A stretch of 64,000 nt of DNA from Flavobacteriaceae bacterium. Lineage in GTDB: Bacteria; Bacteroidota; Bacteroidia; Flavobacteriales; Flavobacteriaceae. The notes beneath the pieces were generated by a model. It was not told the origin of the DNA. It worked only from the letters and a program-made list of their open reading frames with translations, and searched no databases. Shown here piece by piece: positions 1 to 64,000 of this stretch; positions within the stretch are counted from its first letter, which is position 1, and the number at the start of each line of letters is the position of its first letter. Made by a program: the position numbers and the translations under genes. The stretch lies in the NCBI GenBank assembly GCA_030726725.1, contig JANRDC010000021.1:1-64000 (forward strand), written 5' to 3'.

Positions 1-37
1 GTAAGTCCTTGTTGTGTAAGGGTTTACGGGTTTTGGG

Positions 38-113
38 TGGTGGTACCTCCAGGAATCGAACCAGGGACACATGGATTTTCAGTCCATTGCTCTACCAACT
101 GAGCTAAGGTACC
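38..113 (-). tRNA. tRNA-Phe (GAA)
   Basis: Read on the minus strand, this is a 76-nt cloverleaf with a seven-pair acceptor stem (GGTACCT pairing with AGGTACC), discriminator A and an encoded 3' CCA. The anticodon loop is CTGAAAA, giving anticodon GAA for phenylalanine. The D-loop (AGCTCAGTTGGTAGAGC) and T-loop (GGTTCGATTCC) are canonical. A strong Bacteroidota-type promoter lies just upstream, at 131-160. Confidence 0.97.
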
Positions 114-130
114 GAGCGCCGAAGCGGATG

Positions 131-160
131 CAAATATAAAGGAATTTTAGGATTAGCAAA
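131..160 (-). promoter_or_regulatory. Bacteroidota-type promoter of tRNA-Phe
   Basis: On the minus strand a TTTG box (157-160) is followed after 18 nt by TATATTTG (131-138). This matches the TTTG-N19-TAnnTTTG consensus of the Bacteroidota primary sigma factor. The mature tRNA 5' end lies 17 nt downstream of the -7 box, a plausible start-site distance. The initiation site itself is inferred. Confidence 0.72.
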
Positions 161-166
161 CAATTT

Positions 167-940
167 GTGGAAAAAGAAAAGGAGGTTGGGGGAGATTTGC
201 CATATTTGCGTGTGCATTGTACTGTAGATATAGGGAATACCCGGATTAAGGTGGGTTTGTTTGACGCTCAGGGTCAGGGAGTTGCTTTTGCGACTTTTGG
301 TGCTGAAGGTTTTTTGGTGGAATTTGCGCTTTGGGCGCGCGATTTTTGCGGCGTGAGTGATGTGGTGGTGTCGTCGGTAGCTGAGGAGGTTGATGCGGTT
401 TATTGGGCGGAGATTTTTGCTGGTGCTCGTTTGTGGCGGATGGAAGATTTGTTGATGCCTTTTGATTCGGCATATGGTCCTGGTTTAGGGGCTGACCGTC
501 GGGCGGTATTGGCCGCTGCTTGGGCCTTGTATCCAAAGCGCAATTGTCTGGTGGTGGATGCGGGAAGCTGCGTGACCTATGATTTGTTGTCTGCGGATGG
601 AAGGCATCTAGGAGGTGGGATTGCTCCAGGGCTGCAGATGCGCTTGGATGCGATGCATCACGGGACGGCTCGTCTGCCTCAGTTGACCTTTAATGCAGCT
701 GATTCTTTGCTGGGATTGGATACTCAGAGTTGCATGAATACGGGGGCCGCTTCGGGTTTGGTTTTTGAAATTGAAGGTTGGTATGAATCCTTGAGTGCGC
801 AATACGGGGATTTAACACTTATTTTAACAGGGGGGGATGCTGAATTTTTGTCTGGGCGTGTAAAAAAAGCCATCTTTGCCGAACCTTATTTTTTGTTGCA
901 GGGCCTCAACGCTTTGCTGGAATACCAAAAGTCACTATGA
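167..940 (+). CDS. coaX: Type III pantothenate kinase
   Basis: Phosphorylates pantothenate with ATP, the first step of coenzyme A synthesis; type III enzymes are cytoplasmic members of the ASKHA fold. The N-terminal phosphate-binding motif DIGNTRIKVG is followed by GPGLGADRRAVL (about residue 105) and VVDAGSCVTYD (about residue 130), which match the conserved CoaX motifs. Length (about 250 aa) is normal. The GTG at 167 gives the longest reading. A GGAGG at 181-185 sits 11 nt before an in-frame TTG at 197, and further starts lie at 206 (TTG) and 212 (GTG), so the true start is uncertain by up to 15 residues. It is the first gene of a packed envelope operon, and its stop overlaps the next ATG (ATGA). 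Confidence 0.93.
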   Translation: MEKEKEVGGDLPYLRVHCTVDIGNTRIKVGLFDAQGQGVAFATFGAEGFLVEFALWARDFCGVSDVVVSSVAEEVDAVYWAEIFAGARLWRMEDLLMPFDSAYGPGLGADRRAVLAAAWALYPKRNCLVVDAGSCVTYDLLSADGRHLGGGIAPGLQMRLDAMHHGTARLPQLTFNAADSLLGLDTQSCMNTGAASGLVFEIEGWYESLSAQYGDLTLILTGGDAEFLSGRVKKAIFAEPYFLLQGLNALLEYQKSL

Positions 941-2202
941 ATAAATACTTATTGTTGTTTTGTGCATTGGCCTGGGCCGGAACTTCTTGGTCACAGCAGT
1001 CCACAGTTTCACCGTACTCCTTTTTTGGTTTTGGTCAACAACAACGCGTCAGCACAGCTGAAAACGAAGCCATGGGGGGAATTACGCTCTATGGAGATTC
1101 GATCCACGGGGCGCTCAACAACCCAGCTTCTTTGGGCAAGTTGAAACTTACTGTGTACAGTTTGGGTCTGTCTAGAACCCAGTCAGATCTTACCTCAGAT
1201 GCGGGCAACCAATCCGGTTCTGCCACGCGTTTGTCGTATTTGGGCATTGCCTTTCCTGTTTCGCCAAAAGCCTCTTTTGGTTTTGGCGTGGTTCCTTATG
1301 CTGCCATGGATTACAATCTGTTTTCTGAAACTGAAGACAGCGAGGGCGTGACCAACAAAAATTTATTTCAAGGAACTGGGGACTGGAGCCGTATGTATTT
1401 TTCAGGTGGATGGAACCTAAATAAATATTTATCCGTGGGCGCTTCGATGAACGCTCATTTTGGATATGTGGAAAAACAGCGCATTCAATCCTTAGACGCT
1501 TTGATATTGGGAACTTTTGAACGCAAGTTTTCTAAAATTCGCGGGATCGGTTGGACTTTGGCGGCCAATGCGGAGTTACCTCTAAGCCCTGCCTTGACCT
1601 TGTTTGGTACCGCTCAGCTACAGACCGAAGCTTCATTGACCTCAGAAAACACGCTTGAGTTGGGATCGATTGTGATGTCCTCCAATCAAAAAGTGGAAGT
1701 GGAGGAAGTGGATTTGAGCACCTCGGGACTTTTGGAGACTGATTTGGTATTGCCCACGGTGACTCGTTTGGGCATCGGTATCGGTAAAGACATGAGTTGG
1801 TTGTTGTCTGCTGAATACGAAATGCAAGACATGGGGGCGCTTCAAAGCGAATTTTTAACCCAAAGCCAAGTTCAATACGCCCAGGCGTCGACTTGGAGAA
1901 TCGGTGGGTACTGGGTGCCTTCGTTTGATACATTTGCCAAGTATAGACAGCGCATTACTTACCGTTTTGGCGGATACTTGACCGATACGGGCATGATTGT
2001 TCAAAATCAACCCATCGAAGAGTCTGGCATTACTTTTGGTGTAGGTTTACCGTTGAGCGGGACTTTTTCTAACCTAAACCTCAATGTTGGCGTGGGTCAG
2101 CGAGGAACCACTCAAGGAGGATTGATCGAAGAGCAATTTGTGAAGTTTTCGTTAGGTCTCTCCTTAAATGACCGTTGGTTTATCAAGAGAAAAATAAATT
2201 AA
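937..2202 (+). CDS. Putative outer-membrane beta-barrel protein
   Basis: A 421-aa exported protein. An N-terminal signal peptide ends near TSWSQ, followed by a long stretch of alternating aromatic and polar residues and many Gly and Ser turns, typical of a transmembrane beta-barrel. The region near AMGGITLYGDSIHGALNNPA resembles the start of Bacteroidota OmpP1/FadL-like and PorV-like barrels (resemblance only). The last strand ends with hydrophobic residues and then RKIN rather than a terminal Phe. The start overlaps the coaX stop by 4 nt, so the two are translationally coupled. Substrate is unknown; a transport or structural role in the outer membrane is inferred. Confidence 0.72.
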   Translation: MNKYLLLFCALAWAGTSWSQQSTVSPYSFFGFGQQQRVSTAENEAMGGITLYGDSIHGALNNPASLGKLKLTVYSLGLSRTQSDLTSDAGNQSGSATRLSYLGIAFPVSPKASFGFGVVPYAAMDYNLFSETEDSEGVTNKNLFQGTGDWSRMYFSGGWNLNKYLSVGASMNAHFGYVEKQRIQSLDALILGTFERKFSKIRGIGWTLAANAELPLSPALTLFGTAQLQTEASLTSENTLELGSIVMSSNQKVEVEEVDLSTSGLLETDLVLPTVTRLGIGIGKDMSWLLSAEYEMQDMGALQSEFLTQSQVQYAQASTWRIGGYWVPSFDTFAKYRQRITYRFGGYLTDTGMIVQNQPIEESGITFGVGLPLSGTFSNLNLNVGVGQRGTTQGGLIEEQFVKFSLGLSLNDRWFIKRKIN

Positions 2203-2241
2203 TTATTTTAGCCCCTTTCTAAACGATTAAAAAAAGGAATT

Positions 2242-3612
2242 ATGAAGCATTTATTCATGTTGTTGGCCGCAGTAGGTCTTTTAAACACTTCTGTAATGGC
2301 TCAGGCCGCTCAAGAAGAATGTATGACCAATCTGTCTATCTTTTCAGAGTACGTGAAAGTCAAGAATTTTGACGCTGCCTACGAACCTTGGAAACAAGTA
2401 TACGAGAACTGCCCAGAGTTGAATTACGCCACTTTTTCCTATGGTGAACGCATTCTAAACAACCGAATTCAGAAGGCCACTGGTGTTGCTAAAGAGGCAG
2501 AGGTAAAAGCGCTTTTGGATTTGGTAGCTAAGACCCGTACTTATTTTCCAGAACGCGCTACACTAGCTAGTGTTTTGATCGACGAAGCCATCATCAAATC
2601 GGATAACAAGATGGGGACTGATTTGGAAGTGTTCCAATTGTTGGACCGCGCAGTCAATGAAGACGGTGCTAATTTTAAGAACCCTAAAGCGATTTATTTA
2701 TACTTCTCTGTATTGGTTGATTTGAATGCTGCTGGACAGAAGGATTTGGACGAAGTATTTGCCGCTTACGATGTGGTGAAAGAAAAAATCGATGAGGAGT
2801 TTGCTGCTTTAAACAAAACAGCTGCGTCGCTTTCTGACAAACAGGATGCGGGTACAGCGCTTACCTCTAGAGAAGAGCGCATGCTCCAAGTAGCTGAAAA
2901 CAATTCAAAAGTGTTTAACCAGATCTCTGAGAGTATCGATGTGAAGCTGGGGAACTTAGCTAACTGCGACAACTTGATTCCTTTATACCAAAGAAATTTC
3001 GCTGCCAAAAAAGGCGATATCCGTTGGGTTAAAGGTGCGGTAAGCCGCATGTTTGCTAAAGAGTGTACTGATGATCCACTTTTTGTAAAATTGGTGGAGG
3101 CGCAAAACACCTTGGATCCTTCTGCTGATGCTTATTTCTATTTGGGTATGTTGAAGCAAAAACAAGGCAACAACAATGGAGCTATAGCTGACTTTAACAA
3201 AGCGGTAGAGATGGAAGGCGACGCGAAAAGACGCAGCGCTATTCTCTACAAAGTGGCGACTACTTATGAGAAGACTTCTAAGATCAGTGCGCGTAACTTT
3301 GCCCAGAAAGCCATTGCGGAGGATGCTTCCAACGGACGTGCTTATTTGTTGATCGCTCGTTTGTATGCCAATTCAGCTGATGATTGTGGAAAAACTACTT
3401 TTGAGAAACGAGCCATTTACTGGAAGGCTGCTGAAATGGCTGCCAAGGCTGGTAAAGTGGATCTTTCCATCAAAAACATTGCCAATCGTTCTTTGGAGAG
3501 CTACAACGCAAAAGCTCCTTCAAAAACTGATATTTTTGAATCTGGACTTGCCGGACAAACCATCAGCTTTGACTGTTGGGTAGGCGGTAGTGTTCGCGTT
3601 CCTTCAATCTAA
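2242..3612 (+). CDS. Exported tetratricopeptide-repeat protein
   Basis: 456 aa with a signal peptide ending around SVMAQA. The mature part is helical, with TPR-like units (for example around KNFDAAYEPWKQVYENCP near the N-terminus, and DAYFYLGMLKQKQGNNNGA with AIADFNKAVEM in the second half) and Cys residues that could form disulfides in the periplasm. Family members in Bacteroidota sit in this same position between an outer-membrane barrel and lptC. No enzymatic motif is visible. It probably acts as a periplasmic scaffold, which is inferred from the repeat type and neighbours. Its stop codon overlaps the lptC start by one base. Confidence 0.75.
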   Translation: MKHLFMLLAAVGLLNTSVMAQAAQEECMTNLSIFSEYVKVKNFDAAYEPWKQVYENCPELNYATFSYGERILNNRIQKATGVAKEAEVKALLDLVAKTRTYFPERATLASVLIDEAIIKSDNKMGTDLEVFQLLDRAVNEDGANFKNPKAIYLYFSVLVDLNAAGQKDLDEVFAAYDVVKEKIDEEFAALNKTAASLSDKQDAGTALTSREERMLQVAENNSKVFNQISESIDVKLGNLANCDNLIPLYQRNFAAKKGDIRWVKGAVSRMFAKECTDDPLFVKLVEAQNTLDPSADAYFYLGMLKQKQGNNNGAIADFNKAVEMEGDAKRRSAILYKVATTYEKTSKISARNFAQKAIAEDASNGRAYLLIARLYANSADDCGKTTFEKRAIYWKAAEMAAKAGKVDLSIKNIANRSLESYNAKAPSKTDIFESGLAGQTISFDCWVGGSVRVPSI

Positions 3613-4220
3613 TGATGGGGCAACCACATCGCGTAAAGAGCTTTGCCACAACTTTTGTTGTGGCATTCTTTTTTGTGGCTTGCGGCGGGCCTGAGCCTGA
3701 ACCTATGGCGGTCTCCGATGACCTACCCGAGCTTTTGCCGCAAGGAATCGCCTCTTCTTTTTCCTTGAAATACTACGAGTTGCCCAGCGATACTTTAGAT
3801 ACCCCTTCATACAGCAAAAAGGCACAACACCTGGCGACCTTAGAGAGCCCGCTTTCTTTGGATTACGACCATTTGCCTTTTCCGTTTAAGAAGTTTCCCG
3901 ATGGAGTGCTGCTCACCGTATATGATACCCAGGGGCAGACCACGCGTATCACGGCTGATCAAGCTGAGGTATTTGCCCGGACCAGTTTGGTAAATCTGAT
4001 CGGATCCGTGCGCATTGACATGCCCGATGGCAAACGCTTAGAAACCGATCAGTTGTATTGGGATCGCAAAGAGAATTGGATTTTTACCGATGGCTCGTTC
4101 GTCTTTACCAATCCCGAAGACCAGACGGTGATGTACGGGACTGGACTGGATTTAAAACGGGATTTTACGTACTTTAACGCCCAGAAAACCTCTGGATTTT
4201 TATCCATAACACAAGACTGA
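3612..4220 (+). CDS. lptC: LPS export ABC transporter periplasmic protein LptC
   Basis: 202-aa lipoprotein-like protein. A hydrophobic segment ends in the lipobox FVACGG, followed by the beta-jellyroll OstA/LptC fold recognisable from VLLTVYDTQGQTTRITADQAEV, the line-up of DMPDGKRLETDQLYWDRKEN, and GTGLDLKRDFTYFN. LptC links the inner-membrane LptBFG complex to the periplasmic LptA bridge that carries lipopolysaccharide outward. Two adjacent ATG codons (3612 and 3615) could both start it. Its stop overlaps the next gene's start. lptE, lpxB and an MsbA-like exporter also lie in this window but in other operons. Confidence 0.85.
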   Translation: MMGQPHRVKSFATTFVVAFFFVACGGPEPEPMAVSDDLPELLPQGIASSFSLKYYELPSDTLDTPSYSKKAQHLATLESPLSLDYDHLPFPFKKFPDGVLLTVYDTQGQTTRITADQAEVFARTSLVNLIGSVRIDMPDGKRLETDQLYWDRKENWIFTDGSFVFTNPEDQTVMYGTGLDLKRDFTYFNAQKTSGFLSITQD

Positions 4221-4426
4221 TGATCAAGATATTGCGCTTTACTGAATACCTGTATCTCTTGGTAGCTGTGATGGCTGCCTACAAAATTGTAACGACTTGG
4301 GGACAGCCTGACCAACCACTGGCCCTGATGGGTGTTTTTTTGTTGGTTTCCATTGGGATGTTCTTCTTTAGAAGAAACTACCGCAAGAAATTCGAACAGC
4401 GCCAACGCGACAACAATCCTTCCTAA
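4220..4426 (+). CDS. Small two-helix membrane protein, function unknown
   Basis: 68 aa. Two hydrophobic helices (about residues 7-23 and 34-50) flank a short polar turn containing WGQPDQP, followed by a strongly basic tail (RRNYRKKFEQRQRDN) expected to face the cytoplasm. It overlaps the lptC stop by one base and abuts the next gene, so it is clearly part of the operon. Similar unnamed small proteins occur between lptC and the CNNM gene in Bacteroidota. I do not recognise a function. Confidence 0.75.
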   Translation: MIKILRFTEYLYLLVAVMAAYKIVTTWGQPDQPLALMGVFLLVSIGMFFFRRNYRKKFEQRQRDNNPS

Positions 4427-5716
4427 TTGGACTACGCTGTACTGGTTATTATTGCCTCACTGGTTTTTTCCGCCTTTTTTTCCGGGATGGAGATCGCGTA
4501 CATTTCCTCCAACAAGATTCATATAGAGATTGAGAAAAAGCAGAAAGGCGTATTGGCCGAGACCCTAAAACGCTTGACCGAGCGGCCGTCTAAGTTTATT
4601 GCGGCCATGCTGATCGGCAACAATATCGCCTTGGTGGTCTATGGGTTTTATATGGGAGATCTGCTGATGGAGTGGTTTACTTCATGGCCCACCCAGTGGC
4701 CCGTCATGCGCTGGATGGTGCAAGAAGGGGCTCTGGTGACTCAAACGATTATTTCTACCTTGGTGATCTTGGTGACTGCTGAGTTTTTACCCAAGGTGCT
4801 TTTTCAGATCTACGCCAATTCTCTGATCAAAACACTGGCCATCCCAGCGTTTATTTTTTACCAGCTTTTTTCTCTGTTTTCCACTTTTGTGATCAAAATT
4901 TCCGACGGGATTCTCCGGCTGTTTTTTAACACCAAAGGAGATGAGGTGCAGATCGCATTTTCTAAGGTAGAGCTCGAAGATTACATCCAAGAGCACATGG
5001 ATCAGGTGGAGGACCAAGACGATGTGGACACCGAGATTCAGATTTTTCAGAACGCCCTGGAGTTTAGCAACATCAAGGCTCGAGAGATCATGATTCCCCG
5101 TACGGAGCTGATGGCCGTGGCCCTGAGTGATCCCCCTAAAGAACTCGTGAAGATTTTTACCGAAACCGGTTATTCCAAATTGCTGGTCTATCAAGGGACC
5201 ATCGACAATATTATCGGGTATGTGCACAGCTACGCCCTTTTCCAAAAACCGCGGACGATCAAAGGGATTTTGATGCCCATAGAGTTTGTTCCTGAGACCA
5301 TGTTGATCAGTGATATTTTGAATGTGTTGACCAAAAAGCGTAAGAGTATTGCGGTGGTCCTCGATGAGTATGGCGGCACTTCCGGGATGTTGACGGTTGA
5401 AGACATCATCGAAGTGCTGTTTGGAGATATTGAAGACGAGCACGATTCCGACGACCTCAGGGAGGAAGTTTTGGGGGCTGAGGGGTATATTTTTTCCGCC
5501 CGATTGGAAATTGATTATTTGAATGAGACGTACGGATTTGCCTTGCCAGAAAGCGAGGAGTACACCACTTTAGGCGGGTATATCGTCAATGCTTTGGGGG
5601 AAATTCCCCAGGCTGCAGAACAGATCGAATTGGGCGGGTATCGCTTTGATGTGCTCGAGGTTTCGGGCAATAAAATTGACGCGGTACAACTCAGGCATTT
5701 AGAAAGGGAATCCTAG
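4427..5716 (+). CDS. CNNM/CBS-domain membrane protein (CorC/HlyC, GldE-like family)
   Basis: 429 aa. The N-terminal CNNM (DUF21) domain has several membrane segments in residues 1-160, beginning with FFSGMEIAYISSNKIHIE, the family hallmark. It is followed by a CBS pair (about 205-335, including AREIMIPRTELMAV and VVLDEYGGTSGMLTVEDI) and a C-terminal CorC_HlyC domain. The family takes part in divalent-cation transport; GldE of gliding bacteria belongs to it. The only usable start is a TTG directly behind the preceding TAA, so translation is probably coupled. The ion and role here are not determinable. Confidence 0.87.
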   Translation: MDYAVLVIIASLVFSAFFSGMEIAYISSNKIHIEIEKKQKGVLAETLKRLTERPSKFIAAMLIGNNIALVVYGFYMGDLLMEWFTSWPTQWPVMRWMVQEGALVTQTIISTLVILVTAEFLPKVLFQIYANSLIKTLAIPAFIFYQLFSLFSTFVIKISDGILRLFFNTKGDEVQIAFSKVELEDYIQEHMDQVEDQDDVDTEIQIFQNALEFSNIKAREIMIPRTELMAVALSDPPKELVKIFTETGYSKLLVYQGTIDNIIGYVHSYALFQKPRTIKGILMPIEFVPETMLISDILNVLTKKRKSIAVVLDEYGGTSGMLTVEDIIEVLFGDIEDEHDSDDLREEVLGAEGYIFSARLEIDYLNETYGFALPESEEYTTLGGYIVNALGEIPQAAEQIELGGYRFDVLEVSGNKIDAVQLRHLERES

Positions 5717-5782
5717 GGCGGAAGGGTTTTATTATCTCAAAAGAAAATGGTATTTTCGCCACCACTTTAATTTTTTGCACGC

Positions 5783-7843
5783 ATGGCAGTATTAGATAAA
5801 ATTAGAAAAAGAACCACCGTTTTGATCGTGATCATCGGTCTTGCCTTATTTTCCTTTGTGATCTCTGGAATTTTTACCCAAACTGGGGCCGACGGTCCAG
5901 GTGCTGTCGCTGAGGTGAACGGCACTGAAATTTCCTTGGGTGAGTTCCGTCAAAAAATGGAAGCTGCCGCCCAACGCGCTGGTGGACAAGCCTCTTCAGC
6001 CCAAATCGCCGAGCAGGTGTGGAATGCTGAACTCAGAAAAGTATTGATGGAGGAGGCTTTTGATGATTTAGGCATCACCATTGAAGGTGACCAGATCATC
6101 GATTTTTTAGCCACTGTTCCCGCCTATGCACAGGCGCCAGAATTTCAAGCGGATGGGGTATTTGACCCATCGGTTTTTGTCGCTGCTGTCGCTCAGTGGA
6201 AGGCCAATGATCCCGCGCGCTATCAAATGTGGTTGCAAGACGAATTGGCTATTTCTCTAAGCGCTAAAGAACAATCCTACAACAGTTTATTGGCGGGTTC
6301 TATCTACACCACCGTTTCTGACGCCCAAGCGGCTCACCAAAAGGCCAATGCTCAAGTAGACCTCTCTTTTGTTCAATTGCCCTATACTTTGATCCCCGAT
6401 GCTGAAGCTGAAGTAAGCGTGGATGAGATCAAGGCCTACATGAAAAAATTCCCCAAGCGTTTTGAACAAAAAGAAGCCCGCACTTTGCGAGCTGTCTACA
6501 TCCAAGAGTTGCCTTCTGCTGCTGATGAAGCTGTGGTAGAGCAAGAGATGTCTGCTTTGGTGGAAGGGTTTAATTCCACTGAAGATCTAGGCGCATTCTT
6601 GGCCGCCAATTCAGAACAAGCTTTGGATACCGCTTACTACAGCAAGGACAACTTAAACACTTCCTTTGGCAATCAAATCATCGCTACGGGTGTAGGACAA
6701 ACTTTTGGACCGTACCGCGAAAACGGACAGTTGAAATACAGCAAATTATTGGGGGTGAAGCCCAATGGTTGGGCCCGCGCTAGCCATGTGTTAATCGGTT
6801 GGTCAGGCGCTGAACGCATCCGACCTGATGTGACCAGAAACCAAGAAGAAGCACGTGTACGCGCTTTGGAGGTATTGGCCAAGGCACAGGCTCCTGGAGC
6901 TGATTTTGCGGCACTAGCCCGTGAGTTTTCTGATGGGCCTACCGCTCAAAACGGCGGAGACCTCGGTTATTTTGGTCCCGGTGAAATGACTCCTAAATTC
7001 AACGACTTTGTTTTTGGAAAATCAGTAGGTGCTATTGAAATGATCGAAACTGAGTTTGGGTACCACGTGGTTAAGGTGGAGCAAAAGCAACCATCTTACC
7101 AAGTCGCTAACCTGACTAAGTATATCGCTCCTTCTGAGCAGACCATCAACGAGTTGTTTACCAAAGCAGCTGCTTTTGAAATGGAGGCGACTAAAGATCC
7201 ACTCAAGTTTGAGGAGGTGGCCAAGGCACAGAATCTTTCGGTATTCCCGATCAACAAGCTGAGCTCTATGGATGAAAATCTTCCAGGCATTGGATTGCAA
7301 AGAGGTATTGTTCAGTGGTCTTTCTTGCCTGAAACAAAAGTGGGTGAAATCAAGAAATTTAATGTGGCCAATGGGTACGTAATTGTACAACTGGTCACCA
7401 AATTGAACAAAGGGATGATGGACGCGGCAGACGCTGCACTTACTGTAATCCCCGTGTTGCGCAACGAGAAAAAAGCTGCTGCCCTCAAAGCGCAGTATCA
7501 AGGTTTGACTTTGGAGGCTGCCGCAGCAAAAGCTGGTGTTGCCGTGCAACAGGCTACTGCGATGACCGCTCAAAGCCCGGTACTTCCAGGTGCTGGAAGA
7601 GAACCTTTTGTTGTTGGATACGCTTTCTCTCTTGAAGGGGGGGCTACTTCTGCGCCGCTTAAAGGAAACAGCGGAGTATTCTTGGTTCAGGTCAATCAAA
7701 AACGCTCCCCTGAAGCATTGGCTGACTACAAGGTTTTGGCCCGTTCTCAGAATGCTGGACAAATCAACCTGGCTCCTTACCGCGCTTATTCAGCCCGTGT
7801 AAATGCAGCTAAGATCGAAGACAATCGATTCTTGTTTTACTAG
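5783..7843 (+). CDS. ppiD: PpiD-type peptidyl-prolyl isomerase, inner-membrane anchored
   Basis: 686 aa. One N-terminal membrane anchor (residues 13-33) precedes a SurA/PpiD N-terminal chaperone domain. A parvulin domain follows at about 330-435 (ARASHVLIGWSG, DFAALAREFSDGPTAQNGGD, GYFGPGEMTPKF, ETEFGYHVVKVE), and then a long C-terminal chaperone-like part. It is expected to help fold proteins leaving the Sec channel on the periplasmic side. It starts 66 nt after the CNNM gene, with a TATTTTCG box at 5751-5758 that resembles a -7 element, so it may have its own promoter as well as operon read-through. A strong terminator follows at 7861-7899. Confidence 0.9.
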   Translation: MAVLDKIRKRTTVLIVIIGLALFSFVISGIFTQTGADGPGAVAEVNGTEISLGEFRQKMEAAAQRAGGQASSAQIAEQVWNAELRKVLMEEAFDDLGITIEGDQIIDFLATVPAYAQAPEFQADGVFDPSVFVAAVAQWKANDPARYQMWLQDELAISLSAKEQSYNSLLAGSIYTTVSDAQAAHQKANAQVDLSFVQLPYTLIPDAEAEVSVDEIKAYMKKFPKRFEQKEARTLRAVYIQELPSAADEAVVEQEMSALVEGFNSTEDLGAFLAANSEQALDTAYYSKDNLNTSFGNQIIATGVGQTFGPYRENGQLKYSKLLGVKPNGWARASHVLIGWSGAERIRPDVTRNQEEARVRALEVLAKAQAPGADFAALAREFSDGPTAQNGGDLGYFGPGEMTPKFNDFVFGKSVGAIEMIETEFGYHVVKVEQKQPSYQVANLTKYIAPSEQTINELFTKAAAFEMEATKDPLKFEEVAKAQNLSVFPINKLSSMDENLPGIGLQRGIVQWSFLPETKVGEIKKFNVANGYVIVQLVTKLNKGMMDAADAALTVIPVLRNEKKAAALKAQYQGLTLEAAAAKAGVAVQQATAMTAQSPVLPGAGREPFVVGYAFSLEGGATSAPLKGNSGVFLVQVNQKRSPEALADYKVLARSQNAGQINLAPYRAYSARVNAAKIEDNRFLFY

Positions 7844-7860
7844 AATGGTGTGATTTAATC

Positions 7861-7899
7861 AAAAAGCGATCCCTGCCGCAGGCAGGGATCGCTTTTTTT
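7861..7899. terminator. Bidirectional intrinsic terminator
   Basis: A near-perfect hairpin: AAAAAGCGATCCCTGCC and GGCAGGGATCGCTTTTTTT flank the loop GCA. It lies between the convergent ppiD (plus) and GHMP kinase (minus) genes. The A and T runs on the two sides let it work in both directions. Confidence 0.93.
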
Positions 7900-7915
7900 A
7901 TTCCCCGGTAGGGGG

Positions 7916-8851
7916 CTATTGCCAAAGCACTGCTTCGGAAAGTGGCAGGCAGGTTTCATATCCTTGCGCCCTGAAGTATTCGCTCGGTCCACAGGCCAAC
8001 ACAAAGTCCCCACCCCAAGCACCTAAGCTTTTGATAGATCCCGGATAATCCGAAAACCAGCGCTGATGAGCGGTGGGCATTTGCAGTACATCGCTCAATA
8101 ACTGCTCGTGGCGGCCCACCAGATCGTTCCAGTGGTCCGATGTCTGGCAAGTAGTCATCTCCAAGGTCAGGGCTGAGATCTGATCAACAAATGCCTTTTT
8201 CGGGGCTGTAGCGGCTCTGTAGTGCGCTATAGCGGATTGGCTCAACTGTTTTTTGCCCAGGTAAACCAAGTGGAGTTGATCCATAAATTTGGGTTGCCAC
8301 ACCACAGGAGTGGTTTTTGGACCCTCGGGGGTGATTTGATAGTGTATGGGGCCCTTGGCCCCCGCACATGCGAGGTCATACCCGCTTCCGGAAAATCGGC
8401 CGTGGGCTAGGTCCCAAGCAGAAATATCAGCCCATTGTGCCAATAGATGCAACAGGGTAGAGGAGGTTCCCCAGCCCCAGGCGCGGTCAAAATCAAGGCG
8501 GGTTTCCACCAGCACGCCTTGTGGGTAAAGTGTTTTAAGGTCAAAAGATGGGTTGAGGGATCGGGCGCGTTGCAGCAAGGCGTAGAGGTGCTCTTCCTCA
8601 GGTCTGGTCGAGTTCAGCTCTGACGACTCAAGCGCTGAGTACTTCCACGAGCACGCGAGCCACTCCTGGTGATCCACGTCAAAGGCCCGCCAGGTGAGGG
8701 AGGGCTCTGATTCATCCAGGGCATATACAGTTAAGGATTGGCCCTTGGCTGTGGGCACCCCCAAGGCCAAAGCCCCATCCAATACAGCGTATTCTCCTGT
8801 GATCAGGAGCTTGCCTTGGGCGTGGAATTTTTGGGTCGCTTGTGGACTCAT
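7916..8851 (-). CDS. GYDIA-family GHMP kinase (mevalonate pathway kinase candidate)
   Basis: 311-aa GHMP-fold small-molecule kinase. It shows an N-terminal substrate motif (GKLLITGEYAVLDGALALG), an ATP-binding loop GWGTSSTLLHLL (the GHMP PxxxGLGSSA position), the subfamily signature as GYDLACAG, and the C-terminal GGDFVLACG motif. Its ATG directly abuts the stop codon of the HMG-CoA reductase gene, so the two are co-transcribed. This supports phosphorylation of mevalonate or a later mevalonate intermediate; which one cannot be told from sequence. It terminates at the shared hairpin at 7861-7899. Confidence 0.85.
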   Translation of the reverse strand: MSPQATQKFHAQGKLLITGEYAVLDGALALGVPTAKGQSLTVYALDESEPSLTWRAFDVDHQEWLACSWKYSALESSELNSTRPEEEHLYALLQRARSLNPSFDLKTLYPQGVLVETRLDFDRAWGWGTSSTLLHLLAQWADISAWDLAHGRFSGSGYDLACAGAKGPIHYQITPEGPKTTPVVWQPKFMDQLHLVYLGKKQLSQSAIAHYRAATAPKKAFVDQISALTLEMTTCQTSDHWNDLVGRHEQLLSDVLQMPTAHQRWFSDYPGSIKSLGAWGGDFVLACGPSEYFRAQGYETCLPLSEAVLWQ

Positions 8852-10144
8852 TTATCGGTTGTTGCGGTAATCTGTCAAGGCTTGAACGACGCCTTGATAG
8901 TGAACGGTATGTGTTTTGAAATAATCCACCATAGCAGCCTTCTCCTCTGCGTCTGCTCCGAGTTGGTTGAGGATGTTTAAAAGGTGCATTTTCATGTGCC
9001 CTTTTTGAATACCCGTCGTGACCAAAGATTGAACGGCGGCCCAGTTTTGGGCGAGTCCCGCTGCCGCCACAATACCCATCAATTGTTGGGCGGAGGGTTT
9101 CCCCAGCATTTCTAGCGACCATTTCACCAAGGGGTGGAGCTGGGTCAGCCCGCCTACGGTGCCCAAGGAAAGGGGCACTTCGATCCAAAATCTAAAGATC
9201 CCCGATTCGATGCTGCAATGGGTCAAGGAAGTGTAGCGGCCATCTTTGGCCGCATAGGCGTGCACCCCAGCCTCAATGGCCCTAAAATCATTTCCGGTCG
9301 CGAGCACCACAGCGTCGATGCCATTCATGATGCCCTTGTTGTGGGTGACGGCTCTATACGGTTCCACTCGGGCGATGTCGACAGCTTGTTTGATCTTCTG
9401 GGCAAATGCCTCCGCACTCAATCCATCTACCCCTCCTAAATCAGCGATTGGACAGGATACTTCAGAGCGCACAGTGCAGTCCGGCACATAGTTGGAAAGA
9501 ATGCTCATCACCACAGTGAGCTCAGGATCGGCAGATTTTAAGGTTTGTGCCAGTTGCTCCAGACAGGAATTGATAAAGTTGGCTCCCATAGCATCAGCGG
9601 TGCCAAAACGCACAAAGAGCTGATAATAGTTCGGAAGATCCTGTGTTTTGTCCACCAGCGTTATGGAGCGAATGCCTCCTCCGCGCAACTCCATATTGGC
9701 CACTAGGGGGGCTACGCCCTCGAGTAATTCAGCTTTGATGCCCTCAAAAAATGCACGGGTTTCTTCTGGGGAGGTATTTCGGGTAAAATGGACTTGACCT
9801 ACTTTGTCCGTGCCGAGAATCTGGGTGTGAAAACCACCCCTGGAGGCCCAGTACTTAGCGGATTTACAGGCTGCGGCCACTACGGAGCTCTCCTCGATGA
9901 CCATAGGCAGGGTGTAGGCTGTTCCGTCGATGACAAAGTTGGGGGCTACCCCAAAAGGCAGATAAAAGTTGGTCAGGGTGTTTTCGATAAATTCATCGTG
10001 TAGTTGTTGGGTATCCGAATCCCGGTGCCAGTAGGTTTCCAGCAGTGAAGTAACTGCCTGAGGATCGGATGCGTAGGTGTCGACCACCCACTTTATTTTT
10101 TCCGCTTTAGTCCATTTTGAAAATCCGTCTACCGATGAGGCCAT
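8852..10144 (-). CDS. mvaA: Hydroxymethylglutaryl-CoA reductase
   Basis: 430 aa. Reduces HMG-CoA to mevalonate, the committed step of the mevalonate route to isoprenoids. Family motifs visible are ENTLTNFYLPFGVAPNF, the MVIEESSVVAAACKSAKYW block containing the catalytic Glu, GTADAMGANFINSC, and THNKGIMNGIDAVVLATGND with the catalytic Lys. These are of the bacterial class II type. I chose the ATG at 10144 (protein begins MASSVDG): a longer reading frame runs on to 10567, but that extension lies antisense inside the divergent peptidase gene and lacks any HMGR homology. It abuts the GHMP kinase downstream. It is likely the isoprenoid source for the carotenoid operon at 54-57 kb. Confidence 0.92.
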   Translation of the reverse strand: MASSVDGFSKWTKAEKIKWVVDTYASDPQAVTSLLETYWHRDSDTQQLHDEFIENTLTNFYLPFGVAPNFVIDGTAYTLPMVIEESSVVAAACKSAKYWASRGGFHTQILGTDKVGQVHFTRNTSPEETRAFFEGIKAELLEGVAPLVANMELRGGGIRSITLVDKTQDLPNYYQLFVRFGTADAMGANFINSCLEQLAQTLKSADPELTVVMSILSNYVPDCTVRSEVSCPIADLGGVDGLSAEAFAQKIKQAVDIARVEPYRAVTHNKGIMNGIDAVVLATGNDFRAIEAGVHAYAAKDGRYTSLTHCSIESGIFRFWIEVPLSLGTVGGLTQLHPLVKWSLEMLGKPSAQQLMGIVAAAGLAQNWAAVQSLVTTGIQKGHMKMHLLNILNQLGADAEEKAAMVDYFKTHTVHYQGVVQALTDYRNNR

Positions 10145-10216
10145 GTGCTTATTTTGTCTCAAAGATAAGCCAATGTCTATTTTTATGTTATTTTTAGGAA
10201 CCGAAAAAAAATTGAG
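10145..10216. promoter_or_regulatory. Divergent promoter region, mvaA / DPP IV
   Basis: This 72-nt gap must serve both directions. On the minus strand TATCTTTG (10160-10167) is a perfect -7 box 16 nt before the mvaA ATG, but no clear -33 box is found. On the plus strand TTTG (10153-10156) lies 21 nt before TATTTTTA (10178-10185), a one-mismatch -7 box for the peptidase gene. The two promoters would overlap, so mutual interference is possible. Confidence 0.45.
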
Positions 10217-12436
10217 ATGAACCACATCAACACCCTCGGGCGTTTGGCATTGGGCGCATTGGCCTGTGTGATTATGGCCATTGTTCCAGAAGTTCAAGCC
10301 CAAACCAAATCCATCACCATCGAAGAAATTTACAACGGTACCTTTAGGACCCAAGGGATGGATGCTTTGCGCTCCCGCAACAACGGCACCGAGTATACCG
10401 TGCTTCAGATGGATCGGGAGACCAGAACACAGTCCATCGATCTTTTTGACTACGCTACACTTTCGAAAGTAGGGACGTTGTTGAGCACCCAGGATGTTCC
10501 TGAAGTGGGTGTGTTCAGCAGCTACACCTTTAGCCCTGATGAATCTAAAGTGCTCTTGCACACACAAATAGAGCCGATTTATCGCCGTTCCCGCTTAGGC
10601 ATTTATTACGTTTACGATTTCAATGCCCGGTCACTGGTGCAGCTCACCGACTACAAAATCCAGGAACCCACGTTCTCACCCGACGGCAGCAAAGTGGCTT
10701 ATGGGTATGAGAACAATCTGTATTATGTCGATTTGACCACAGGGGTACACCAACAAATTACCCAAGACGGGGAGAAAAACGCGATCATCAACGGCATTAC
10801 TGATTGGGTGTATGAGGAAGAATTCAGTTTTGTGCGCGCCTTCGATTGGAATTCCAATGGAACAGCTTTGGCTTGGATCCGTTTTGATGAGCGAGCCGTA
10901 CCTGAGTTTTCTATGGACATTTACGGATCTGCACTCTATCCCACCCAACAGGTGTTTAAGTACCCCAAAGCTGGTGAGGCCAATGCGGTCGTCTCGGTCC
11001 ACGTCTATCAGTTAGCGGATCAGACCGTCCAAAAAGTGCCTGTTTCCGCGGAATACATCCCCCGTTTGCAGTGGCGCAACAACCCTAATTGGTTGAGTTT
11101 GCAGACGCTGAACCGACACCAAAACGAGTTGACCCTGCACAATTATGACTACACCACCGGCGCCCTGAGTGTGTTGCACACGGATAAAGACGCCGCCTAT
11201 GTAGATGTTACTTTTGATTTGACCTTTTTGGAAGATGACCGCTATATCTGGAGCAGCGAGGCCAGTGGATACAATCACTTGTACCTGTACGGCGCCAACG
11301 GTAAAATGCAGCGACAAATCACCCAAGGACCTTGGGAAGTCACCAGTTATTACGGGTATGACGCCAAAACCAAACAGATTTTTTTCCAGTCCACTACCCA
11401 AAGCTCTATTCAGCGCGATGTGTACGCCATCGGGATCAACGGCAAAGGCATGAAGCGTTTAAGCCCGCGCTCAGGAACCAACAACGCTGTGTTCAGTGCG
11501 GATTACACCTATTTTATCAATAACCACTCGAGTACCCAAGCTCCACCGAGCTATACTCTGCACCGTACCCACACCCCAGCCTCGAGCAAAGAGTCTGGCG
11601 CGTCAGGCGCTTTGCAGTTGCGCACGATAGTGGATAACACCCCTCTGTTGGATCAGCTCGCTGGCTATACAATGGGAGAGAAAACATTGGGAACCCTTTC
11701 CGTGAACGGCAACGACCTCAATCTTTGGATGATTAAACCAAAAGATTTTGATCCCAACAAAAAATACCCACTTTTGATGTTCCAATACAGCGGACCAGGC
11801 TCTCAATCGGTGAGCGATAGCTGGATGGGTGCCAACGACTACTGGTACCATATGTTGGCAGAAAAAGGATATGTCATCGCTTGTGTCGATGGACGCGGTA
11901 CAGGATTTAAAGGACGTGACTTTAAAAAATCCACCTACTTGACTTTGGTGCATTTAGAGACAGAAGACCAGATTGAAGCGGGTCGCAAACTTTCGGAACT
12001 TCCATTTATTGACCCAGACCGCACAGGTATCTGGGGCTGGAGTTTTGGCGGTGATATGGCGGTCAACTGCATCCTAAAGGGCGCCGATGTTTTCGAGACG
12101 GCTATTTCTGTAGCCCCTGTGACCAACTGGCGTTTTTATGACTCGGTATACACCGAGCGATTTATGCGCACCCCCCAAGAAAATCCAGAAGGTTACGATC
12201 AAAATGCACCCATGAATTTTGCGCACCTGCTGAAAGGCAATCTTTTGTTGGTCCACGGTACAGCAGATGACAATGTACATGTGCAGAACAGTATGCGCCT
12301 CATCGAAGCTTTAGTCCAGGCCAATAAGCCTTTTGATTGGGCCATTTATCCCGATAAAAACCACGGGATTTACGGCGGTAAAACCCGGGAACACCTCTAT
12401 GAAAAAATGACCCAGTATTTGCTGGATAAACTTTAA
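10217..12436 (+). CDS. Dipeptidyl peptidase IV (S9B prolyl oligopeptidase family)
   Basis: 739 aa with a signal peptide (cleavage near EVQAQT), so periplasmic or envelope-located. An N-terminal beta-propeller domain (about residues 40-490) carries the double-Glu motif DWVYEEEF, which in DPP IV anchors the substrate amino-terminus. The C-terminal alpha/beta-hydrolase domain has the triad Ser609 (GWSFGG), Asp684 (HGTADDNVH) and His716 (KNHGIYGG). It should release dipeptides, typically X-Pro, from peptide N-termini. A POT peptide transporter follows 40 nt later, so products can be imported directly. Confidence 0.93.
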   Translation: MNHINTLGRLALGALACVIMAIVPEVQAQTKSITIEEIYNGTFRTQGMDALRSRNNGTEYTVLQMDRETRTQSIDLFDYATLSKVGTLLSTQDVPEVGVFSSYTFSPDESKVLLHTQIEPIYRRSRLGIYYVYDFNARSLVQLTDYKIQEPTFSPDGSKVAYGYENNLYYVDLTTGVHQQITQDGEKNAIINGITDWVYEEEFSFVRAFDWNSNGTALAWIRFDERAVPEFSMDIYGSALYPTQQVFKYPKAGEANAVVSVHVYQLADQTVQKVPVSAEYIPRLQWRNNPNWLSLQTLNRHQNELTLHNYDYTTGALSVLHTDKDAAYVDVTFDLTFLEDDRYIWSSEASGYNHLYLYGANGKMQRQITQGPWEVTSYYGYDAKTKQIFFQSTTQSSIQRDVYAIGINGKGMKRLSPRSGTNNAVFSADYTYFINNHSSTQAPPSYTLHRTHTPASSKESGASGALQLRTIVDNTPLLDQLAGYTMGEKTLGTLSVNGNDLNLWMIKPKDFDPNKKYPLLMFQYSGPGSQSVSDSWMGANDYWYHMLAEKGYVIACVDGRGTGFKGRDFKKSTYLTLVHLETEDQIEAGRKLSELPFIDPDRTGIWGWSFGGDMAVNCILKGADVFETAISVAPVTNWRFYDSVYTERFMRTPQENPEGYDQNAPMNFAHLLKGNLLLVHGTADDNVHVQNSMRLIEALVQANKPFDWAIYPDKNHGIYGGKTREHLYEKMTQYLLDKL

Positions 12437-12476
12437 ATCGTTGATCTTCACCCACCACTAAACTAAACCAACCTAT

Positions 12477-13829
12477 ATGTCCACCACTGCTATTCCTGTT
12501 CACGAACGTCAATTATTCGGACACCCGACAGGGCTGTATATTTTGTTTTTTACCGAAATGTGGGAGCGATTTTCCTACTACGGAATGCGCGCGCTTTTTG
12601 TGCTTTTTCTGGTGGCTGAAACCACTTCTTCCAACGCGGGGTTCGGATGGACCAATGAGGAAGCATTGGCCTTGTACGGCACCTACACCATGTTGGTGTA
12701 TTTGGCATCAGTGCCCGGTGGATGGGTGGCTGACCGTTTGTTGGGTCAGCGCAAAACGGTGATGTTGGGCGGCGCTCTTTTGTGTATTGGCCACGCTGTG
12801 CTGGCCTTTAATTCAGAAATCGCTTTTTACATCGGCTGTCTGTTTATCATCCTCGGCGTGGGTGGGTTAAAGCCCAACATTTCTTCTATGGTCGGCGGTC
12901 TTTACAAACCCAAAGATGAAAGAAGGGATATCGGATTTTATATCTTCTATATGGGGATCAATATCGGTGGGTTTTTGGCCCCCATCCTATGTGGGTATAT
13001 CGGTGAAAAATACAATTGGCACTACGGATTTGGTCTGGCAGCCATCGGCATGCTTTTGGGTCAGGGGGTATATCTCTGGGGCCAAAAGTATTTGGTGCAT
13101 GTAGGGAACAAAATGAGTGTCAAGAATGAAGCAGACCGCGTATTGCTCGAGCGTCCCTTGACCAAAATCGAAAAGGACCGCGTCAAGGTCTTGTTGATTT
13201 CCTTCTTGTTGATCATCCTGTTCTGGGCAGCTTTTGAGCAGGCCGGTGGATTGATGAACCTTTACGCCTCTCAGAAGACCGATCGAAATTTCTTTGGGCT
13301 TTTTGAAATACCTGCCTCTGTATTTCAATCGGTGAATTCCTTTTTTATCATCACCCTGGCTACCGCAGTAGGCGCGTTTTGGGTGCGCTGGAAAAAGAAG
13401 GGCAAAGAAGCTTCTTCTATATTTAAAATCGCCTTGGGCTTGGTCATTATGGCCCTTGGTTTTGGATTTATGGCCGCGGCTTCTGCTCAGTATGCCCAAG
13501 AAGGTTCATCCGCCATGTATTGGGTGATTTTGGCATTCTTGTTCCACACCGTAGGCGAATTATGCGCTTCTCCCGTTTCACTGTCCTATATCACCAAGCT
13601 AGCTCCGCTTAAATACGCTTCCATCATCATGGGCTTGTATTGGGCCGCTACTGGTTTGGGCAACAAAGTGGCAGGTAAGATTGGGGAATTGTCTCAGAGC
13701 TTGGGCGAATTCGAAATCTTCTTGGGCATCGCCATCGTTTGGAGCATCATCGGACTGCTGGTCATCGCTGTGCTTAAGCCGTTAAAGCGTCTTTCCCACG
13801 GGGCAGAGGATGGAGAGGTAGCCATGTAA
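12477..13829 (+). CDS. POT/PTR-family proton-dependent di-/tripeptide transporter
   Basis: 450 aa with about 12-14 membrane helices. The POT signature ExxER-type motif (FTEMWERFSYYGMRALFVLFL region) is in helix 1 and couples proton flow to peptide uptake. The second signature around GGWVADRLLGQRK and GVGGLKPNISSMVGGLY is intact. The gene lies directly downstream of the dipeptidyl peptidase on the same strand and is likely co-transcribed with it. A strong hairpin follows at 13845-13881. Confidence 0.92.
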   Translation: MSTTAIPVHERQLFGHPTGLYILFFTEMWERFSYYGMRALFVLFLVAETTSSNAGFGWTNEEALALYGTYTMLVYLASVPGGWVADRLLGQRKTVMLGGALLCIGHAVLAFNSEIAFYIGCLFIILGVGGLKPNISSMVGGLYKPKDERRDIGFYIFYMGINIGGFLAPILCGYIGEKYNWHYGFGLAAIGMLLGQGVYLWGQKYLVHVGNKMSVKNEADRVLLERPLTKIEKDRVKVLLISFLLIILFWAAFEQAGGLMNLYASQKTDRNFFGLFEIPASVFQSVNSFFIITLATAVGAFWVRWKKKGKEASSIFKIALGLVIMALGFGFMAAASAQYAQEGSSAMYWVILAFLFHTVGELCASPVSLSYITKLAPLKYASIIMGLYWAATGLGNKVAGKIGELSQSLGEFEIFLGIAIVWSIIGLLVIAVLKPLKRLSHGAEDGEVAM

Positions 13830-13844
13830 TTGTGGTCACCGATT

Positions 13845-13881
13845 AAGCGCCCCCCAAACTCTGTTTGGGGGGCGCTTGGTT
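13845..13881. terminator. Bidirectional intrinsic terminator
   Basis: A 15-bp perfect stem (AAGCGCCCCCCAAAC with GTTTGGGGGGCGCTT, loop TCT) is followed by GGTTTT on the plus strand. It separates the convergent peptide transporter and comEC genes; its right end touches the comEC stop. Confidence 0.9.
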
Positions 13882-15318
13882 TTACGACTGGTCCAATGTC
13901 AAAACCCACTGATCTTGGGCGCCCAGATAGTCCACGACCACCCACATTCCTTCGAGCAAATAGGCGTAGGGTACGGACCACCAGGTATCTGACGGCAGTA
14001 GTCCGATCAATAGCCCTAGTCCCACCACGAGCCCCATAAAGGGCACCAACATCAGGTTGGCTACTAAAAAGTGCAGGGGGAAGGTTTTGAAGTAATACAG
14101 GCTGATGGGAAGCACACCCAGTTGAGCGATCAGGCTGATGCCGATCAGTTGCATCAGGGGTTGTGCCCCAACAATTATTCTACCCACCCCACGCCCAAGG
14201 TTTCCATACTCGCCCATATGCTTTGACCAGAGTCCCAACTTTTTTTTCCAAAAACTTTTCCAGAAGGGGAAGCCCCAGATGAGGGCGGCTACGGCGGCAT
14301 AGCTCATCTGAAATCCCACTTGAAACAAAAACAAGGGGTTCCACAACAAGCTGCCCCAGAGGGCCATCCAAAAGATTTGCCTGGAGACTCCAGGCCTTTG
14401 ACTGTGCCTGGAAACGATCCATAGACTGATCATTCCAGCGGCCCTGAGCACAGAGGGCCCTGCCCCACAAATCCAAGCATAGGCCCACAGTCCGCCTATG
14501 GCAAGGGTTACCCTGGCTTTTTTGGGAACACCCCAAAGGGCAAAACTCAACCACCACATCCATTGATAGGCTAGCCCCATATGCAGCCCGGATACGGCCA
14601 GTAGGTGGCTGACGCCCGCCTGAGAAAATCGCTGGCGCATCTCTGGGCTGATGCCTTGTTTTTGTCCCCAAACCAAAGCGCGATAGAGGGCCCTGAGTTC
14701 TGGATTCCAGTGTGGACCGACCTGGGCCCCCACCTGGGGATTATCTGGGAGAAACCATGGGTAGTTGTCTGCTTTGGGCTGATCGGACCAGCAGTACTCT
14801 TGTACCCGCCAACGGGTGTTTAATCCCTTGAGTTTCCAAAACGATTGATCGACCGCTTGAGCCCAAGCGCGTACATATATTTTGTTGCCAGCACTCAGGA
14901 ATTGGGTGCTGACCTGTTGGGGCAAAGCCAATAGTAGGTCCCCGCCCCTGGGTTGATCGGGACTTTTTAATAATTCAGCTCGGTAGTTTTTGCCCCAAGT
15001 TCCTTGGCTTTCCACCCCCTCAATCAGGACCCAGCCCGAAGCACTTTGCGGTTTTTTCGGAGGTGGAAGGGCGTTGTCTAGGGCGCGGTGCATGCGCACC
15101 GCGCCCCAGCACCCCATGGCCAAAACTAGGAGTAGCGGCGCTGCTTTCTGCCAAAAACCAGGAGACCCCACCGTGGGTTTTAGCCACCAAATCCCGATCA
15201 GCACCGCCCAGATTTCCTTCAGTGGCCAATCAGCAACTTGATGATCGAAAATAAAACACAATAAGCACCCGATCAGCCAACTGAGGATCAATGGGGGCAA
15301 AACAAAACTCGGGCGCAT
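13882..15318 (-). CDS. comEC: ComEC/Rec2-family competence membrane protein, short form
   Basis: 478 aa. An N-terminal DUF4131-like region with several helices and an OB-like soluble part is followed by the Competence domain, marked by RFSQAGVSHLLAVSGLHMGL and GAGPSVLRAAGMISLWI. In natural transformation ComEC forms the inner-membrane channel for single-stranded DNA. The protein stops soon after the Competence domain (YLLEGMWVVVDYLG and then about 13 residues). It has no metallo-beta-lactamase domain and looks shorter at the C-terminus than most relatives. Whether it is functional is unclear. No other competence genes are in this window. Confidence 0.83.
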   Translation of the reverse strand: MRPSFVLPPLILSWLIGCLLCFIFDHQVADWPLKEIWAVLIGIWWLKPTVGSPGFWQKAAPLLLVLAMGCWGAVRMHRALDNALPPPKKPQSASGWVLIEGVESQGTWGKNYRAELLKSPDQPRGGDLLLALPQQVSTQFLSAGNKIYVRAWAQAVDQSFWKLKGLNTRWRVQEYCWSDQPKADNYPWFLPDNPQVGAQVGPHWNPELRALYRALVWGQKQGISPEMRQRFSQAGVSHLLAVSGLHMGLAYQWMWWLSFALWGVPKKARVTLAIGGLWAYAWICGAGPSVLRAAGMISLWIVSRHSQRPGVSRQIFWMALWGSLLWNPLFLFQVGFQMSYAAVAALIWGFPFWKSFWKKKLGLWSKHMGEYGNLGRGVGRIIVGAQPLMQLIGISLIAQLGVLPISLYYFKTFPLHFLVANLMLVPFMGLVVGLGLLIGLLPSDTWWSVPYAYLLEGMWVVVDYLGAQDQWVLTLDQS

Positions 15319-15361
15319 GACTGATGGTTGTCGCGCTTTGGTAGGGAGGGACTAGGGGAAA

Positions 15362-16477
15362 CTAAAGGTCGTTGTTTTTGAGTATGGCCGCTGCTGCTTT
15401 TCGACTAGCGCCAGGTCCACCCAGTTGAGCGTACAGCGTCCCGTATGCTGCTAACTGTGCTGCGCGTGCAGGCCCTTCCAGCAGTGCGCTCACCTGTTGG
15501 GTGAGTACAGGCACCGTGAGTTCCTCTTGAATGCATTCGGGCACCACCAGTCGGTTGGCAATGATGTTGACCAAGGAGATATAGGACAAGTTCACCACCC
15601 GTTTAGCGATCTGATAGGTCAGCCATTGAGTTTTGTAGCACACGATTTGTGGCACTTGCATCAAGGCCGTCTCCAAAGTCGCTGTTCCACTTGTCACCAA
15701 GGCAAGGTGGCTGTAGTTAAGCAGGGAATAGGTGTCGTTTTTACACCGGTGCACTTGGGGCATAGACCCGACAAAACTGTTGTAAAAATCATCCTCCACT
15801 CCTGGTGCTTGGGCGATGACCCATTGGTATTCAGGGAATTGCTGGGCTGTAGCCAACATCACCGGCAAGATCGCGCTAATTTCCTGCTTTCTACTTCCGG
15901 GTAACAACGCGATGATGGGGGTTTGGTCCAGTTGATTGCGGTCCAAAAAGGCCGCTTTAGGCGTGATTTCTTTTTCGGTGAGCGCATCCAGCAAAGGGTG
16001 ACCGACATAAGTAACTTCCAGGCCATAACGGCGGTAAAAATCGGTTTCAAAGGGCAGTATGGCGTAGACATGATCTACATATGCCTTGATTTTGGATACC
16101 CGCTTGGATCTGGAGGCCCATACCTGAGGCGCGATGTAGTAGTGCACGCAAATGCCCAGTTGATGGGCCCATTGAGCAATTTTAAGGTTAAAGCCAGAAA
16201 AGTCGATCAGAATAATACCGTCCGGTTTTTCCTGGGCTATATTTTTTTTGGTTTCCTGAAGGGTCCGCCAGATCAAGGGCAATTTTTTGAGCACATCCAC
16301 CAGTCCCATCACGGCAAATGTGTTGTAGTGCCTGAGCAGTCGCATCCCTTGGCCCTGCATTTGATCTCCGCCAATGCCGGTGAATTGAGCTTCAGGCCTG
16401 AGCTGTTTAATCGCTTTGATCAGGTTGGCGCCGTGCAGGTCGCCTGAGGCTTCGCCGGAGATTAAATAAAACTTCAT
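15362..16477 (-). CDS. lpxB: Lipid-A-disaccharide synthase
   Basis: 371 aa, glycosyltransferase family 19. Condenses UDP-2,3-diacylglucosamine with lipid X to form the lipid A disaccharide at the inner membrane. Visible features are the N-terminal FYLISGEASGDLHGANL, GIGGDQMQGQGM, VMGLVDVLKKLP, PQVWASRSKRV and ALLPGSRKQEI, all conserved LpxB blocks. I use the ATG at 16477, which overlaps the surE TGA (ATGA) and gives the family N-terminus MKFYLISGEASGD; an in-frame start at 16492 would add only five residues. Co-transcribed with surE. Confidence 0.95.
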   Translation of the reverse strand: MKFYLISGEASGDLHGANLIKAIKQLRPEAQFTGIGGDQMQGQGMRLLRHYNTFAVMGLVDVLKKLPLIWRTLQETKKNIAQEKPDGIILIDFSGFNLKIAQWAHQLGICVHYYIAPQVWASRSKRVSKIKAYVDHVYAILPFETDFYRRYGLEVTYVGHPLLDALTEKEITPKAAFLDRNQLDQTPIIALLPGSRKQEISAILPVMLATAQQFPEYQWVIAQAPGVEDDFYNSFVGSMPQVHRCKNDTYSLLNYSHLALVTSGTATLETALMQVPQIVCYKTQWLTYQIAKRVVNLSYISLVNIIANRLVVPECIQEELTVPVLTQQVSALLEGPARAAQLAAYGTLYAQLGGPGASRKAAAAILKNNDL

Positions 16478-17250
16478 CCGTTTAATGTCCATTGGGTGAG
16501 GGCCGCAATCGCGTGGTGGGCCGTGAGGTCAAACTGAACGGGTACCACGGACACATAACCCTGGGCTAACGCCCACTCATCGGTGTCGGTGCCTGAATCT
16601 TGTAGGTCAAAAACCCCTGTCAGCCAATAATACTCCTTGCCCATGGGACTTTTTCTTTTGTCGAATTTTTCCCGCCAATTGGCCCTCGCTTGACGACAGA
16701 TACGCACCCCCTTTACCTCATGGGTCCGGGGAATATTGACATTGAGTACCACGCCGCTGGGTATTCCCTGGGTCAAAGCCTCCTGGGCCAATATCCCCGC
16801 GTAGTGAGCTGCCGTGGTAAAGTCCGCATCCCAACTGAAATCGCAAAGACTAAACCCAATAGCCGGTATCCCCTCTAATCCCGCTTCTATGGCTGCGCTC
16901 ATCGTTCCTGAATAGATCACATTGATCGAGGAGTTTGAGCCGTGGTTGATACCGCTGACCACCAGGTCTGGCTTTCGATCCATCAATTCGTGCAAGGCGA
17001 GTTTTACGCAATCAGCAGGTGTTCCGCTGCAGCTGTACTCCAACAATGCCCCATCTTCAGGCGCTCCTTTAAACGCTTGGGCGTAAAGGGTGTTGTCTAT
17101 AGTGATGGCGTGCCCTTTGCCGGATTGTGGGCTGTCTGGAGCTACGACTACTACATCGCCAATTTTGGCCATGGTGCGCACCAACCACCTGATTCCAGGT
17201 GCGGTGATCCCATCGTCGTTGGTCACTAATATCAAAGGTCTTTTTTCCAT
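16474..17250 (-). CDS. surE: 5'/3'-nucleotidase SurE
   Basis: 258 aa. Metal-dependent nucleoside-monophosphate phosphatase. Key motifs: LVTNDDGITAPGI (adjacent Asp pair binding the metal), SPQSGKGHAIT, CSGTPADCVKLALHEL and VSGINHGSNSSINVIYSGT. Length fits the family (about 250 aa). It is the first gene of a minus-strand pair, and lpxB follows with a 4-nt overlap. The stretch between it and the divergent protease gene (17251-17398) contains no other gene. Confidence 0.95.
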   Translation of the reverse strand: MEKRPLILVTNDDGITAPGIRWLVRTMAKIGDVVVVAPDSPQSGKGHAITIDNTLYAQAFKGAPEDGALLEYSCSGTPADCVKLALHELMDRKPDLVVSGINHGSNSSINVIYSGTMSAAIEAGLEGIPAIGFSLCDFSWDADFTTAAHYAGILAQEALTQGIPSGVVLNVNIPRTHEVKGVRICRQARANWREKFDKRKSPMGKEYYWLTGVFDLQDSGTDTDEWALAQGYVSVVPVQFDLTAHHAIAALTQWTLNG

Positions 17251-17398
17251 AGCGGGCGCAAAGCGCTAAAATACAATTTTCTCTGGTCTATCCGATCTAA
17301 TGGCCCTGCTCAAGTAGGGCGTATTGGCCGGACAATTAACAAATATTTAGCCCATTTAACCCGTCCATTAAGGGGGGAAATTTTTTAACTTGCTGCCT

Positions 17399-19528
17399 AT
17401 GATGAAAAAGAAACTGGCCTACGGACTTTTGTTTGCCCTGGTGTGTCTTGCCTCGTGCAGTTTTACCACAAACAAAGAAGATAACGACAAAGACAAATTG
17501 CTTTTAGAGGTGATTCAATACATCCTCAAACAAGGCCATTTTGATCCCAAGACCATCGATGACAACTACTCGATACAGGTCTACGACCATTTCATCAACG
17601 GGATGGACCCCATGAAGCGTTATTTTACGCAAGCTGATGTTCAAGAGTTTAAAAAATATCAATACCAGTTGGACGACCAATTTAAGGCGGCAGACATCAC
17701 TTTTTTTGATTTGGTGTATCAGCGATTGGTCGAACGCATGTCCCAAACCAAGCCATATGTAAGTGAGTCTCTAACTCAGCCTTGGAATTTTGATCAGAGC
17801 GAGTACTTTGAGAGCGATTACGAAACATTGGCTTATGCCCAGGGGGCAAAAGAGCTGAAAGAGCGCTGGAGGCTGCAGCTCAAATACATGAGTTTAAGCA
17901 GTTTTATCGCACTTCAGGAGGCGGAAAAAGCCAAAAAAGAAGAGAACCCCGAATATCAGGTTAAGTCTGACCAGGCACTTGAAGAAGAGGCCAGAACACA
18001 GACCAAAACGACCATGGAGGAGTACTTCGATTTTGTGGAAGATTTGGCGCGCAAGGATTATTTTGCCCAATACGTCAATGCGTTAGTCGAGTCCTTTGAC
18101 CCGCATACTTCGTATATGGCGCCTGAAGAGAAAGACCGATTTGACATCGACATGTCCGGTAAATTTGAGGGAATCGGCGCGCGTTTATCCAAGCGTATGG
18201 ATCAGACTAAAATCACAGAAATTATTTCCGGTGGCCCAGTATGGCGCGACCAAGCCCTGGAAGTGGGTGATGAAATTTTAATGGTGGGACAAGAAGGTGA
18301 AGAGCCTGTAAGCATTGTCGGGATGCGTTTAGACGATGCCATCAAACTGATCAAAGGACCCAAAGGAACTACCGTTTATCTGTGGGTGAAAAAAGTAGAT
18401 GGGACCAAAAAAACTGTTTCTGTGGTACGCGATGTGGTGGAGCTCGAAGAGACCTATGCCAAGTCTGCCAAAGTAGAGAAGGATGGCCATTTGTACGGAA
18501 TCATCAATCTCCCGAAATTTTATGTGGATTTTGTGGACCAAGACACCCGAAATGCGGCGACTGACCTGGCCAAAGAGGTCGATAAGCTGAAAAAGGAGGG
18601 TGTTGAGGGTCTGGTGATCGACCTGCGCAACAACGGGGGTGGTTCTCTAAAAACGGTTGTGGATATCGCTGGTTTGTTTATCGCTGAGGGACCTGTAGTT
18701 CAGGTGAAATCCTCGGATAACCAAGTCGATGTTTACCTCGATGAAGACCCCAAGATTCAGTGGGATGGACCTTTGGTGATTTTGGTCAACGAGCTCTCTG
18801 CCTCAGCCTCGGAGATATTGGCCGCTGCTATGCAGGATTACCAACGAGCAGTAGTTATCGGAAGCACCCAAACCTTCGGCAAGGGCACCGTACAGAACTT
18901 GATCGACCTGAACCGAGTAATTCGCAACAGCGAGTTTGGTGATTTGGGATCCCTTAAAATCACCACCCAGAAGTTCTATCGAATCAATGGAGGTTCTACC
19001 CAGTTGGAAGGGGTGCGCAGTGATATTTCCATGGTAGGTCGTTACAGTTACCTCGAAGTAGGCGAGCGGGAAATGGATAAACCATTGCCCTGGGATCAAA
19101 TAGCACCGGCTACCTTTAAACCTTGGACTGGATATATCAATTACCGAGAAACCATTGCGCGTTCTCAGGCGCGTATGGCCAAAAATCCCTATTTGAGTTT
19201 GTTGGATCAGAACGCAAAATGGATCAAAGAACAACAAGATCAAACACAAATACCGCTGCGTCTATCCGATTTCTTGGCCGAGGTGAAAGCGGATGAACTC
19301 AAGGCTCAAGAGTTTAGCAAAATTGCTGAATTCGATAACCAATTGACTTTCTCCTACACCTCTTTTGACGCGCCATCGGTGCGCGCTGATGCGGATTTGG
19401 TCAAGGCTAGGGATCGTTGGCACAGAGATCTGGCCAAGGATTTATACATCGACGAAGCCTTGAATGTATTGCAGGACCTCAAGCTCAAATTTACAGATCT
19501 CACCAAACTGACCTCAGTGGACCACTAG
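17399..19528 (+). CDS. Carboxy-terminal processing (tail-specific) protease, S41 family
   Basis: 709 aa, Prc/Tsp-like. A lipoprotein-type signal ends in the lipobox CLASC (VCLASCSF), so it is probably anchored to a membrane on the periplasmic side. The order is a helical N-terminal domain, a PDZ domain (about 250-340, GKFEGIGARLS onward), then the S41 catalytic core with nucleophile Ser469 (LSASASEI) and general base Lys495 (TFGKGTVQ), then a C-terminal DUF3340-like domain. Such proteases trim or degrade periplasmic proteins from the C-terminus. The start chosen is ATG 17399 (next ATG 17402); an upstream TTG at 17390 is less likely. SelO follows after 3 nt. Confidence 0.92.
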   Translation: MMKKKLAYGLLFALVCLASCSFTTNKEDNDKDKLLLEVIQYILKQGHFDPKTIDDNYSIQVYDHFINGMDPMKRYFTQADVQEFKKYQYQLDDQFKAADITFFDLVYQRLVERMSQTKPYVSESLTQPWNFDQSEYFESDYETLAYAQGAKELKERWRLQLKYMSLSSFIALQEAEKAKKEENPEYQVKSDQALEEEARTQTKTTMEEYFDFVEDLARKDYFAQYVNALVESFDPHTSYMAPEEKDRFDIDMSGKFEGIGARLSKRMDQTKITEIISGGPVWRDQALEVGDEILMVGQEGEEPVSIVGMRLDDAIKLIKGPKGTTVYLWVKKVDGTKKTVSVVRDVVELEETYAKSAKVEKDGHLYGIINLPKFYVDFVDQDTRNAATDLAKEVDKLKKEGVEGLVIDLRNNGGGSLKTVVDIAGLFIAEGPVVQVKSSDNQVDVYLDEDPKIQWDGPLVILVNELSASASEILAAAMQDYQRAVVIGSTQTFGKGTVQNLIDLNRVIRNSEFGDLGSLKITTQKFYRINGGSTQLEGVRSDISMVGRYSYLEVGEREMDKPLPWDQIAPATFKPWTGYINYRETIARSQARMAKNPYLSLLDQNAKWIKEQQDQTQIPLRLSDFLAEVKADELKAQEFSKIAEFDNQLTFSYTSFDAPSVRADADLVKARDRWHRDLAKDLYIDEALNVLQDLKLKFTDLTKLTSVDH

Positions 19529-19531
19529 TCA

Positions 19532-21106
19532 ATGGCCTGGATATTCGATCACTCATGGTATGCACAGCTCAGGATTGATCCAGCATCTGTAGACACTTCG
19601 GGAAATCCTCAGCGTGTTGATGAGGTGCGCACTGTGGCTCATGCTCATGTCTGCGCCGTCCAGCCCACTGCTTTTCCACAGTCACAACTGGTGGCGCTCA
19701 ATCAAGATTTAGCGGCTTTTTTAGGCGCCTCAACAACACCTTCAGCCCCACATAAGCACGGCCCAGAAACGGTGCACAGCGATTTAGTGAATTGGGTGAC
19801 TGGAGCTACTTGGATGGATGCGCACCCTCCGCTGGCTATGGCGTACGCCGGTCATCAGTTTGGCCAATGGGCAGGACAACTCGGCGATGGACGGGCGATG
19901 CAGATAGGAGCTTTAATCGCTCAAGATCGCCAAAGTTATGCCCTGCAACTCAAGGGTGCTGGTCCTACTCCTTTTTCTAGAAGAGGGGATGGGTATGCGG
20001 TATTGCGTTCTTCCATCAGGGAATATGTCGCTTCTGAAGCTTTGTTTCATTTAGGTGTACCCACCACCCGTGCTTTGGCCTTGGTGTCAACTGGTCAGCC
20101 AGTGGCCAGGGATCGCTATTACAATGGTCATGTCGCTTGGGAACCTGGGGCTGTGGTATGTCGGGTTTCCCCCGGATTTATTCGCTTTGGCCATTTTGAG
20201 TGGTTTGCCGCTCAAGGGGCTGATGATTTGTTGCGGTCCCTGGCTGATTTTTGTCTTGAGCGTTATTTCCCGGACTGTGCGCAAGCCGATGAACCCTATT
20301 TGGCCTTGTTTCAAACAGTGGCGGAACGCACCCTGAACTTGGTGGCTCAGTGGCAGGGGATCGGTTTTGTACACGGGGTGATGAACACCGACAATATGTC
20401 CTTGCTCTCAGAGACAATAGACTACGGCCCTTATGGATTTATGGACCAGTATAACCCGCATTGGACACCGAATACATCAGATAGGCCCCAAGGCAGATAC
20501 CGACAGCAACAACAAGGCCAGGTGGCGATTTGGAACCTGATGCAGCTCGCCAACGGTTTGTTTCCATTGGTGGGTCAAGCGGCTGGTTTTGAACAGGTGT
20601 TGGCCTGGGCTCAAGAAGTTTGGCCGCAAAAGGAGGCAGATGTGTTTGTGCGCAAGTTGGGACTTCCCGAGGGCGCAGACCAAGATCGGGCATTGATCAG
20701 GAGTTTATTGGTATGGATGGAACAGGCCCAGGTGGATTTCACAGATTTTTTTCGTCAAATAAGCAGCCTTCATCGTCCAGAGGATCTGGTGCAAGAACAC
20801 TGGTCACCATCCTTAATAGATCAGTGGATGGCTTGGTGGAAAGACTATATGGATCGGGCTGCTTATTGGGGCGTGACCCACGAGGATCGCCAACGAGTAA
20901 TGCTGACCCGTAACCCCAGATTTGTCCCCAGAAATCACCACCTAGAAAGGGTCATTCAGCAGGCCACTGAGGGAAATTGGCATTTGTTTCACGATTTGAT
21001 GCGGGTGTTGGCTGATCCGATGAACAGCGAACTAGAAGATCCCTATGGTTGGGCCCAACCCAAACCCTTTGACGCAGCAGACACAGCTCTGTCCTGCAGC
21101 TCTTAA
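19532..21106 (+). CDS. selO: Protein adenylyltransferase SelO (YdiU family)
   Basis: 524 aa, pseudokinase fold. SelO transfers AMP from ATP to Ser, Thr or Tyr of target proteins and is linked to redox stress. The nucleotide-binding block LQLKGAGPTPFSRRGDG, SSIREYVASEALFHLGVPTT and the catalytic region HGVMNTDNMSLLSETIDYGP match the family. The C-terminus ends SCSS: a Cys third from the end, the position occupied by selenocysteine in eukaryotic SelO (established family knowledge). It starts 3 nt after the protease gene and ends 4 nt before the convergent rodA; no clear terminator separates them. Confidence 0.93.
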   Translation: MAWIFDHSWYAQLRIDPASVDTSGNPQRVDEVRTVAHAHVCAVQPTAFPQSQLVALNQDLAAFLGASTTPSAPHKHGPETVHSDLVNWVTGATWMDAHPPLAMAYAGHQFGQWAGQLGDGRAMQIGALIAQDRQSYALQLKGAGPTPFSRRGDGYAVLRSSIREYVASEALFHLGVPTTRALALVSTGQPVARDRYYNGHVAWEPGAVVCRVSPGFIRFGHFEWFAAQGADDLLRSLADFCLERYFPDCAQADEPYLALFQTVAERTLNLVAQWQGIGFVHGVMNTDNMSLLSETIDYGPYGFMDQYNPHWTPNTSDRPQGRYRQQQQGQVAIWNLMQLANGLFPLVGQAAGFEQVLAWAQEVWPQKEADVFVRKLGLPEGADQDRALIRSLLVWMEQAQVDFTDFFRQISSLHRPEDLVQEHWSPSLIDQWMAWWKDYMDRAAYWGVTHEDRQRVMLTRNPRFVPRNHHLERVIQQATEGNWHLFHDLMRVLADPMNSELEDPYGWAQPKPFDAADTALSCSS

Positions 21107-21110
21107 GTGT

Positions 21111-22394
21111 TTAATCCCATTCGCTGAGTCGGTTGGAGTCCAACTTGACAAACAGAAACAACAACAGGGTAAAAAACAACATACCAGATCCCCCGTAGCT
21201 GATCAGCGGAAGGGGAATGCCAATGGTGGGCAACAAGCCCAACACCATACCTATGTTGATGATGTAGTGGAACCCCAAAATTGAGATCACGCCATACCCA
21301 TAAATGCGGTTAAACTTGTTGGTTTGGGCCTCTGAGCGTTGCCAAAGGCGGACCAACAGCAAGCTAAAGGCCAATACCACCAAGAATGAACCTACAAACC
21401 CCCATTCTTCTCCAATCGTGCTAAAGATATAATCGGTGTGTTGTTCCGGTACAAAATTTCCCTTGGTGCGTGATCCCTCCATAAACCCTTTGCCCCAAAA
21501 ACCTCCTGACTCAATGGTTTTTTCGCTCTGGTAGGCATTGTAACCGATGGTTTTATTGATTTTTTTGAGCACTTCTGGATCTTTTTCCAAGTCCAGCCAA
21601 AGGCTAAAACGATCCCTGTGTCTTTGTTCAAAAACCTCTTCGTAGATGTAGTTCACCGAAAATGACCCGCCGATGCTTAAGGCCAATATCAACAAGGCCA
21701 TCGGCATGCGCCATTTAAACCTCCTTTTAGCGCGTAAATACAAAATAGTTCCCAAAATCAGCACCCCCCCGCTAGCCCAATAAACGCCCCATTTTAAGGT
21801 AGCGACAAAGAGTGCGATGGCGTAGAGACCTGCCCAAAGGAAGGTGAGCGGGAACCCCTCGCGAAACAGCACAAAAATCAATGTGAAATAGATCAGTGCC
21901 GAGCCGGGATCTGGTTGTGGAATCACCAATAGTGCCGGAAGCAAAATAATCAGCATCACCGACCATTGGGTAAGGTTTCGTTTCATGTCGATTTGGACAT
22001 CGCTCAGGTATTTGGCCAGCGCCAAAGCAGCGGTGATCTTGGCGAGTTCAGAGGGTTGAAAATTAAAAAACCCCAATCCATACCATGAAGTGGCTCCGTT
22101 GATATTTTTTCCGGCGACAAATAGCCCTGCTAAAAGGAGCAAAGAAACGAGGTAGGCTATGGAAGAAAAGCGTTCGATCCATCGGGTCTCTAATAAAAAT
22201 AGCACCCAAACCATTACAAAGCTGATGCCGATAAACACCAGTTGTTTTCCATAAACTGCGGACCAATCAAAAGCGACGTTGGCCTCCGCGGGTGAGCTGG
22301 CTGAATAAATATTGAGCCAGCCCGCCAATACTAAAAACAAGTAGAGGCTGACAATCGTCCAGTCAATTCGTTTGATGCGCGCGTTACCAAGCAT
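21111..22394 (-). CDS. rodA: Rod-shape-determining peptidoglycan polymerase RodA
   Basis: 427 aa SEDS-family glycosyltransferase with about ten membrane helices. Conserved parts are the FNFQPSELAKI segment, PQPDPGSALIY (with the conserved Asp), the extracellular loop and the C-terminal LPTIGIPLPLISYGGSGM motif. It polymerises lipid II together with PBP2 during cell elongation. It overlaps the upstream mrdA gene by 11 nt and is the last gene of the mreB-mreC-mreD-mrdA-rodA operon. Confidence 0.96.
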   Translation of the reverse strand: MLGNARIKRIDWTIVSLYLFLVLAGWLNIYSASSPAEANVAFDWSAVYGKQLVFIGISFVMVWVLFLLETRWIERFSSIAYLVSLLLLAGLFVAGKNINGATSWYGLGFFNFQPSELAKITAALALAKYLSDVQIDMKRNLTQWSVMLIILLPALLVIPQPDPGSALIYFTLIFVLFREGFPLTFLWAGLYAIALFVATLKWGVYWASGGVLILGTILYLRAKRRFKWRMPMALLILALSIGGSFSVNYIYEEVFEQRHRDRFSLWLDLEKDPEVLKKINKTIGYNAYQSEKTIESGGFWGKGFMEGSRTKGNFVPEQHTDYIFSTIGEEWGFVGSFLVVLAFSLLLVRLWQRSEAQTNKFNRIYGYGVISILGFHYIINIGMVLGLLPTIGIPLPLISYGGSGMLFFTLLLFLFVKLDSNRLSEWD

Positions 22395-24252
22395 ATTCGT
22401 TGATTCTAAAGGGTGCTCCGCTTAGGGGTTTGGCGTACTCACGCTCTAGGGTTTTGGTGAGCATTCGGGTTTCAAGGTCGGTTCTGGAAATGCTGTCCTT
22501 GAGGTATTTTTCTATCATCAACGAGGCGATATGACCCGCGTAGCGCGCCCCGTAGTAGCCGTGTTCAATGTATACCGCCAAGGCGATTTTAGGATCTTCC
22601 ACAGGGGCAAATGCGATAAATACAGAGTGGTCTGTCAATTGAGTGCGCACCCCATTGATGCGGGTGAAATTTTCAACAGTCCCCGTTTTTCCCGCAATAT
22701 TGATTCCGGGCACCAAAATACCTCGTGCGGTTCCCTCGGTGGAATACACATCTGCCATGGCTTGAATCACAGGTCCAAAATGCTTGGGATCAATGGTGGT
22801 TTTTTTTCGTTGCGTATATATCGGGTCAGTGATGGGTTGACCATCGATGGCCTTGACTACGTGGGGGGTGAAGTAGTGACCTTTGTTGGCGATGGCTGCG
22901 GTCATATTGGCCAGCTGTATGGGGGTGGCGGCTACCTCTCCTTGGCCGATGGCGTTGGAAATGATAAATGAGGTAGCCCATCGGTTTTTACCGTACACAT
23001 TGTCATAATAGGCTCTGTTGGGCACTCGTCCAGGCTGACCACTGGGTAAATCATACCCCAAGAATTCGCCTAAACCAAAACTCTTGATGTGCTTTTCCCA
23101 AGCGTCGATCCCATCGCCTGGCTTTTTGTATTTGTTGAATATTTTGCGGTAAGTGTCTGCAAAATACGCATTACAGGATTTGGCTACCCCTGTGCGCAAA
23201 TCTCGGACGCCACCACCACAGTGACACCCCCTTTTGTGCTTGCCCACAAAAAATCCATTTTGACAGACTACGTAGTTTTCTGGGGTGATGACCCCTTCTT
23301 GAAGCGCAGCCAAAGCGTTGAGTATTTTAAAAGGCGATCCAGGCGAAGGTTGTGCTAACAAGGATCTGTCCCAAGTAGGCTTGGCGATGGAATCGTAGTA
23401 CAGCGCGTTATAGTTTTTTGAGCGGTCCCTGCCCACCAATAAATTGGGGGTATATGTAGGTCCTGATATGATCGATAGTATCTCTCCGGTTTTGGGTTCA
23501 ATAGCGACAATACCGCCTCGTTTTCCGCGCATAAGCCGTTCTCCGTATTCTTGAAGGTCTTTGTCCAAGGTTAAGGTGAGGTCAGCACCAGCCACCGGAA
23601 TGGTATCGTATTGGCCCTGTTTGTAGGCGCCTAGATCTCGGTTAAATCTGTCTTTTTGCAGGTAGCGCACCCCCCGCTGACCCCGCAGGATTTCCTCGTA
23701 CTGTCGTTCAATACCCGTTCTTCCAATGATTTCTCCTGAAATGTATTGGGGATTAGTACTTACTTCATAGTCATTGACTTCACTGATGTATCCAAGTACA
23801 TGCGCGCCTGCATCCGTCTTGTAGTCTCTAAGATTTACCTTTTGTATAAAAAACCCTTCGAATTGCCAGAGTTTTTCTTGCAGCTTGGCATAGGATTCCT
23901 TCGACATTTTGGACACCATCACAGAGGGTAACCTAGGGGAGTACACCCAGCCCTTTTCGATGCGTTCAATAAATGTGGCCTTGTCAATTTCTGCCAGTTC
24001 AAGAAAAGTCAGGGTGTCGATGTTTTTTACATTCTGGGGAATGAACATCAGGTCATAAGCAGGTTGATTGGCCACCAACAACTGACCATTTCTGTCAAAC
24101 ATATGCCCCCTGCCCGGGTAAAGTCTTTGGGCCCTGATAGAAGGGTCGTCGCCTAAGTTGACTTCATCCCGCAATAATTGCAACTGAACTAGTCGACCTG
24201 TAAACACCAACATGGCCAAAAGGACAAAGAGTAAGATCAGGTGCTTTCTCAT
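22384..24252 (-). CDS. mrdA: Penicillin-binding protein 2 (transpeptidase)
   Basis: 622 aa. An N-terminal membrane anchor is followed by a PBP dimerisation domain and the transpeptidase domain with all three motifs: SPFK (active-site Ser and Lys, in QPSPGSPFKILNA), SCN (KSCNAYF) and KTG (AGKTGTVENF). It crosslinks peptidoglycan in the elongasome with RodA. It overlaps mreD by 4 nt (ATGA) and rodA by 11 nt. Confidence 0.97.
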   Translation of the reverse strand: MRKHLILLFVLLAMLVFTGRLVQLQLLRDEVNLGDDPSIRAQRLYPGRGHMFDRNGQLLVANQPAYDLMFIPQNVKNIDTLTFLELAEIDKATFIERIEKGWVYSPRLPSVMVSKMSKESYAKLQEKLWQFEGFFIQKVNLRDYKTDAGAHVLGYISEVNDYEVSTNPQYISGEIIGRTGIERQYEEILRGQRGVRYLQKDRFNRDLGAYKQGQYDTIPVAGADLTLTLDKDLQEYGERLMRGKRGGIVAIEPKTGEILSIISGPTYTPNLLVGRDRSKNYNALYYDSIAKPTWDRSLLAQPSPGSPFKILNALAALQEGVITPENYVVCQNGFFVGKHKRGCHCGGGVRDLRTGVAKSCNAYFADTYRKIFNKYKKPGDGIDAWEKHIKSFGLGEFLGYDLPSGQPGRVPNRAYYDNVYGKNRWATSFIISNAIGQGEVAATPIQLANMTAAIANKGHYFTPHVVKAIDGQPITDPIYTQRKKTTIDPKHFGPVIQAMADVYSTEGTARGILVPGINIAGKTGTVENFTRINGVRTQLTDHSVFIAFAPVEDPKIALAVYIEHGYYGARYAGHIASLMIEKYLKDSISRTDLETRMLTKTLEREYAKPLSGAPFRINEYAW

Positions 24253-24758
24253 GACTTGGCCGGTTTAAAAGCAGCGATCAGCATCATGCTTACCCCTACG
24301 GTGGCCACGCCGGTGAGTAACGTTCTCCACAAGGCAGCACCTATATGGCTCCAGCTCAGGTCTTCGGCTATAAAAAATATCAGGTGGTGGATCAAGGTGA
24401 TCAAACTGAAAAAAACCAATCGCTGCAACCAAGTCGCTTGGTGAATTCTAAAAGTTTTTTGCTCATGAGCGAGTCCAAAAGTCAGCTGCATGATCCAAGG
24501 TCTGCTGTAGGCAACTACGGTACAGGCCAGCGCATGCAGGGCGAGTGTATCCAACCAAATATCCAGCAAAAGTCCCATCCCAAATGCTGTGGTCAACAGC
24601 CTAGTCGCATTGGTATACGAGGGGTGTACATAAAAATAGATGAGGTAGCACATTGGACTGATCCAGCCAAATAAGTGGATGTTGTTCCACAAAAAAGCCT
24701 GTAACACCACCAGCAGCAGTGCCATGAACAGGTCTTTGATGAGGTTGGTTTGGTCCAT
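24249..24758 (-). CDS. mreD: Rod-shape-determining protein MreD
   Basis: 169 aa, hydrophobic, with about five membrane helices. Assignment rests on size, topology and position between mreC and mrdA; the sequence is poorly conserved in general. The block MCYLIYFYVHPSYTNATRLL followed by AFGMGLLLDIWLDTLALHA resembles Bacteroidota MreD. It starts 3 nt after mreC and overlaps mrdA by 4 nt. Confidence 0.88.
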   Translation of the reverse strand: MDQTNLIKDLFMALLLVVLQAFLWNNIHLFGWISPMCYLIYFYVHPSYTNATRLLTTAFGMGLLLDIWLDTLALHALACTVVAYSRPWIMQLTFGLAHEQKTFRIHQATWLQRLVFFSLITLIHHLIFFIAEDLSWSHIGAALWRTLLTGVATVGVSMMLIAAFKPAKS

Positions 24759-24761
24759 AGG

Positions 24762-25550
24762 TTAACGAATCAGTGAATCTCTGGAAATTTTGTCTTTGTT
24801 TTGGAGCACATAAATATTTCTGAGCTTACCCATATCTTGGAACAAATCAACTTCCAATTCCAGGTAGTTTTGGTCGGCGCTTTTTTTCCATTCCACCAAG
24901 CTTCCAATAAGGATTCCTTCTGGAAAAATCCCAGACATGCCTGCCGTGGCGATGGTGTCTCCTTTTTTGAGTTCAGCAGTGATGGGGATATCGATGAGTT
25001 GTACTCGGTTGTGGTGGGAACCATTCCACACCAGAGAGCCAAAATGCCCGGTTCGGTTGACTTGTGCACTGATTCTTGACCGACTGTTGAGGATGCTCAT
25101 CACGCTGGAATAGCCTTTTTGCGTTTGGGCGACAATACCCACCAACCCCAAGTTGCTCACTACCCCCATATCTGTAGCGATACTGTCTTTAGTGCCCGTG
25201 TTGATCAACAAATAATTGTCCCTTTGGTTAAAGGTGTTTCGCACCACCCGAGCTGCTTTTGCTCGGTAAGGTCCCTGGTAGGGCTGGGTTTTCAATGGCT
25301 GATTCCATTCGGCAGCCTTGAGTCTTGCATTTTCTTGTCGCAGGACCTCATTTTGTGCCCTTAGACTGAAGTAGTCGCGCCAATGGCTGGTTGTTTCATG
25401 AATCCGGGCACCAATACCTCCTGAGGTGTGCAAAAGGCGCACCTGATTAAAGGTCTGGTAGCCCAAGGTGAGCGAGATAGACAAGACCAGATAAAAGCCA
25501 AAGAGGAGTTTGGTTTTGTTGCTTGAAAAGAACGCCGTCAAACGACTCAT
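24762..25550 (-). CDS. mreC: Rod-shape-determining protein MreC
   Basis: 262 aa. One N-terminal membrane helix, then a coiled-coil (around SLRAQNEVLRQENARLKAAE) and the periplasmic beta-barrel MreC domain (GVVSNLGLVGIVAQT, STRISAQ-type region SRSRISAQVNRTG, GDTIATAGMSGIFPEGILIG). It organises the elongation machinery with MreB and PBP2. It follows mreB by 18 nt and precedes mreD by 3 nt. Confidence 0.95.
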   Translation of the reverse strand: MSRLTAFFSSNKTKLLFGFYLVLSISLTLGYQTFNQVRLLHTSGGIGARIHETTSHWRDYFSLRAQNEVLRQENARLKAAEWNQPLKTQPYQGPYRAKAARVVRNTFNQRDNYLLINTGTKDSIATDMGVVSNLGLVGIVAQTQKGYSSVMSILNSRSRISAQVNRTGHFGSLVWNGSHHNRVQLIDIPITAELKKGDTIATAGMSGIFPEGILIGSLVEWKKSADQNYLELEVDLFQDMGKLRNIYVLQNKDKISRDSLIR

Positions 25551-25568
25551 GGAAAACCAATTGTAGGG

Positions 25569-26597
25569 TTATTGCATCAAGATGCCTTTGTATCGATCTA
25601 GGTTTTTAAGTGCAATACCTGTTCCGCGAACTACAGCGCGTAAAGGGTCTTCAGCAATATACACAGGCAGGTCTGTTTTTAGGGACAAACGCTTGTCTAA
25701 TCCGCGGAGCATTGAACCTCCACCTGCTAAAAATATACCTGAATTATAGATATCTGAGGCGAGTTCAGGGGGCGTATTGGAGAGTGTTTCCATCACAGCA
25801 TCCTCGATGCGAATAATCGATTTGTCCAGTGCTTTGGCCACTTCCCGATAGTTGATCTGCACTTGTTTTGGCTTTCCGCTCAACAAATCCCTTCCCTGTA
25901 CTGAAAGCTCATCAGGTGGGGATTGCAAATCTTCAGTGGCGGCGCCAACAGTGATTTTAATGTGCTCTGCGGTAGCTTCACCTACATAGAGGTTGTGCTG
26001 GGTGCGCATGTAGTAGATGATGTCGTTGGTAAATACATCTCCCGCTACTTTCACTGATTTGTCACATACAATACCTCCCAAAGCGATCACTGCGATTTCT
26101 GTCGTACCCCCCCCTATATCGACAATCATACTTCCTTTGGGTTCCATGATGTCCAAACCGATACCAATCGCAGCTGCCATTGGTTCGTGAATCAAATACA
26201 CTTCTTTTCCGTTCACGCGTTCTGCAGATTCTTTAACAGCGCGCATTTCTACCTCAGTAATTCCCGAAGGAATACAGATCACCAGTCTCAGCGCAGGGGG
26301 AAAAAGTTTCTTTTTTAAGGCAGGGATTTCTTTGATGAACATGCTGATCATCTTCTCTGAAGCGTCAAAATCTGCGATTACCCCATCTTTCAGCGGTCGA
26401 ATCGTTTTGATGTTTTCATGGGTTTTTCCTTGCATCAAATTAGCTTCCTTGCCGACCGCGATAATTTTACCCGTAGTTCGGTCTCTAGCCACAATAGATG
26501 GGCTGTCGACAACTACTTTGTCGTTGTGGATAATCAGTGTGTTCGCGGTGCCTAAGTCTATGGCGATATCCTCGGTTAAAAAATCAAAAAATCCCAT
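25569..26597 (-). CDS. mreB: Actin-like rod-shape protein MreB
   Basis: 342 aa actin-fold ATPase that forms membrane-bound filaments guiding lateral wall synthesis. Nucleotide-binding motifs: phosphate 1 IDLGTANTLI, phosphate 2 MIVDIGGGTTEIAVI, adenosine region GIFLAGGGSMLRGLD; the HEPMAAAIG segment is typical. The ATG at 26597 gives the standard length. purH ends 38 nt upstream on the same strand, so the elongasome operon may also be read through from purH. Confidence 0.98.
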   Translation of the reverse strand: MGFFDFLTEDIAIDLGTANTLIIHNDKVVVDSPSIVARDRTTGKIIAVGKEANLMQGKTHENIKTIRPLKDGVIADFDASEKMISMFIKEIPALKKKLFPPALRLVICIPSGITEVEMRAVKESAERVNGKEVYLIHEPMAAAIGIGLDIMEPKGSMIVDIGGGTTEIAVIALGGIVCDKSVKVAGDVFTNDIIYYMRTQHNLYVGEATAEHIKITVGAATEDLQSPPDELSVQGRDLLSGKPKQVQINYREVAKALDKSIIRIEDAVMETLSNTPPELASDIYNSGIFLAGGGSMLRGLDKRLSLKTDLPVYIAEDPLRAVVRGTGIALKNLDRYKGILMQ

Positions 26598-26635
26598 GGT
26601 ATGTTGCTGAAAATGTGGACGGTAATATACGAAAA

Positions 26636-28168
26636 TTAATGTTTGAAATGTCTGATTCCTGTGAGTACCATCGACATATTATGCTCATTGCAATAGTCAA
26701 TACTCAAAGCATCTTTAATCGATCCTCCAGGCTGGATGACTGCAGTTATTCCTGCTTGATCGGCAATTTCTACACAGTCGGGGAAGGGGAAAAAAGCGTC
26801 GCTGGCCATAGCCGCACCTTTGAGGTCAAAACCGAAGGTATTGGCCTTGTGAATCGCTTGTTGCAAAGCATCTACCCTGGAGGTTTGTCCGGTTCCACTG
26901 GCGATCAATTGTTTGTTTTTGGCCAGAACAATGGTGTTTGATTTGGTGTGTTTGCACAGTTTAGCGGCAAATAACAAATCTTCTACCTCAGCAGCACTCG
27001 GGGATGTCTGGGTAACGGTAGTCAGCTGGTCTTTGGTTTCCGTTACACTGTCTTTGTCTTGCACCAAATAACCGTTTAGTGCAGTTCTCACTTGTTTTTG
27101 ATCGGTTTCCGTTTCTTTTTGCACCAAGAGAATTCTGTTTTTCTTGGACTGTAAAACCTCCACAGCAGCTGCATCCATTCCTGGAGCGATAACTACTTCG
27201 CAAAACAACTGGTCGATTTCTTGAGCTGTAGCCAGATCCAGGGTTTTGTTGGCGATCAATACGCCCCCAAATGCAGAGGTAGGGTCAGCGGCCAATGCGT
27301 CCAAATACGCTTGTTTTAAGGTATCTCTCGTGGCCAATCCACAGGCGTTGTTGTGTTTTAAAATCGCAAACGTCGGGCCGTCATTTTTGAATTCTTGAAT
27401 CAACTGAACAGCTGCGTCAATATCCAATAAGTTGTTGTAGGAAAGTTCTTTACCGTGCAGTTGGGTAAACAAAGCGCTAAAGTCTCCGTAAAAACGACCT
27501 TGTTGGTGTGGGTTTTCCCCATAGCGCAACGGCATGCTTTCCTGCACGCTTAATTTAAGCGCGTCTACACCAGCACTTTGGTTGAAGTAGTTAAAAATAG
27601 CACTGTCGTAGTGCGAAGAGGTATTAAATGCTTTTGCAGCAAACAGCTGTCTTTCTGCTAAGGTGGTTCCTCCATTGTTTTTCTGCAGTACCTCCAAAAC
27701 AGCTGGATAATCAGCTCGGTCAGCGACACAGAGCACATCTTGGAAATTCTTGGCTGCGGCCCTGATCAAAGAGATGCCACCGATGTCTATTTTTTCGATG
27801 ATTTCCTGTGGGGTACCCCCTGAGGCGACAGTTTTCTCAAAAGGATATAAGTCTACGATAACGATGTCAATTTGCGGAATGTCAAATTCTGCCATTTGCG
27901 CTTGGTCTTCGGCTAGGCCTCTTCGGTTGAGAATGCCACCAAAAACTTTGGGATGAAGGGTTTTCACACGTCCGCCCAAAATAGAAGGGTAGTGGGTTAG
28001 GTCTTCAACGGGAACCACGGGGATGCCCAATTCTTTGATGAATGTTTCAGTTCCTCCAGTGGAGTATAAAACCACGCCGTTTTTGTGTAATTCGCGTACG
28101 ATTGGTTCGAGTCCGTCCTTGTGAAAAACGGAAATCAGCGCCCCTTGGGCAGTTTTAATGGCAGACAT
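26636..28168 (-). CDS. purH: Bifunctional AICAR formyltransferase / IMP cyclohydrolase
   Basis: 510 aa. Catalyses the last two steps of de novo purine synthesis. The N-terminal IMP cyclohydrolase (MGS-like) domain shows LYSTGGTETFIKELGI and GGRVKTLHPKVFGGIL. The C-terminal transformylase domain shows MPLRYGENPHQQGRFY, AILKHNNACGLA, CKHTKSNTIVLAKN and DAFFPFPDCVEIADQAG. All are family landmarks and the length is normal. It lies between the methionine-sulfoxide reductase gene and the mre operon. Confidence 0.98.
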   Translation of the reverse strand: MSAIKTAQGALISVFHKDGLEPIVRELHKNGVVLYSTGGTETFIKELGIPVVPVEDLTHYPSILGGRVKTLHPKVFGGILNRRGLAEDQAQMAEFDIPQIDIVIVDLYPFEKTVASGGTPQEIIEKIDIGGISLIRAAAKNFQDVLCVADRADYPAVLEVLQKNNGGTTLAERQLFAAKAFNTSSHYDSAIFNYFNQSAGVDALKLSVQESMPLRYGENPHQQGRFYGDFSALFTQLHGKELSYNNLLDIDAAVQLIQEFKNDGPTFAILKHNNACGLATRDTLKQAYLDALAADPTSAFGGVLIANKTLDLATAQEIDQLFCEVVIAPGMDAAAVEVLQSKKNRILLVQKETETDQKQVRTALNGYLVQDKDSVTETKDQLTTVTQTSPSAAEVEDLLFAAKLCKHTKSNTIVLAKNKQLIASGTGQTSRVDALQQAIHKANTFGFDLKGAAMASDAFFPFPDCVEIADQAGITAVIQPGGSIKDALSIDYCNEHNMSMVLTGIRHFKH

Positions 28169-28204
28169 AAGTTGGGGTTGAAATAAAGGGTAAAATTACA
28201 AGAA

Positions 28205-28660
28205 TTATTCGATCCAAGGGGCAATGCTTTCGCAAACAAATTCTAAAAATCGTTCGTCTTCTTCTGTAAACGGGTCTAGCTGGCTAGAGTCTATATCTAT
28301 TTGCCCAATGTTTTTGTTGTTTTTAAACAAGGGGACTACAATTTCTGAGCGAACACTCAGGCTGCAAGCGATGTAATTGTCTTGAGCGCTCACGTCAGGC
28401 ACTACAAAATTCTGATCGCTCAGGGCCACTTGTCCGCAGATTCCCTTTCCAAAAGGGATGCGGGTGTGCTCCGTAGGTGTCCCAGCATAAGGACCTAGTT
28501 CCAGTACGCGCTCTGTGTCGCTGTGAAAGTAAAACCCCACCCAATCGTAGTGGTCTACCTCTTTGCGCAACAAGTCGCAGATCTTTTGCAGTTTTTCGTT
28601 TAACGATATTTTTTCGGCCAGAATTCCCGTGACCAATGGGGCTAATGCTTGTAGTTTCAT
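28205..28660 (-). CDS. msrC: Free methionine-(R)-sulfoxide reductase (GAF domain)
   Basis: 151 aa, a single GAF domain. The family reduces free methionine-R-sulfoxide using cysteines. Cys75 (GKGICG) and Cys99 (DNYIACS) keep the 24-residue spacing of the E. coli pair C94 and C118, C118 being the nucleophile. The third cysteine of the E. coli enzyme (C84) is replaced here by a non-Cys residue near His65. DWVGFYF and SEIVVPL also match. A perfect -7 box TATTTTTG lies at 28665-28672, only 4 nt before the ATG, suggesting a very short leader. Located between groEL and purH. Confidence 0.87.
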   Translation of the reverse strand: MKLQALAPLVTGILAEKISLNEKLQKICDLLRKEVDHYDWVGFYFHSDTERVLELGPYAGTPTEHTRIPFGKGICGQVALSDQNFVVPDVSAQDNYIACSLSVRSEIVVPLFKNNKNIGQIDIDSSQLDPFTEEDERFLEFVCESIAPWIE

Positions 28661-28683
28661 GGGGCAAAAATAGCGGGAAAAAG

Positions 28684-28711
28684 AAAACCCCCACCTTGCG
28701 GCAGGGGTTTT
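28684..28711 (-). terminator. Terminator of the groESL operon
   Basis: AAAACCCC (28684-28691) pairs with GGGGTTTT (28704-28711) around a 12-nt interior that adds a short CC/GG pairing. Read on the minus strand, the stem is followed by TTTTCTTTTT. It sits 20 nt beyond the groEL stop codon. Confidence 0.8.
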
Positions 28712-28730
28712 TTTATCATCAAACTTTTGA

Positions 28731-30371
<1,641 letters not shown>

Positions 30372-30378
30372 TTAAAAG

Positions 30379-30657
30379 TTAAACAATTGCAAGAATATCG
30401 CTTTCGCGCATCATCAAGTAATCCACCCCGTCGAGTTTGATTTCAGTCCCGGCGTACTTTCCGTAAAGAACGCTATCTCCCACTTTTACAGTGAGTGCTT
30501 CGTCTTTAGTTCCAGGTCCCACCGCAACCACTTTTCCGTTTTGGGGTTTTTCTTTGGCAGTGTCAGGAATGTAGATTCCAGATGCAGTTTTGGTTTCTGC
30601 TGCCGTTGGCTCGATCAAAACGCGATCGGCCAGAGGTTTGATGTTTACTTTAGCCAT
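30379..30657 (-). CDS. groS: Co-chaperonin GroES
   Basis: 92 aa. Heptameric lid of GroEL. Family features: [12 protein letters not shown] at the N-terminus, a mobile loop ([18 protein letters not shown]) and the [20 protein letters not shown]-terminal block. First gene of the groES-groEL operon. The region between groES and secG (30658-30796) carries an imperfect inverted repeat (30697-30711) and the secG terminator. Confidence 0.98.
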
Positions 30658-30737
30658 AATATAAACTGTTTAAGATGATTAGTTTTCACCACTATAGACA
30701 CATTTTGTGCCAAAGCCATAAAACTGACATTTTGGGA

Positions 30738-30769
30738 TAAAAAAATGCCAGCTTGTCATAAGCTGGCAT
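30738..30769 (-). terminator. Terminator after secG
   Basis: A perfect 10-bp stem: ATGCCAGCTT (30745-30754) and AAGCTGGCAT (30760-30769), with loop GTCAT. On the minus strand it is followed by a run of seven T. It closes the miaB-to-secG operon and separates it from groESL. Confidence 0.92.
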
Positions 30770-30796
30770 GGTATCTTTAGTGAAGCAGTCGGAGGT

Positions 30797-31177
30797 TTAC
30801 TCCGCTGCAGGTGCTTCTGGAGTGGCAGGAGCTTGCTCCGCGGGTACTTCCTGAACAGCTGGTGCGCTTTCAGGCAGTGTTTCTTGAATTTGTACGGGAG
30901 CAGTGTTGCTGTCCAATACTTTTGAGTCACCTGAGCTGTAGTTTCCTTTAAGCGCAATATTGGAAAGCAAAATCAATCCAGCTAATGCAATCGCTAGGGT
31001 CCAAGTGCTTTTGTCCAAAAAGTCACCTGTTTTTTTTACCCCGCCCACTACTTGGGTGGAAGCTCCGCCAAAAGAAGAGGACAATCCGCCTCCTTTAGGA
31101 TTTTGTACCATGATGACCAACATCAACAAAAAGCTGACCAGGATGATTAAAATGAGAAATATGGTAAAGGTGCTCAT
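30797..31177 (-). CDS. secG: Preprotein translocase subunit SecG
   Basis: 126 aa. Two membrane helices (about residues 2-22 and 52-72) enclose the conserved stretch VQNPKGGGLSSSFGGAS and a DFLDKSTW segment. A long acidic, Pro/Ala/Glu-rich C-terminal tail follows, as is common in Bacteroidota SecG. SecG assists SecYEG-mediated export. I use the ATG at 31177; an 18-residue upstream extension would overlap the preceding gene and has no SecG character. Four nt separate it from the upstream TPR gene. Confidence 0.95.
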   Translation of the reverse strand: MSTFTIFLILIILVSFLLMLVIMVQNPKGGGLSSSFGGASTQVVGGVKKTGDFLDKSTWTLAIALAGLILLSNIALKGNYSSGDSKVLDSNTAPVQIQETLPESAPAVQEVPAEQAPATPEAPAAE

Positions 31178-31181
31178 GGCG

Positions 31182-31946
31182 TTAGGGTTTAGATTTTTGA
31201 ATTTTCTTGATGGCCTGAATTTGGCCAGCAAAGAAACTATTTTTTTCTGGATATTTCAAACTTAATATTTTGTAAGCCTGAATCGCTTCGTCGTATTTCT
31301 GTTGTTCTAAATAGACTTGCGCCAGAGTTTCTGTCATCAATGCTTTTGGATCAAATGAAGCGCTCACAGGAGCTGCAGGAATATCCAGGTCTGCCGCGGG
31401 CGCAATCCGAGGGTTGGCTTTTAAAAACTGGTCGATCAGCGCTTGTTTTTTGGCTCTAGACGCAGGTGCCTGAACCGTCGGCGGGGACTTTTGTTCTGCC
31501 GGGATAGTTGTCTCTTGGGGGGCAGTCCCAGACTTGATCAAACCGCGATCGGATAATTGAAGCCATACCGCAAACGAATGACGGTCATCACGCCCAAAGC
31601 TCAGGGTTTTGGGCTGGGCCAACGCTGCTGACAATACCTGCTGATTTGAAGATGTTTCAGCCGTGGCTTGGCGATCATCGGATTCAGGTTTCGGTACTTC
31701 TGTATTGAAATCTGAGGAGGTGATGTATTGAAACAAAATTTCTCGGTCTGCAGTGTGTGCAGCGGTCACCTTTAGGGCATTGTTGTAGTGGTGGCTGTCT
31801 TGATGCTTGAGCGCTTTGAGGTGGAGCGCACGCGCAGCTTGAAAATAAGGATATTGAGCCACTACCTCGGCCAAGGCAGCTTCCTGGGCGGCACTCATGG
31901 GCGCCGAACTATCGTTGAGCAAAAGGTTGAGTTCCTGTATTTTCAT
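31182..31946 (-). CDS. TPR-like protein of the lptE-secG operon, function unknown
   Basis: 254 aa. The N-terminal part (EVVAQYPYFQAARALHLKALK) and the C-terminal TPR unit (TETLAQVYLEQQKYDEAIQAYKILSLKYPE) are separated by a low-complexity Ala/Pro/Gln-rich linker. There is no signal peptide, so it is probably cytoplasmic. Proteins of this architecture recur between lptE and secG in Bacteroidota, but I know of no assigned role. The ATG at 31946 lies 4 nt after the lptE stop; an earlier frame opening at 32000 would overlap lptE. Confidence 0.78.
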   Translation of the reverse strand: MKIQELNLLLNDSSAPMSAAQEAALAEVVAQYPYFQAARALHLKALKHQDSHHYNNALKVTAAHTADREILFQYITSSDFNTEVPKPESDDRQATAETSSNQQVLSAALAQPKTLSFGRDDRHSFAVWLQLSDRGLIKSGTAPQETTIPAEQKSPPTVQAPASRAKKQALIDQFLKANPRIAPAADLDIPAAPVSASFDPKALMTETLAQVYLEQQKYDEAIQAYKILSLKYPEKNSFFAGQIQAIKKIQKSKP

Positions 31947-31950
31947 CCGG

Positions 31951-32457
31951 CTACCAATCTGCAAGTGAGGCGTTAAAAATATCTTGGGTGATGCGCTCAA
32001 AAATTTCCTCTTGAGCGGTTGTTTTTACCGCATCCAGCATGGCTTCAGCGGGATAGTCGTAAAAGAAAGAAAACCTTCTTTCAAAGTCGCTGTCCTCTTT
32101 GGTGGTGTTGGTAAACCGGACATTGACACTGATGATCAGCCTGTTTTGAGCTGCTGTTTGGTTCGCGGTCGCTGTCATAGGACTGACCCGATATTCGATA
32201 ATTTCACCTTCATACCGCAAGTCTGCATTTTCTGAGGTAAGGGTCAAACTGGTTTGATTTTGAATTAAATCTTGGAGTTCGTTGGTAAAGTCTCGATCCA
32301 GTCCAGGCTCTATGATGGAGCCAGGACTTTGGGAAGCGCGGTTTTCGAAAAAGGAAACTTGGTAGGTGGTAGCAGCACCTACGTTAGACCCTGTGAAGTT
32401 ATAGGCACCGCATTGGGCCAGCAACAAACACAATCCGATAAGCGTGATTTTTCTCAT
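31951..32457 (-). CDS. lptE: LptE-like LPS-assembly lipoprotein
   Basis: 168 aa. The signal peptide ends in LLLAQC (lipobox, with Gln at -1) followed by GAYNFTG, the typical Bacteroidota LptE beginning. The LptE-type fold is suggested by DRDFTNELQDLIQNQTSLTL and ADLRYEGEIIEYRVSPM. In other bacteria LptE plugs the LptD barrel that inserts lipopolysaccharide in the outer membrane. I take the ATG at 32457, one base after the stop of the sigma-54 activator; upstream extension is antisense-like and lacks a signal peptide. Confidence 0.85.
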   Translation of the reverse strand: MRKITLIGLCLLLAQCGAYNFTGSNVGAATTYQVSFFENRASQSPGSIIEPGLDRDFTNELQDLIQNQTSLTLTSENADLRYEGEIIEYRVSPMTATANQTAAQNRLIISVNVRFTNTTKEDSDFERRFSFFYDYPAEAMLDAVKTTAQEEIFERITQDIFNASLADW

Positions 32458-32458
32458 A

Positions 32459-33805
32459 TTACAAATCAAATTGTTTGATTTTACGGTACAGTGTTCTTTC
32501 TGAAATCCCCAGCTCAGCTGCGGCATCTTTTCTTTTTCCTTGGTGGCGCTCCAGCGATTTTTTAATCAATTCAATCTCCTTGAGGTGTAGGGATAGGGGC
32601 GCTTCTTCCTCCTCAATTTCCTCGGCAAATGCGTATTTATCGCTCCCCGAAACCGCAGGCAAATGATGGTTGGTCGTCGGAATCGATCTGTTTTCAGGGG
32701 CCGGAATCAAGCGCATCGGATTTGAGGGAGTGCTCGGCGAAATAGAGGATACATCCTCATCTTCAAAATCCATTTCATCTTCCGACTGATGAAAGCGCAC
32801 CAAATCTTCCTCGGAATAGATTTTTTTGATCAGTTGGTCATTCTCTTTTTGCACATGAGACCCCACTTTAGACTTGAGCAATTCCAAGGTGAGCTTCTTG
32901 AGGTCGTTGATGTCGCCTTTCATGTCGAACAATACCTTATATAGTATTTCCCGTTCATTGGAAAAATCACTTCCTGATGAAGCACTGCCACTTCCTTCCA
33001 ACAGCATGGGTGTCTGTGCACCGGCGTCTGGCAAATATCCCCTGAGGGTTACCGGCTGTATCATTCGTTCCGTCTCCAAAACAGACATCTGCTCGGCGAT
33101 ATTTCTCAGCTGTCTGATGTTTCCAGGCCAGCGGTATTGCACCAAGAGCTCTTGTGATTTTTCATCGAGTCGCAAGGTGGGCATTTTGTATTTCTGTCCG
33201 AAGTCCGCCGCAAATTTCCGAAACAACAAGTGGATGTCTTCCGCTCGATCCCTCAGGGGAGGAACATGAATTTCGACGGTGCTCAATCGGTAATAGAGGT
33301 CCTCTCTAAATCGGCCCTTTTTGATGGCTTCTGGCATGGCCACATTGGTGGCGGCCACGATGCGCACATTGGTTTTTTGCACTTGGGAAGATCCCACCTT
33401 GATGAATTCCCCGTTTTCGAGCACGCGCAGCAGACGCACTTGTGTGGTCAGGGGTAATTCGCCTACTTCATCGAGAAAAATGGTGCCCCCATCGGCTACT
33501 TCAAAATAGCCTTGACGGGTGGCAGTTGCCCCGGTAAAGGCGCCTTTTTCATGGCCAAAAAGTTCGGAATCAATGGTTCCTTCAGGTATGGCACCGCAGT
33601 TGACAGCGATGTATTTGCCGTGTTTTCGGTGCGACAATGCATGGATGATTTTGGGGATAGACTCTTTACCCACACCGCTTTCCCCGGTCACCAACACAGA
33701 GATGTCTGTAGGGGCCACCTGAATCGCTTTTTCGATGGCGCGGTTGAGCTTAGGGTCATTCCCAATCAGTTCAAAACGCTGTTTAATGCTCTGTACGCTC
33801 TCCAT
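32459..33805 (-). CDS. Sigma-54-dependent transcriptional activator without a sensor domain
   Basis: 448 aa. Only about 20 residues precede the AAA+ domain, so there is no receiver, PAS or GAF input domain. The AAA+ part shows Walker A GESGVGKES, the sigma-54 contact loop GAFTGA, Walker B GGTIFLDEVGELP and the RFREDLYYRL arginine region. A long acidic linker (about 290-400) leads to a C-terminal Fis-type helix-turn-helix (RKDAAAELGISERTLYRKI). It should activate RpoN promoters, apparently without its own phosphorylation control. It lies 4 nt after miaB and 1 nt before lptE, an order seen across Bacteroidota. Confidence 0.92.
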   Translation of the reverse strand: MESVQSIKQRFELIGNDPKLNRAIEKAIQVAPTDISVLVTGESGVGKESIPKIIHALSHRKHGKYIAVNCGAIPEGTIDSELFGHEKGAFTGATATRQGYFEVADGGTIFLDEVGELPLTTQVRLLRVLENGEFIKVGSSQVQKTNVRIVAATNVAMPEAIKKGRFREDLYYRLSTVEIHVPPLRDRAEDIHLLFRKFAADFGQKYKMPTLRLDEKSQELLVQYRWPGNIRQLRNIAEQMSVLETERMIQPVTLRGYLPDAGAQTPMLLEGSGSASSGSDFSNEREILYKVLFDMKGDINDLKKLTLELLKSKVGSHVQKENDQLIKKIYSEEDLVRFHQSEDEMDFEDEDVSSISPSTPSNPMRLIPAPENRSIPTTNHHLPAVSGSDKYAFAEEIEEEEAPLSLHLKEIELIKKSLERHQGKRKDAAAELGISERTLYRKIKQFDL

Positions 33806-33809
33806 ATCC

Positions 33810-35249
33810 CTAGATCAATTGAATAGGCGTGCCGATCAGTGTACCCGAAGTACAAGAATCGATGCGCACCTGAACGGTATCTCCTTTTTGGTAGTTTTCT
33901 TTCGGAAACACCACCACTTGATTGTATAGGTTTCTTCCCATCCAATGTTGGTTGGATCGCTTGGAGTCGCCCTCGATCAAGACTTCTTCCAACAATCCCA
34001 CATGGCGTTCGGTGTTTATTTTAGAGTGCACCGACTGCAGGGCAATAATTTCGGTAAGCCTTCTTTTTTTGACTTCCTCAGTGACGTCGTCCTCCATATT
34101 TTTTCCAGCCGCCGTACCCGGTCTTTCAGAATAGGCGTACATATAGCCGTAGTCGTATTGCACGTATTCCATCAATTCCATGGTCTGTTGGTGGTCTTCT
34201 TCAGTTTCTGTGGGAAATCCGGTGATCATGTCCTGGGAAATCGCAATCAATGGAATCGCATTTTTGATCTGATCGATCAATGCTCGATACTCCGCTGCAG
34301 TGTGCTGGCGGTTCATCAATTTCAAGATGCGGTCGCTTCCGCTTTGTACGGGCAGGTGAATGTGTTTGCAGACATTGTGGTGTTTGGCCATCACACCGAC
34401 CACGTCCATAGTCATGTCCTGAGGATTTGAGGTGGAAAACCTAAACCGCATACCAGGTAGGGCGGTGGCTACTTTGTCGAGCAATTGGGCAAAATCAACA
34501 GCGGTAGCTTTTTGCATTTCGCTGGCTTTGACAAAATCTTTTTTTAGCCCACCTCCATACCACAAATAACTATCTACGTTTTGGCCCAGGAGCGTTACCT
34601 CTTTGAAGCCTTGTTCCCAAAGCGTTTGTATTTCGGCCAATATGGATTCTGGGTCTCTGCTGCGCTCTCGACCACGGGTAAATGGCACCACACAAAAAGT
34701 GCACATATTGTCGCAGCCGCGGGTGATCGATACATAGGCGCTGATGCCATTGGACGAAAGGCGGACCGGGGAAATATCTCCGTAGGTTTCCTCTTTAGAC
34801 AGAATCACATTGACAGCATTTCTGCCCTGTTCTACCTCTTTGAGCAGGTTGGGGATGTCTTTATAGGCATCCGGCCCCACCACCATATCCACGATTTTCT
34901 CTTCCTCAAGCAGATTTTGTTTCAGGCGTTCTGCCATACATCCCAACACCCCTACTTTAAGCGATTTGTTTTTTTTCTTGATCGCATTGAACTCTGCCAA
35001 GCGTTTGCGCACCGTTTGTTCGGCTTTATCCCTGATCGAGCAGGTGTTGATCAGGATTAAATCAGCTTCGTGTAGGTTTTGGGTGGTGTCATATCCCTCT
35101 TGGGCCAGAATAGAGGCGACGATTTCGCTGTCTGAAAAATTCATCGCACACCCATAGCTTTCTATGGCCACTTTTTTCTGTAGCCCTCTGTGTGGGTGTG
35201 TGCTTTCAATCAAGGTGCCTTGTAGGGCAGCATCAATGGTTTTTTCCAT
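33810..35249 (-). CDS. miaB: tRNA-2-methylthio-N6-dimethylallyladenosine synthase
   Basis: 479 aa radical-SAM methylthiotransferase acting on A37 of tRNAs that read UNN codons. The N-terminal UPF0004 domain has its three Cys (ESYGCAMN, INTCSIRD, LGCMAER). The radical SAM motif is RGCDNMCTFCVVPFTRGR (CxxxCxxC), and a C-terminal TRAM domain ends the protein. First gene of the operon running through the sigma-54 activator, lptE, the TPR gene and secG. Confidence 0.97.
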   Translation of the reverse strand: MEKTIDAALQGTLIESTHPHRGLQKKVAIESYGCAMNFSDSEIVASILAQEGYDTTQNLHEADLILINTCSIRDKAEQTVRKRLAEFNAIKKKNKSLKVGVLGCMAERLKQNLLEEEKIVDMVVGPDAYKDIPNLLKEVEQGRNAVNVILSKEETYGDISPVRLSSNGISAYVSITRGCDNMCTFCVVPFTRGRERSRDPESILAEIQTLWEQGFKEVTLLGQNVDSYLWYGGGLKKDFVKASEMQKATAVDFAQLLDKVATALPGMRFRFSTSNPQDMTMDVVGVMAKHHNVCKHIHLPVQSGSDRILKLMNRQHTAAEYRALIDQIKNAIPLIAISQDMITGFPTETEEDHQQTMELMEYVQYDYGYMYAYSERPGTAAGKNMEDDVTEEVKKRRLTEIIALQSVHSKINTERHVGLLEEVLIEGDSKRSNQHWMGRNLYNQVVVFPKENYQKGDTVQVRIDSCTSGTLIGTPIQLI

Positions 35250-35274
35250 AAATCACATCTTGGCGTATGCCCCA

Positions 35275-35313
35275 CAAAGATAATACAATTAGGGGGATAA
35301 TGACAAATTGTCA
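35275..35313 (-). promoter_or_regulatory. miaB operon promoter with overlapping palindrome
   Basis: On the minus strand TTTG (35304-35307) is followed after 21 nt by TATCTTTG (35275-35282), a good Bacteroidota promoter 26 nt before the miaB ATG. The -33 box lies inside a perfect 13-nt palindrome at 35301-35313 (TGACAAATTGTCA on plus), which could be a repressor site. The promoter call is better supported than the operator call. Confidence 0.6.
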
Positions 35314-35359
35314 GCCTCCTATCAGGGGCCTTTAGCGGGGTAAGCCAGCAGCTGGTCGA

Positions 35360-35388
35360 TTGGATTTTGAAAAATAAACCTACTTTTG
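35360..35388 (+). promoter_or_regulatory. Candidate topA promoter
   Basis: TTG (35360-35362), then 18 nt, then TACTTTTG (35381-35388), a perfect TAnnTTTG box. The topA ATG at 35406 lies 17 nt further on, so the leader would be only about 10 nt. It is divergent from the miaB promoter 50 nt away. Confidence 0.5.
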
Positions 35389-35405
35389 TCCCTCAAAGAA
35401 TCGAC

Positions 35406-37910
35406 ATGGCCCAAAATTTAGTGATTGTAGAGTCCCCCGCGAAAGCAAAAACCATTGAAAAGTTTTTGGGCGCTGGATACCAAGTAGCCTCTAGTTTTGG
35501 CCATATTGCGGACCTTCCTTCGCGAACCTTGGGTATTGACGTGGACGGTGATTTCACCCCTCAGTACAAGGTATCTGCCGATAAAAAAGCGGTGGTGGCC
35601 AAACTGAAAGAGCTGGCCGATAAGGCCCAAACAGTCTGGCTTGCCAGTGATGAGGACCGCGAAGGAGAGGCGATTTCTTGGCACTTGGCCGAAACTTTAC
35701 AGCTGGACCCTTCAAAAACCAAGCGGATTGTTTTTAACTCCATCACTCAGTCGGCTATTTTAAAAGCGATTGAGCAGCCTAGAAGCATCGATTATCACTT
35801 GGTCAATGCGCAACAAGCGCGTCGGGTGCTCGACAGGATTGTCGGTTATGAGTTGTCCCCAGTATTGTGGAAAAAAATCAAACCGGGACTGTCTGCTGGA
35901 CGTGTTCAGTCCGTGGCTGTACGCCTGATCGTAGAGCGGGAGCGCGCTATAGAGCGATTTGTTTCGGAGGCATCCTTTAAGGTGCAAGCCTGGTTTAAAA
36001 CTGGGGAAGGCCCAGGTTTTGAAGCCAAGTTGGGCAAATCTTTTTCAGATGAAGCTGCGGCTCAGGCATTTTTAAGCCTCAATCAAGGCGCTGATTTTAC
36101 CGTGGATACCCTGGACAAAAAGCCAGCCAAAAAATCACCCTCAGCACCTTTTACGACCTCTACTTTACAGCAAGAGGCTTCGAGAAAACTGGGATTCTCA
36201 GTGTCCCGAACCATGCAAGTAGCCCAACGCTTATACGAGGCTGGATTGATCACCTACATGCGTACCGACAGTATGAACCTCTCTGCTGAGGCGATTCAGG
36301 GGGCGCAAAAGGCCATCGAACAACAGTTCGGTCCTTCCTATTTTCACAAAAGAGTTTTTAACACCAAGTCCAAAGGTGCTCAGGAAGCCCACGAGGCCAT
36401 CAGACCTACTGATATGGGGCAATCCCAGGTATCTGCGGAGCGCGATCAACAGCGCCTGTACGAATTGATTTGGAAACGCACCTTGGCTTCTCAGATGGCA
36501 GACGCTCAGTTGGAGCGGACCACGGCCAAGATCGCCGCTTCCACCCATCAAGAGGTGTTTACCGCTCAAGGGGAAATGATTTTATTCGACGGTTTTCTTA
36601 AAGTCTACCTCGAAGGGGTAGATGATCAAGATCCGGAAGAGCAAGAGGGCATGTTGCCTACATTGGTGGTGGGCGCTCCGTTGACCCTGACCAAAATGCA
36701 CGCTACTGAACGCTATTCCAGACCGCCATATCGCTATTCTGAGGCCACCTTGGTCAAGCAGCTCGAAGAACTCGGCATAGGTCGACCTTCTACCTATGCC
36801 CCTACGATTTCTACCATCCAAAATAGAGGATATGTAGAAAAAGGAAGTGTGGATGGTGCTGACCGGGCTTACAGACAGCTGGTGCTGAACAGCAAGGGAT
36901 TGTCAGCATTGACTTTAACTGAAAAAACAGGGTCGGACAAAGGCAAATTAGTGCCTACCGACATAGGGATGATCGTCAATGACTTTTTGATGAATCATTT
37001 CGAACAAATCATGGACTACCACTTTACTGCCAAGGTTGAGGCTGAGTTTGACGAAATAGCTTTGGGCGCTGTGGATTGGAAAGACGTGATGCGCCAGTTT
37101 TACGACAATTTTCACCCCAACGTGGCCAATGTTGAGGCCAATGCTGACCGCGCGAGTGGAGAGCGTATTTTGGGTACAGACCCTGTTTCAGGAAGACCTG
37201 TATTGGTGCGTTTGGGCAGATTTGGGCCTATGGTACAGATCGGACACGCTGACGACGAGGAAAAACCAGTATTTGCCAGCTTGTTACCAGACCAGTCTTT
37301 GGGCAGTATCACTTTTGAAGAGGCGATAAAACTCTTTGAATTGCCCCGCACTTTGGGGGATTATCAAGGAGACACCCTATTGGCCAATGTCGGCCGTTTT
37401 GGGCCCTACATCAAATACGGAGCACAGTTTGTCTCTCTGGATCCCGGTCAAAGCGCTATGGAAATTACTTTGGAAGAAGCCATTGCACTGGTGGAGCGAA
37501 AAAAATCTGCCGATGCGCCCATCGCGCAATACGACAGTCTTCCAGTAACCAAAGGCGTAGGCCGATTTGGCCCCTTTATCAAGTGGAATGGGCTCTTTAT
37601 CAATGTGCCCAAAAAGTATGATTTCGATGCGCTTTCGACGGGGGATATTTCGGAACTGATCGAGGATAAAAAGAAAAAGGAATCGGAAAAAGTGGTGCAA
37701 AATTGGACCCAAGAGGGCATTCGCATAGAAAAAGCCCGCTGGGGAAGACACACCCTTTTTCAAGGAAAAATAAAAATTGAGTTGGACAAGTCGGTGGATG
37801 TCTCCGCGATGACATTGGCCCAGGCCCAATCTTTAATCGAACAAAAGACGCCCAAAAAAGCCGCCAAAAAACCGGCAGCTAAAAAATCTACCGCAAAAAC
37901 TAAAAAATAA
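35406..37910 (+). CDS. topA: DNA topoisomerase I (type IA)
   Basis: 834 aa. Relaxes negative supercoils by single-strand passage. The N-terminal Toprim domain (LVIVESPAKAKTIEKFLG, ASDEDREGEAISWHL) leads to the catalytic Tyr284 in GLITYMRTDSMNLS. Several C-terminal Toprim-C repeats lack zinc-finger cysteines (VGRFGPMVQIG, VGRFGPYIKYG, VGRFGPFIKWN). A Lys/Ala-rich tail (KKAAKKPAAKKSTAKTKK) probably adds DNA affinity. I start it at the ATG at 35406 (MAQNLVIVESPAK); a 13-residue upstream extension overlaps the promoter. Confidence 0.97.
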   Translation: MAQNLVIVESPAKAKTIEKFLGAGYQVASSFGHIADLPSRTLGIDVDGDFTPQYKVSADKKAVVAKLKELADKAQTVWLASDEDREGEAISWHLAETLQLDPSKTKRIVFNSITQSAILKAIEQPRSIDYHLVNAQQARRVLDRIVGYELSPVLWKKIKPGLSAGRVQSVAVRLIVERERAIERFVSEASFKVQAWFKTGEGPGFEAKLGKSFSDEAAAQAFLSLNQGADFTVDTLDKKPAKKSPSAPFTTSTLQQEASRKLGFSVSRTMQVAQRLYEAGLITYMRTDSMNLSAEAIQGAQKAIEQQFGPSYFHKRVFNTKSKGAQEAHEAIRPTDMGQSQVSAERDQQRLYELIWKRTLASQMADAQLERTTAKIAASTHQEVFTAQGEMILFDGFLKVYLEGVDDQDPEEQEGMLPTLVVGAPLTLTKMHATERYSRPPYRYSEATLVKQLEELGIGRPSTYAPTISTIQNRGYVEKGSVDGADRAYRQLVLNSKGLSALTLTEKTGSDKGKLVPTDIGMIVNDFLMNHFEQIMDYHFTAKVEAEFDEIALGAVDWKDVMRQFYDNFHPNVANVEANADRASGERILGTDPVSGRPVLVRLGRFGPMVQIGHADDEEKPVFASLLPDQSLGSITFEEAIKLFELPRTLGDYQGDTLLANVGRFGPYIKYGAQFVSLDPGQSAMEITLEEAIALVERKKSADAPIAQYDSLPVTKGVGRFGPFIKWNGLFINVPKKYDFDALSTGDISELIEDKKKKESEKVVQNWTQEGIRIEKARWGRHTLFQGKIKIELDKSVDVSAMTLAQAQSLIEQKTPKKAAKKPAAKKSTAKTKK

Positions 37911-37918
37911 TCACTTCG

Positions 37919-39076
37919 ATGTCGTTTGAATTGCTCAGGCCTGTATCTGATAAAGTGGTAGCCCACTCAGCGCTCGCCCCGCTGCAATCCATTGGGCGAT
38001 CCATAGAGCTCCACACCGCCAAAAAAGGTTTGCCCGAGCTGGAAGGTTTGCAACTCGCTATACTGGGTGTGCCTGAGGCGAGAAATGCAGTGCAGCAAAG
38101 GCATGAGCCTTTAGATCTCGATCAGTGGCGTCTGTCGTTTTACAGTTTGATGGTGGGCAATTGGTCGCTCAACATCGCTGATTTAGGCGATGTGCCCTCT
38201 GGGGCAACAGCCCAAGACACCTATGTGCTGCTCAAGGAAATCACCGCTGAGCTGCTGGAACATCACATCACACCCATCGTTATTGGTGCTTCTCAGGATT
38301 TGACCTACGCCCTATACCGCGCATTTGACACTGTTTTGCCTCAGGTGAACCTGGTGGGTATAGATGCCCGGTTTGACTTTGGCAACGCCCACGAACTGAT
38401 TTCTTCCCAAACTTATATGAGCCGTATCCTCACCGAGGAACCCCACAGGTTGGCTCACTACACCAATTTGGGCTACCAGAGTTTTTTAAATACCCAAGAA
38501 GAAAACGATTTGATGGAGCGTTTGTTTTTTGACGCCTATCGTTTGGGGCGCCTGACCCAAGACCTAACCATGGCTGAGCCTGTTTTGCGGGAAGCGCATT
38601 TGTGCAGTATTGACGCCCGTGTGGTCGAAGCGGCTTATATGGGACAAGGCCCTGCATTTATGCCCAACGGTCTCAATGGACGCGAGATCTGCGCTTTGGC
38701 TCGCTATGCAGGATTGGCGGATGACTTGCGTCTTTTTGGATTGTTTGAACTCGACAATCACCTCCAATCCCTTCAGCTTGGCGCACAAATCGCCTGGTAC
38801 TTTTTGGAGGGATTTTCATTGCGCAGACCGGAAAGCCCCCAAGCTGATCACCCAGATTTTGTGAAGTACACGGTAGCTGGGGAAACCCAGGATTTGGTGT
38901 TTTACCAGTCCCTAGTCACCGAACGCTGGTGGGTAGAAGTTCCTTTTGCTGTATCGATCAACAATAAATCTGGTGCCCCTGCGTTATTATCCTGCACCAA
39001 AAAGGAATATGAAGGTGCTTGTCAAGACCATATCCCAGAGCGTTGGTACACCGCCCAAAAAAAAGGATTTTGTTAA
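37919..39076 (+). CDS. Arginase/formimidoylglutamase-family protein with degenerate metal site
   Basis: 385 aa, ureohydrolase fold. The three metal-binding blocks of the family are recognisable but altered. GGxHD-type is GASQDL (residues 123-128, His replaced by Gln126). DAHxD is DARFD (149-153, His replaced by Arg151). SxDxD is SIDAR (230-234, second Asp replaced by Arg234). Asp149, Asp153 and Asp232 remain. With three of the usual ligands gone, hydrolysis of guanidino or formimino substrates seems unlikely, so this may be a structural or regulatory pseudoenzyme (inferred). It lies 8 nt after topA and 67 nt before gldK; I recall related proteins in this position in other Flavobacteriia. Confidence 0.75.
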   Translation: MSFELLRPVSDKVVAHSALAPLQSIGRSIELHTAKKGLPELEGLQLAILGVPEARNAVQQRHEPLDLDQWRLSFYSLMVGNWSLNIADLGDVPSGATAQDTYVLLKEITAELLEHHITPIVIGASQDLTYALYRAFDTVLPQVNLVGIDARFDFGNAHELISSQTYMSRILTEEPHRLAHYTNLGYQSFLNTQEENDLMERLFFDAYRLGRLTQDLTMAEPVLREAHLCSIDARVVEAAYMGQGPAFMPNGLNGREICALARYAGLADDLRLFGLFELDNHLQSLQLGAQIAWYFLEGFSLRRPESPQADHPDFVKYTVAGETQDLVFYQSLVTERWWVEVPFAVSINNKSGAPALLSCTKKEYEGACQDHIPERWYTAQKKGFC

Positions 39077-39143
39077 GCGATTATATGTATTTTTACCAAG
39101 GATTATGAGGGTTCAGAACAGCGCTACACACATCAAATACAGG

Positions 39144-40532
39144 ATGAAAACATACAGATTTAGCAGATTTATGGCGCTTTTATTGAGCGTATTAGGTTTG
39201 TTTATTACAGGTTGCAGCAAAAATAAAATTCAAGGAGAACTCGTCGGCGCCCCCGGTGAAAAGTGGTATGCTGAAAAACCCTACGGCATGGAATTGATTC
39301 CCAGCGGATCTTTTGTTATGGGCAAAACGGAGGAAGACCTTGCCTTGGACATCAACGCGCCCGCCAAAACAGTATCTGTAGGCTCGTTCTACATGGACGC
39401 TACAGAGATTACCAATTCCGAGTACAGACAGTTTGTTTATTGGGTGCGCGATTCGATTGCCCGTACCAAGTTGGCGGTATTGGCCGATGAGCTAGGGCTT
39501 ACCCCTGAGGATGGAGGCATTGGGGCATTTGCCTTTCAAGAGGCGGATACCACGGACATGACGCCTTATCAAAAGTATCGCTACTTCAACAAACTCGGAT
39601 CCAGCGACAATTACTACGAAGGATATACCTTGAACCAAGACGTCGATTTGATCTGGGACACGTCTGAATATCCCGATGAGTATTACGCAGAGGTGATGGA
39701 TCAGCTGTATCTTTCCGAAGAAGAGAGTTTTAACGGTCGCAGAACCCTTAGAGTGAACCAGTTGCAATACCAGTACAACTATTTAGATGTGGCTGCAGCT
39801 GCTCGTGATCGCAGTGACGACCGCAAAAAATACATCATCAAAGAAAATATTAAGGTGTATCCGGACACTACTGTTTGGATGAATGACTTTTCCTACACCT
39901 ATGTAGAGCCGATGCACAACGATTACTTTTGGCATGACGCCTACAGCGAATACCCAGTGGTCGGTGTTACCTGGAAGCAAGCTATGGCTTTTTGTCACTG
40001 GCGCACAAAAATCAAAAATGACGCCCTAAAAGCGCAAGGAAAGCGTTCGGTGAACGCCTATCGTTTGCCCACTGAAGCAGAATGGGAATACGCTGCGCGC
40101 GGGGGGATTCAATCAGGTACTTATCCCTGGGGTGGTCCTTATTTGGTGGGAGATGACGGATGTTTCCTCGCCAACTTTAAACCCCAACGCGGAGATTACG
40201 CTACTGACTCAGCTTTGTACACCGTAGAGGCCAAGTCCTACACGCCTAATGATTACAATCTGTACAATATGGCGGGTAACGTGGCTGAGTGGACCATTTC
40301 CAGTTACAGCGACAGCGCCTACGAATACGTGTCGACCATCAATCCATTCTCTGATGATCGTTCAAACCCGAATAAGGTAGTGCGCGGAGGCTCATGGAAA
40401 GATGTGGCCTATTTCCTACAAGTGAGCACTAGGGACTACGAACACATGGACAAGCCCAGAAGCTATATCGGCTTTAGAACCGTGCAAGACTTCATGGGTG
40501 AGACCGGAGAAAAAGACCGCAGAAAACAATAA
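39144..40532 (+). CDS. gldK: Gliding motility / type IX secretion lipoprotein GldK
   Basis: 462 aa. The signal peptide ends in the lipobox FITGC, so the protein is anchored to the outer membrane. The body is a formylglycine-generating-enzyme-like (FGE-sulfatase) domain: MELIPSGSFVMGKTEED, VSVGSFYMDATEITNSEYRQF, YRLPTEAEWEYAARGG, NMAGNVAEWTIS and KVVRGGSWKD. GldK (PorK) and GldN (PorN) form the outer-membrane-associated ring of the type IX system. I use the ATG at 39144; longer openings upstream overlap the preceding gene. First of the gldKLMN block. Confidence 0.95.
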   Translation: MKTYRFSRFMALLLSVLGLFITGCSKNKIQGELVGAPGEKWYAEKPYGMELIPSGSFVMGKTEEDLALDINAPAKTVSVGSFYMDATEITNSEYRQFVYWVRDSIARTKLAVLADELGLTPEDGGIGAFAFQEADTTDMTPYQKYRYFNKLGSSDNYYEGYTLNQDVDLIWDTSEYPDEYYAEVMDQLYLSEEESFNGRRTLRVNQLQYQYNYLDVAAAARDRSDDRKKYIIKENIKVYPDTTVWMNDFSYTYVEPMHNDYFWHDAYSEYPVVGVTWKQAMAFCHWRTKIKNDALKAQGKRSVNAYRLPTEAEWEYAARGGIQSGTYPWGGPYLVGDDGCFLANFKPQRGDYATDSALYTVEAKSYTPNDYNLYNMAGNVAEWTISSYSDSAYEYVSTINPFSDDRSNPNKVVRGGSWKDVAYFLQVSTRDYEHMDKPRSYIGFRTVQDFMGETGEKDRRKQ

Positions 40533-40548
40533 ATAAGCGAATTTACGC

Positions 40549-41199
40549 ATGAAAACAGGACAAAGCAAAAGAGCTTCATTGTTGAAGAAGTACGAAAACA
40601 AGGCCTATGGCTATGGGGCATCCATCGTTATTTTAGGTGCTTTATTTAAGTTGTTGCACTGGGAGATCGGCCCCATAGATGGCGGACTTTTACTCGCCGT
40701 GGGTTTGATTACTGAGGCGCTGATATTTGCCTACTCAGCCATGCAACCCGTTGAGGAATCTTGGGACTGGTCTCGCGTCTATCCTCAGCTAAAAGGAGAA
40801 TCCGCATCAGGACCTGTGACTGGTCCAGAAGGTTTGCTGTCACAAAAAATTGACAGCCTGTTGGCGGAAGCTAAAATTGATGCCACTTTGATGGAGAAAT
40901 TGGGCAACAGCATGCGCCAATTTGAAGCAGCAGCTCAGTCTATAGCGCCTACTGCTGAAGCGATGCGGTCTACACAACAATACGCTCAGGAACTCGATAA
41001 AGCGGCTCAGCAGATGCAGTCCTTGAACCAATTGTACGCAGCCCAGCTGTCCAGTGCCCAAATCCAAAAGAACGTTCAAGAAAGTGTAGCTGAAAACGCT
41101 GCTGCCCTACAGGCGCAGATGCAAGCTATGTCACAAAACCTCGCTTCGCTGAACGCTGTGTACACAGCTATGTTGCAAGCGATGAATAAAAATAACTAA
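40549..41199 (+). CDS. gldL: Type IX secretion / gliding motor protein GldL
   Basis: 216 aa. Two membrane helices near the N-terminus (about residues 24-38 and 46-64) are followed by a long helical, Gln/Ala-rich cytoplasmic tail. Helix 2 carries Glu56 (GLITEALIFAYSA), the position of the conserved acidic residue thought to conduct protons in the GldLM motor. The conserved FKLLHWEIGP turn is present. It begins 16 nt after gldK and ends 6 nt before gldM. Confidence 0.97.
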   Translation: MKTGQSKRASLLKKYENKAYGYGASIVILGALFKLLHWEIGPIDGGLLLAVGLITEALIFAYSAMQPVEESWDWSRVYPQLKGESASGPVTGPEGLLSQKIDSLLAEAKIDATLMEKLGNSMRQFEAAAQSIAPTAEAMRSTQQYAQELDKAAQQMQSLNQLYAAQLSSAQIQKNVQESVAENAAALQAQMQAMSQNLASLNAVYTAMLQAMNKNN

Positions 41200-41205
41200 G
41201 CGCCC

Positions 41206-42774
41206 ATGGCCTCAGGAGCACAGTCGCCCAGACAGAAAATGATCAACTTGATGTACTTGGTATTCATCGCGATGCTCGCGTTGAATATGAGTAAGGAGGT
41301 GCTTTCTGCTTTTGGGATGATGAACGAAAAATTGGAGACGTCCAACCGCGCATTGCAGGAGAACAATGATTTGTTTTTAGAGGGTCTAGCCCAAAAAGCT
41401 GGAGAAAATCCGGCTAAATTCCAATCGTTGTTAGAAAAAGGACAACAGGTCAAAGAGCTTTCAGAAAGTTATTACGCTTATTTGGAAGCGCTGAAAACGC
41501 AGATGAAGGCTGAGGTTAAAGATGCTTCGGATTATCAAGTAATGGACCGAAGTGACTTTGTAGATCAATTGTTTTTTGGAGGTTCTGGACTCAAGCAGGA
41601 AGGACAAGATTTTCTCAACCGCCGTATCGATTACCGCGATCAAATGTTGTCGATTTTACCAGAAAACATGCAAACGATTAAAGATGCGGTTGCGCTTAGG
41701 TTTACCACTGGAGATGAAAATGGCCTGGTGACCAATCGCGAAGGGCAGAAAGTGGGCTGGCTGAATTACAATTACGAGGGTTATCCACTCATTGCCTCCT
41801 TGACCAACGTCACTCAGATTCAGGCCGACGTGATGGCCAGTGCCCAAGACGCATTAAAAGCGCTTTTAGAAGGACAACTCACCTCTGAAATTTCCTACAC
41901 CAATTACACGACTTTGTTGGAACAGGAAAAATCAGCCTATTACGCAGGAGAGACATTTTCAGGAAACATCGTTTTAGGACGTAAAGATGCCTCCACCAAA
42001 CCAAACGCAGTTCGACTGACCATGGATGGCCGTCCGCTGGCTGAAGGTAAAGATTTTACCATTGAACAGGGTCGTGTACGCCTGACGGTAGGCGCCGGAA
42101 ACCCTGGTGAACACAGCATCAAAGGGGAATTGGTGTTCTTGCAATCAGGTGAAGAAACCAAAGTGCCGGTATCCGCTCAGTTTTCAACCATCGCCAAACC
42201 CGATGCCGCTGTGATCTCTGCGGACAAGATGAATGTGGTGTACAGAGGGTTAGAAAACCCGATGACCATTTCTATTCCTGGAGTAGCCGAAAACAATGTC
42301 AACGCCTCAGCTCCAGGACTGCGCAAAGTCAAAGGCAGCAATTATGTTTTGGTGCCTGGAACAGGTAGGGAAGTGACCATTGTTGCTTCTGGAAAACTGC
42401 CCGACGGAAAAGTTATTGAAACCAAACAGGTTTTTCGCATCAAAGAGATTCCAAGCCCCTCGGGAACTGTCCGCGGTGAGACAGGATCTTTAAAGATGAG
42501 CGCAGAAAATTTATCTATATCTACCGTAGGTGCTTTGTTGGAAGACTTTGACTTTGACTTAAAAATATCTGTCAAGTCATTTAAAGTAAAGATTCCTGGT
42601 CAGCCCACACTAGAGGTTTCAGGAACTAAAATGGACGCCAAAGCCCAGTCTGCCATCAAAAGAGCCAAAAGAGGCGATTTGATACAGGTATTTGATATCG
42701 ATGCAAACATCACCAACAACAATACCTACAAGCTCAAGAAAGTAGCTCCAGTATTGATAGAATTGACGAATTAA
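41206..42774 (+). CDS. gldM: Type IX secretion / gliding motor protein GldM
   Basis: 522 aa. One N-terminal membrane helix (INLMYLVFIAMLALNMS) is followed by a large periplasmic part of four domains (D1 helical, D2-D4 beta-rich). The opening SPRQKMINLMYLVFIAMLA and the invariant SKEVLSAF are typical. GldM spans the periplasm, transmitting energy from GldL to the GldK/GldN ring. It starts 6 nt after gldL and ends 5 nt before gldN. Confidence 0.97.
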   Translation: MASGAQSPRQKMINLMYLVFIAMLALNMSKEVLSAFGMMNEKLETSNRALQENNDLFLEGLAQKAGENPAKFQSLLEKGQQVKELSESYYAYLEALKTQMKAEVKDASDYQVMDRSDFVDQLFFGGSGLKQEGQDFLNRRIDYRDQMLSILPENMQTIKDAVALRFTTGDENGLVTNREGQKVGWLNYNYEGYPLIASLTNVTQIQADVMASAQDALKALLEGQLTSEISYTNYTTLLEQEKSAYYAGETFSGNIVLGRKDASTKPNAVRLTMDGRPLAEGKDFTIEQGRVRLTVGAGNPGEHSIKGELVFLQSGEETKVPVSAQFSTIAKPDAAVISADKMNVVYRGLENPMTISIPGVAENNVNASAPGLRKVKGSNYVLVPGTGREVTIVASGKLPDGKVIETKQVFRIKEIPSPSGTVRGETGSLKMSAENLSISTVGALLEDFDFDLKISVKSFKVKIPGQPTLEVSGTKMDAKAQSAIKRAKRGDLIQVFDIDANITNNNTYKLKKVAPVLIELTN

Positions 42775-42779
42775 CGCTT

Positions 42780-43718
42780 ATGAACGCTACAAAAATATTC
42801 TGGTTATGCGCATTGCTTTTAAGCTTTATGCCGCTGCACGCTCAAGATCCTGCGGCAGGACAACCAGCTCCACCGGTGAAAAAAGAAACCTTTTTGCTCA
42901 ATGTAGTTGATCGCGATCAATACGAGTCAGCTGTAGTTCAGCGCAACAACAACGATCAGCCTATGCCTTATCCCTACGTGGAGGAGTCAGACGTGCTCTG
43001 GTCAAAAAGTGTTTGGGAAGTCATCGATTTGGACGAGCGTATCAACGCCCCTTTGTACTACCCGACAGATACCCTAAATATAGAATCTTACAGAAGATCT
43101 TTGTTTGATGTATTGTTGGCCAACATCAAGAATGGCCGCATCAAGTCCGTTTATGCGGATACTTATTTTAAAGAAAAGCGCACCTATGCTGAATTGCAAG
43201 CGTCATTGCAACGCGTGGACACTACTGATGCAGGGATCGCTCAATTCAACGCGGGCGATCGCGTATCCGAAGAGTATATCGACCGAAGAGCGATTGGCGC
43301 TGCGGATATAGAACAGTATTTGATCTATGGAACTTGGTATTTCGACAAGCGCATGGGCGAACTGAAGTACCGATTGCTGGCAATGGCTCCTGTGGCTCCT
43401 GATGTAAACTTTATCGACGACGACAGTGTTGATCCAGATGAAAATTTGGTGCCCTTGTTCTGGGTGTGGTATCCTTCGATCAGAAAGGTGATGGAAGAAG
43501 CTAAAGTGTACAACCCGGGCAATGAATTTAGGCCGGTTTCTTTTGATGCGCTGCTCAATGCGAGAAGGTTTAATTCCATCATTGTCAAAGAGGGCAATGT
43601 ATTTGACAACCGGGCGATTAAAGATTATATCAAGGACAACGCATTATTCCAGCTCTTGGAGTCTAACCGCATCAAAGAGGCGATTAGGGACAAGGAACAG
43701 GATATGTGGAACTACTAA
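42780..43718 (+). CDS. gldN: Type IX secretion / gliding protein GldN
   Basis: 312 aa with a signal peptide (cleavage after PLHAQ). The periplasmic GldN/PorN domain is recognisable from ESDVLWSKSVWEVIDLDERINAPLYYP, EQYLIYGTWYFDKRMGELKYRLL and FWVWYPSIRKVMEEAKVYN cores. It partners with GldK in the ring of the secretion machine. Last gene of the gldKLMN operon, with a terminator 7 nt after the stop. Confidence 0.96.
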   Translation: MNATKIFWLCALLLSFMPLHAQDPAAGQPAPPVKKETFLLNVVDRDQYESAVVQRNNNDQPMPYPYVEESDVLWSKSVWEVIDLDERINAPLYYPTDTLNIESYRRSLFDVLLANIKNGRIKSVYADTYFKEKRTYAELQASLQRVDTTDAGIAQFNAGDRVSEEYIDRRAIGAADIEQYLIYGTWYFDKRMGELKYRLLAMAPVAPDVNFIDDDSVDPDENLVPLFWVWYPSIRKVMEEAKVYNPGNEFRPVSFDALLNARRFNSIIVKEGNVFDNRAIKDYIKDNALFQLLESNRIKEAIRDKEQDMWNY

Positions 43719-43724
43719 AACTTC

Positions 43725-43745
43725 AGCCCCTTTTGGGGCTTTTTT
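43725..43745 (+). terminator. Terminator of the gld operon
   Basis: AGCCCC, TTTT, GGGGCT followed by five T. A compact rho-independent terminator just behind gldN. It ends 6 nt before the next start codon, so the following gene must be reached by read-through or from a promoter overlapping this site. Confidence 0.85.
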
Positions 43746-43750
43746 GATCG

Positions 43751-44815
43751 ATGCAGACATCTGAAACCTTTTTGGTTGTGGGTTGGGGATTGGCTGGAAT
43801 GGCCGTGGCCCGACAATTTGAGTTGCGGGGCATTCCCTTTGAGGTGATCAGCGATCGATCGACGAGCGCTTCCCGTGTTGCTGCAGGTGTTTACAATCCC
43901 ATTGTACTCAGGCGGTATAATCTGGCTTGGGAAGCGGCACACTCGATGCCTTTGGCTGAATCTTTTTACCAGGCATTGTCCGATGATCTGGGTATTGAAG
44001 TCGACGTACCGCTACCGCTTTATCGCCGCATGGCCTCAGTGGAGGAACAAAACGGATGGTACACGGCTATGGATAAACCAGGCCTTATGCCTTTTATGCA
44101 TCCTGAGATCGTTCACTACAAAAATCCAGGTCTGGATCTGCCCTATGGAGTGGGTCCAGTATTGAATACTGGTTGGGTGCGCACCGAAGAATTACTGGAC
44201 AGATACGCTGCTGTTTTATCCGAGCGAGGCTTGTTTCATACGGAGTCTTGGTCGGATGATCACTGGGACAATGAAAGGAAAACCTGGCACGGGCGCGCAT
44301 ATCGGGGGGTTGTATTGGCCACCGGATTTGGGATTGCACAGAGCAGATATTTTGGGTATTTGCCGGTTCAGGGGACTAAAGGTGAACTCCTTACGATACA
44401 CGCCCCAGGCCTCGGGGAGGAACACATCGTAAAATCAGGAATTTTTTTACTGCCTTTGGGGAATGATTACTACCGCGTAGGTGCGACTTACAGTTGGGAT
44501 GACCCGACAGATATTCCGACCGAGCAGGCGAGGATTAAACTGGAAAAAGACCTAGAAGCGCTCTTGCTCATCCCTTACCAGGTGGTCGACCATCGGGCGG
44601 GTTTACGCCCCACAGTACCCGATAGGCGTCCCTTAGTGGGCGTTCACCCCAACTATCCCTCCTTATCTGTGATCAATGGAATGGGATCTAGGGGTGTGGT
44701 GATGGCCCCATTGGCCGCTCAGGCGCTGGTGTCCCATTTGGTAGACCACCAACCGCTGCCCGAAGAAATCGACATCAAACGCTACGCGCGTTTTTTGGCC
44801 AGTTCAGGCTTGTAG
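43751..44815 (+). CDS. FAD-dependent oxidoreductase (DAO/DadA-like)
   Basis: 354 aa. An N-terminal Rossmann FAD-binding motif (VVGWGLAGMAVARQFELRG) and the ASRVAAGVYNPIVLRR segment place it in the D-amino-acid-oxidase-like family. The C-terminal RAGLRPTVPDRRPLVG and GMGSRGVVMAPLAAQAL blocks complete the FAD site. It probably oxidises an amine; the substrate is unknown. It follows gldN across a terminator, and its 3' end overlaps the convergent DUF983 gene by 34 nt. I do not assign it a role in gliding. Confidence 0.82.
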   Translation: MQTSETFLVVGWGLAGMAVARQFELRGIPFEVISDRSTSASRVAAGVYNPIVLRRYNLAWEAAHSMPLAESFYQALSDDLGIEVDVPLPLYRRMASVEEQNGWYTAMDKPGLMPFMHPEIVHYKNPGLDLPYGVGPVLNTGWVRTEELLDRYAAVLSERGLFHTESWSDDHWDNERKTWHGRAYRGVVLATGFGIAQSRYFGYLPVQGTKGELLTIHAPGLGEEHIVKSGIFLLPLGNDYYRVGATYSWDDPTDIPTEQARIKLEKDLEALLLIPYQVVDHRAGLRPTVPDRRPLVGVHPNYPSLSVINGMGSRGVVMAPLAAQALVSHLVDHQPLPEEIDIKRYARFLASSGL

Positions 44816-45171
44816 TGGACAAAAATATTGATCCAGATATTTCTAGATAGCCGAATTATCAGCGGATAGAACACGATGTTCGTGGCAAATATGGCGATAA
44901 ACGCCTGCATCAGGGTGCTGGAAAAAAACACATAGCTGATGATAAATGCGGCGACAGAGAAGGCAATACCCACCCCATAACTCACATACATGGCTCCGTA
45001 AAAAAAGGAGGGTTCTATGCGGTAGACCAATCCGCATTGACCGCATTGGTCGTTCATTTTAAAAAGTCGACCCAAGTGATAGGGGTTTTGGTCCACATAT
45101 ATTTTTTCTTCGTGGCACTGTGGGCAACTTCCTGTTAAAATGCTGTATAGTTTGGTTCCTTTTTTTAACAT
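44782..45171 (-). CDS. DUF983 family membrane protein
   Basis: 129 aa. Two CxxC pairs (GSCPQCHEEK and DQCGQCGLVY) make a zinc-ribbon-like N-terminal part, followed by the FFYGAMYVSYG motif and two membrane helices. Function of the family is unknown. I take the ATG at 45171; a TTG at 45189 would add six residues. A perfect -7 box (TACTTTTG on minus) lies at 45187-45194, which favours the downstream start. Its 3' end overlaps the convergent oxidoreductase gene by 34 nt. Confidence 0.85.
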   Translation of the reverse strand: MLKKGTKLYSILTGSCPQCHEEKIYVDQNPYHLGRLFKMNDQCGQCGLVYRIEPSFFYGAMYVSYGVGIAFSVAAFIISYVFFSSTLMQAFIAIFATNIVFYPLIIRLSRNIWINIFVHYKPELAKKRA

Positions 45172-45236
45172 TTGCAAAACTTTTCCCAAAAGTACGCATT
45201 AACCCTATGTATTGCGTAACCTAGATTACCAAACCC

Positions 45237-47138
45237 ATGCTGAACATTCACAATTTATCTGTTTCTTTTTCCGGCGAATACCTCTTTGAGGAAATCTCCT
45301 TTCGCCTCAATGGAGGAGACCGAGTCGGTTTGATCGGCAAGAACGGTGCGGGCAAATCCACCATGCTTAAACTCCTCTCAGGAGATTTAGCTCCGGATAC
45401 CGGTGTAATCGCCAAGGAAAAAGACTTGACCATCGGCTTTTTGCGCCAGGACATCGATTTTATTCCTGGCCGAACTGTGGTAGAAGAAGCCCAGCAAGCC
45501 TTTGAAGAAATCAAAGTATTGGAAGGTCGTTTGGATGAGATCAACCACCAACTCGCCACCCGTACTGACTACGAGAGCGATGGTTACAGTCAGTTAATCG
45601 ACGATTTAAGCGATGTGACCCACCGCTATGAAATGATCGGGGGGTATAGCTATCAGGGAGAGACAGAACGCATCTTGTTGGGACTTGGATTTAAACGCTC
45701 GGATTTCGACAAGAAAACAGAGACTTTTTCTGGAGGTTGGCGCATGCGTATCGAGCTCGCCAAGCTTTTGCTTCAGTCTAACGATGTGCTTTTGCTCGAT
45801 GAGCCCACCAACCACTTGGATATTGAATCCATCATTTGGTTGGAACAGTTTTTAAACGGTTTCCCTGGTGCTGTGGTCATCGTTTCCCACGATAAAATGT
45901 TTTTGGATCACGTCACCAACCGCAGTATTGAAATTGTGCTGGGACGTATTTACGATTTTAACAAACCCTATTCTCAATACCTTTTGTTGCGCGAAGAGCT
46001 AAAAGAACAGCAGCGGAACGCCCAAAAGAATCAGGAGCGTCAGATCCAACAGACCGAGAAACTTATCGAGAAGTTTCGCGCCAAGGCATCTAAGGCTTCC
46101 ATGGCTCAGTCGCTGATCAAAAAGCTGGACCGCATCGACCGCATTGAGGTAGATGAAGACGACACCTCGGTGATGAAGTTGCGCTTTCCGGTATCCGTTA
46201 CCCCGGGAAAAGTGGTGGTGGAGTTACACGGGTTGAGCAAGTCCTACGGATCAAACCATGTTTTGTCAGGGATTGATCTTTTGATAGAGCGAGACAGCAA
46301 AGTAGCTTTTGTGGGACAGAACGGTCAGGGCAAATCCACCCTAGCTAAACTGATTGTCAATGAAATTCCTTCCGATGGTGGGGTGATTAAATTGGGTCAC
46401 AATGTTCAAATCGGATATTTTGCCCAAAATCAGGCGGAGTATTTGGATCCCAACAAGACCGTGCTGGACACCATGATAGACGCGGCCAATGAGACCAACC
46501 GATCCAAAGTCCGCGATATTTTAGGTTCCTTCCTATTTGGCGGAGATGAGGTGGACAAATTTGTCAAAGTGCTCTCAGGGGGGGAGCGCAATCGACTAGC
46601 CTTGGCTAAACTTTTGCTACAGCCCTTGAATGTTTTGGTGATGGATGAGCCGACCAACCACTTGGATATCAAGTCCAAAAACGTCCTTAAACAGGCGCTC
46701 CAACAGTTTGAAGGCACCTTGCTTTTGGTGTCTCACGACCGGGACTTCTTACAAGGACTCACCCACAAGGTATATGAATTCAAAGACGCTAAGATTCGAG
46801 AATACTTAGGCGATATTCAGTTTTATTTAGACCAAAGGGCCGCTCAAGATTTTAGGGCCATCGAACGTAAAGAACCCGTGGCTTCTACCAAAGTCAAATC
46901 TTCTGCCCCAGTACGGGATGAGAAAAAGGACAAGACTATGCGCAACAAGTTAAGTCAGGTTGAAGCGCGTATCCAAGAGTTGGAGAAAACAATCGCCGCA
47001 CAAGATAAGTTGCTCGCGGAACAGTACGAGAAAACAGCCCAAGACCCTGCGTTTTTTGACCGTTATCAAGCAGCAAAACAAGAGCTAAACACGGTAATGG
47101 CCCAGTGGGAAGAATTGACAGAAGCCTTGGAGGCATAA
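45237..47138 (+). CDS. ABC-F family ATPase (Uup/YheS-like)
   Basis: 633 aa, a soluble protein with two ABC ATPase domains and no membrane segments. Domain 1: Walker A GKNGAGKST, signature FSGGWRMRIELA, Walker B LLLDEPTNHLD. The linker is helical and charged (the ABC-F P-site tRNA interaction motif). Domain 2: GQNGQGKST, LSGGERNRLALA, VMDEPTNHLD. A C-terminal coiled coil (about 550-633) ends it. ABC-F proteins act on the ribosome. This could be a general translation factor; antibiotic resistance cannot be inferred from sequence alone. Confidence 0.94.
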   Translation: MLNIHNLSVSFSGEYLFEEISFRLNGGDRVGLIGKNGAGKSTMLKLLSGDLAPDTGVIAKEKDLTIGFLRQDIDFIPGRTVVEEAQQAFEEIKVLEGRLDEINHQLATRTDYESDGYSQLIDDLSDVTHRYEMIGGYSYQGETERILLGLGFKRSDFDKKTETFSGGWRMRIELAKLLLQSNDVLLLDEPTNHLDIESIIWLEQFLNGFPGAVVIVSHDKMFLDHVTNRSIEIVLGRIYDFNKPYSQYLLLREELKEQQRNAQKNQERQIQQTEKLIEKFRAKASKASMAQSLIKKLDRIDRIEVDEDDTSVMKLRFPVSVTPGKVVVELHGLSKSYGSNHVLSGIDLLIERDSKVAFVGQNGQGKSTLAKLIVNEIPSDGGVIKLGHNVQIGYFAQNQAEYLDPNKTVLDTMIDAANETNRSKVRDILGSFLFGGDEVDKFVKVLSGGERNRLALAKLLLQPLNVLVMDEPTNHLDIKSKNVLKQALQQFEGTLLLVSHDRDFLQGLTHKVYEFKDAKIREYLGDIQFYLDQRAAQDFRAIERKEPVASTKVKSSAPVRDEKKDKTMRNKLSQVEARIQELEKTIAAQDKLLAEQYEKTAQDPAFFDRYQAAKQELNTVMAQWEELTEALEA

Positions 47139-47165
47139 TTTTCTGAGGCTTAAACCTTTTCTCCG

Positions 47166-47199
47166 TATTTTTGTCTAATGTTTTATGGCTTGCCATAAA
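47166..47199 (+). promoter_or_regulatory. RND operon -7 box and palindromic operator candidate
   Basis: TATTTTTG (47166-47173) is a perfect -7 box, though no good -33 box is found. Just downstream, in the expected leader, lies a perfect inverted repeat TTTATGGCTTGCCATAAA (47182-47199, 8-bp arms, 2-nt centre), 12 nt before the ATG of the efflux adaptor. Its placement after the start site suits a repressor; it could also form a small hairpin in the mRNA near the ribosome-binding region. Confidence 0.55.
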
Positions 47200-47211
47200 T
47201 AGCTCATTTCT

Positions 47212-48342
47212 ATGAATATAAACAACACCCGTAAAGTCCTGCTCGCTGTATTGGGACTTGTAGTCATCGCATTGGCCGTATTTTTCTCTGGCGTAATCGC
47301 CAACAGCAAAGTCCCCTATCAACCCAAAAAACAAGACACCACCAAACAGGTGTTGACCCAGGTGGTTCAAAACGGATCAGTGCCTGTCTCGCTTCCGGCC
47401 AATGGTTTATTACAAGCGGTCAACCGCGTTGAATTGACCGCGCGTGTACAAGGAGTTTTGCAGCCGGGCGCTCATTTATTTCGCGCGGGTACTTCCTACA
47501 AGAAAGGGGAGGTGTTGTTAAAAGTAGATGCGTCAGAATACCAAGCAGGTGTATTGGCACAGCGCGCTAATTTTTACAACCTAGTCACTGCTTTGTTGCC
47601 AGATCTTAAGCTCGATTTTCCGAATGCTTATGCAGCATGGTCAAATTATACCGCCCAGTGGTCCATCAATACTTCGACCCCAAAGTTGCCAGATTTTACA
47701 GATGCTGGGGTAAAAAACTACATCACCGGAAGGGGCGTAGTAGCCGCCTACTACGCACTTAAGGCACAGGAACAAAATTTAGATTTTTACACAGTACGCG
47801 CTCCTTTTGATGGAGTGTTGGTCAACGCTCAGGTCACAGAGGGCAGTTTGATCAGACCAGGTCAAGCCGTGGGTACATTTATCGGTGCAGGTGACTACGA
47901 ATTGGCTGTGTCTGTGGCACCAGCCTACGCAGCTCAATTGAAAACGGGGGCCTCTGTAGCACTTCGGGTGTTGGATGGATCTCAGACCTATACCGGAGTA
48001 GTGAAACGCATCAATCAAAGCGTGGATGCCACCACCCAGTCTATACGGGTGTTCATCGGTGTTCGCGATGCATCTTTAGCTGAAGGCGTTTACCTGACAG
48101 CAGATCTTCAGGCCCAATCTATTGAAAACGCTTTTGCTATGGACCGAGGTTTAGTCACCGCTGACCAACAGGTGTTTTCCGTAGTGGATAATCAACTGAA
48201 ATTGATTGAGGTTGAGGTGGTTCATTTTTCAGAGAAACAAGCTGTAGTACGCAACATACCGGAGGGAACCGTAGTGCTGGCAAAACCGCTGGTAGGGGCT
48301 TTTGAAGGAATGCCAGTGCTGCCCACTGCATCAGCTCAATAG
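47212..48342 (+). CDS. RND efflux periplasmic adaptor (membrane fusion protein)
   Basis: 376 aa. An N-terminal membrane anchor (residues 8-27) is followed by a short lipoyl/barrel-sandwich part (VNRVELTARVQGVLQPG and the return strand FYTVRAPFDGVLVNAQVTEGSLIRPGQ), a helical hairpin, and a beta-barrel and membrane-proximal domain. It links the inner-membrane pump to the outer-membrane channel. First gene of a three-gene operon; the pump gene starts 7 nt after its stop. Confidence 0.92.
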   Translation: MNINNTRKVLLAVLGLVVIALAVFFSGVIANSKVPYQPKKQDTTKQVLTQVVQNGSVPVSLPANGLLQAVNRVELTARVQGVLQPGAHLFRAGTSYKKGEVLLKVDASEYQAGVLAQRANFYNLVTALLPDLKLDFPNAYAAWSNYTAQWSINTSTPKLPDFTDAGVKNYITGRGVVAAYYALKAQEQNLDFYTVRAPFDGVLVNAQVTEGSLIRPGQAVGTFIGAGDYELAVSVAPAYAAQLKTGASVALRVLDGSQTYTGVVKRINQSVDATTQSIRVFIGVRDASLAEGVYLTADLQAQSIENAFAMDRGLVTADQQVFSVVDNQLKLIEVEVVHFSEKQAVVRNIPEGTVVLAKPLVGAFEGMPVLPTASAQ

Positions 48343-48349
48343 TGTGCCC

Positions 48350-51300
48350 ATGAAAAAGCTGATCCAATATTTTACGAAGTACCACGTTGCGGTTAATGTG
48401 GTGATTTTTGCCTTTGCCCTTTTTGGGTACCTGGGTTTTAAATCGCTTAAATCTTCCTTTTTTCCCCTTACTGAGTCCCATATTGTCACCATTGCGGTGA
48501 ATTATCCCGGGGCTTCTCCCTTGGAAATTGAAGAGGGCGTGGTCTTGAAGATCGAAGACAACCTGAAAGGACTGCAAGGTGTTGAGCGTGTTACCTCGGT
48601 TTCTCGCGAGAATTCAGGGTCTATTGTGGTCGAGGTTGAAAAAGAGCGCAACATCGACTTTATGCTCCTGGAGGTCAAAAACGCGGTGGACCGTGTCCCG
48701 AGTTTCCCCACCGGTATGGAACCCTTGGTGGTCGCGAAACAAGAGGTGGTTCGCCCCACTATTTCTTTTGGACTTAGCGGAAATATTCCTCTAAAGAATT
48801 TGAAGGATATCGCGCGTCAGATCGAAAATGATCTGAGGGCCATCAAAGGTATTTCTCAAATCAGCGTCAGTGGATTTCCTGCAGAGGAAATTGAAATCGC
48901 GGTTCAAGAAAGTCAACTACTCGCTTATAATTTGAGTTTTGCTGAGGTAGCCCAAGCGGTGGGCAGCAGCAACCTATTGGTGACTGGAGGTCAGCTTAAA
49001 ACAGATGCTGAAGAGTTTTTGATTCGCGCTAACAACAAAAAATACTACGCTGATGAGTTATCTCAGGCAGTGATTAAAACATTTGCCGATGGCCGAATTG
49101 TCTATTTAAAAGACATTGCCACGGTGCGAGATCGCTTTTCAGAAACGCCCAATGCTACGCTGATCAATGGAAATTTGGCCGTAGAAGTTTCTATTTCCAG
49201 TACCAATTCGGAAGATTTATTGTCTACCGCTGAAATTGTCAAACAATACATCGCTGATTTCAACGCATCTCATGATGCCTTGACCTTAACTGTCTTGAGC
49301 GATCAGTCCATCACCTTAAATCAACGCACCGAGCTATTGCTGACCAATGCGTTCCAAGGGATGTTGTTGGTGCTTATTTTTCTATCGCTTTTCCTCAACA
49401 CCCGCTTGGCTTTTTGGGTTGCTTTTGGCTTGCCCATTTCCTTTTTGGGCATGTTTGCCTTAGCTCCGCTGTTTGGGGTGACCATCAATGTATTGTCTCT
49501 TTTTGGGATGATTATTGTCATCGGTATTTTGGTGGATGACGGTATTGTGATTGCAGAAAATATCTACCAAAAGTACGAGGAGGGCAAAAAGCCGATGCAA
49601 GCTGCTCTGGAAGGAACTTTAGAGGTTATTCCTCCCATCGTATCTGCTATTATCACGACCGTATTGGCCTTTTCACTTTTCTTGTTTTTGGATTCACGTA
49701 TCGGTGAGTTTTTTGGCGAAGTCTCCGTGATTGTCATATTGACTTTGTTGGTTTCTCTCTTGGAAGCCTTGTTGATTTTGCCGGCCCACTTGGCCCACTC
49801 CAAAGCACTGCAGCCTTTGGATAAAAATGCAGCAAAAGGTGTAGGTGCTGTCTTTGCCCAATTGCGTTCGGTGAACAAAGTGGGGGATAAGCTGATGGGG
49901 GTGATGCGGGACCAATGGTATGTGCCTTTTTTAACTTTTTCGCTCAGACATCGTTTGTTGGTTTTTTCCCTATTTGTCGCCGCAGTGATATTGACTTTTG
50001 GATCCATTGGTGGCGGGGTAGTCAAGACTGCGTTTTTTCCCAATGTAGCCAGTGATCAGGTGCAAATCACCCTGACCATGCCCAACGGGACCAATGAGCG
50101 CATCACGGATTCGATCATTTCTATGATTGAAGAGCGCGCATGGGAGGCAGATGGTTTGTTGACAGAAGAATATTTAGCGGGCACGGATAAGAAGCTTTTT
50201 GAAAATATCGTCAAGCAGATTGGACCTGGATCTTCTCGTGCTGAGCTAGAAATTAATTTGTTGCCCGGTGAAAACAGACCAGATGCAGTGGTTTCTGAGG
50301 TGGTGACCAAGAAAATTGCAGAATTGGTAGGTCCTGTGATCGGGGTAGAAAGTTTGGTATACGGGTCTGGAGGTAATTTTGGCGGATCTCCAGTGTCTAT
50401 TTCTTTGTTGGGCAACAACATTGCTGAACTCAAGGCAGCCAAGGCTGAGCTCAAGTCAGCTATGCTGGAAAACAGCTCCTTAAAAGATGTGGAGGACAAT
50501 GATCCTGCGGGCATTAAAGAGGTGACTATTCGCCTGAAAGAAAACGCCTATGCCTTGGGCTTAAATTACAGAACCTTGATGGATCAAGTCCGGGGTGGTT
50601 TTTTTGGAGCGCAAGCCCAAAGGTTCCAGAGGGGACAAGATGAGATTCGGGTTTGGGTGAGGTATGAACGACAGGATCGTTCATCGCTGACCAATTTGGA
50701 ACAGATGCGCATCCTGACTCCCTCGGGCGCGCGTGTACCGCTCAGCGAAGTGGCGAGCTACGAAATCGCGCGTGGCGATGTGGCGATCAACCATTTAGAG
50801 GGCAGACGTGAAATCCGACTGAGCGCTGACCTTAAAGATCCCAAAGCAACCACAGCTACCGAAGCGACCGAGATGATTAAATCTGAGGTTTTGCCACAGA
50901 TTTTGGCGAAATACCCTTCAGTAACCCCTTCGTACGAAGGCCAGAACAGGGAGGCGGATAAACTGCTCACTTCATTAAATGCAGCAGGTATTCCCATTTT
51001 GGTGATGATTTATATCACCATCGCTTTTACTTTTAGGAGTATGACCCAGCCGTTGCTGCTGTTTATCATGGTTCCCCTCAGTTTAACCGCAGTGGCTTGG
51101 GGACATTGGATGCATGGTTTTCCCTTAAATGTGCTCTCTATTTTGGGGATCATCGCCTTGATCGGTATCATGGTTAACGACGGATTGGTGTTTATCGGTA
51201 AGTTTAACACCAATTTGAAAACGGGTCTCAAGTTTGAGGAAGCACTTTTAGACGCTGGTAAATCCAGATTTAGGGCTATTTTCTTGACTTCGGCGACCAC

Positions 51301-51568
51301 CATTTCCGGATTGGCCCCCTTGATTTTTGAAAAGAGTCGTCAAGCGCAGTTTCTTAAACCTATGGCGATTTCTATCGCTTATGGGATTGGATATGCCACT
51401 TTGTTGACCCTCATTGTTTTACCCATTTTGTTGTCCTTTAACAACCAGCTTAAAGTCTGGGTATCCTGGTTAAAATCCGGCGATATGCCTTCACAGGAAT
51501 CTGTAGAGCAGGCGATTTTGGAGGAAGCTGAGGAAAAAGAATTAATCGATCCGTCTGATGAAAAATAG
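48350..51568 (+). CDS. RND-family efflux transporter permease (AcrB-like)
   Basis: 1072 aa with the 12-helix RND layout: helix 1 near residues 12-30, two large periplasmic loops, and helix bundles at about 330-530 and 860-1040. The proton-relay aspartate pair is present in helix 4 (GILVDDGIVIAENIY). The second half repeats the pattern (ALIGIMVNDGLVFIGKFN). It would expel drugs or other small compounds using the proton gradient. The true start is the ATG at 48350 (MKKLIQYF); an earlier opening at 48302 lies in the adaptor gene. The tail is acidic (EEAEEKELIDPSDEK). Confidence 0.95.
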   Translation: MKKLIQYFTKYHVAVNVVIFAFALFGYLGFKSLKSSFFPLTESHIVTIAVNYPGASPLEIEEGVVLKIEDNLKGLQGVERVTSVSRENSGSIVVEVEKERNIDFMLLEVKNAVDRVPSFPTGMEPLVVAKQEVVRPTISFGLSGNIPLKNLKDIARQIENDLRAIKGISQISVSGFPAEEIEIAVQESQLLAYNLSFAEVAQAVGSSNLLVTGGQLKTDAEEFLIRANNKKYYADELSQAVIKTFADGRIVYLKDIATVRDRFSETPNATLINGNLAVEVSISSTNSEDLLSTAEIVKQYIADFNASHDALTLTVLSDQSITLNQRTELLLTNAFQGMLLVLIFLSLFLNTRLAFWVAFGLPISFLGMFALAPLFGVTINVLSLFGMIIVIGILVDDGIVIAENIYQKYEEGKKPMQAALEGTLEVIPPIVSAIITTVLAFSLFLFLDSRIGEFFGEVSVIVILTLLVSLLEALLILPAHLAHSKALQPLDKNAAKGVGAVFAQLRSVNKVGDKLMGVMRDQWYVPFLTFSLRHRLLVFSLFVAAVILTFGSIGGGVVKTAFFPNVASDQVQITLTMPNGTNERITDSIISMIEERAWEADGLLTEEYLAGTDKKLFENIVKQIGPGSSRAELEINLLPGENRPDAVVSEVVTKKIAELVGPVIGVESLVYGSGGNFGGSPVSISLLGNNIAELKAAKAELKSAMLENSSLKDVEDNDPAGIKEVTIRLKENAYALGLNYRTLMDQVRGGFFGAQAQRFQRGQDEIRVWVRYERQDRSSLTNLEQMRILTPSGARVPLSEVASYEIARGDVAINHLEGRREIRLSADLKDPKATTATEATEMIKSEVLPQILAKYPSVTPSYEGQNREADKLLTSLNAAGIPILVMIYITIAFTFRSMTQPLLLFIMVPLSLTAVAWGHWMHGFPLNVLSILGIIALIGIMVNDGLVFIGKFNTNLKTGLKFEEALLDAGKSRFRAIFLTSATTISGLAPLIFEKSRQAQFLKPMAISIAYGIGYATLLTLIVLPILLSFNNQLKVWVSWLKSGDMPSQESVEQAILEEAEEKELIDPSDEK

Positions 51569-52907
51569 CCTGCTTTATTTTTTCTGCGCTCTAGGTCTGT
51601 CCACTGTTTTTGCATGGGGCCAGTCTGTGCTTTCTCGCGAAGATGCCCTTGCCCTAGCGCTCGAACACAATTACGGGATATTGATGTCTCGCAATGCCCT
51701 TGAAGTGGCTGATAACAACCGCTCTTTGGCCAATGCTGGTTTTTTACCCAACGTTTCTGTTTCCTCAGGGGCTACCTACAACAATGCCGACACGGATATC
51801 TCTTTTCCAGGTCAGTTCTTGGAAGATGGTTCTCCTCGCCCTGATGTGGCCATCAACGATGCGATTTCCAGAGGGTTTAACGCCCGTTTATCTTTGAACT
51901 ACACCTTGTTTGATGGAGGTGTTCGCTGGTTTAATTACCAAAGGTTGCGCACCCAGTACCAAATCACTGAGTTACAGGTCAGAGAAACCATAGAACAGAC
52001 TGTTCTTCAGTTGTTTGCGGTATATTTTCAAGTGGCCTTTTTGGAGGAAACCCTGGTGAACAGTCAAGAAGCGCTTTCGATCTCCAAAGACCGGGCCGAG
52101 CGTGCTGAAGCTCAATTTGGTTATGGCCAATCCAACAAGCTTGCCGTACTTAACGCCCAAGTGGATGTCACCAACGACAGTATTGCACTTTTGGGGATTC
52201 AACGACAATTGAGTACCGCCCAAAGGGACCTCAACACTTTATTGGGCCGATCAGTCGACCAGACTTTTTCTGTGGATAAGGAGGTAACTTGGGCTGCTCC
52301 AGAATTATTGTCACTCTCCCTAGAGGAAGCTATGCAAAACAATGCTGCTGTGCTTCAGGCCAAGGCTTTGTTGGCCCAGAATGAATACGATGTAAAGATT
52401 GCGCAAGGGGGGTATTTGCCCTCGGTAGGTTTGAACGGTTCTTACGGTTGGAACGAAAATCAAAACCCGCGATCTGCGTTTTTTCCCGGAACCATCAACG
52501 ATAGCTATAGCCTTGGTTTAGGAGCTACCTTGACCTGGAATTTGTTTGATGGTGGTCGCACTGTGGTGCGCGCCAATAACGCCCGTATTGCTTTGGAAAA
52601 CCAACAATTGGCTGAAAAACAGACGCTGCTTCAAATAGAGCGCGATCTGCGCAATGCGCGTCAGAACTATGAGAATGCTTTGGAGATTTATGAATTGCAA
52701 AGTCTTCAAGTATCGACAGCGCAAAATAATTTTGAGCGCACCAAGGCGTTGTATACCCAAGGCAGCATCACCTCTGTCGAATTTCGTCAGGCTCAATTGA
52801 ATTGGACCAACGCTTTGATCCAACGAAGCAGAGCTAAGTATGACGCCAAACTAGCCGAAATGGCTTGGCTCCGATTATCGGGATCTTTGCTGCGCACAGC
52901 TCCCTAA
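51558..52907 (+). CDS. TolC-family outer-membrane efflux channel
   Basis: 449 aa with a signal peptide (cleavage after FAWGQ). Two OEP repeats give the helical tunnel and barrel: ALALALEHNYGILMSRNALEV near the N-terminus and its counterpart EEAMQNNAAVLQAKALLAQNEYDVKIAQGG. Long amphipathic helices (RNARQNYENALEIYELQS) and the strand LNYTLFDGG / TWNLFDGG pair are typical. It overlaps the pump gene by 11 nt, completing the tripartite operon. Confidence 0.94.
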   Translation: MKNSLLYFFCALGLSTVFAWGQSVLSREDALALALEHNYGILMSRNALEVADNNRSLANAGFLPNVSVSSGATYNNADTDISFPGQFLEDGSPRPDVAINDAISRGFNARLSLNYTLFDGGVRWFNYQRLRTQYQITELQVRETIEQTVLQLFAVYFQVAFLEETLVNSQEALSISKDRAERAEAQFGYGQSNKLAVLNAQVDVTNDSIALLGIQRQLSTAQRDLNTLLGRSVDQTFSVDKEVTWAAPELLSLSLEEAMQNNAAVLQAKALLAQNEYDVKIAQGGYLPSVGLNGSYGWNENQNPRSAFFPGTINDSYSLGLGATLTWNLFDGGRTVVRANNARIALENQQLAEKQTLLQIERDLRNARQNYENALEIYELQSLQVSTAQNNFERTKALYTQGSITSVEFRQAQLNWTNALIQRSRAKYDAKLAEMAWLRLSGSLLRTAP

Positions 52908-52967
52908 TTTCTTTTTTGGTTTTGTGTTTCGGGATTTATTTTAACTTTATGCGCATATAGTTTACGC

Positions 52968-53882
52968 GTGTCCCCAGAATACATTCAATCTACTTTTAGC
53001 ACCAAGGATTTAGCCCTGCTCAGCGGGATTAAAGCCCATACCATTCGCATGTGGGAGAAACGCTACCAATTGTTTGCTCCTGACCGAACCCAAACCAACA
53101 TACGAAATTACGACCTCAACGAGCTGAAGAAGCTGCTCAACATAGCTTATCTAGTTCGTCAAGGAGCCCGGATTTCTTCTGTGGCAGAGCTTACAGACCA
53201 ACAGATCCAAAAACAAGTCGAGAAAGAGGTCGCTAAAAAGCAATCAGGAGATTACCACCAAGAGGCGTTGTTGATGGCTACTTTGGGCTATGATGTTGCT
53301 GCTTTTCAAGGTGTGCTGAAAAAACTGCTGCAACAGGATTCTTTTGAACAAGTCTACGGACAGATTTTGTTGCCTTTTATCCAAACGATAGGGATGCTTT
53401 GGCATGCAGGCACCTTGGACCTCACCCATGAGCATTTTGCTACCCAGATGATCCAACGTCAGTTGCTGTTGAATACAGCGGCTTTGGATGCCTTGCCTAA
53501 GCGCACAGACACTCCGTTTTTTGTATTGTTTCTTCCGGATAATGAAATCCACGCTTTGGGCTTGGAACTCGCCCAGTATTTGATCTTAAAACGAGGTATG
53601 GATGTTCTGATGCTCGGTCCCTCAGTTCCTTTGGATGGATTGGTCAAGTTTACTTCCTCCGCCCAAAAAGTGATCTTCCTCTCCTTTTTTACTGTGCGGC
53701 CAGCCGCCCCTGATTTGGAGTTGTATGTCAAGCAAGCCAAAAAACTTTTGTTGGAAAAAAACCCCCACGCGCTTTGGGTATTAGGTGCTAGAGCCAGTGA
53801 AATTCCCGATGCGCTTTGCAGTGCACAACTGTTAAAATTCACTACCATTCCCTCGTTCATCAGAGCTCTTGATGCGCTGTAA
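52968..53882 (+). CDS. MerR-family regulator with cobalamin-binding domain (CarH/LitR-like)
   Basis: 304 aa. The N-terminal MerR DNA-binding domain (FSTKDLALLSGIKAHTIRMWEKRY) is followed by a four-helix bundle with Trp145, Glu155 and His156, exactly the W-x9-EH spacing of the CarH cobalamin cap. A Rossmann-type B12-binding domain carries ExHxxG (Glu193, His195, Gly198), the lower-ligand position. In characterised homologues adenosylcobalamin-bound tetramers repress carotenoid genes in the dark and fall apart in light. The start is a GTG at 52968. It lies immediately upstream of crtI on the same strand, supporting light control of this operon (inferred). Confidence 0.87.
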   Translation: MSPEYIQSTFSTKDLALLSGIKAHTIRMWEKRYQLFAPDRTQTNIRNYDLNELKKLLNIAYLVRQGARISSVAELTDQQIQKQVEKEVAKKQSGDYHQEALLMATLGYDVAAFQGVLKKLLQQDSFEQVYGQILLPFIQTIGMLWHAGTLDLTHEHFATQMIQRQLLLNTAALDALPKRTDTPFFVLFLPDNEIHALGLELAQYLILKRGMDVLMLGPSVPLDGLVKFTSSAQKVIFLSFFTVRPAAPDLELYVKQAKKLLLEKNPHALWVLGARASEIPDALCSAQLLKFTTIPSFIRALDAL

Positions 53883-53883
53883 T

Positions 53884-53919
53884 TTTTGTTTAGTTTTTTT
53901 TAAAAATTATTAAACAAAA
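53884..53919 (+). promoter_or_regulatory. Inverted repeat upstream of crtI, operator candidate
   Basis: Perfect 9-bp arms TTTTGTTTA (53884-53892) and TAAACAAAA (53911-53919) are separated by an A/T-rich 18-nt spacer that is itself nearly symmetric. It lies between the MerR-type regulator and crtI, 42 nt before the crtI ATG. It may bind the adjacent regulator, or may act as a weak hairpin ending the regulator transcript; the sequence cannot decide. A one-mismatch -7-like box, TAATTTCG, lies at 53935-53942. Confidence 0.45.
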
Positions 53920-53961
53920 TTCATCGGTTATCCCTAATTTCGCTATCATTACATATTTGAT

Positions 53962-55425
53962 ATGCGTATATCTGTTTTAGGTTCCGGTTTTTCTTCTTTG
54001 TCTGCTGCGTGTTATTTGGCCCAGCAGGGTCATCAAGTGTCCGTTTATGAAAAAAACGGAAGTCTAGGTGGCCGAGCGCAACAGTATAAACACGCAGGGT
54101 TTACCTTCGATATGGGACCTACCTGGTACTGGATGCCAGATGTTTTTGAGCGTTTTTTTCAAGACTTTGGCCACGTGCCCTCGGATTACTACGCATTAAT
54201 CAAACTAAGTCCGGGTTATCAAGTTTTTTTTGGCAAGGACGATGTGTTTACAGTTTCCGATGACTTGGATGCGATTGTGCGCGCCTTTGAAGCGATTGAA
54301 ACTGGGGCAGGGAAGCGATTAAAAACTTTTTTAGCTGTTGCCCAAAGCAACTACGAAATTGCGATCAAGGATTTGGTATATCGTCCAGGCGAACACATTT
54401 TTGAGTTGATCACCCCCAAAACTGCGGCCAAATTGGGCCAGTTTTTTAGCAACATACAAGCCGATGCGGATCGATTATTTAAAGATACCCGCCTGAGGCA
54501 AATCCTTACTTTTCCCTCTTTGTTCCTGGGTGCAAAACCCTCGGATACCCCCTCTTTCTACAGCTTTATGAATTGGGCTGATCTAGGCCTAGGTACCTGG
54601 CATCCCAAGGGTGGAATGTACGCGGTTGTTCAGGGCATGGCTGATTTAGCTGAGTCTTTAGGCGTCAAGCTTCACACCCACGCATCTGTGGAAGGTATAG
54701 GCGTGATCCGAGGTGAGGTCAATCACATCGTGGTGCACGGCCAAGAGATCGCTACTGATTTGGTGGTTTCCGGTGCAGATTACGCACATACGGAGCAATT
54801 ACTTCCACAGCAATACAGACAATATTCTGATCAATATTGGAACTCCAAGACTTGGGCTCCATCAGCGCTTTTGTTTTACGTAGGTTTCAGTGAGAAAGTT
54901 TCTGGAGTAGAACACCACGCCTTGTTTTTTGACACAGATTTTTCCAAACACGCCTACACCATTTACGACGATCCCAGCTGGCCTGAGGAACCTTTGTTTT
55001 ACACCAGCTTTCCCTCCAAAACCGAGACATCGTGGGCTCCTGAAGGACAAGAAGCCGCTACATTTTTGATTCCTTTGGCCCCAGGTCTTGACGAAGCTCC
55101 TGAGGTTATTGAAGAGTATTTTAACCTGATTATGACCCGCCTTGAATTCCTGACAGGTCAGGAACTCAAGTCAAAAGTCTTGTTTAAAAAACACTTTTGT
55201 GTGGCTGATTTTATCACGGAGTACAACTCGTTTAAAGGAAATGCCTACGGTTTGGCCAACACTTTGTTGCAAACTCACATTTTACGCCCTAAATTGAAGA
55301 GCAAAAAGGTCAAAGGACTTTACTTTACCGGACAATTAACCGTTCCAGGCCCTGGGGTGCCCCCAGCCTTGATTTCTGGCAAATTGACCGCTGAGTTAAT
55401 CGCTAAATACGAACCTAAACCATAG
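53962..55425 (+). CDS. crtI: Phytoene desaturase
   Basis: 487 aa FAD enzyme converting phytoene to lycopene by successive desaturations. The N-terminal dinucleotide-binding motif (VLGSGFSSLSAACYLAQQGH, then NGSLGGRA), FDMGPTWYWMPD, and the C-terminal block GLYFTGQLTVPGPGVPPALIS match bacterial CrtI. Length is standard. Three nt separate it from crtB. The first enzyme-coding gene of the carotenoid operon. Confidence 0.96.
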   Translation: MRISVLGSGFSSLSAACYLAQQGHQVSVYEKNGSLGGRAQQYKHAGFTFDMGPTWYWMPDVFERFFQDFGHVPSDYYALIKLSPGYQVFFGKDDVFTVSDDLDAIVRAFEAIETGAGKRLKTFLAVAQSNYEIAIKDLVYRPGEHIFELITPKTAAKLGQFFSNIQADADRLFKDTRLRQILTFPSLFLGAKPSDTPSFYSFMNWADLGLGTWHPKGGMYAVVQGMADLAESLGVKLHTHASVEGIGVIRGEVNHIVVHGQEIATDLVVSGADYAHTEQLLPQQYRQYSDQYWNSKTWAPSALLFYVGFSEKVSGVEHHALFFDTDFSKHAYTIYDDPSWPEEPLFYTSFPSKTETSWAPEGQEAATFLIPLAPGLDEAPEVIEEYFNLIMTRLEFLTGQELKSKVLFKKHFCVADFITEYNSFKGNAYGLANTLLQTHILRPKLKSKKVKGLYFTGQLTVPGPGVPPALISGKLTAELIAKYEPKP

Positions 55426-55428
55426 CTT

Positions 55429-56268
55429 ATGAGTGCGCTTTACGATCAAGTTTCTGAGCATACCAGTCGCTTGGTGACCAAACAATACAGTACTTCCTTT
55501 TCTTTGGCGACTAAAATGCTTGGGGCCAATATAAGAAGGGACGTCTACAATATCTACGGTTTTGTGCGTTTAGCAGACGAGATTGTCGACACATTTCTCG
55601 CTTATGACAACCGCGCTTTATTTGATGATTTTGAGGCCCAGCTCTACAGAGCCTTGGACCAGCAAATCAGTTTAAACCCGGTTTTACACGCATTTCAACA
55701 GACCTATCACCGCAACAAAATTCCCTTGGAATACGTCAAGGCATTTATGAACAGTATGCGCGCTGATTTAGACATCAAGGATTACACTTCCAAAGAAGCG
55801 TATGAACAATACATTTACGGTTCAGCCGATGTGGTGGGTTTGATGTGTTTGTGTGTTTTCGTTCAGGGCGATTGCGATCAGTTTAACTATCTGAAACCCG
55901 CAGCCATGAAATTGGGTTCTGCCTTCCAAAAGGTCAATTTTTTACGCGACCTCAAGGATGACCAAGAGCATCTGGGTCGTTCCTATTTTCCCAACACCAA
56001 TTTATCCCAGCTTGACGAAGCCAGTAAGCAGGAATTGATCGATGAGATCGAACAAGACTTTGCCGAAAGTTATCAAGGGATCAAGGACCTGCCGGTAGAG
56101 GCTCGTTTTGGTGTTTTGGTGGCCTATAGATATTACAGACAGCTGTTAAAAAGCATCAAAAACACCCCGGCTGCCCAAATCAAAAAGAAGCGTATTCGGG
56201 TGCATAATGTGAAAAAAATGGACCTTTTATTCAGGTCCTTTGTGCGTTATCAATTAAATTTACTTTGA
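55429..56268 (+). CDS. crtB: Phytoene synthase
   Basis: 279 aa. Condenses two geranylgeranyl diphosphates to phytoene. Both Asp-rich substrate motifs are intact: LADEIVDTF and FLRDLKDDQEHLGRSYFP. The all-helical squalene/phytoene synthase fold is expected. Its TGA overlaps the crtZ ATG by one base (TGATG), implying coupled translation. No geranylgeranyl diphosphate synthase gene is present in the window. Confidence 0.96.
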   Translation: MSALYDQVSEHTSRLVTKQYSTSFSLATKMLGANIRRDVYNIYGFVRLADEIVDTFLAYDNRALFDDFEAQLYRALDQQISLNPVLHAFQQTYHRNKIPLEYVKAFMNSMRADLDIKDYTSKEAYEQYIYGSADVVGLMCLCVFVQGDCDQFNYLKPAAMKLGSAFQKVNFLRDLKDDQEHLGRSYFPNTNLSQLDEASKQELIDEIEQDFAESYQGIKDLPVEARFGVLVAYRYYRQLLKSIKNTPAAQIKKKRIRVHNVKKMDLLFRSFVRYQLNLL

Positions 56269-56720
56269 TGGAAATTCTGTTGAACATTCTTATTTTTCTT
56301 GGGGTTTTTGCAGGTATGGAGGGTATGGCTTGGGCTACCCATAAATATGTCATGCACGGGTTTTTGTGGTACCTACATGCGGACCACCACAAAAGAGATC
56401 ACGACAGTGTTTTTGAGCGCAACGACGCTTTTTTTCTTTTTTACGCAGCGGTGAGCATCGGAAATTTTATGTTGTGGAGTTATCAGATTTTCGATTACGG
56501 CCTGGCTGTAGGCTTGGGCATATTGGCCTATGGGCTGACTTACTTCTTGGTGCACGATGTGTTCATACACCGTCGCCTCAAGTGGTTTCGCAACGCCAAC
56601 TCTCGATACGCCAAAGCATTGAGACGCGCCCACAAGATGCACCACAAGCATCTAGGTAAAGACCAAGGCGAATGCTTTGGTATGCTGTTTTTCCCACTAA
56701 AATATTTAAAAGACCAATAG
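56268..56720 (+). CDS. crtZ: Beta-carotene 3-hydroxylase
   Basis: 150 aa membrane di-iron hydroxylase. The four His motifs are all present: HKYVMHG, HADHHK, HDVFIHRR and HKMHHKHLG. It hydroxylates the beta rings of beta-carotene to give zeaxanthin. I use the ATG at 56268, which overlaps the crtB stop; a TTG at 56265 is the only longer option. The next gene abuts its stop. Confidence 0.95.
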   Translation: MEILLNILIFLGVFAGMEGMAWATHKYVMHGFLWYLHADHHKRDHDSVFERNDAFFLFYAAVSIGNFMLWSYQIFDYGLAVGLGILAYGLTYFLVHDVFIHRRLKWFRNANSRYAKALRRAHKMHHKHLGKDQGECFGMLFFPLKYLKDQ

Positions 56721-57413
56721 TTGTCTAAGCTCTACCTGTTGCTCAATATAGGGAGTATACTTTTCCCGATTGTCGCCAGCTTTCACCCAAAATCTGGATT
56801 GGCTCGGCATTGGAAAGCATATTGGGGCGGTATTGCGATTTCTGCAGTTATTTTTTTGGTGTGGGATGCCGTGTTTACCCAACACGGAGTTTGGGGTTTT
56901 AACGACCAGTATCTGCTAGGTCCAAGATTTTGGGGTATGCCTTTGGAGGAGTGGATGTTTTTCTTTTGTATCCCATATGCCAGTTTATTTATCCATTTTT
57001 TAGGGGTCAAATACTACGGTGATCGATGGCAATTTCCCAGAAAAATCACCCAGATTGTCTATTTGTTGATGGTAGTTTGGGCGGTGGTTCAAATCATCGC
57101 ATTTTCCCCCCGCTGGTACACCACAGTCAATGCTGTATTTTTTCTTTTGATTTTTACTTTAGGCTATATTTTCCACCCCAAGGCCCTGTTTCAATTCCTG
57201 CCTTCATTTTTGATCATCATGATCCCATTTATCGCGATCAATGGAATATTAACGGGCTCAGGACTTGAGCAACCCGTGGTTTGGTACAATAACGCCCAAA
57301 ACATGTCCCTGCGTTTGGGCACCATCCCCTTAGAGGATTTTATGTACGCGTTTAGCATGCTCTTTCTCAGTTGGATGGGTTTTGAGCGAATTTCTGCGGG
57401 TAAACCGATTTAG
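56721..57413 (+). CDS. crtY: Lycopene beta-cyclase, fused CrtYcd type
   Basis: 230 aa with about seven membrane helices. Two tandem halves show the motifs of heterodimeric lycopene cyclases: FTQHGVWGFNDQYLLG and MPLEEWMFFFCIPYASLFI in the first half, and TIPLEDFMYAFSMLF in the second. It should cyclise lycopene ends to beta rings. It is unrelated to the flavin-dependent CrtY type. The start is a TTG directly after the crtZ TAG, so it is probably translated by coupling. Last gene of the operon; the next gene is convergent, and no clear terminator is seen in the 15-nt gap. Confidence 0.9.
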   Translation: MSKLYLLLNIGSILFPIVASFHPKSGLARHWKAYWGGIAISAVIFLVWDAVFTQHGVWGFNDQYLLGPRFWGMPLEEWMFFFCIPYASLFIHFLGVKYYGDRWQFPRKITQIVYLLMVVWAVVQIIAFSPRWYTTVNAVFFLLIFTLGYIFHPKALFQFLPSFLIIMIPFIAINGILTGSGLEQPVVWYNNAQNMSLRLGTIPLEDFMYAFSMLFLSWMGFERISAGKPI

Positions 57414-57428
57414 CACAAACGTATTTTC

Positions 57429-57863
57429 TCAGATCTTAACGGTAATGTCAGGATTGATTTCCAGAAGGGCCTGGGCAAATCCCGCTTTATCCTTCGGAGA
57501 GATGATCAAGGAATCAAAACGTCCGTAGCTCACTTCAATTCGGTCTAAAGAAGCTGCTGGTGCAGAAATAATATTTGAAGTTTTTTCGATTTTTTTTATC
57601 GCTTGAATGTCAATAGGTTTAAATCGAATAAAACCACTGAACACCTTTAGTTGATTTCCTTGTATCACATATTTTGTGTTGTAAAGCATGTGTAGTATCA
57701 AGCCATAAAACACGACTAGCCCCAGCAAAAGAAACACAAAGGATTGATCTACTCCTTGTTTTATTCCCACTTGAATCAGTGGGCCAAAAATCACCAAAAA
57801 TATGAACCCCAAGAGTGGGAAAGATACTTTTGAATAGTAAGTCTGAGCGCTAATGTTTGACAT
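57429..57863 (-). CDS. Bacterial PH-domain membrane protein
   Basis: 144 aa. Two N-terminal hydrophobic helices (about 12-32 and 40-60) are followed by a small PH-like beta domain (TKYVIQGNQLKVFSGFIRFKPIDIQAIKKIEKT, then RIEVSYGRFDSLIISPKDKAGFAQAL). The final part resembles the common bacterial PH family of unknown function. It is convergent with the cyclase gene and lies downstream of the ABC exporter on the same strand (38-nt gap). Confidence 0.75.
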   Translation of the reverse strand: MSNISAQTYYSKVSFPLLGFIFLVIFGPLIQVGIKQGVDQSFVFLLLGLVVFYGLILHMLYNTKYVIQGNQLKVFSGFIRFKPIDIQAIKKIEKTSNIISAPAASLDRIEVSYGRFDSLIISPKDKAGFAQALLEINPDITVKI

Positions 57864-57901
57864 ACATATGACAATACTACCTTTAAACCAACAGCCGCGG
57901 A

Positions 57902-59650
57902 CTATATTTTAGCCTGATAAGTAAACAAGTCAAAATACCTGCCCTGAGCTTCGATCAGGGCTTCATGTGTCCCTTGCTCGGCAATTTTTCCGCCTTCAAT
58001 CACCAATATCTTATGGGCTTTTCTGATCGTGCTTAGTCTGTGGGCAATAACAAAAGTTGTTCTTCCTTCGGTCAGGGTAGCTAAACTTTTTTGAATCAGG
58101 GCCTCACTTTCAGTATCCAAATTGGAGGTTGCTTCATCTAAGATCAAGATTGAAGGGTTGGCGAGTATCGCTCTAGCTATGGCAATTCTCTGCCGTTGTC
58201 CACCGGATAGTTTAACGCCCCGCTCACCGATTAACGTGTCTAAACCATCTTCAAAACGATCGGTAAATTCATTGACATAGGCGGCGTGTACCGCCTCTAG
58301 CAAGCGCTCTTCTGAAGCCTCTGGTCTTGCGTATAGAATATTCTCCTTGATCGTGCCCTCAAACAGAAATTCATCCTGTAAGACAACACCTAATTGCTTT
58401 CTGTAACTTTCCAAGGTAACTTCTCTCAACGGATAGCCATCAATCGTGATTTCTCCTTGATCTGGATTGATAAAAGTGGCCACTAGACCTGCAATGGTCG
58501 ATTTGCCAGACCCAGAACTCCCCACCAGGGCAATTGTTTGTCCTGCTTCAACGCTAAAGCTAATGCCGTGTAAGACATCTTTTTCCTCCTCGTAGGCAAA
58601 TGAGACCTCTTTAAATTCCATAGCCCCTTGGATATTGCCCAGTGTGATGTGTCGTTTTGGATCATCTACCTCACCCATTTCGTTCATGAGTTCTTCTGTG
58701 CGGTCCAAACCGGCCAATGCTTCAGTCAATTGGCTTCCGATATTGCTCATCTGCACAATAGGGGCAATCATCAGCCCCAATAGAAAAGTAAAACTCAGGA
58801 ACTCTCCCAAAGTCAACGTTTCCATCATGATTTTGTATCCGCCAATCCCCATGATACCCGTGGTAGCCAGACCCAACAAAAAAGTAGCTGACGAGGTCAT
58901 AAAAGCGGTTGCCGTAAGACTTTTCTTTACGTTGATAAACAATTCATGAACGCCCTTCTCAAAGACCAAGGCCTCTTGTTCAGCCGCGTTAAATCCTTTG
59001 ATCACCCTGATTCCTCCCAGGGTTTCCGTGAGCCTTCCCGTCACTTCAGCATTAATTTTTCCACGGGCTCTAAAAATGGGTCTAATTATTTTAAATGCCT
59101 TTAATGCGATTACAGCAAAAATGGCCAATGGGATCAGCGTAAACAAGGTCATGGACACACTGATTTGCAACAATAGCACCACGGATACTACAGCCGTGAT
59201 GGTTCCTCCAATCAATTGAACCAATCCGGTGCCAATCAAATTTCGCACACCCTCTACATCGGTCATGATCCTAGATACCAAGGCACCCGATTTGGTGTTG
59301 TCAAAAAACCTGATGGGTAGCCCCAAAATTTTCTTTTGCACCTGAGTCCTCAATTCTGCAATCAGGTATTGGGCTTGTACGGAGAGAATTTTTGTCAGTA
59401 AAAACGAGGTGATTGCTTGAATGAGTATGGAGGCAATCACCACGGAGATTAATATCTGCAATCGGTCGATCTCCTTGTTCGGGATGATTTCATCCATCAA
59501 TAATTTCAGAGAAAGGGGCGCCACAAAACTAGCTGCCTTGCTCACGACAATCAGCAAGATGCCGATGAACACCATCTTTCTTCTGGGCCAAATAATGGTC
59601 GTAAAGGCTTTAAGGATAGTAACTTTGGGTTTGTTCTGGTCTTTTTTCAA
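57902..59650 (-). CDS. ABC exporter, fused permease-ATPase (MsbA-like)
   Basis: 582 aa. Six N-terminal membrane helices (residues 20-310) and one ATPase domain: Walker A GSSGSGKSTIAGL, signature LSGGQRQRIAIARA, Walker B ILILDEATSNLD and H-loop IAHRLST. Works as a dimer to export lipids or drugs. MsbA-type lipid A flipping is plausible given other LPS genes in the window, but substrate cannot be fixed from sequence. The only reasonable start is a TTG at 59650; no in-frame ATG lies nearby upstream. Confidence 0.9.
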   Translation of the reverse strand: MKKDQNKPKVTILKAFTTIIWPRRKMVFIGILLIVVSKAASFVAPLSLKLLMDEIIPNKEIDRLQILISVVIASILIQAITSFLLTKILSVQAQYLIAELRTQVQKKILGLPIRFFDNTKSGALVSRIMTDVEGVRNLIGTGLVQLIGGTITAVVSVVLLLQISVSMTLFTLIPLAIFAVIALKAFKIIRPIFRARGKINAEVTGRLTETLGGIRVIKGFNAAEQEALVFEKGVHELFINVKKSLTATAFMTSSATFLLGLATTGIMGIGGYKIMMETLTLGEFLSFTFLLGLMIAPIVQMSNIGSQLTEALAGLDRTEELMNEMGEVDDPKRHITLGNIQGAMEFKEVSFAYEEEKDVLHGISFSVEAGQTIALVGSSGSGKSTIAGLVATFINPDQGEITIDGYPLREVTLESYRKQLGVVLQDEFLFEGTIKENILYARPEASEERLLEAVHAAYVNEFTDRFEDGLDTLIGERGVKLSGGQRQRIAIARAILANPSILILDEATSNLDTESEALIQKSLATLTEGRTTFVIAHRLSTIRKAHKILVIEGGKIAEQGTHEALIEAQGRYFDLFTYQAKI

Positions 59651-59693
59651 TTTGTCTTTTGGTATTGATCACCCACAAACATCCTAAAACTAA

Positions 59694-59718
59694 AATAGGC
59701 ACCCATCGGGTGCCTATT
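59694..59718 (-). terminator. Terminator after initiator tRNA-Met
   Basis: An 11-bp perfect stem (AATAGGCACCC and GGGTGCCTATT) with loop ATC, 12 nt beyond the tRNA 3' end on the minus strand. It is followed there by TTAGTTTT and separates the tRNA from the ABC exporter gene. Confidence 0.82.
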
Positions 59719-59730
59719 CTTTTTGCTTAG

Positions 59731-59803
<73 letters not shown>

Positions 59804-59813
59804 ATGTGGACAG

Positions 59814-59846
59814 CAAAGATACAACAAGTATTGGGATTATACCAAA
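59814..59846 (-). promoter_or_regulatory. Promoter of initiator tRNA-Met
   Basis: On the minus strand TTTG (59843-59846), 21 nt, TATCTTTG (59814-59821), followed 10 nt later by the tRNA 5' end. Matches the Bacteroidota promoter consensus with slightly wide spacing. Confidence 0.6.
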
Positions 59847-60056
59847 TGCGGGGAGATTTTTCTTGGATTTTGTGAGTGACACAAAACGGGTAATAGGTGG
59901 TAATTGATGGGATTATCTAGCACAAAATTCTAGCACATAAAATCCGCTAAATCGATTTGATTTCTAACAAATATTTAAGGTTTAAATTCAAAATATTATT
60001 GATTTAGTTAAGGCAAGTAACCTAACTAATATATCATTTAATGATATACCCCAGTG
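59847..60056. other. AT-rich intergenic stretch with repeats
   Basis: No gene is seen here. The stretch holds a tandem direct repeat TCTAGCACA (59916-59924 and 59929-59937, 13-nt period) and a 19-nt palindrome TATATCATT-T-AATGATATA (60030-60048). It looks AT-richer than the preceding 59 kb and leads into a decayed gene. No function can be assigned. Confidence 0.5.
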
Positions 60057-60430
60057 ATGATTAGATGTGATGTTGAAGGTCATGGATTTTTTGAACTTAG
60101 CGTTGCTCAAGGTATTGACATGGCCATTGTTTGCGTGGGAAAAGTATATTCCTTTGGAGATTCAAACCGTAATTGTGCAAAAAAAATAGGCGTATGCAAG
60201 TAACGACGGTCGTATTATTTCGCCTGCGGGGGAATTTCAACAGATTTTAGGGGTTTGGACAGGTGCCATTGGTCTCGATTTACCTGAAGAACATTCCGGG
60301 GCTGCAATTTTTTAAATCTATGGTATCTGGGAGCGGTGCCGGTTTTGCTGCCTGGCCTGATTTTGGCCCTAAAGATTTCAAAAACTCTGAATTGCCGGGT
60401 GGAGGATTTTTTTTTGCTTCCTTAAATTAA
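60057..60430 (+). pseudogene. Decayed gene, product not recognised
   Basis: Three plus-strand fragments, each in a different frame, read like one protein broken by at least two frameshifts. Frame one is 60057-60203 (MIRCDVEGHGFFELSVAQGI, ending GVCK and a stop). Frame two is about 60202-60315 (NDGRIISPAGEFQQILGVWT, ending HSGAAIF and a stop). Frame three is 60320-60430 (MVSGSGAGFAAWPDFG, ending FFFASLN and a stop). The fragments have protein-like composition and follow one another without gaps. I do not recognise the family. The remaining 95 nt up to the gamma-glutamyltransferase gene contain nothing I can name. Confidence 0.5.
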
Positions 60431-60525
60431 GCAGTGTTTTCTGGCTATAATTGAATGCTCAGTATCTGCGTTGTAATTATAGATCAGAGTTAAAATAAAT
60501 ACCTATTGTTATTGAGCCGTTAACA

Positions 60526-62097
60526 TTATTCCACTAGCCGCACCGTGCCCTCCCAATCTGGATCTGCGCTTGCTATCCAACTATTGGTTTTTTTGTCTAA
60601 GGCCACTGCGTGAACTCTCCCGAAATATGCTTTTTGATCAATAAATTCTGGAGTTTTCCATAATTGACCTGCAGATCCTAAACGAGTAAATAGGCCATCG
60701 TGGTTTTCTATCTGCCAGTGATTACCGTTTGGATAAACTCTGGGGAGGGACAAAGATTCATCTAAATTGTATCCTTGATCTATATATCGGCTTATTACCT
60801 GGGCAACAGCGATTACAATTTTATTCCCTCCAGCTGCTCCAAGTGCCAGAAGTATCTCCCCATCTTTTTCTAAAAGGGTAGGAGATATATGTGATTTGGC
60901 ACGATCTCCTGGTTTGTATTCTCCAAGATACCCGCCTAGTGTTACTGCATATAAAAAGCCTAGTCCTGGAGTAACGACCCTAGACCCTAGATTAGGCCCT
61001 AGAGTCTGGGTTAGAGATACCACGTTACCCCACTTATCGGCTGTGGTTAAATGAGTAGTATGGCCTTGGGTGGCTGAGGATTCACCAGTGATGTTTTCTG
61101 ATAATTTATTTTGTGCGAGTTGTTTTCCTTTTTTCGCCCAAATTGCTGCTTTGTTTCTGGATAGAATGGACACTAGGGAATCTGGTATTTGTTGAAATTG
61201 ACGGTATTGGTATCCAATTTCAGAAGCGTGTCCTAATTGATTGGTCCATTCTGTGTTATTTGAAGGTGGTGCAAAATGGTCGGCGATCTGGAGTATTTGA
61301 AGGGTTATCGCGCCATAGGAAGGAAGGTAAAGACTTTTAATTGTATGGCCCCTAAAATATCCCTCTAATACTTTCAAATCTAGAGCTTGATAGTTTTTAA
61401 GGTCTTGATAGCTTAGTATATGACTGTTTTTTTTCATGTCTCTAGCTATGGTCCTTGCAATTCTTCCCATGTAGAACCCATCTGCCCCCTCTCCGGCAAT
61501 TACCTCTAAAGTTCTGGCTAAATCTTTTTGTACAACCATTGAGCCTGCAGAAAATGTTTGGTCATCAGAGGTTAAAAAATTTTGTTTTGTGCCTGGATAT
61601 TTTTCTATTGAACTTTTGGCAGCAGCTTGTCTTGCAGCCTCTCCTGGTAAGATTTCGTAGCCATTTCTCGCATAGTTGATCGCTGGCTCTAAAAGTGTTT
61701 TCCATGGCAACACCCCATTTCCGGTGTGAAGTTTTTCAAGACCTCGTACAACACCAGGTATCCCGATGGTTGCATAGCCTTCCGAATATTTTTCTTTGGG
61801 GCTTTTATAATTTGCTGGCACCTCGCTGGAGGCATCAATACCCCGAGTCAAACCCTCAGTGGTTTGGTAAATAGCTTGCAACCTTCCGCCTAATCCGCTC
61901 ATACTGGGTTCGACTACAGCCAAGGCAAATGCCGCAGCTACAGCAGCATCATAGGCATTCCCCCCTTTTTGATACATAAGTGCACCTGCATCTGCTGCCA
62001 AAGGATGCGCCGCTGAAACAGCATTGTTGGCATATTTTTGCCCAAAACCCTGAAAGGTAATAAGTAAAAAAAGCAGTATTAACGTATAGTTTTTCAT
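60526..62097 (-). CDS. ggt: Gamma-glutamyltransferase-family protein (divergent)
   Basis: 523 aa, signal peptide (cleavage near QGFGQ), Ntn-hydrolase fold matured by self-cleavage. The predicted nucleophile is Thr347 in GHTTHLTTADKWGN, and LGAAGGNKI matches the late Gly-Gly block. Two usual features are altered: the GxGGGGF loop reads GLGGRLQ, and the Arg that holds the gamma-glutamyl carboxylate (in RExAP) is replaced by Ser near residue 90 (IDASSEVPA). It may therefore act on substrates other than glutathione. It follows the DUF819 gene by 12 nt and is likely co-transcribed. Confidence 0.85.
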   Translation of the reverse strand: MKNYTLILLFLLITFQGFGQKYANNAVSAAHPLAADAGALMYQKGGNAYDAAVAAAFALAVVEPSMSGLGGRLQAIYQTTEGLTRGIDASSEVPANYKSPKEKYSEGYATIGIPGVVRGLEKLHTGNGVLPWKTLLEPAINYARNGYEILPGEAARQAAAKSSIEKYPGTKQNFLTSDDQTFSAGSMVVQKDLARTLEVIAGEGADGFYMGRIARTIARDMKKNSHILSYQDLKNYQALDLKVLEGYFRGHTIKSLYLPSYGAITLQILQIADHFAPPSNNTEWTNQLGHASEIGYQYRQFQQIPDSLVSILSRNKAAIWAKKGKQLAQNKLSENITGESSATQGHTTHLTTADKWGNVVSLTQTLGPNLGSRVVTPGLGFLYAVTLGGYLGEYKPGDRAKSHISPTLLEKDGEILLALGAAGGNKIVIAVAQVISRYIDQGYNLDESLSLPRVYPNGNHWQIENHDGLFTRLGSAGQLWKTPEFIDQKAYFGRVHAVALDKKTNSWIASADPDWEGTVRLVE

Positions 62098-62109
62098 AAA
62101 GCAAGGAGT

Positions 62110-63288
62110 TTATAAAGTGACAAAAAGTTCCTGAATCCAGTATATGGTCCACAAGCCCCAGAGTGTTCCAGTGGCCATGCTGAGTATGGAGAGCAATACA
62201 GCATGAGGCATTAATTTTTGATCAAAAGCAGCAGTAACTGCTGGGGCGGTGGATATACCGCCAAGATTGGCCATACTTGTAATAGCTAACCACGCACTGG
62301 GAACTCTAAAAATATAGGTATGTAAGCCAATCCAAAGTGCGTGGAGTACAAACCAGACCAGTACTACAGAGATTAATGAAAGAGGGATGTTCCAATCAGA
62401 AAAATCGAGTTTAAACCCTAAGAAGACCATAACCAGAATGATCAACCAACCAGCCCATAGAAGACTATTGGTCGTGTTCCATTTGGGTATTAGTGTGCTG
62501 ATCAGCAACCCTAATAGACTGGTAAACAGGATCATATTCAAAAAGGACCAAGGCAGTAAATACGATATAATTGAATATCCTATAATGACTAGTAGTTCTA
62601 ATGACCACCAACTTCCTTTTTTTTTATCAGCATTTAATTCGGTGTTTTTTTCTTTTGGGACACCCCATTTGGAATCTATGAGATCCGACTTTTTAATCCA
62701 TTGAAACATAAGGATTGTCCATATGTTGACCGCTATATTATCGATCAACAATACAGACAGGAATAGTGGATCTGGAGTGTCAATAATTTCTTTTAAAACT
62801 ACCTGTGAGGTTGAACCCCCTATCCAACTGCCCACGATAGGCACCAATCCCTTCCACAATTCAGTACTCTGCCAATCTAAGTAAATCTCCACAAAAAATA
62901 ACTTGGCGACTCCTAGAATCAAAATAGGCAATGAAGCAATGATAAACGACCCGGATAAAAACAACATGATGGGTTTGGGCCAAACACTCTTGAGTGATCG
63001 AATATTTAGTCCTGCCATGACGCTGAAAACAGCCGCTGGAATCAAAAACGATTTACTAAACCAACTCAGTGGTGGTATTATTGATTCAATGGGAATAACA
63101 ATACGTCCAAAGGCAGGGATCAAATAGGCAAATAGTATGGGTGGCAACCAATCGGTACACTTGATCAACCATCGGTTTTGAGTTTTTTGAAGGTGATTTA
63201 CTAGCCATAAAGTGCTCATTATAAGCACTAAAGCTGAAATCCATACCTGTATTTGATTTTCTATTCCCAAGCCGGATAACTTGTTCAA
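62110..63288 (-). CDS. DUF819 family membrane protein, putative transporter
   Basis: 392 aa with about 10-12 membrane helices. The family blocks PIVGSWIGGSTSQVVLKEI in the first half and SMANLGGISTAPAVTAAFDQ in the second form an inverted-repeat-like pair, suggesting a transporter of the cation/anion-symporter type. Substrate is unknown; position between pxpC and ggt suggests pyroglutamate, amino acids or gamma-glutamyl compounds (inferred). The best start is a TTG at 63288; the next in-frame ATG lies 23 codons further in, so the N-terminus is uncertain. Confidence 0.85.
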   Translation of the reverse strand: MNKLSGLGIENQIQVWISALVLIMSTLWLVNHLQKTQNRWLIKCTDWLPPILFAYLIPAFGRIVIPIESIIPPLSWFSKSFLIPAAVFSVMAGLNIRSLKSVWPKPIMLFLSGSFIIASLPILILGVAKLFFVEIYLDWQSTELWKGLVPIVGSWIGGSTSQVVLKEIIDTPDPLFLSVLLIDNIAVNIWTILMFQWIKKSDLIDSKWGVPKEKNTELNADKKKGSWWSLELLVIIGYSIISYLLPWSFLNMILFTSLLGLLISTLIPKWNTTNSLLWAGWLIILVMVFLGFKLDFSDWNIPLSLISVVLVWFVLHALWIGLHTYIFRVPSAWLAITSMANLGGISTAPAVTAAFDQKLMPHAVLLSILSMATGTLWGLWTIYWIQELFVTL

Positions 63289-63324
63289 TGAAGTGGTTTT
63301 ACTAAAGATAGCTTTTTAACCGTT

Positions 63325-63429
63325 ATGTTTACAACAAACCCGCTTGTCAAACAACTGCGTATGCTCGATAAACTAGTAGATGAGTTGGCTAAAGGCAAAA
63401 AGCTCGACCAAGTATTGAGAAAAGGATGA
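63325..63429 (+). other. Short open frame, possible gene remnant
   Basis: 34 codons from ATG to TGA, encoding a basic helical peptide (LVKQLRMLDKLVDELAKGKK followed by LDQVLRKG). It lies on the opposite strand between the pxpC and DUF819 genes. It reads like the beginning of a longer DNA-binding or transposase-like protein, but I do not recognise it and no continuation follows. It may be chance. Confidence 0.25.
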
Positions 63430-63464
63430 CTAGAGCCTTTTTTTCAAGAGAGGTAAAAATACAG

Positions 63465-64000
63465 TTAAGTTATGGGAGCAAATTTGATTTTTTGACCCTG
63501 TGCACACTGACTCAACATGTCTTTGGCAGTGTCATCCAACTGAAAAATTCTAGGATAGCCCCCGGTAACTTGACCATCGTTCATTAAAACAATCAGTTGA
63601 CCAGCTGGAGTCAATTGTACGGTTCCTGGCAAAGCGCTCGAAGTGTGTATGGGTGGTATTTGATTGGGCACGGATTCTTGAAGTAAATACCCCATTCTGT
63701 CGTTTCGACCAACGGTAAATACCCGGGTTAAATTTTTTCTGTCTAAGGGGTGTAGCAAGCTGTATTCTGGCCCGACATACGCCCTTAGTTCAAGAGGGAT
63801 TGACGGGTCGAAATCCGTTCTGCACACCTGGTTTAGCAGGGTATTTTCGATTGATTTATCGGTGCTTATACAGTTGTTTTCAAGAAGATGAATAGGGATG
63901 AACGCCCCTCGGTTGATTCTAAATTCAGTTGTAATAGATGGGTAATAACTCCGACTGCCCATCATTTTTTCGGTGAGTATTCCCCCCTGAACGCCCAAGT
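63465..64000 (-). CDS. pxpC: 5-oxoprolinase subunit PxpC / biotin-dependent carboxyltransferase family (partial)
   Basis: Runs off the right edge; about 178 C-terminal residues of roughly 300 are visible, and the true start lies outside. The carboxyltransferase-like AHS2 domain is recognisable from ELRAYVGPEYSLL, VGRNDRMGYLLQ, ALPGTVQLTPAGQLIVLMND and GQVTGGYPRI. With PxpA and PxpB it hydrolyses 5-oxoproline (pyroglutamate) to glutamate using ATP. Partners PxpB and PxpA would be expected beyond the edge. It precedes DUF819 and ggt on the same strand, which points to pyroglutamate or gamma-glutamyl recycling. Confidence 0.88.
   Translation of the reverse strand, partial: LGVQGGILTEKMMGSRSYYPSITTEFRINRGAFIPIHLLENNCISTDKSIENTLLNQVCRTDFDPSIPLELRAYVGPEYSLLHPLDRKNLTRVFTVGRNDRMGYLLQESVPNQIPPIHTSSALPGTVQLTPAGQLIVLMNDGQVTGGYPRIFQLDDTAKDMLSQCAQGQKIKFAPIT

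Follow-up and report, generated by a model that had tools for sequence, protein, structure and literature searches.

A predicted inverted operator links a CarH-type regulator to a candidate light regulon in Bacteroidia

A regulatory gene located immediately upstream of a carotenoid operon in a Flavobacteriaceae bacterium probably codes for a light-sensing repressor of the CarH type that depends on adenosylcobalamin and would run a light regulon in Bacteroidia through an inverted operator (probability of about 0.78). The gene is found in the window, i.e., the whole stretch of 64,000 nucleotides that was analyzed, which corresponds to contig 21 of a 1.73-Mb genome (98% complete, 31 contigs). This reading draws on computed data for the protein (its family, key residues, and fold), for the operator (its conservation and preferred spacing), and for the association of the operator with carH across genomes and with light genes. 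From these we infer binding to the site in the window, repression in the dark, dependence on B12 and light, and induction of proteorhodopsin. In the dark, the B12-loaded oligomer would contact both inverted TnnACA half-sites of TTGTTTA-N18-TAAACAA and thereby block the crt promoter. In the light, the Co-C bond would be broken and the oligomer loosened, and crtI, crtB, crtZ, and the lycopene cyclase gene would be transcribed. The same operator, bound by the window protein and/or its paralogue, would control genes for photolyases/cryptochromes and pterins (folate/antenna), and also a proteorhodopsin and beta-carotene dioxygenase gene pair.

Table 1. Features of the regulator and carotenoid locus in the window
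Feature	Coordinates	Strand	Remarks
CarH-like regulator ORF	52968..53882	+	GTG start, 304 aa; MerR winged helix, helical B12 cap, and cobalamin-binding Rossmann-like domain
Predicted CarH operator TTGTTTA-N18-TAAACAA	53886..53917	.	Perfect 9-bp arms extend to 53884-53892 and 53911-53919
crtI, phytoene desaturase	53962..55425	+	NCBIfam CrtID, over cut-off
crtB-like, phytoene/squalene synthase family	55429..56268	+	Pfam SQS_PSY
crtZ-like, putative beta-carotene hydroxylase	56268..56720	+	No match in Pfam and NCBIfam profile searches; homologues adjoin crtB in relatives
Lycopene cyclase, CarR-type domain	56721..57413	+	Pfam Lycopene_cyc, NCBIfam CarR_dom_SF

The carH-like gene, whose nearest named relatives come from Flavobacteriaceae MAGs, is followed by a 79-nt intergenic region and then by crtI, crtB, the CrtZ-like ORF, and the lycopene cyclase gene (Table 1). 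We take the third of these to be crtZ-like from its pattern of His motifs. The CrtID cut-off passed by CrtI is that of a bifunctional phytoene desaturase/3,4-desaturase, which makes zeaxanthin less certain as the product. With the CrtZ-like ORF matching no profile, the naming of zeaxanthin in the earlier note was a guess. The same gene set (crtI, crtB, crtZ, and a CarR-type cyclase gene) is light induced in another member of the Flavobacteriia, Chryseobacterium lacus, where HPLC supports zeaxanthin. Unlike the situation here, the authors report no car/lit operon genes and propose an unknown regulator, according to passages of their paper (PMC7064467).

Domain and structure analyses placed the regulator next to Thermus CarH. 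The protein has an N-terminal MerR helix-turn-helix (Pfam MerR_1, E 7e-12) and a B12 cap domain (B12-binding_2). A Pfam search found no match for its Rossmann-like B12 domain, and the phmmer alignment with Thermus CarH (E 4e-18) ends at residue 227. The top PDB match of its AlphaFold model (pLDDT 89.5) in Foldseek was 5c8e, the Thermus CarH-DNA complex (E 9e-15). CarH of Thermus thermophilus (TtCarH; PDB 5c8d/5c8e) is composed of a MerR domain, a helical cap, and a cobalamin domain, as is the window protein, to which it is ~22% identical. The cobalamin domain of the model matched that of TtCarH with a Z of 18.3 and an rmsd of 2.5 over 196 residues. The full-length comparison gave a Z of 19.2 and an rmsd of 10.7 over 272 residues, indicating that the relative orientation of the MerR and cobalamin domains differs from that in TtCarH. 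Against the NCBIfam CarH equivalog NF052513 the protein scored 85 bits, below the curated cut-off of 400. The source genome codes for a second CarH-like paralogue (L118:6825-7778, on contig C5), ~40% identical and located within a photolyase cluster.

The earlier note had placed Trp145, Glu155, and His156 at the spacing of the CarH cap and His195 in an ExHxxG motif, and all were found in the protein as described. Both the cap pattern Trp-x9-Glu-His and the lower-ligand motif ExHxxG (E193/H195/G198) align with TtCarH, whose W131, E141, H142, and H177 correspond to W145, E155, H156, and H195, and whose H132 corresponds to H146. The motifs read G142-M-L-W145-H146, E155-H156, N192-E193-I194-H195-A-L-G198, and G217-PSV-P221, and as judged from these letters the window protein satisfies the CarH pocket. 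Three of the four elements of the light signature published in PMC11796333 (GxxW, EH, GxxH, and GxxxP) are present, with NxxH at the position of GxxH. Bacteroidota proteins could for this reason escape strict signature searches. The full signature occurs in CtMerR of Chloracidobacterium (PDB 8jbs/8jbt), which, unlike the window regulator in this respect, is otherwise similar to it: it combines a MerR domain with a light-responsive cobalamin domain and is a strong structural match. The Gly of GxxH in CtMerR works through its main-chain carbonyl, according to passages of PMC11796333, so Asn192 may be tolerated. These passages describe neither an operator nor a regulon for CtMerR.

Residue conservation was determined over 80 homologues, with the own-genome paralogue included and a 157-aa fragment (L038) excluded. 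G142, W145, and P221 were found in all 80, H195 in 79, and E155 in 78. H156 is kept in 58 and replaced by Gln in 19. At the position of H132 in TtCarH, the window protein and only 1 of the 80 homologues have His, whereas 56 have Gln, so that the photochemistry following cleavage of the Co-C bond may be different in the majority of Bacteroidota.

B12-dependent photocontrol is consistent with these residues, with the fold, and with what the genome offers for cobalamin supply. The genome contains an adenosyltransferase gene (Cob_adeno_trans) and a cobalamin riboswitch (C31:23564-23764) ahead of an ORF that we take to be a TonB-receptor-like gene, divergent from ORFs that are presumably BtuF/BtuC-like. 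It thus appears to import and adenosylate B12, and a supply of adenosylcobalamin is plausible. The strongest alternative is that the regulator does act at the site but independently of B12, or that it senses the level of cobalamin rather than light. There is a precedent in M. xanthus, where CarA is a B12-independent paralogue (passages of PMC9304148). The Gln found at position 156 in 19 of 80 homologues, the rarity of the H132 equivalent, the NxxH, and the divergence of the C-terminal domain, in which the phmmer match stops, would also fit it. However, the window protein itself retains W145, E155, H156, H195, G217/P221, and H146, the genome seems equipped to provide the cofactor, and sites of the same type are found by photolyase and rhodopsin genes (see below). 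We therefore consider a B12-independent or cobalamin-level regulator unlikely and retain the light sensor as the preferred reading.

As to the DNA site, the earlier note had pointed out a perfect 9-bp inverted repeat between the regulator gene and crtI. Its arms, TTTTGTTTA and TAAACAAAA, are indeed exact reverse complements, and they are nested in an imperfect 36-bp palindrome whose arms are 83% complementary. Taken alone, the repeat proves little, because a perfect 9-bp inverted repeat arose in 715 of 20,000 shuffles of the 79-nt intergenic region (3.6%; shuffles were mononucleotide unless stated otherwise). Cross-genome conservation therefore had to decide. A search of the source genome for TTGTTTA-N{10,26}-TAAACAA yielded five exact sites, all with N18, versus one for the reversed control; the number of exact N18 sites expected in the genome was 0.011 (mononucleotide, window composition). 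When one mismatch was allowed, 10 N18 sites were found versus 1 in the control. With up to two mismatches the numbers were 32 versus 20, i.e., mostly noise, and only sites with zero or one mismatch were thus used. That the window might hold another intact operator just ahead of carH was considered and rejected, as the best partial match (52916-52947) has five mismatches.

The spacing of 18 bp is also the preferred one at carH loci of other genomes. We collected 80 homologue loci (745 kb) by peptide patterns of the window protein; these loci are interrelated, and many are from Psychroflexus. They contained 31 exact arm pairs with N18, 3 with N19, and 0 or 1 for each of the other 27 spacers between 4 and 32. 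At most 450 bp from carH and with at most one mismatch (hereafter near carH), 57 N18 sites were present in 51 of the 80 loci, all of them Bacteroidota homologues. When spacers of 8 to 28 were compared, near-carH pairs occurred in 50 loci for N18, 14 for N19, 8 for N26, and 0 to 2 for the others. Many of the N19 cases correspond to a second palindrome that spans the start of carH in loci of the Psychroflexus type, and some to an N19 variant in Bacteroidales, which is exact in loci L080, L088, and L091. The site lies either just upstream of a carH gene that leads its operon or, as in the window, between the carH stop and crtI; in Bacteroidales it is found a few hundred bp downstream of carH. The 29 loci that lack an N18 site near carH speak against a CarH operator. 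The Trp-x9-Glu-His pattern is absent from 22 of the 80 loci, many of them from Psychroflexus (e.g., L044), and 18 of these 22 keep the N18 site near carH.

The check set by the earlier note, namely, whether relatives that have the regulator keep the repeat before crtI, gave a favorable result. The arms are intact at the carH-crtI site of the two closest relatives found, and an N18 site with no more than one mismatch is present in 31 of 39 crtI-linked loci (crtI at most 800 bp from the carH end). The eight without it (L049, L059, L063, L069, L070, L071, L075, and L112) count against the proposal. Seven comparisons over four sites in these two relatives revealed changes at 0 of 98 positions in the arms versus 24 of 126 in the spacer, which is little conserved in its middle. 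The orthology of the crt and photolyase sites was checked by their neighboring genes, whereas that of the other two, by what we take to be hisG and gcvP, rests on the likeness of the sites themselves. The proposal that the repeat is an operator thus has strong comparative support.

Thermus CarH controls carotenoid genes, and the TtCarH operator is made of three 11-bp direct repeats, in contrast to the single inverted pair with N18 described here, whose half-sites have their centers 24 bp apart. According to passages of PMC9304148, the sites bound by CarH in Thermus and Bacillus consist of three or four 11-bp units (nnnnTnnACAn) in tandem, a pattern of which the myxobacterial operators are variants. 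The same passages describe the sites of Bacillus megaterium and Myxococcales as tandem direct repeats or degenerate versions of them, unlike the site here, but with the common half-site TnnACA and with operators that overlap promoters; in many myxobacteria the regulator gene is located within or next to the crt cluster, as here, and binding of M. xanthus CarA at Pcrt has been described with inverted repeats as well (PMC9304148). The core TAAACA present in both arms in the window fits this published TnnACA, and the fit speaks for CarH as the protein bound there. An operator of the known direct-repeat type was rejected, as the longest run of 11-bp nnnnTnnACAn units is one for the window site as well as for 55 of the 57 near-carH sites, and two for the other two. 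An inverted gap of 18 was found 52 times among these 57 sites. The view of the earlier note that the sequence differs from known CarH sites therefore holds for the arrangement, which is inverted, has a spacer of 18 bp, and lacks 11-bp tandem repeats, but not for the letters. By this comparison the regulator is of a known kind and the half-site letters are not new, but the way in which the operator is arranged is. In the open-access literature searched, no paper was found with an inverted TnnACA pair at 18 bp, and no title among the matches listed dealt with the operator (queried as TTGTTTAA with Flavobacteri) or with CarH control of proteorhodopsin.

Where the operator lies relative to promoters was also analyzed. 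TAnnTTTG is the -7 promoter element of Bacteroidota, and it was found between 10 bp before and ~35 bp after the operator at 38 of the 57 near-carH sites, compared with a mean of 4.8 and a maximum of 10 in 200 mononucleotide shuffles. Certain offsets are recurrent (50 in 16 sites, 6 in 12, -4 in 6, and 17 in 3) and are shared by related loci. This suggests that the operator contains or borders the promoter, as a repressor site would. In the window, no exact TAnnTTTG was found on either strand between 53846 and 53990, which is an argument against the proposal, nor was one found near the site of the closest relative, L037. No sigma-70 type promoter was found in 53700-54100.

We compared the number of N18 sites with at most one mismatch with that of the reversed control in 249 Flavobacteriaceae genomes. 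The 220 genomes with carH contained 2574 sites versus 1502 in the control, and the 27 without carH contained 168 versus 200 (Mann-Whitney p 3e-8, kinship ignored); two others, in which the MerR match was no more than weak (8 versus 13), were kept apart. The excess was weak (180 versus 148, p 0.085) in the 22 carH-containing genomes with a more distant homologue, which counts against the proposal. In a sample of 148 genomes from the phylum, 32 with a close carH homologue had 307 sites versus 188, including 15 Bacteroidia from outside the Flavobacteriaceae with 80 versus 51. The remaining 116, without close carH, had 280 versus 356, i.e., no excess in sum. Seven carH-less genomes of the family and 50 match-less genomes of the phylum were assigned by elimination. 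As the excess is present in the sums with carH and missing from those without, it travels with carH.

The genes next to N18 sites point to a candidate light regulon. We analyzed 85 exact N18 sites of relatives among the matches listed, leaving out three from genome G005 and two from G002, and used as controls 36 of the 38 listed sites with the same arms and another spacer. For 27 of these 36 controls, the genome of origin has a clear carH match. Light genes were defined as carH, crt, photolyase, PTPS, folE, rhodopsin, or dioxygenase genes at most 1.5 kb from the site. Such genes were near 37 of the 85 sites and none of the 36 controls (Fisher p 9e-8, among the matches listed). After removal of the carH-adjacent sites, the proportions were 13 of 61 versus 0 of 36 (p 0.0014, again among the matches listed). 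The 37 listed sites comprise 24 with carH, 6 with photolyase, 5 with PTPS/folE only, and 2 with rhodopsin/dioxygenase. No light gene was near the three exact N18 sites, among the matches listed, of G027 and G106, two genomes with no carH match.

In the source genome, one exact N18 site is located in a divergent region of the photolyase cluster. Genes for an SRPBCC-like protein (weak match), an SDR, a photolyase, the second CarH, and a flavin reductase lie on one side, and those for PTPS, FolE, a photolyase, and DPRP lie on the other. Another site, with one mismatch (L198:1501-1532, i.e., C5:41414-41445), lies between two divergent genes, 13 bp ahead of one for a rhodopsin (PF01036) and at a distance of 61 bp from one for a beta-carotene 15,15'-dioxygenase (PF15461), and the latter is itself adjoined by a TetR-like gene. 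The same divergent pair has exact N18 sites in two relatives, G045 and G011 (L220:7947 and L275:2501), although the resulting three of three is a biased rate, since these loci were chosen for having the site. In Dokdonia PRO95, proteorhodopsin expression is called constitutive, an argument against its control by light there, and regulation in flavobacteria such as this one is said to need further work (passages of PMC3587595).

Some genes with no evident place in the definition above were also recurrent. Fasciclin-domain genes lie within 600 bp of 19 of the 85 N18 sites versus 0 of the 36 controls, among the matches listed. Several of them are divergent from what we take to be an mnmA-like gene. 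These loci include L208, L212, L216, L220, L223, L228, L234, L238, L245, L247, L251-L254, L261, L265, L271, and L274; a link of the fasciclin genes to light is hypothetical, and their recurrence counts against the proposal. Other recurrent neighbors of the 85 listed sites were htpG (5), TetR_C_23 (4), Porph_ging-type (4), acyl-CoA dehydrogenase (3), and ABC1 (2) genes, with htpG (Hsp90) and a TetR_C_23-ABC1 kinase pair recurring at L211, L230, L233, L244, and L276 and at C5:26217 of the source genome. Light genes or recurrent genes cover 70 of the 85 sites among the matches listed, a figure for which recurrent genes such as fasciclin were picked post hoc and the queries drawn from the same loci. 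The wider regulon, including proteorhodopsin, is the least proven part of the proposal.

Such a distribution of sites raises the alternative that the palindrome belongs to another regulator that co-occurs with carH, for instance a TetR or a different MerR protein, carH being a mere neighbor. That 61 of the 85 listed sites are away from carH, that TetR_C_23 genes are by 4 of them, and that a TetR-like gene is beside the dioxygenase gene of the source genome would be in keeping with it. Nevertheless, a site lies at most 450 bp from carH in 51 of 80 loci, the carH-less genomes of both samples show no summed excess, the half-sites match TnnACA, and the regulon is rich in photolyase, carotenoid, and rhodopsin genes. 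On balance, binding by another regulator appears improbable, marginally more so than loss of B12 dependence. It is very improbable that the repeat is nothing but an AT-rich chance palindrome or a transcript hairpin or terminator after carH: the shuffles do produce such repeats and the RNA fold has a z of -2.35, but no terminator-like site was found in 53700-54100, the arms are conserved and the spacing is preferred across genera while the mid-spacer is little conserved, sites are also found upstream of carH and in divergent promoters, and the spacing and co-occurrence counts refute this as the sole explanation.

CarH binding therefore remains the preferred reading of the operator. Its generalization, that CarH of Bacteroidota uses a single inverted TnnACA pair at an almost fixed 18 bp to control carotenoid, photolyase/cryptochrome, pterin, and surface fasciclin genes across Bacteroidia and, in Flavobacteriaceae that have rhodopsin, the genes for proteorhodopsin and the dioxygenase that forms its retinal, has in our view slightly better than even odds of being right.

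As the proposal names the regulator, its 32-bp operator, and the target genes, it makes the regulation of proteorhodopsin and of the carotenoid of Chryseobacterium lacus directly testable, and a compact light-responsive operator may become available for use in Bacteroidota. If the proposal is true, rhodopsin phototrophy would be tied to vitamin B12, with the vitamin serving as the chromophore that determines when the light-driven pump is made in these bacteria.
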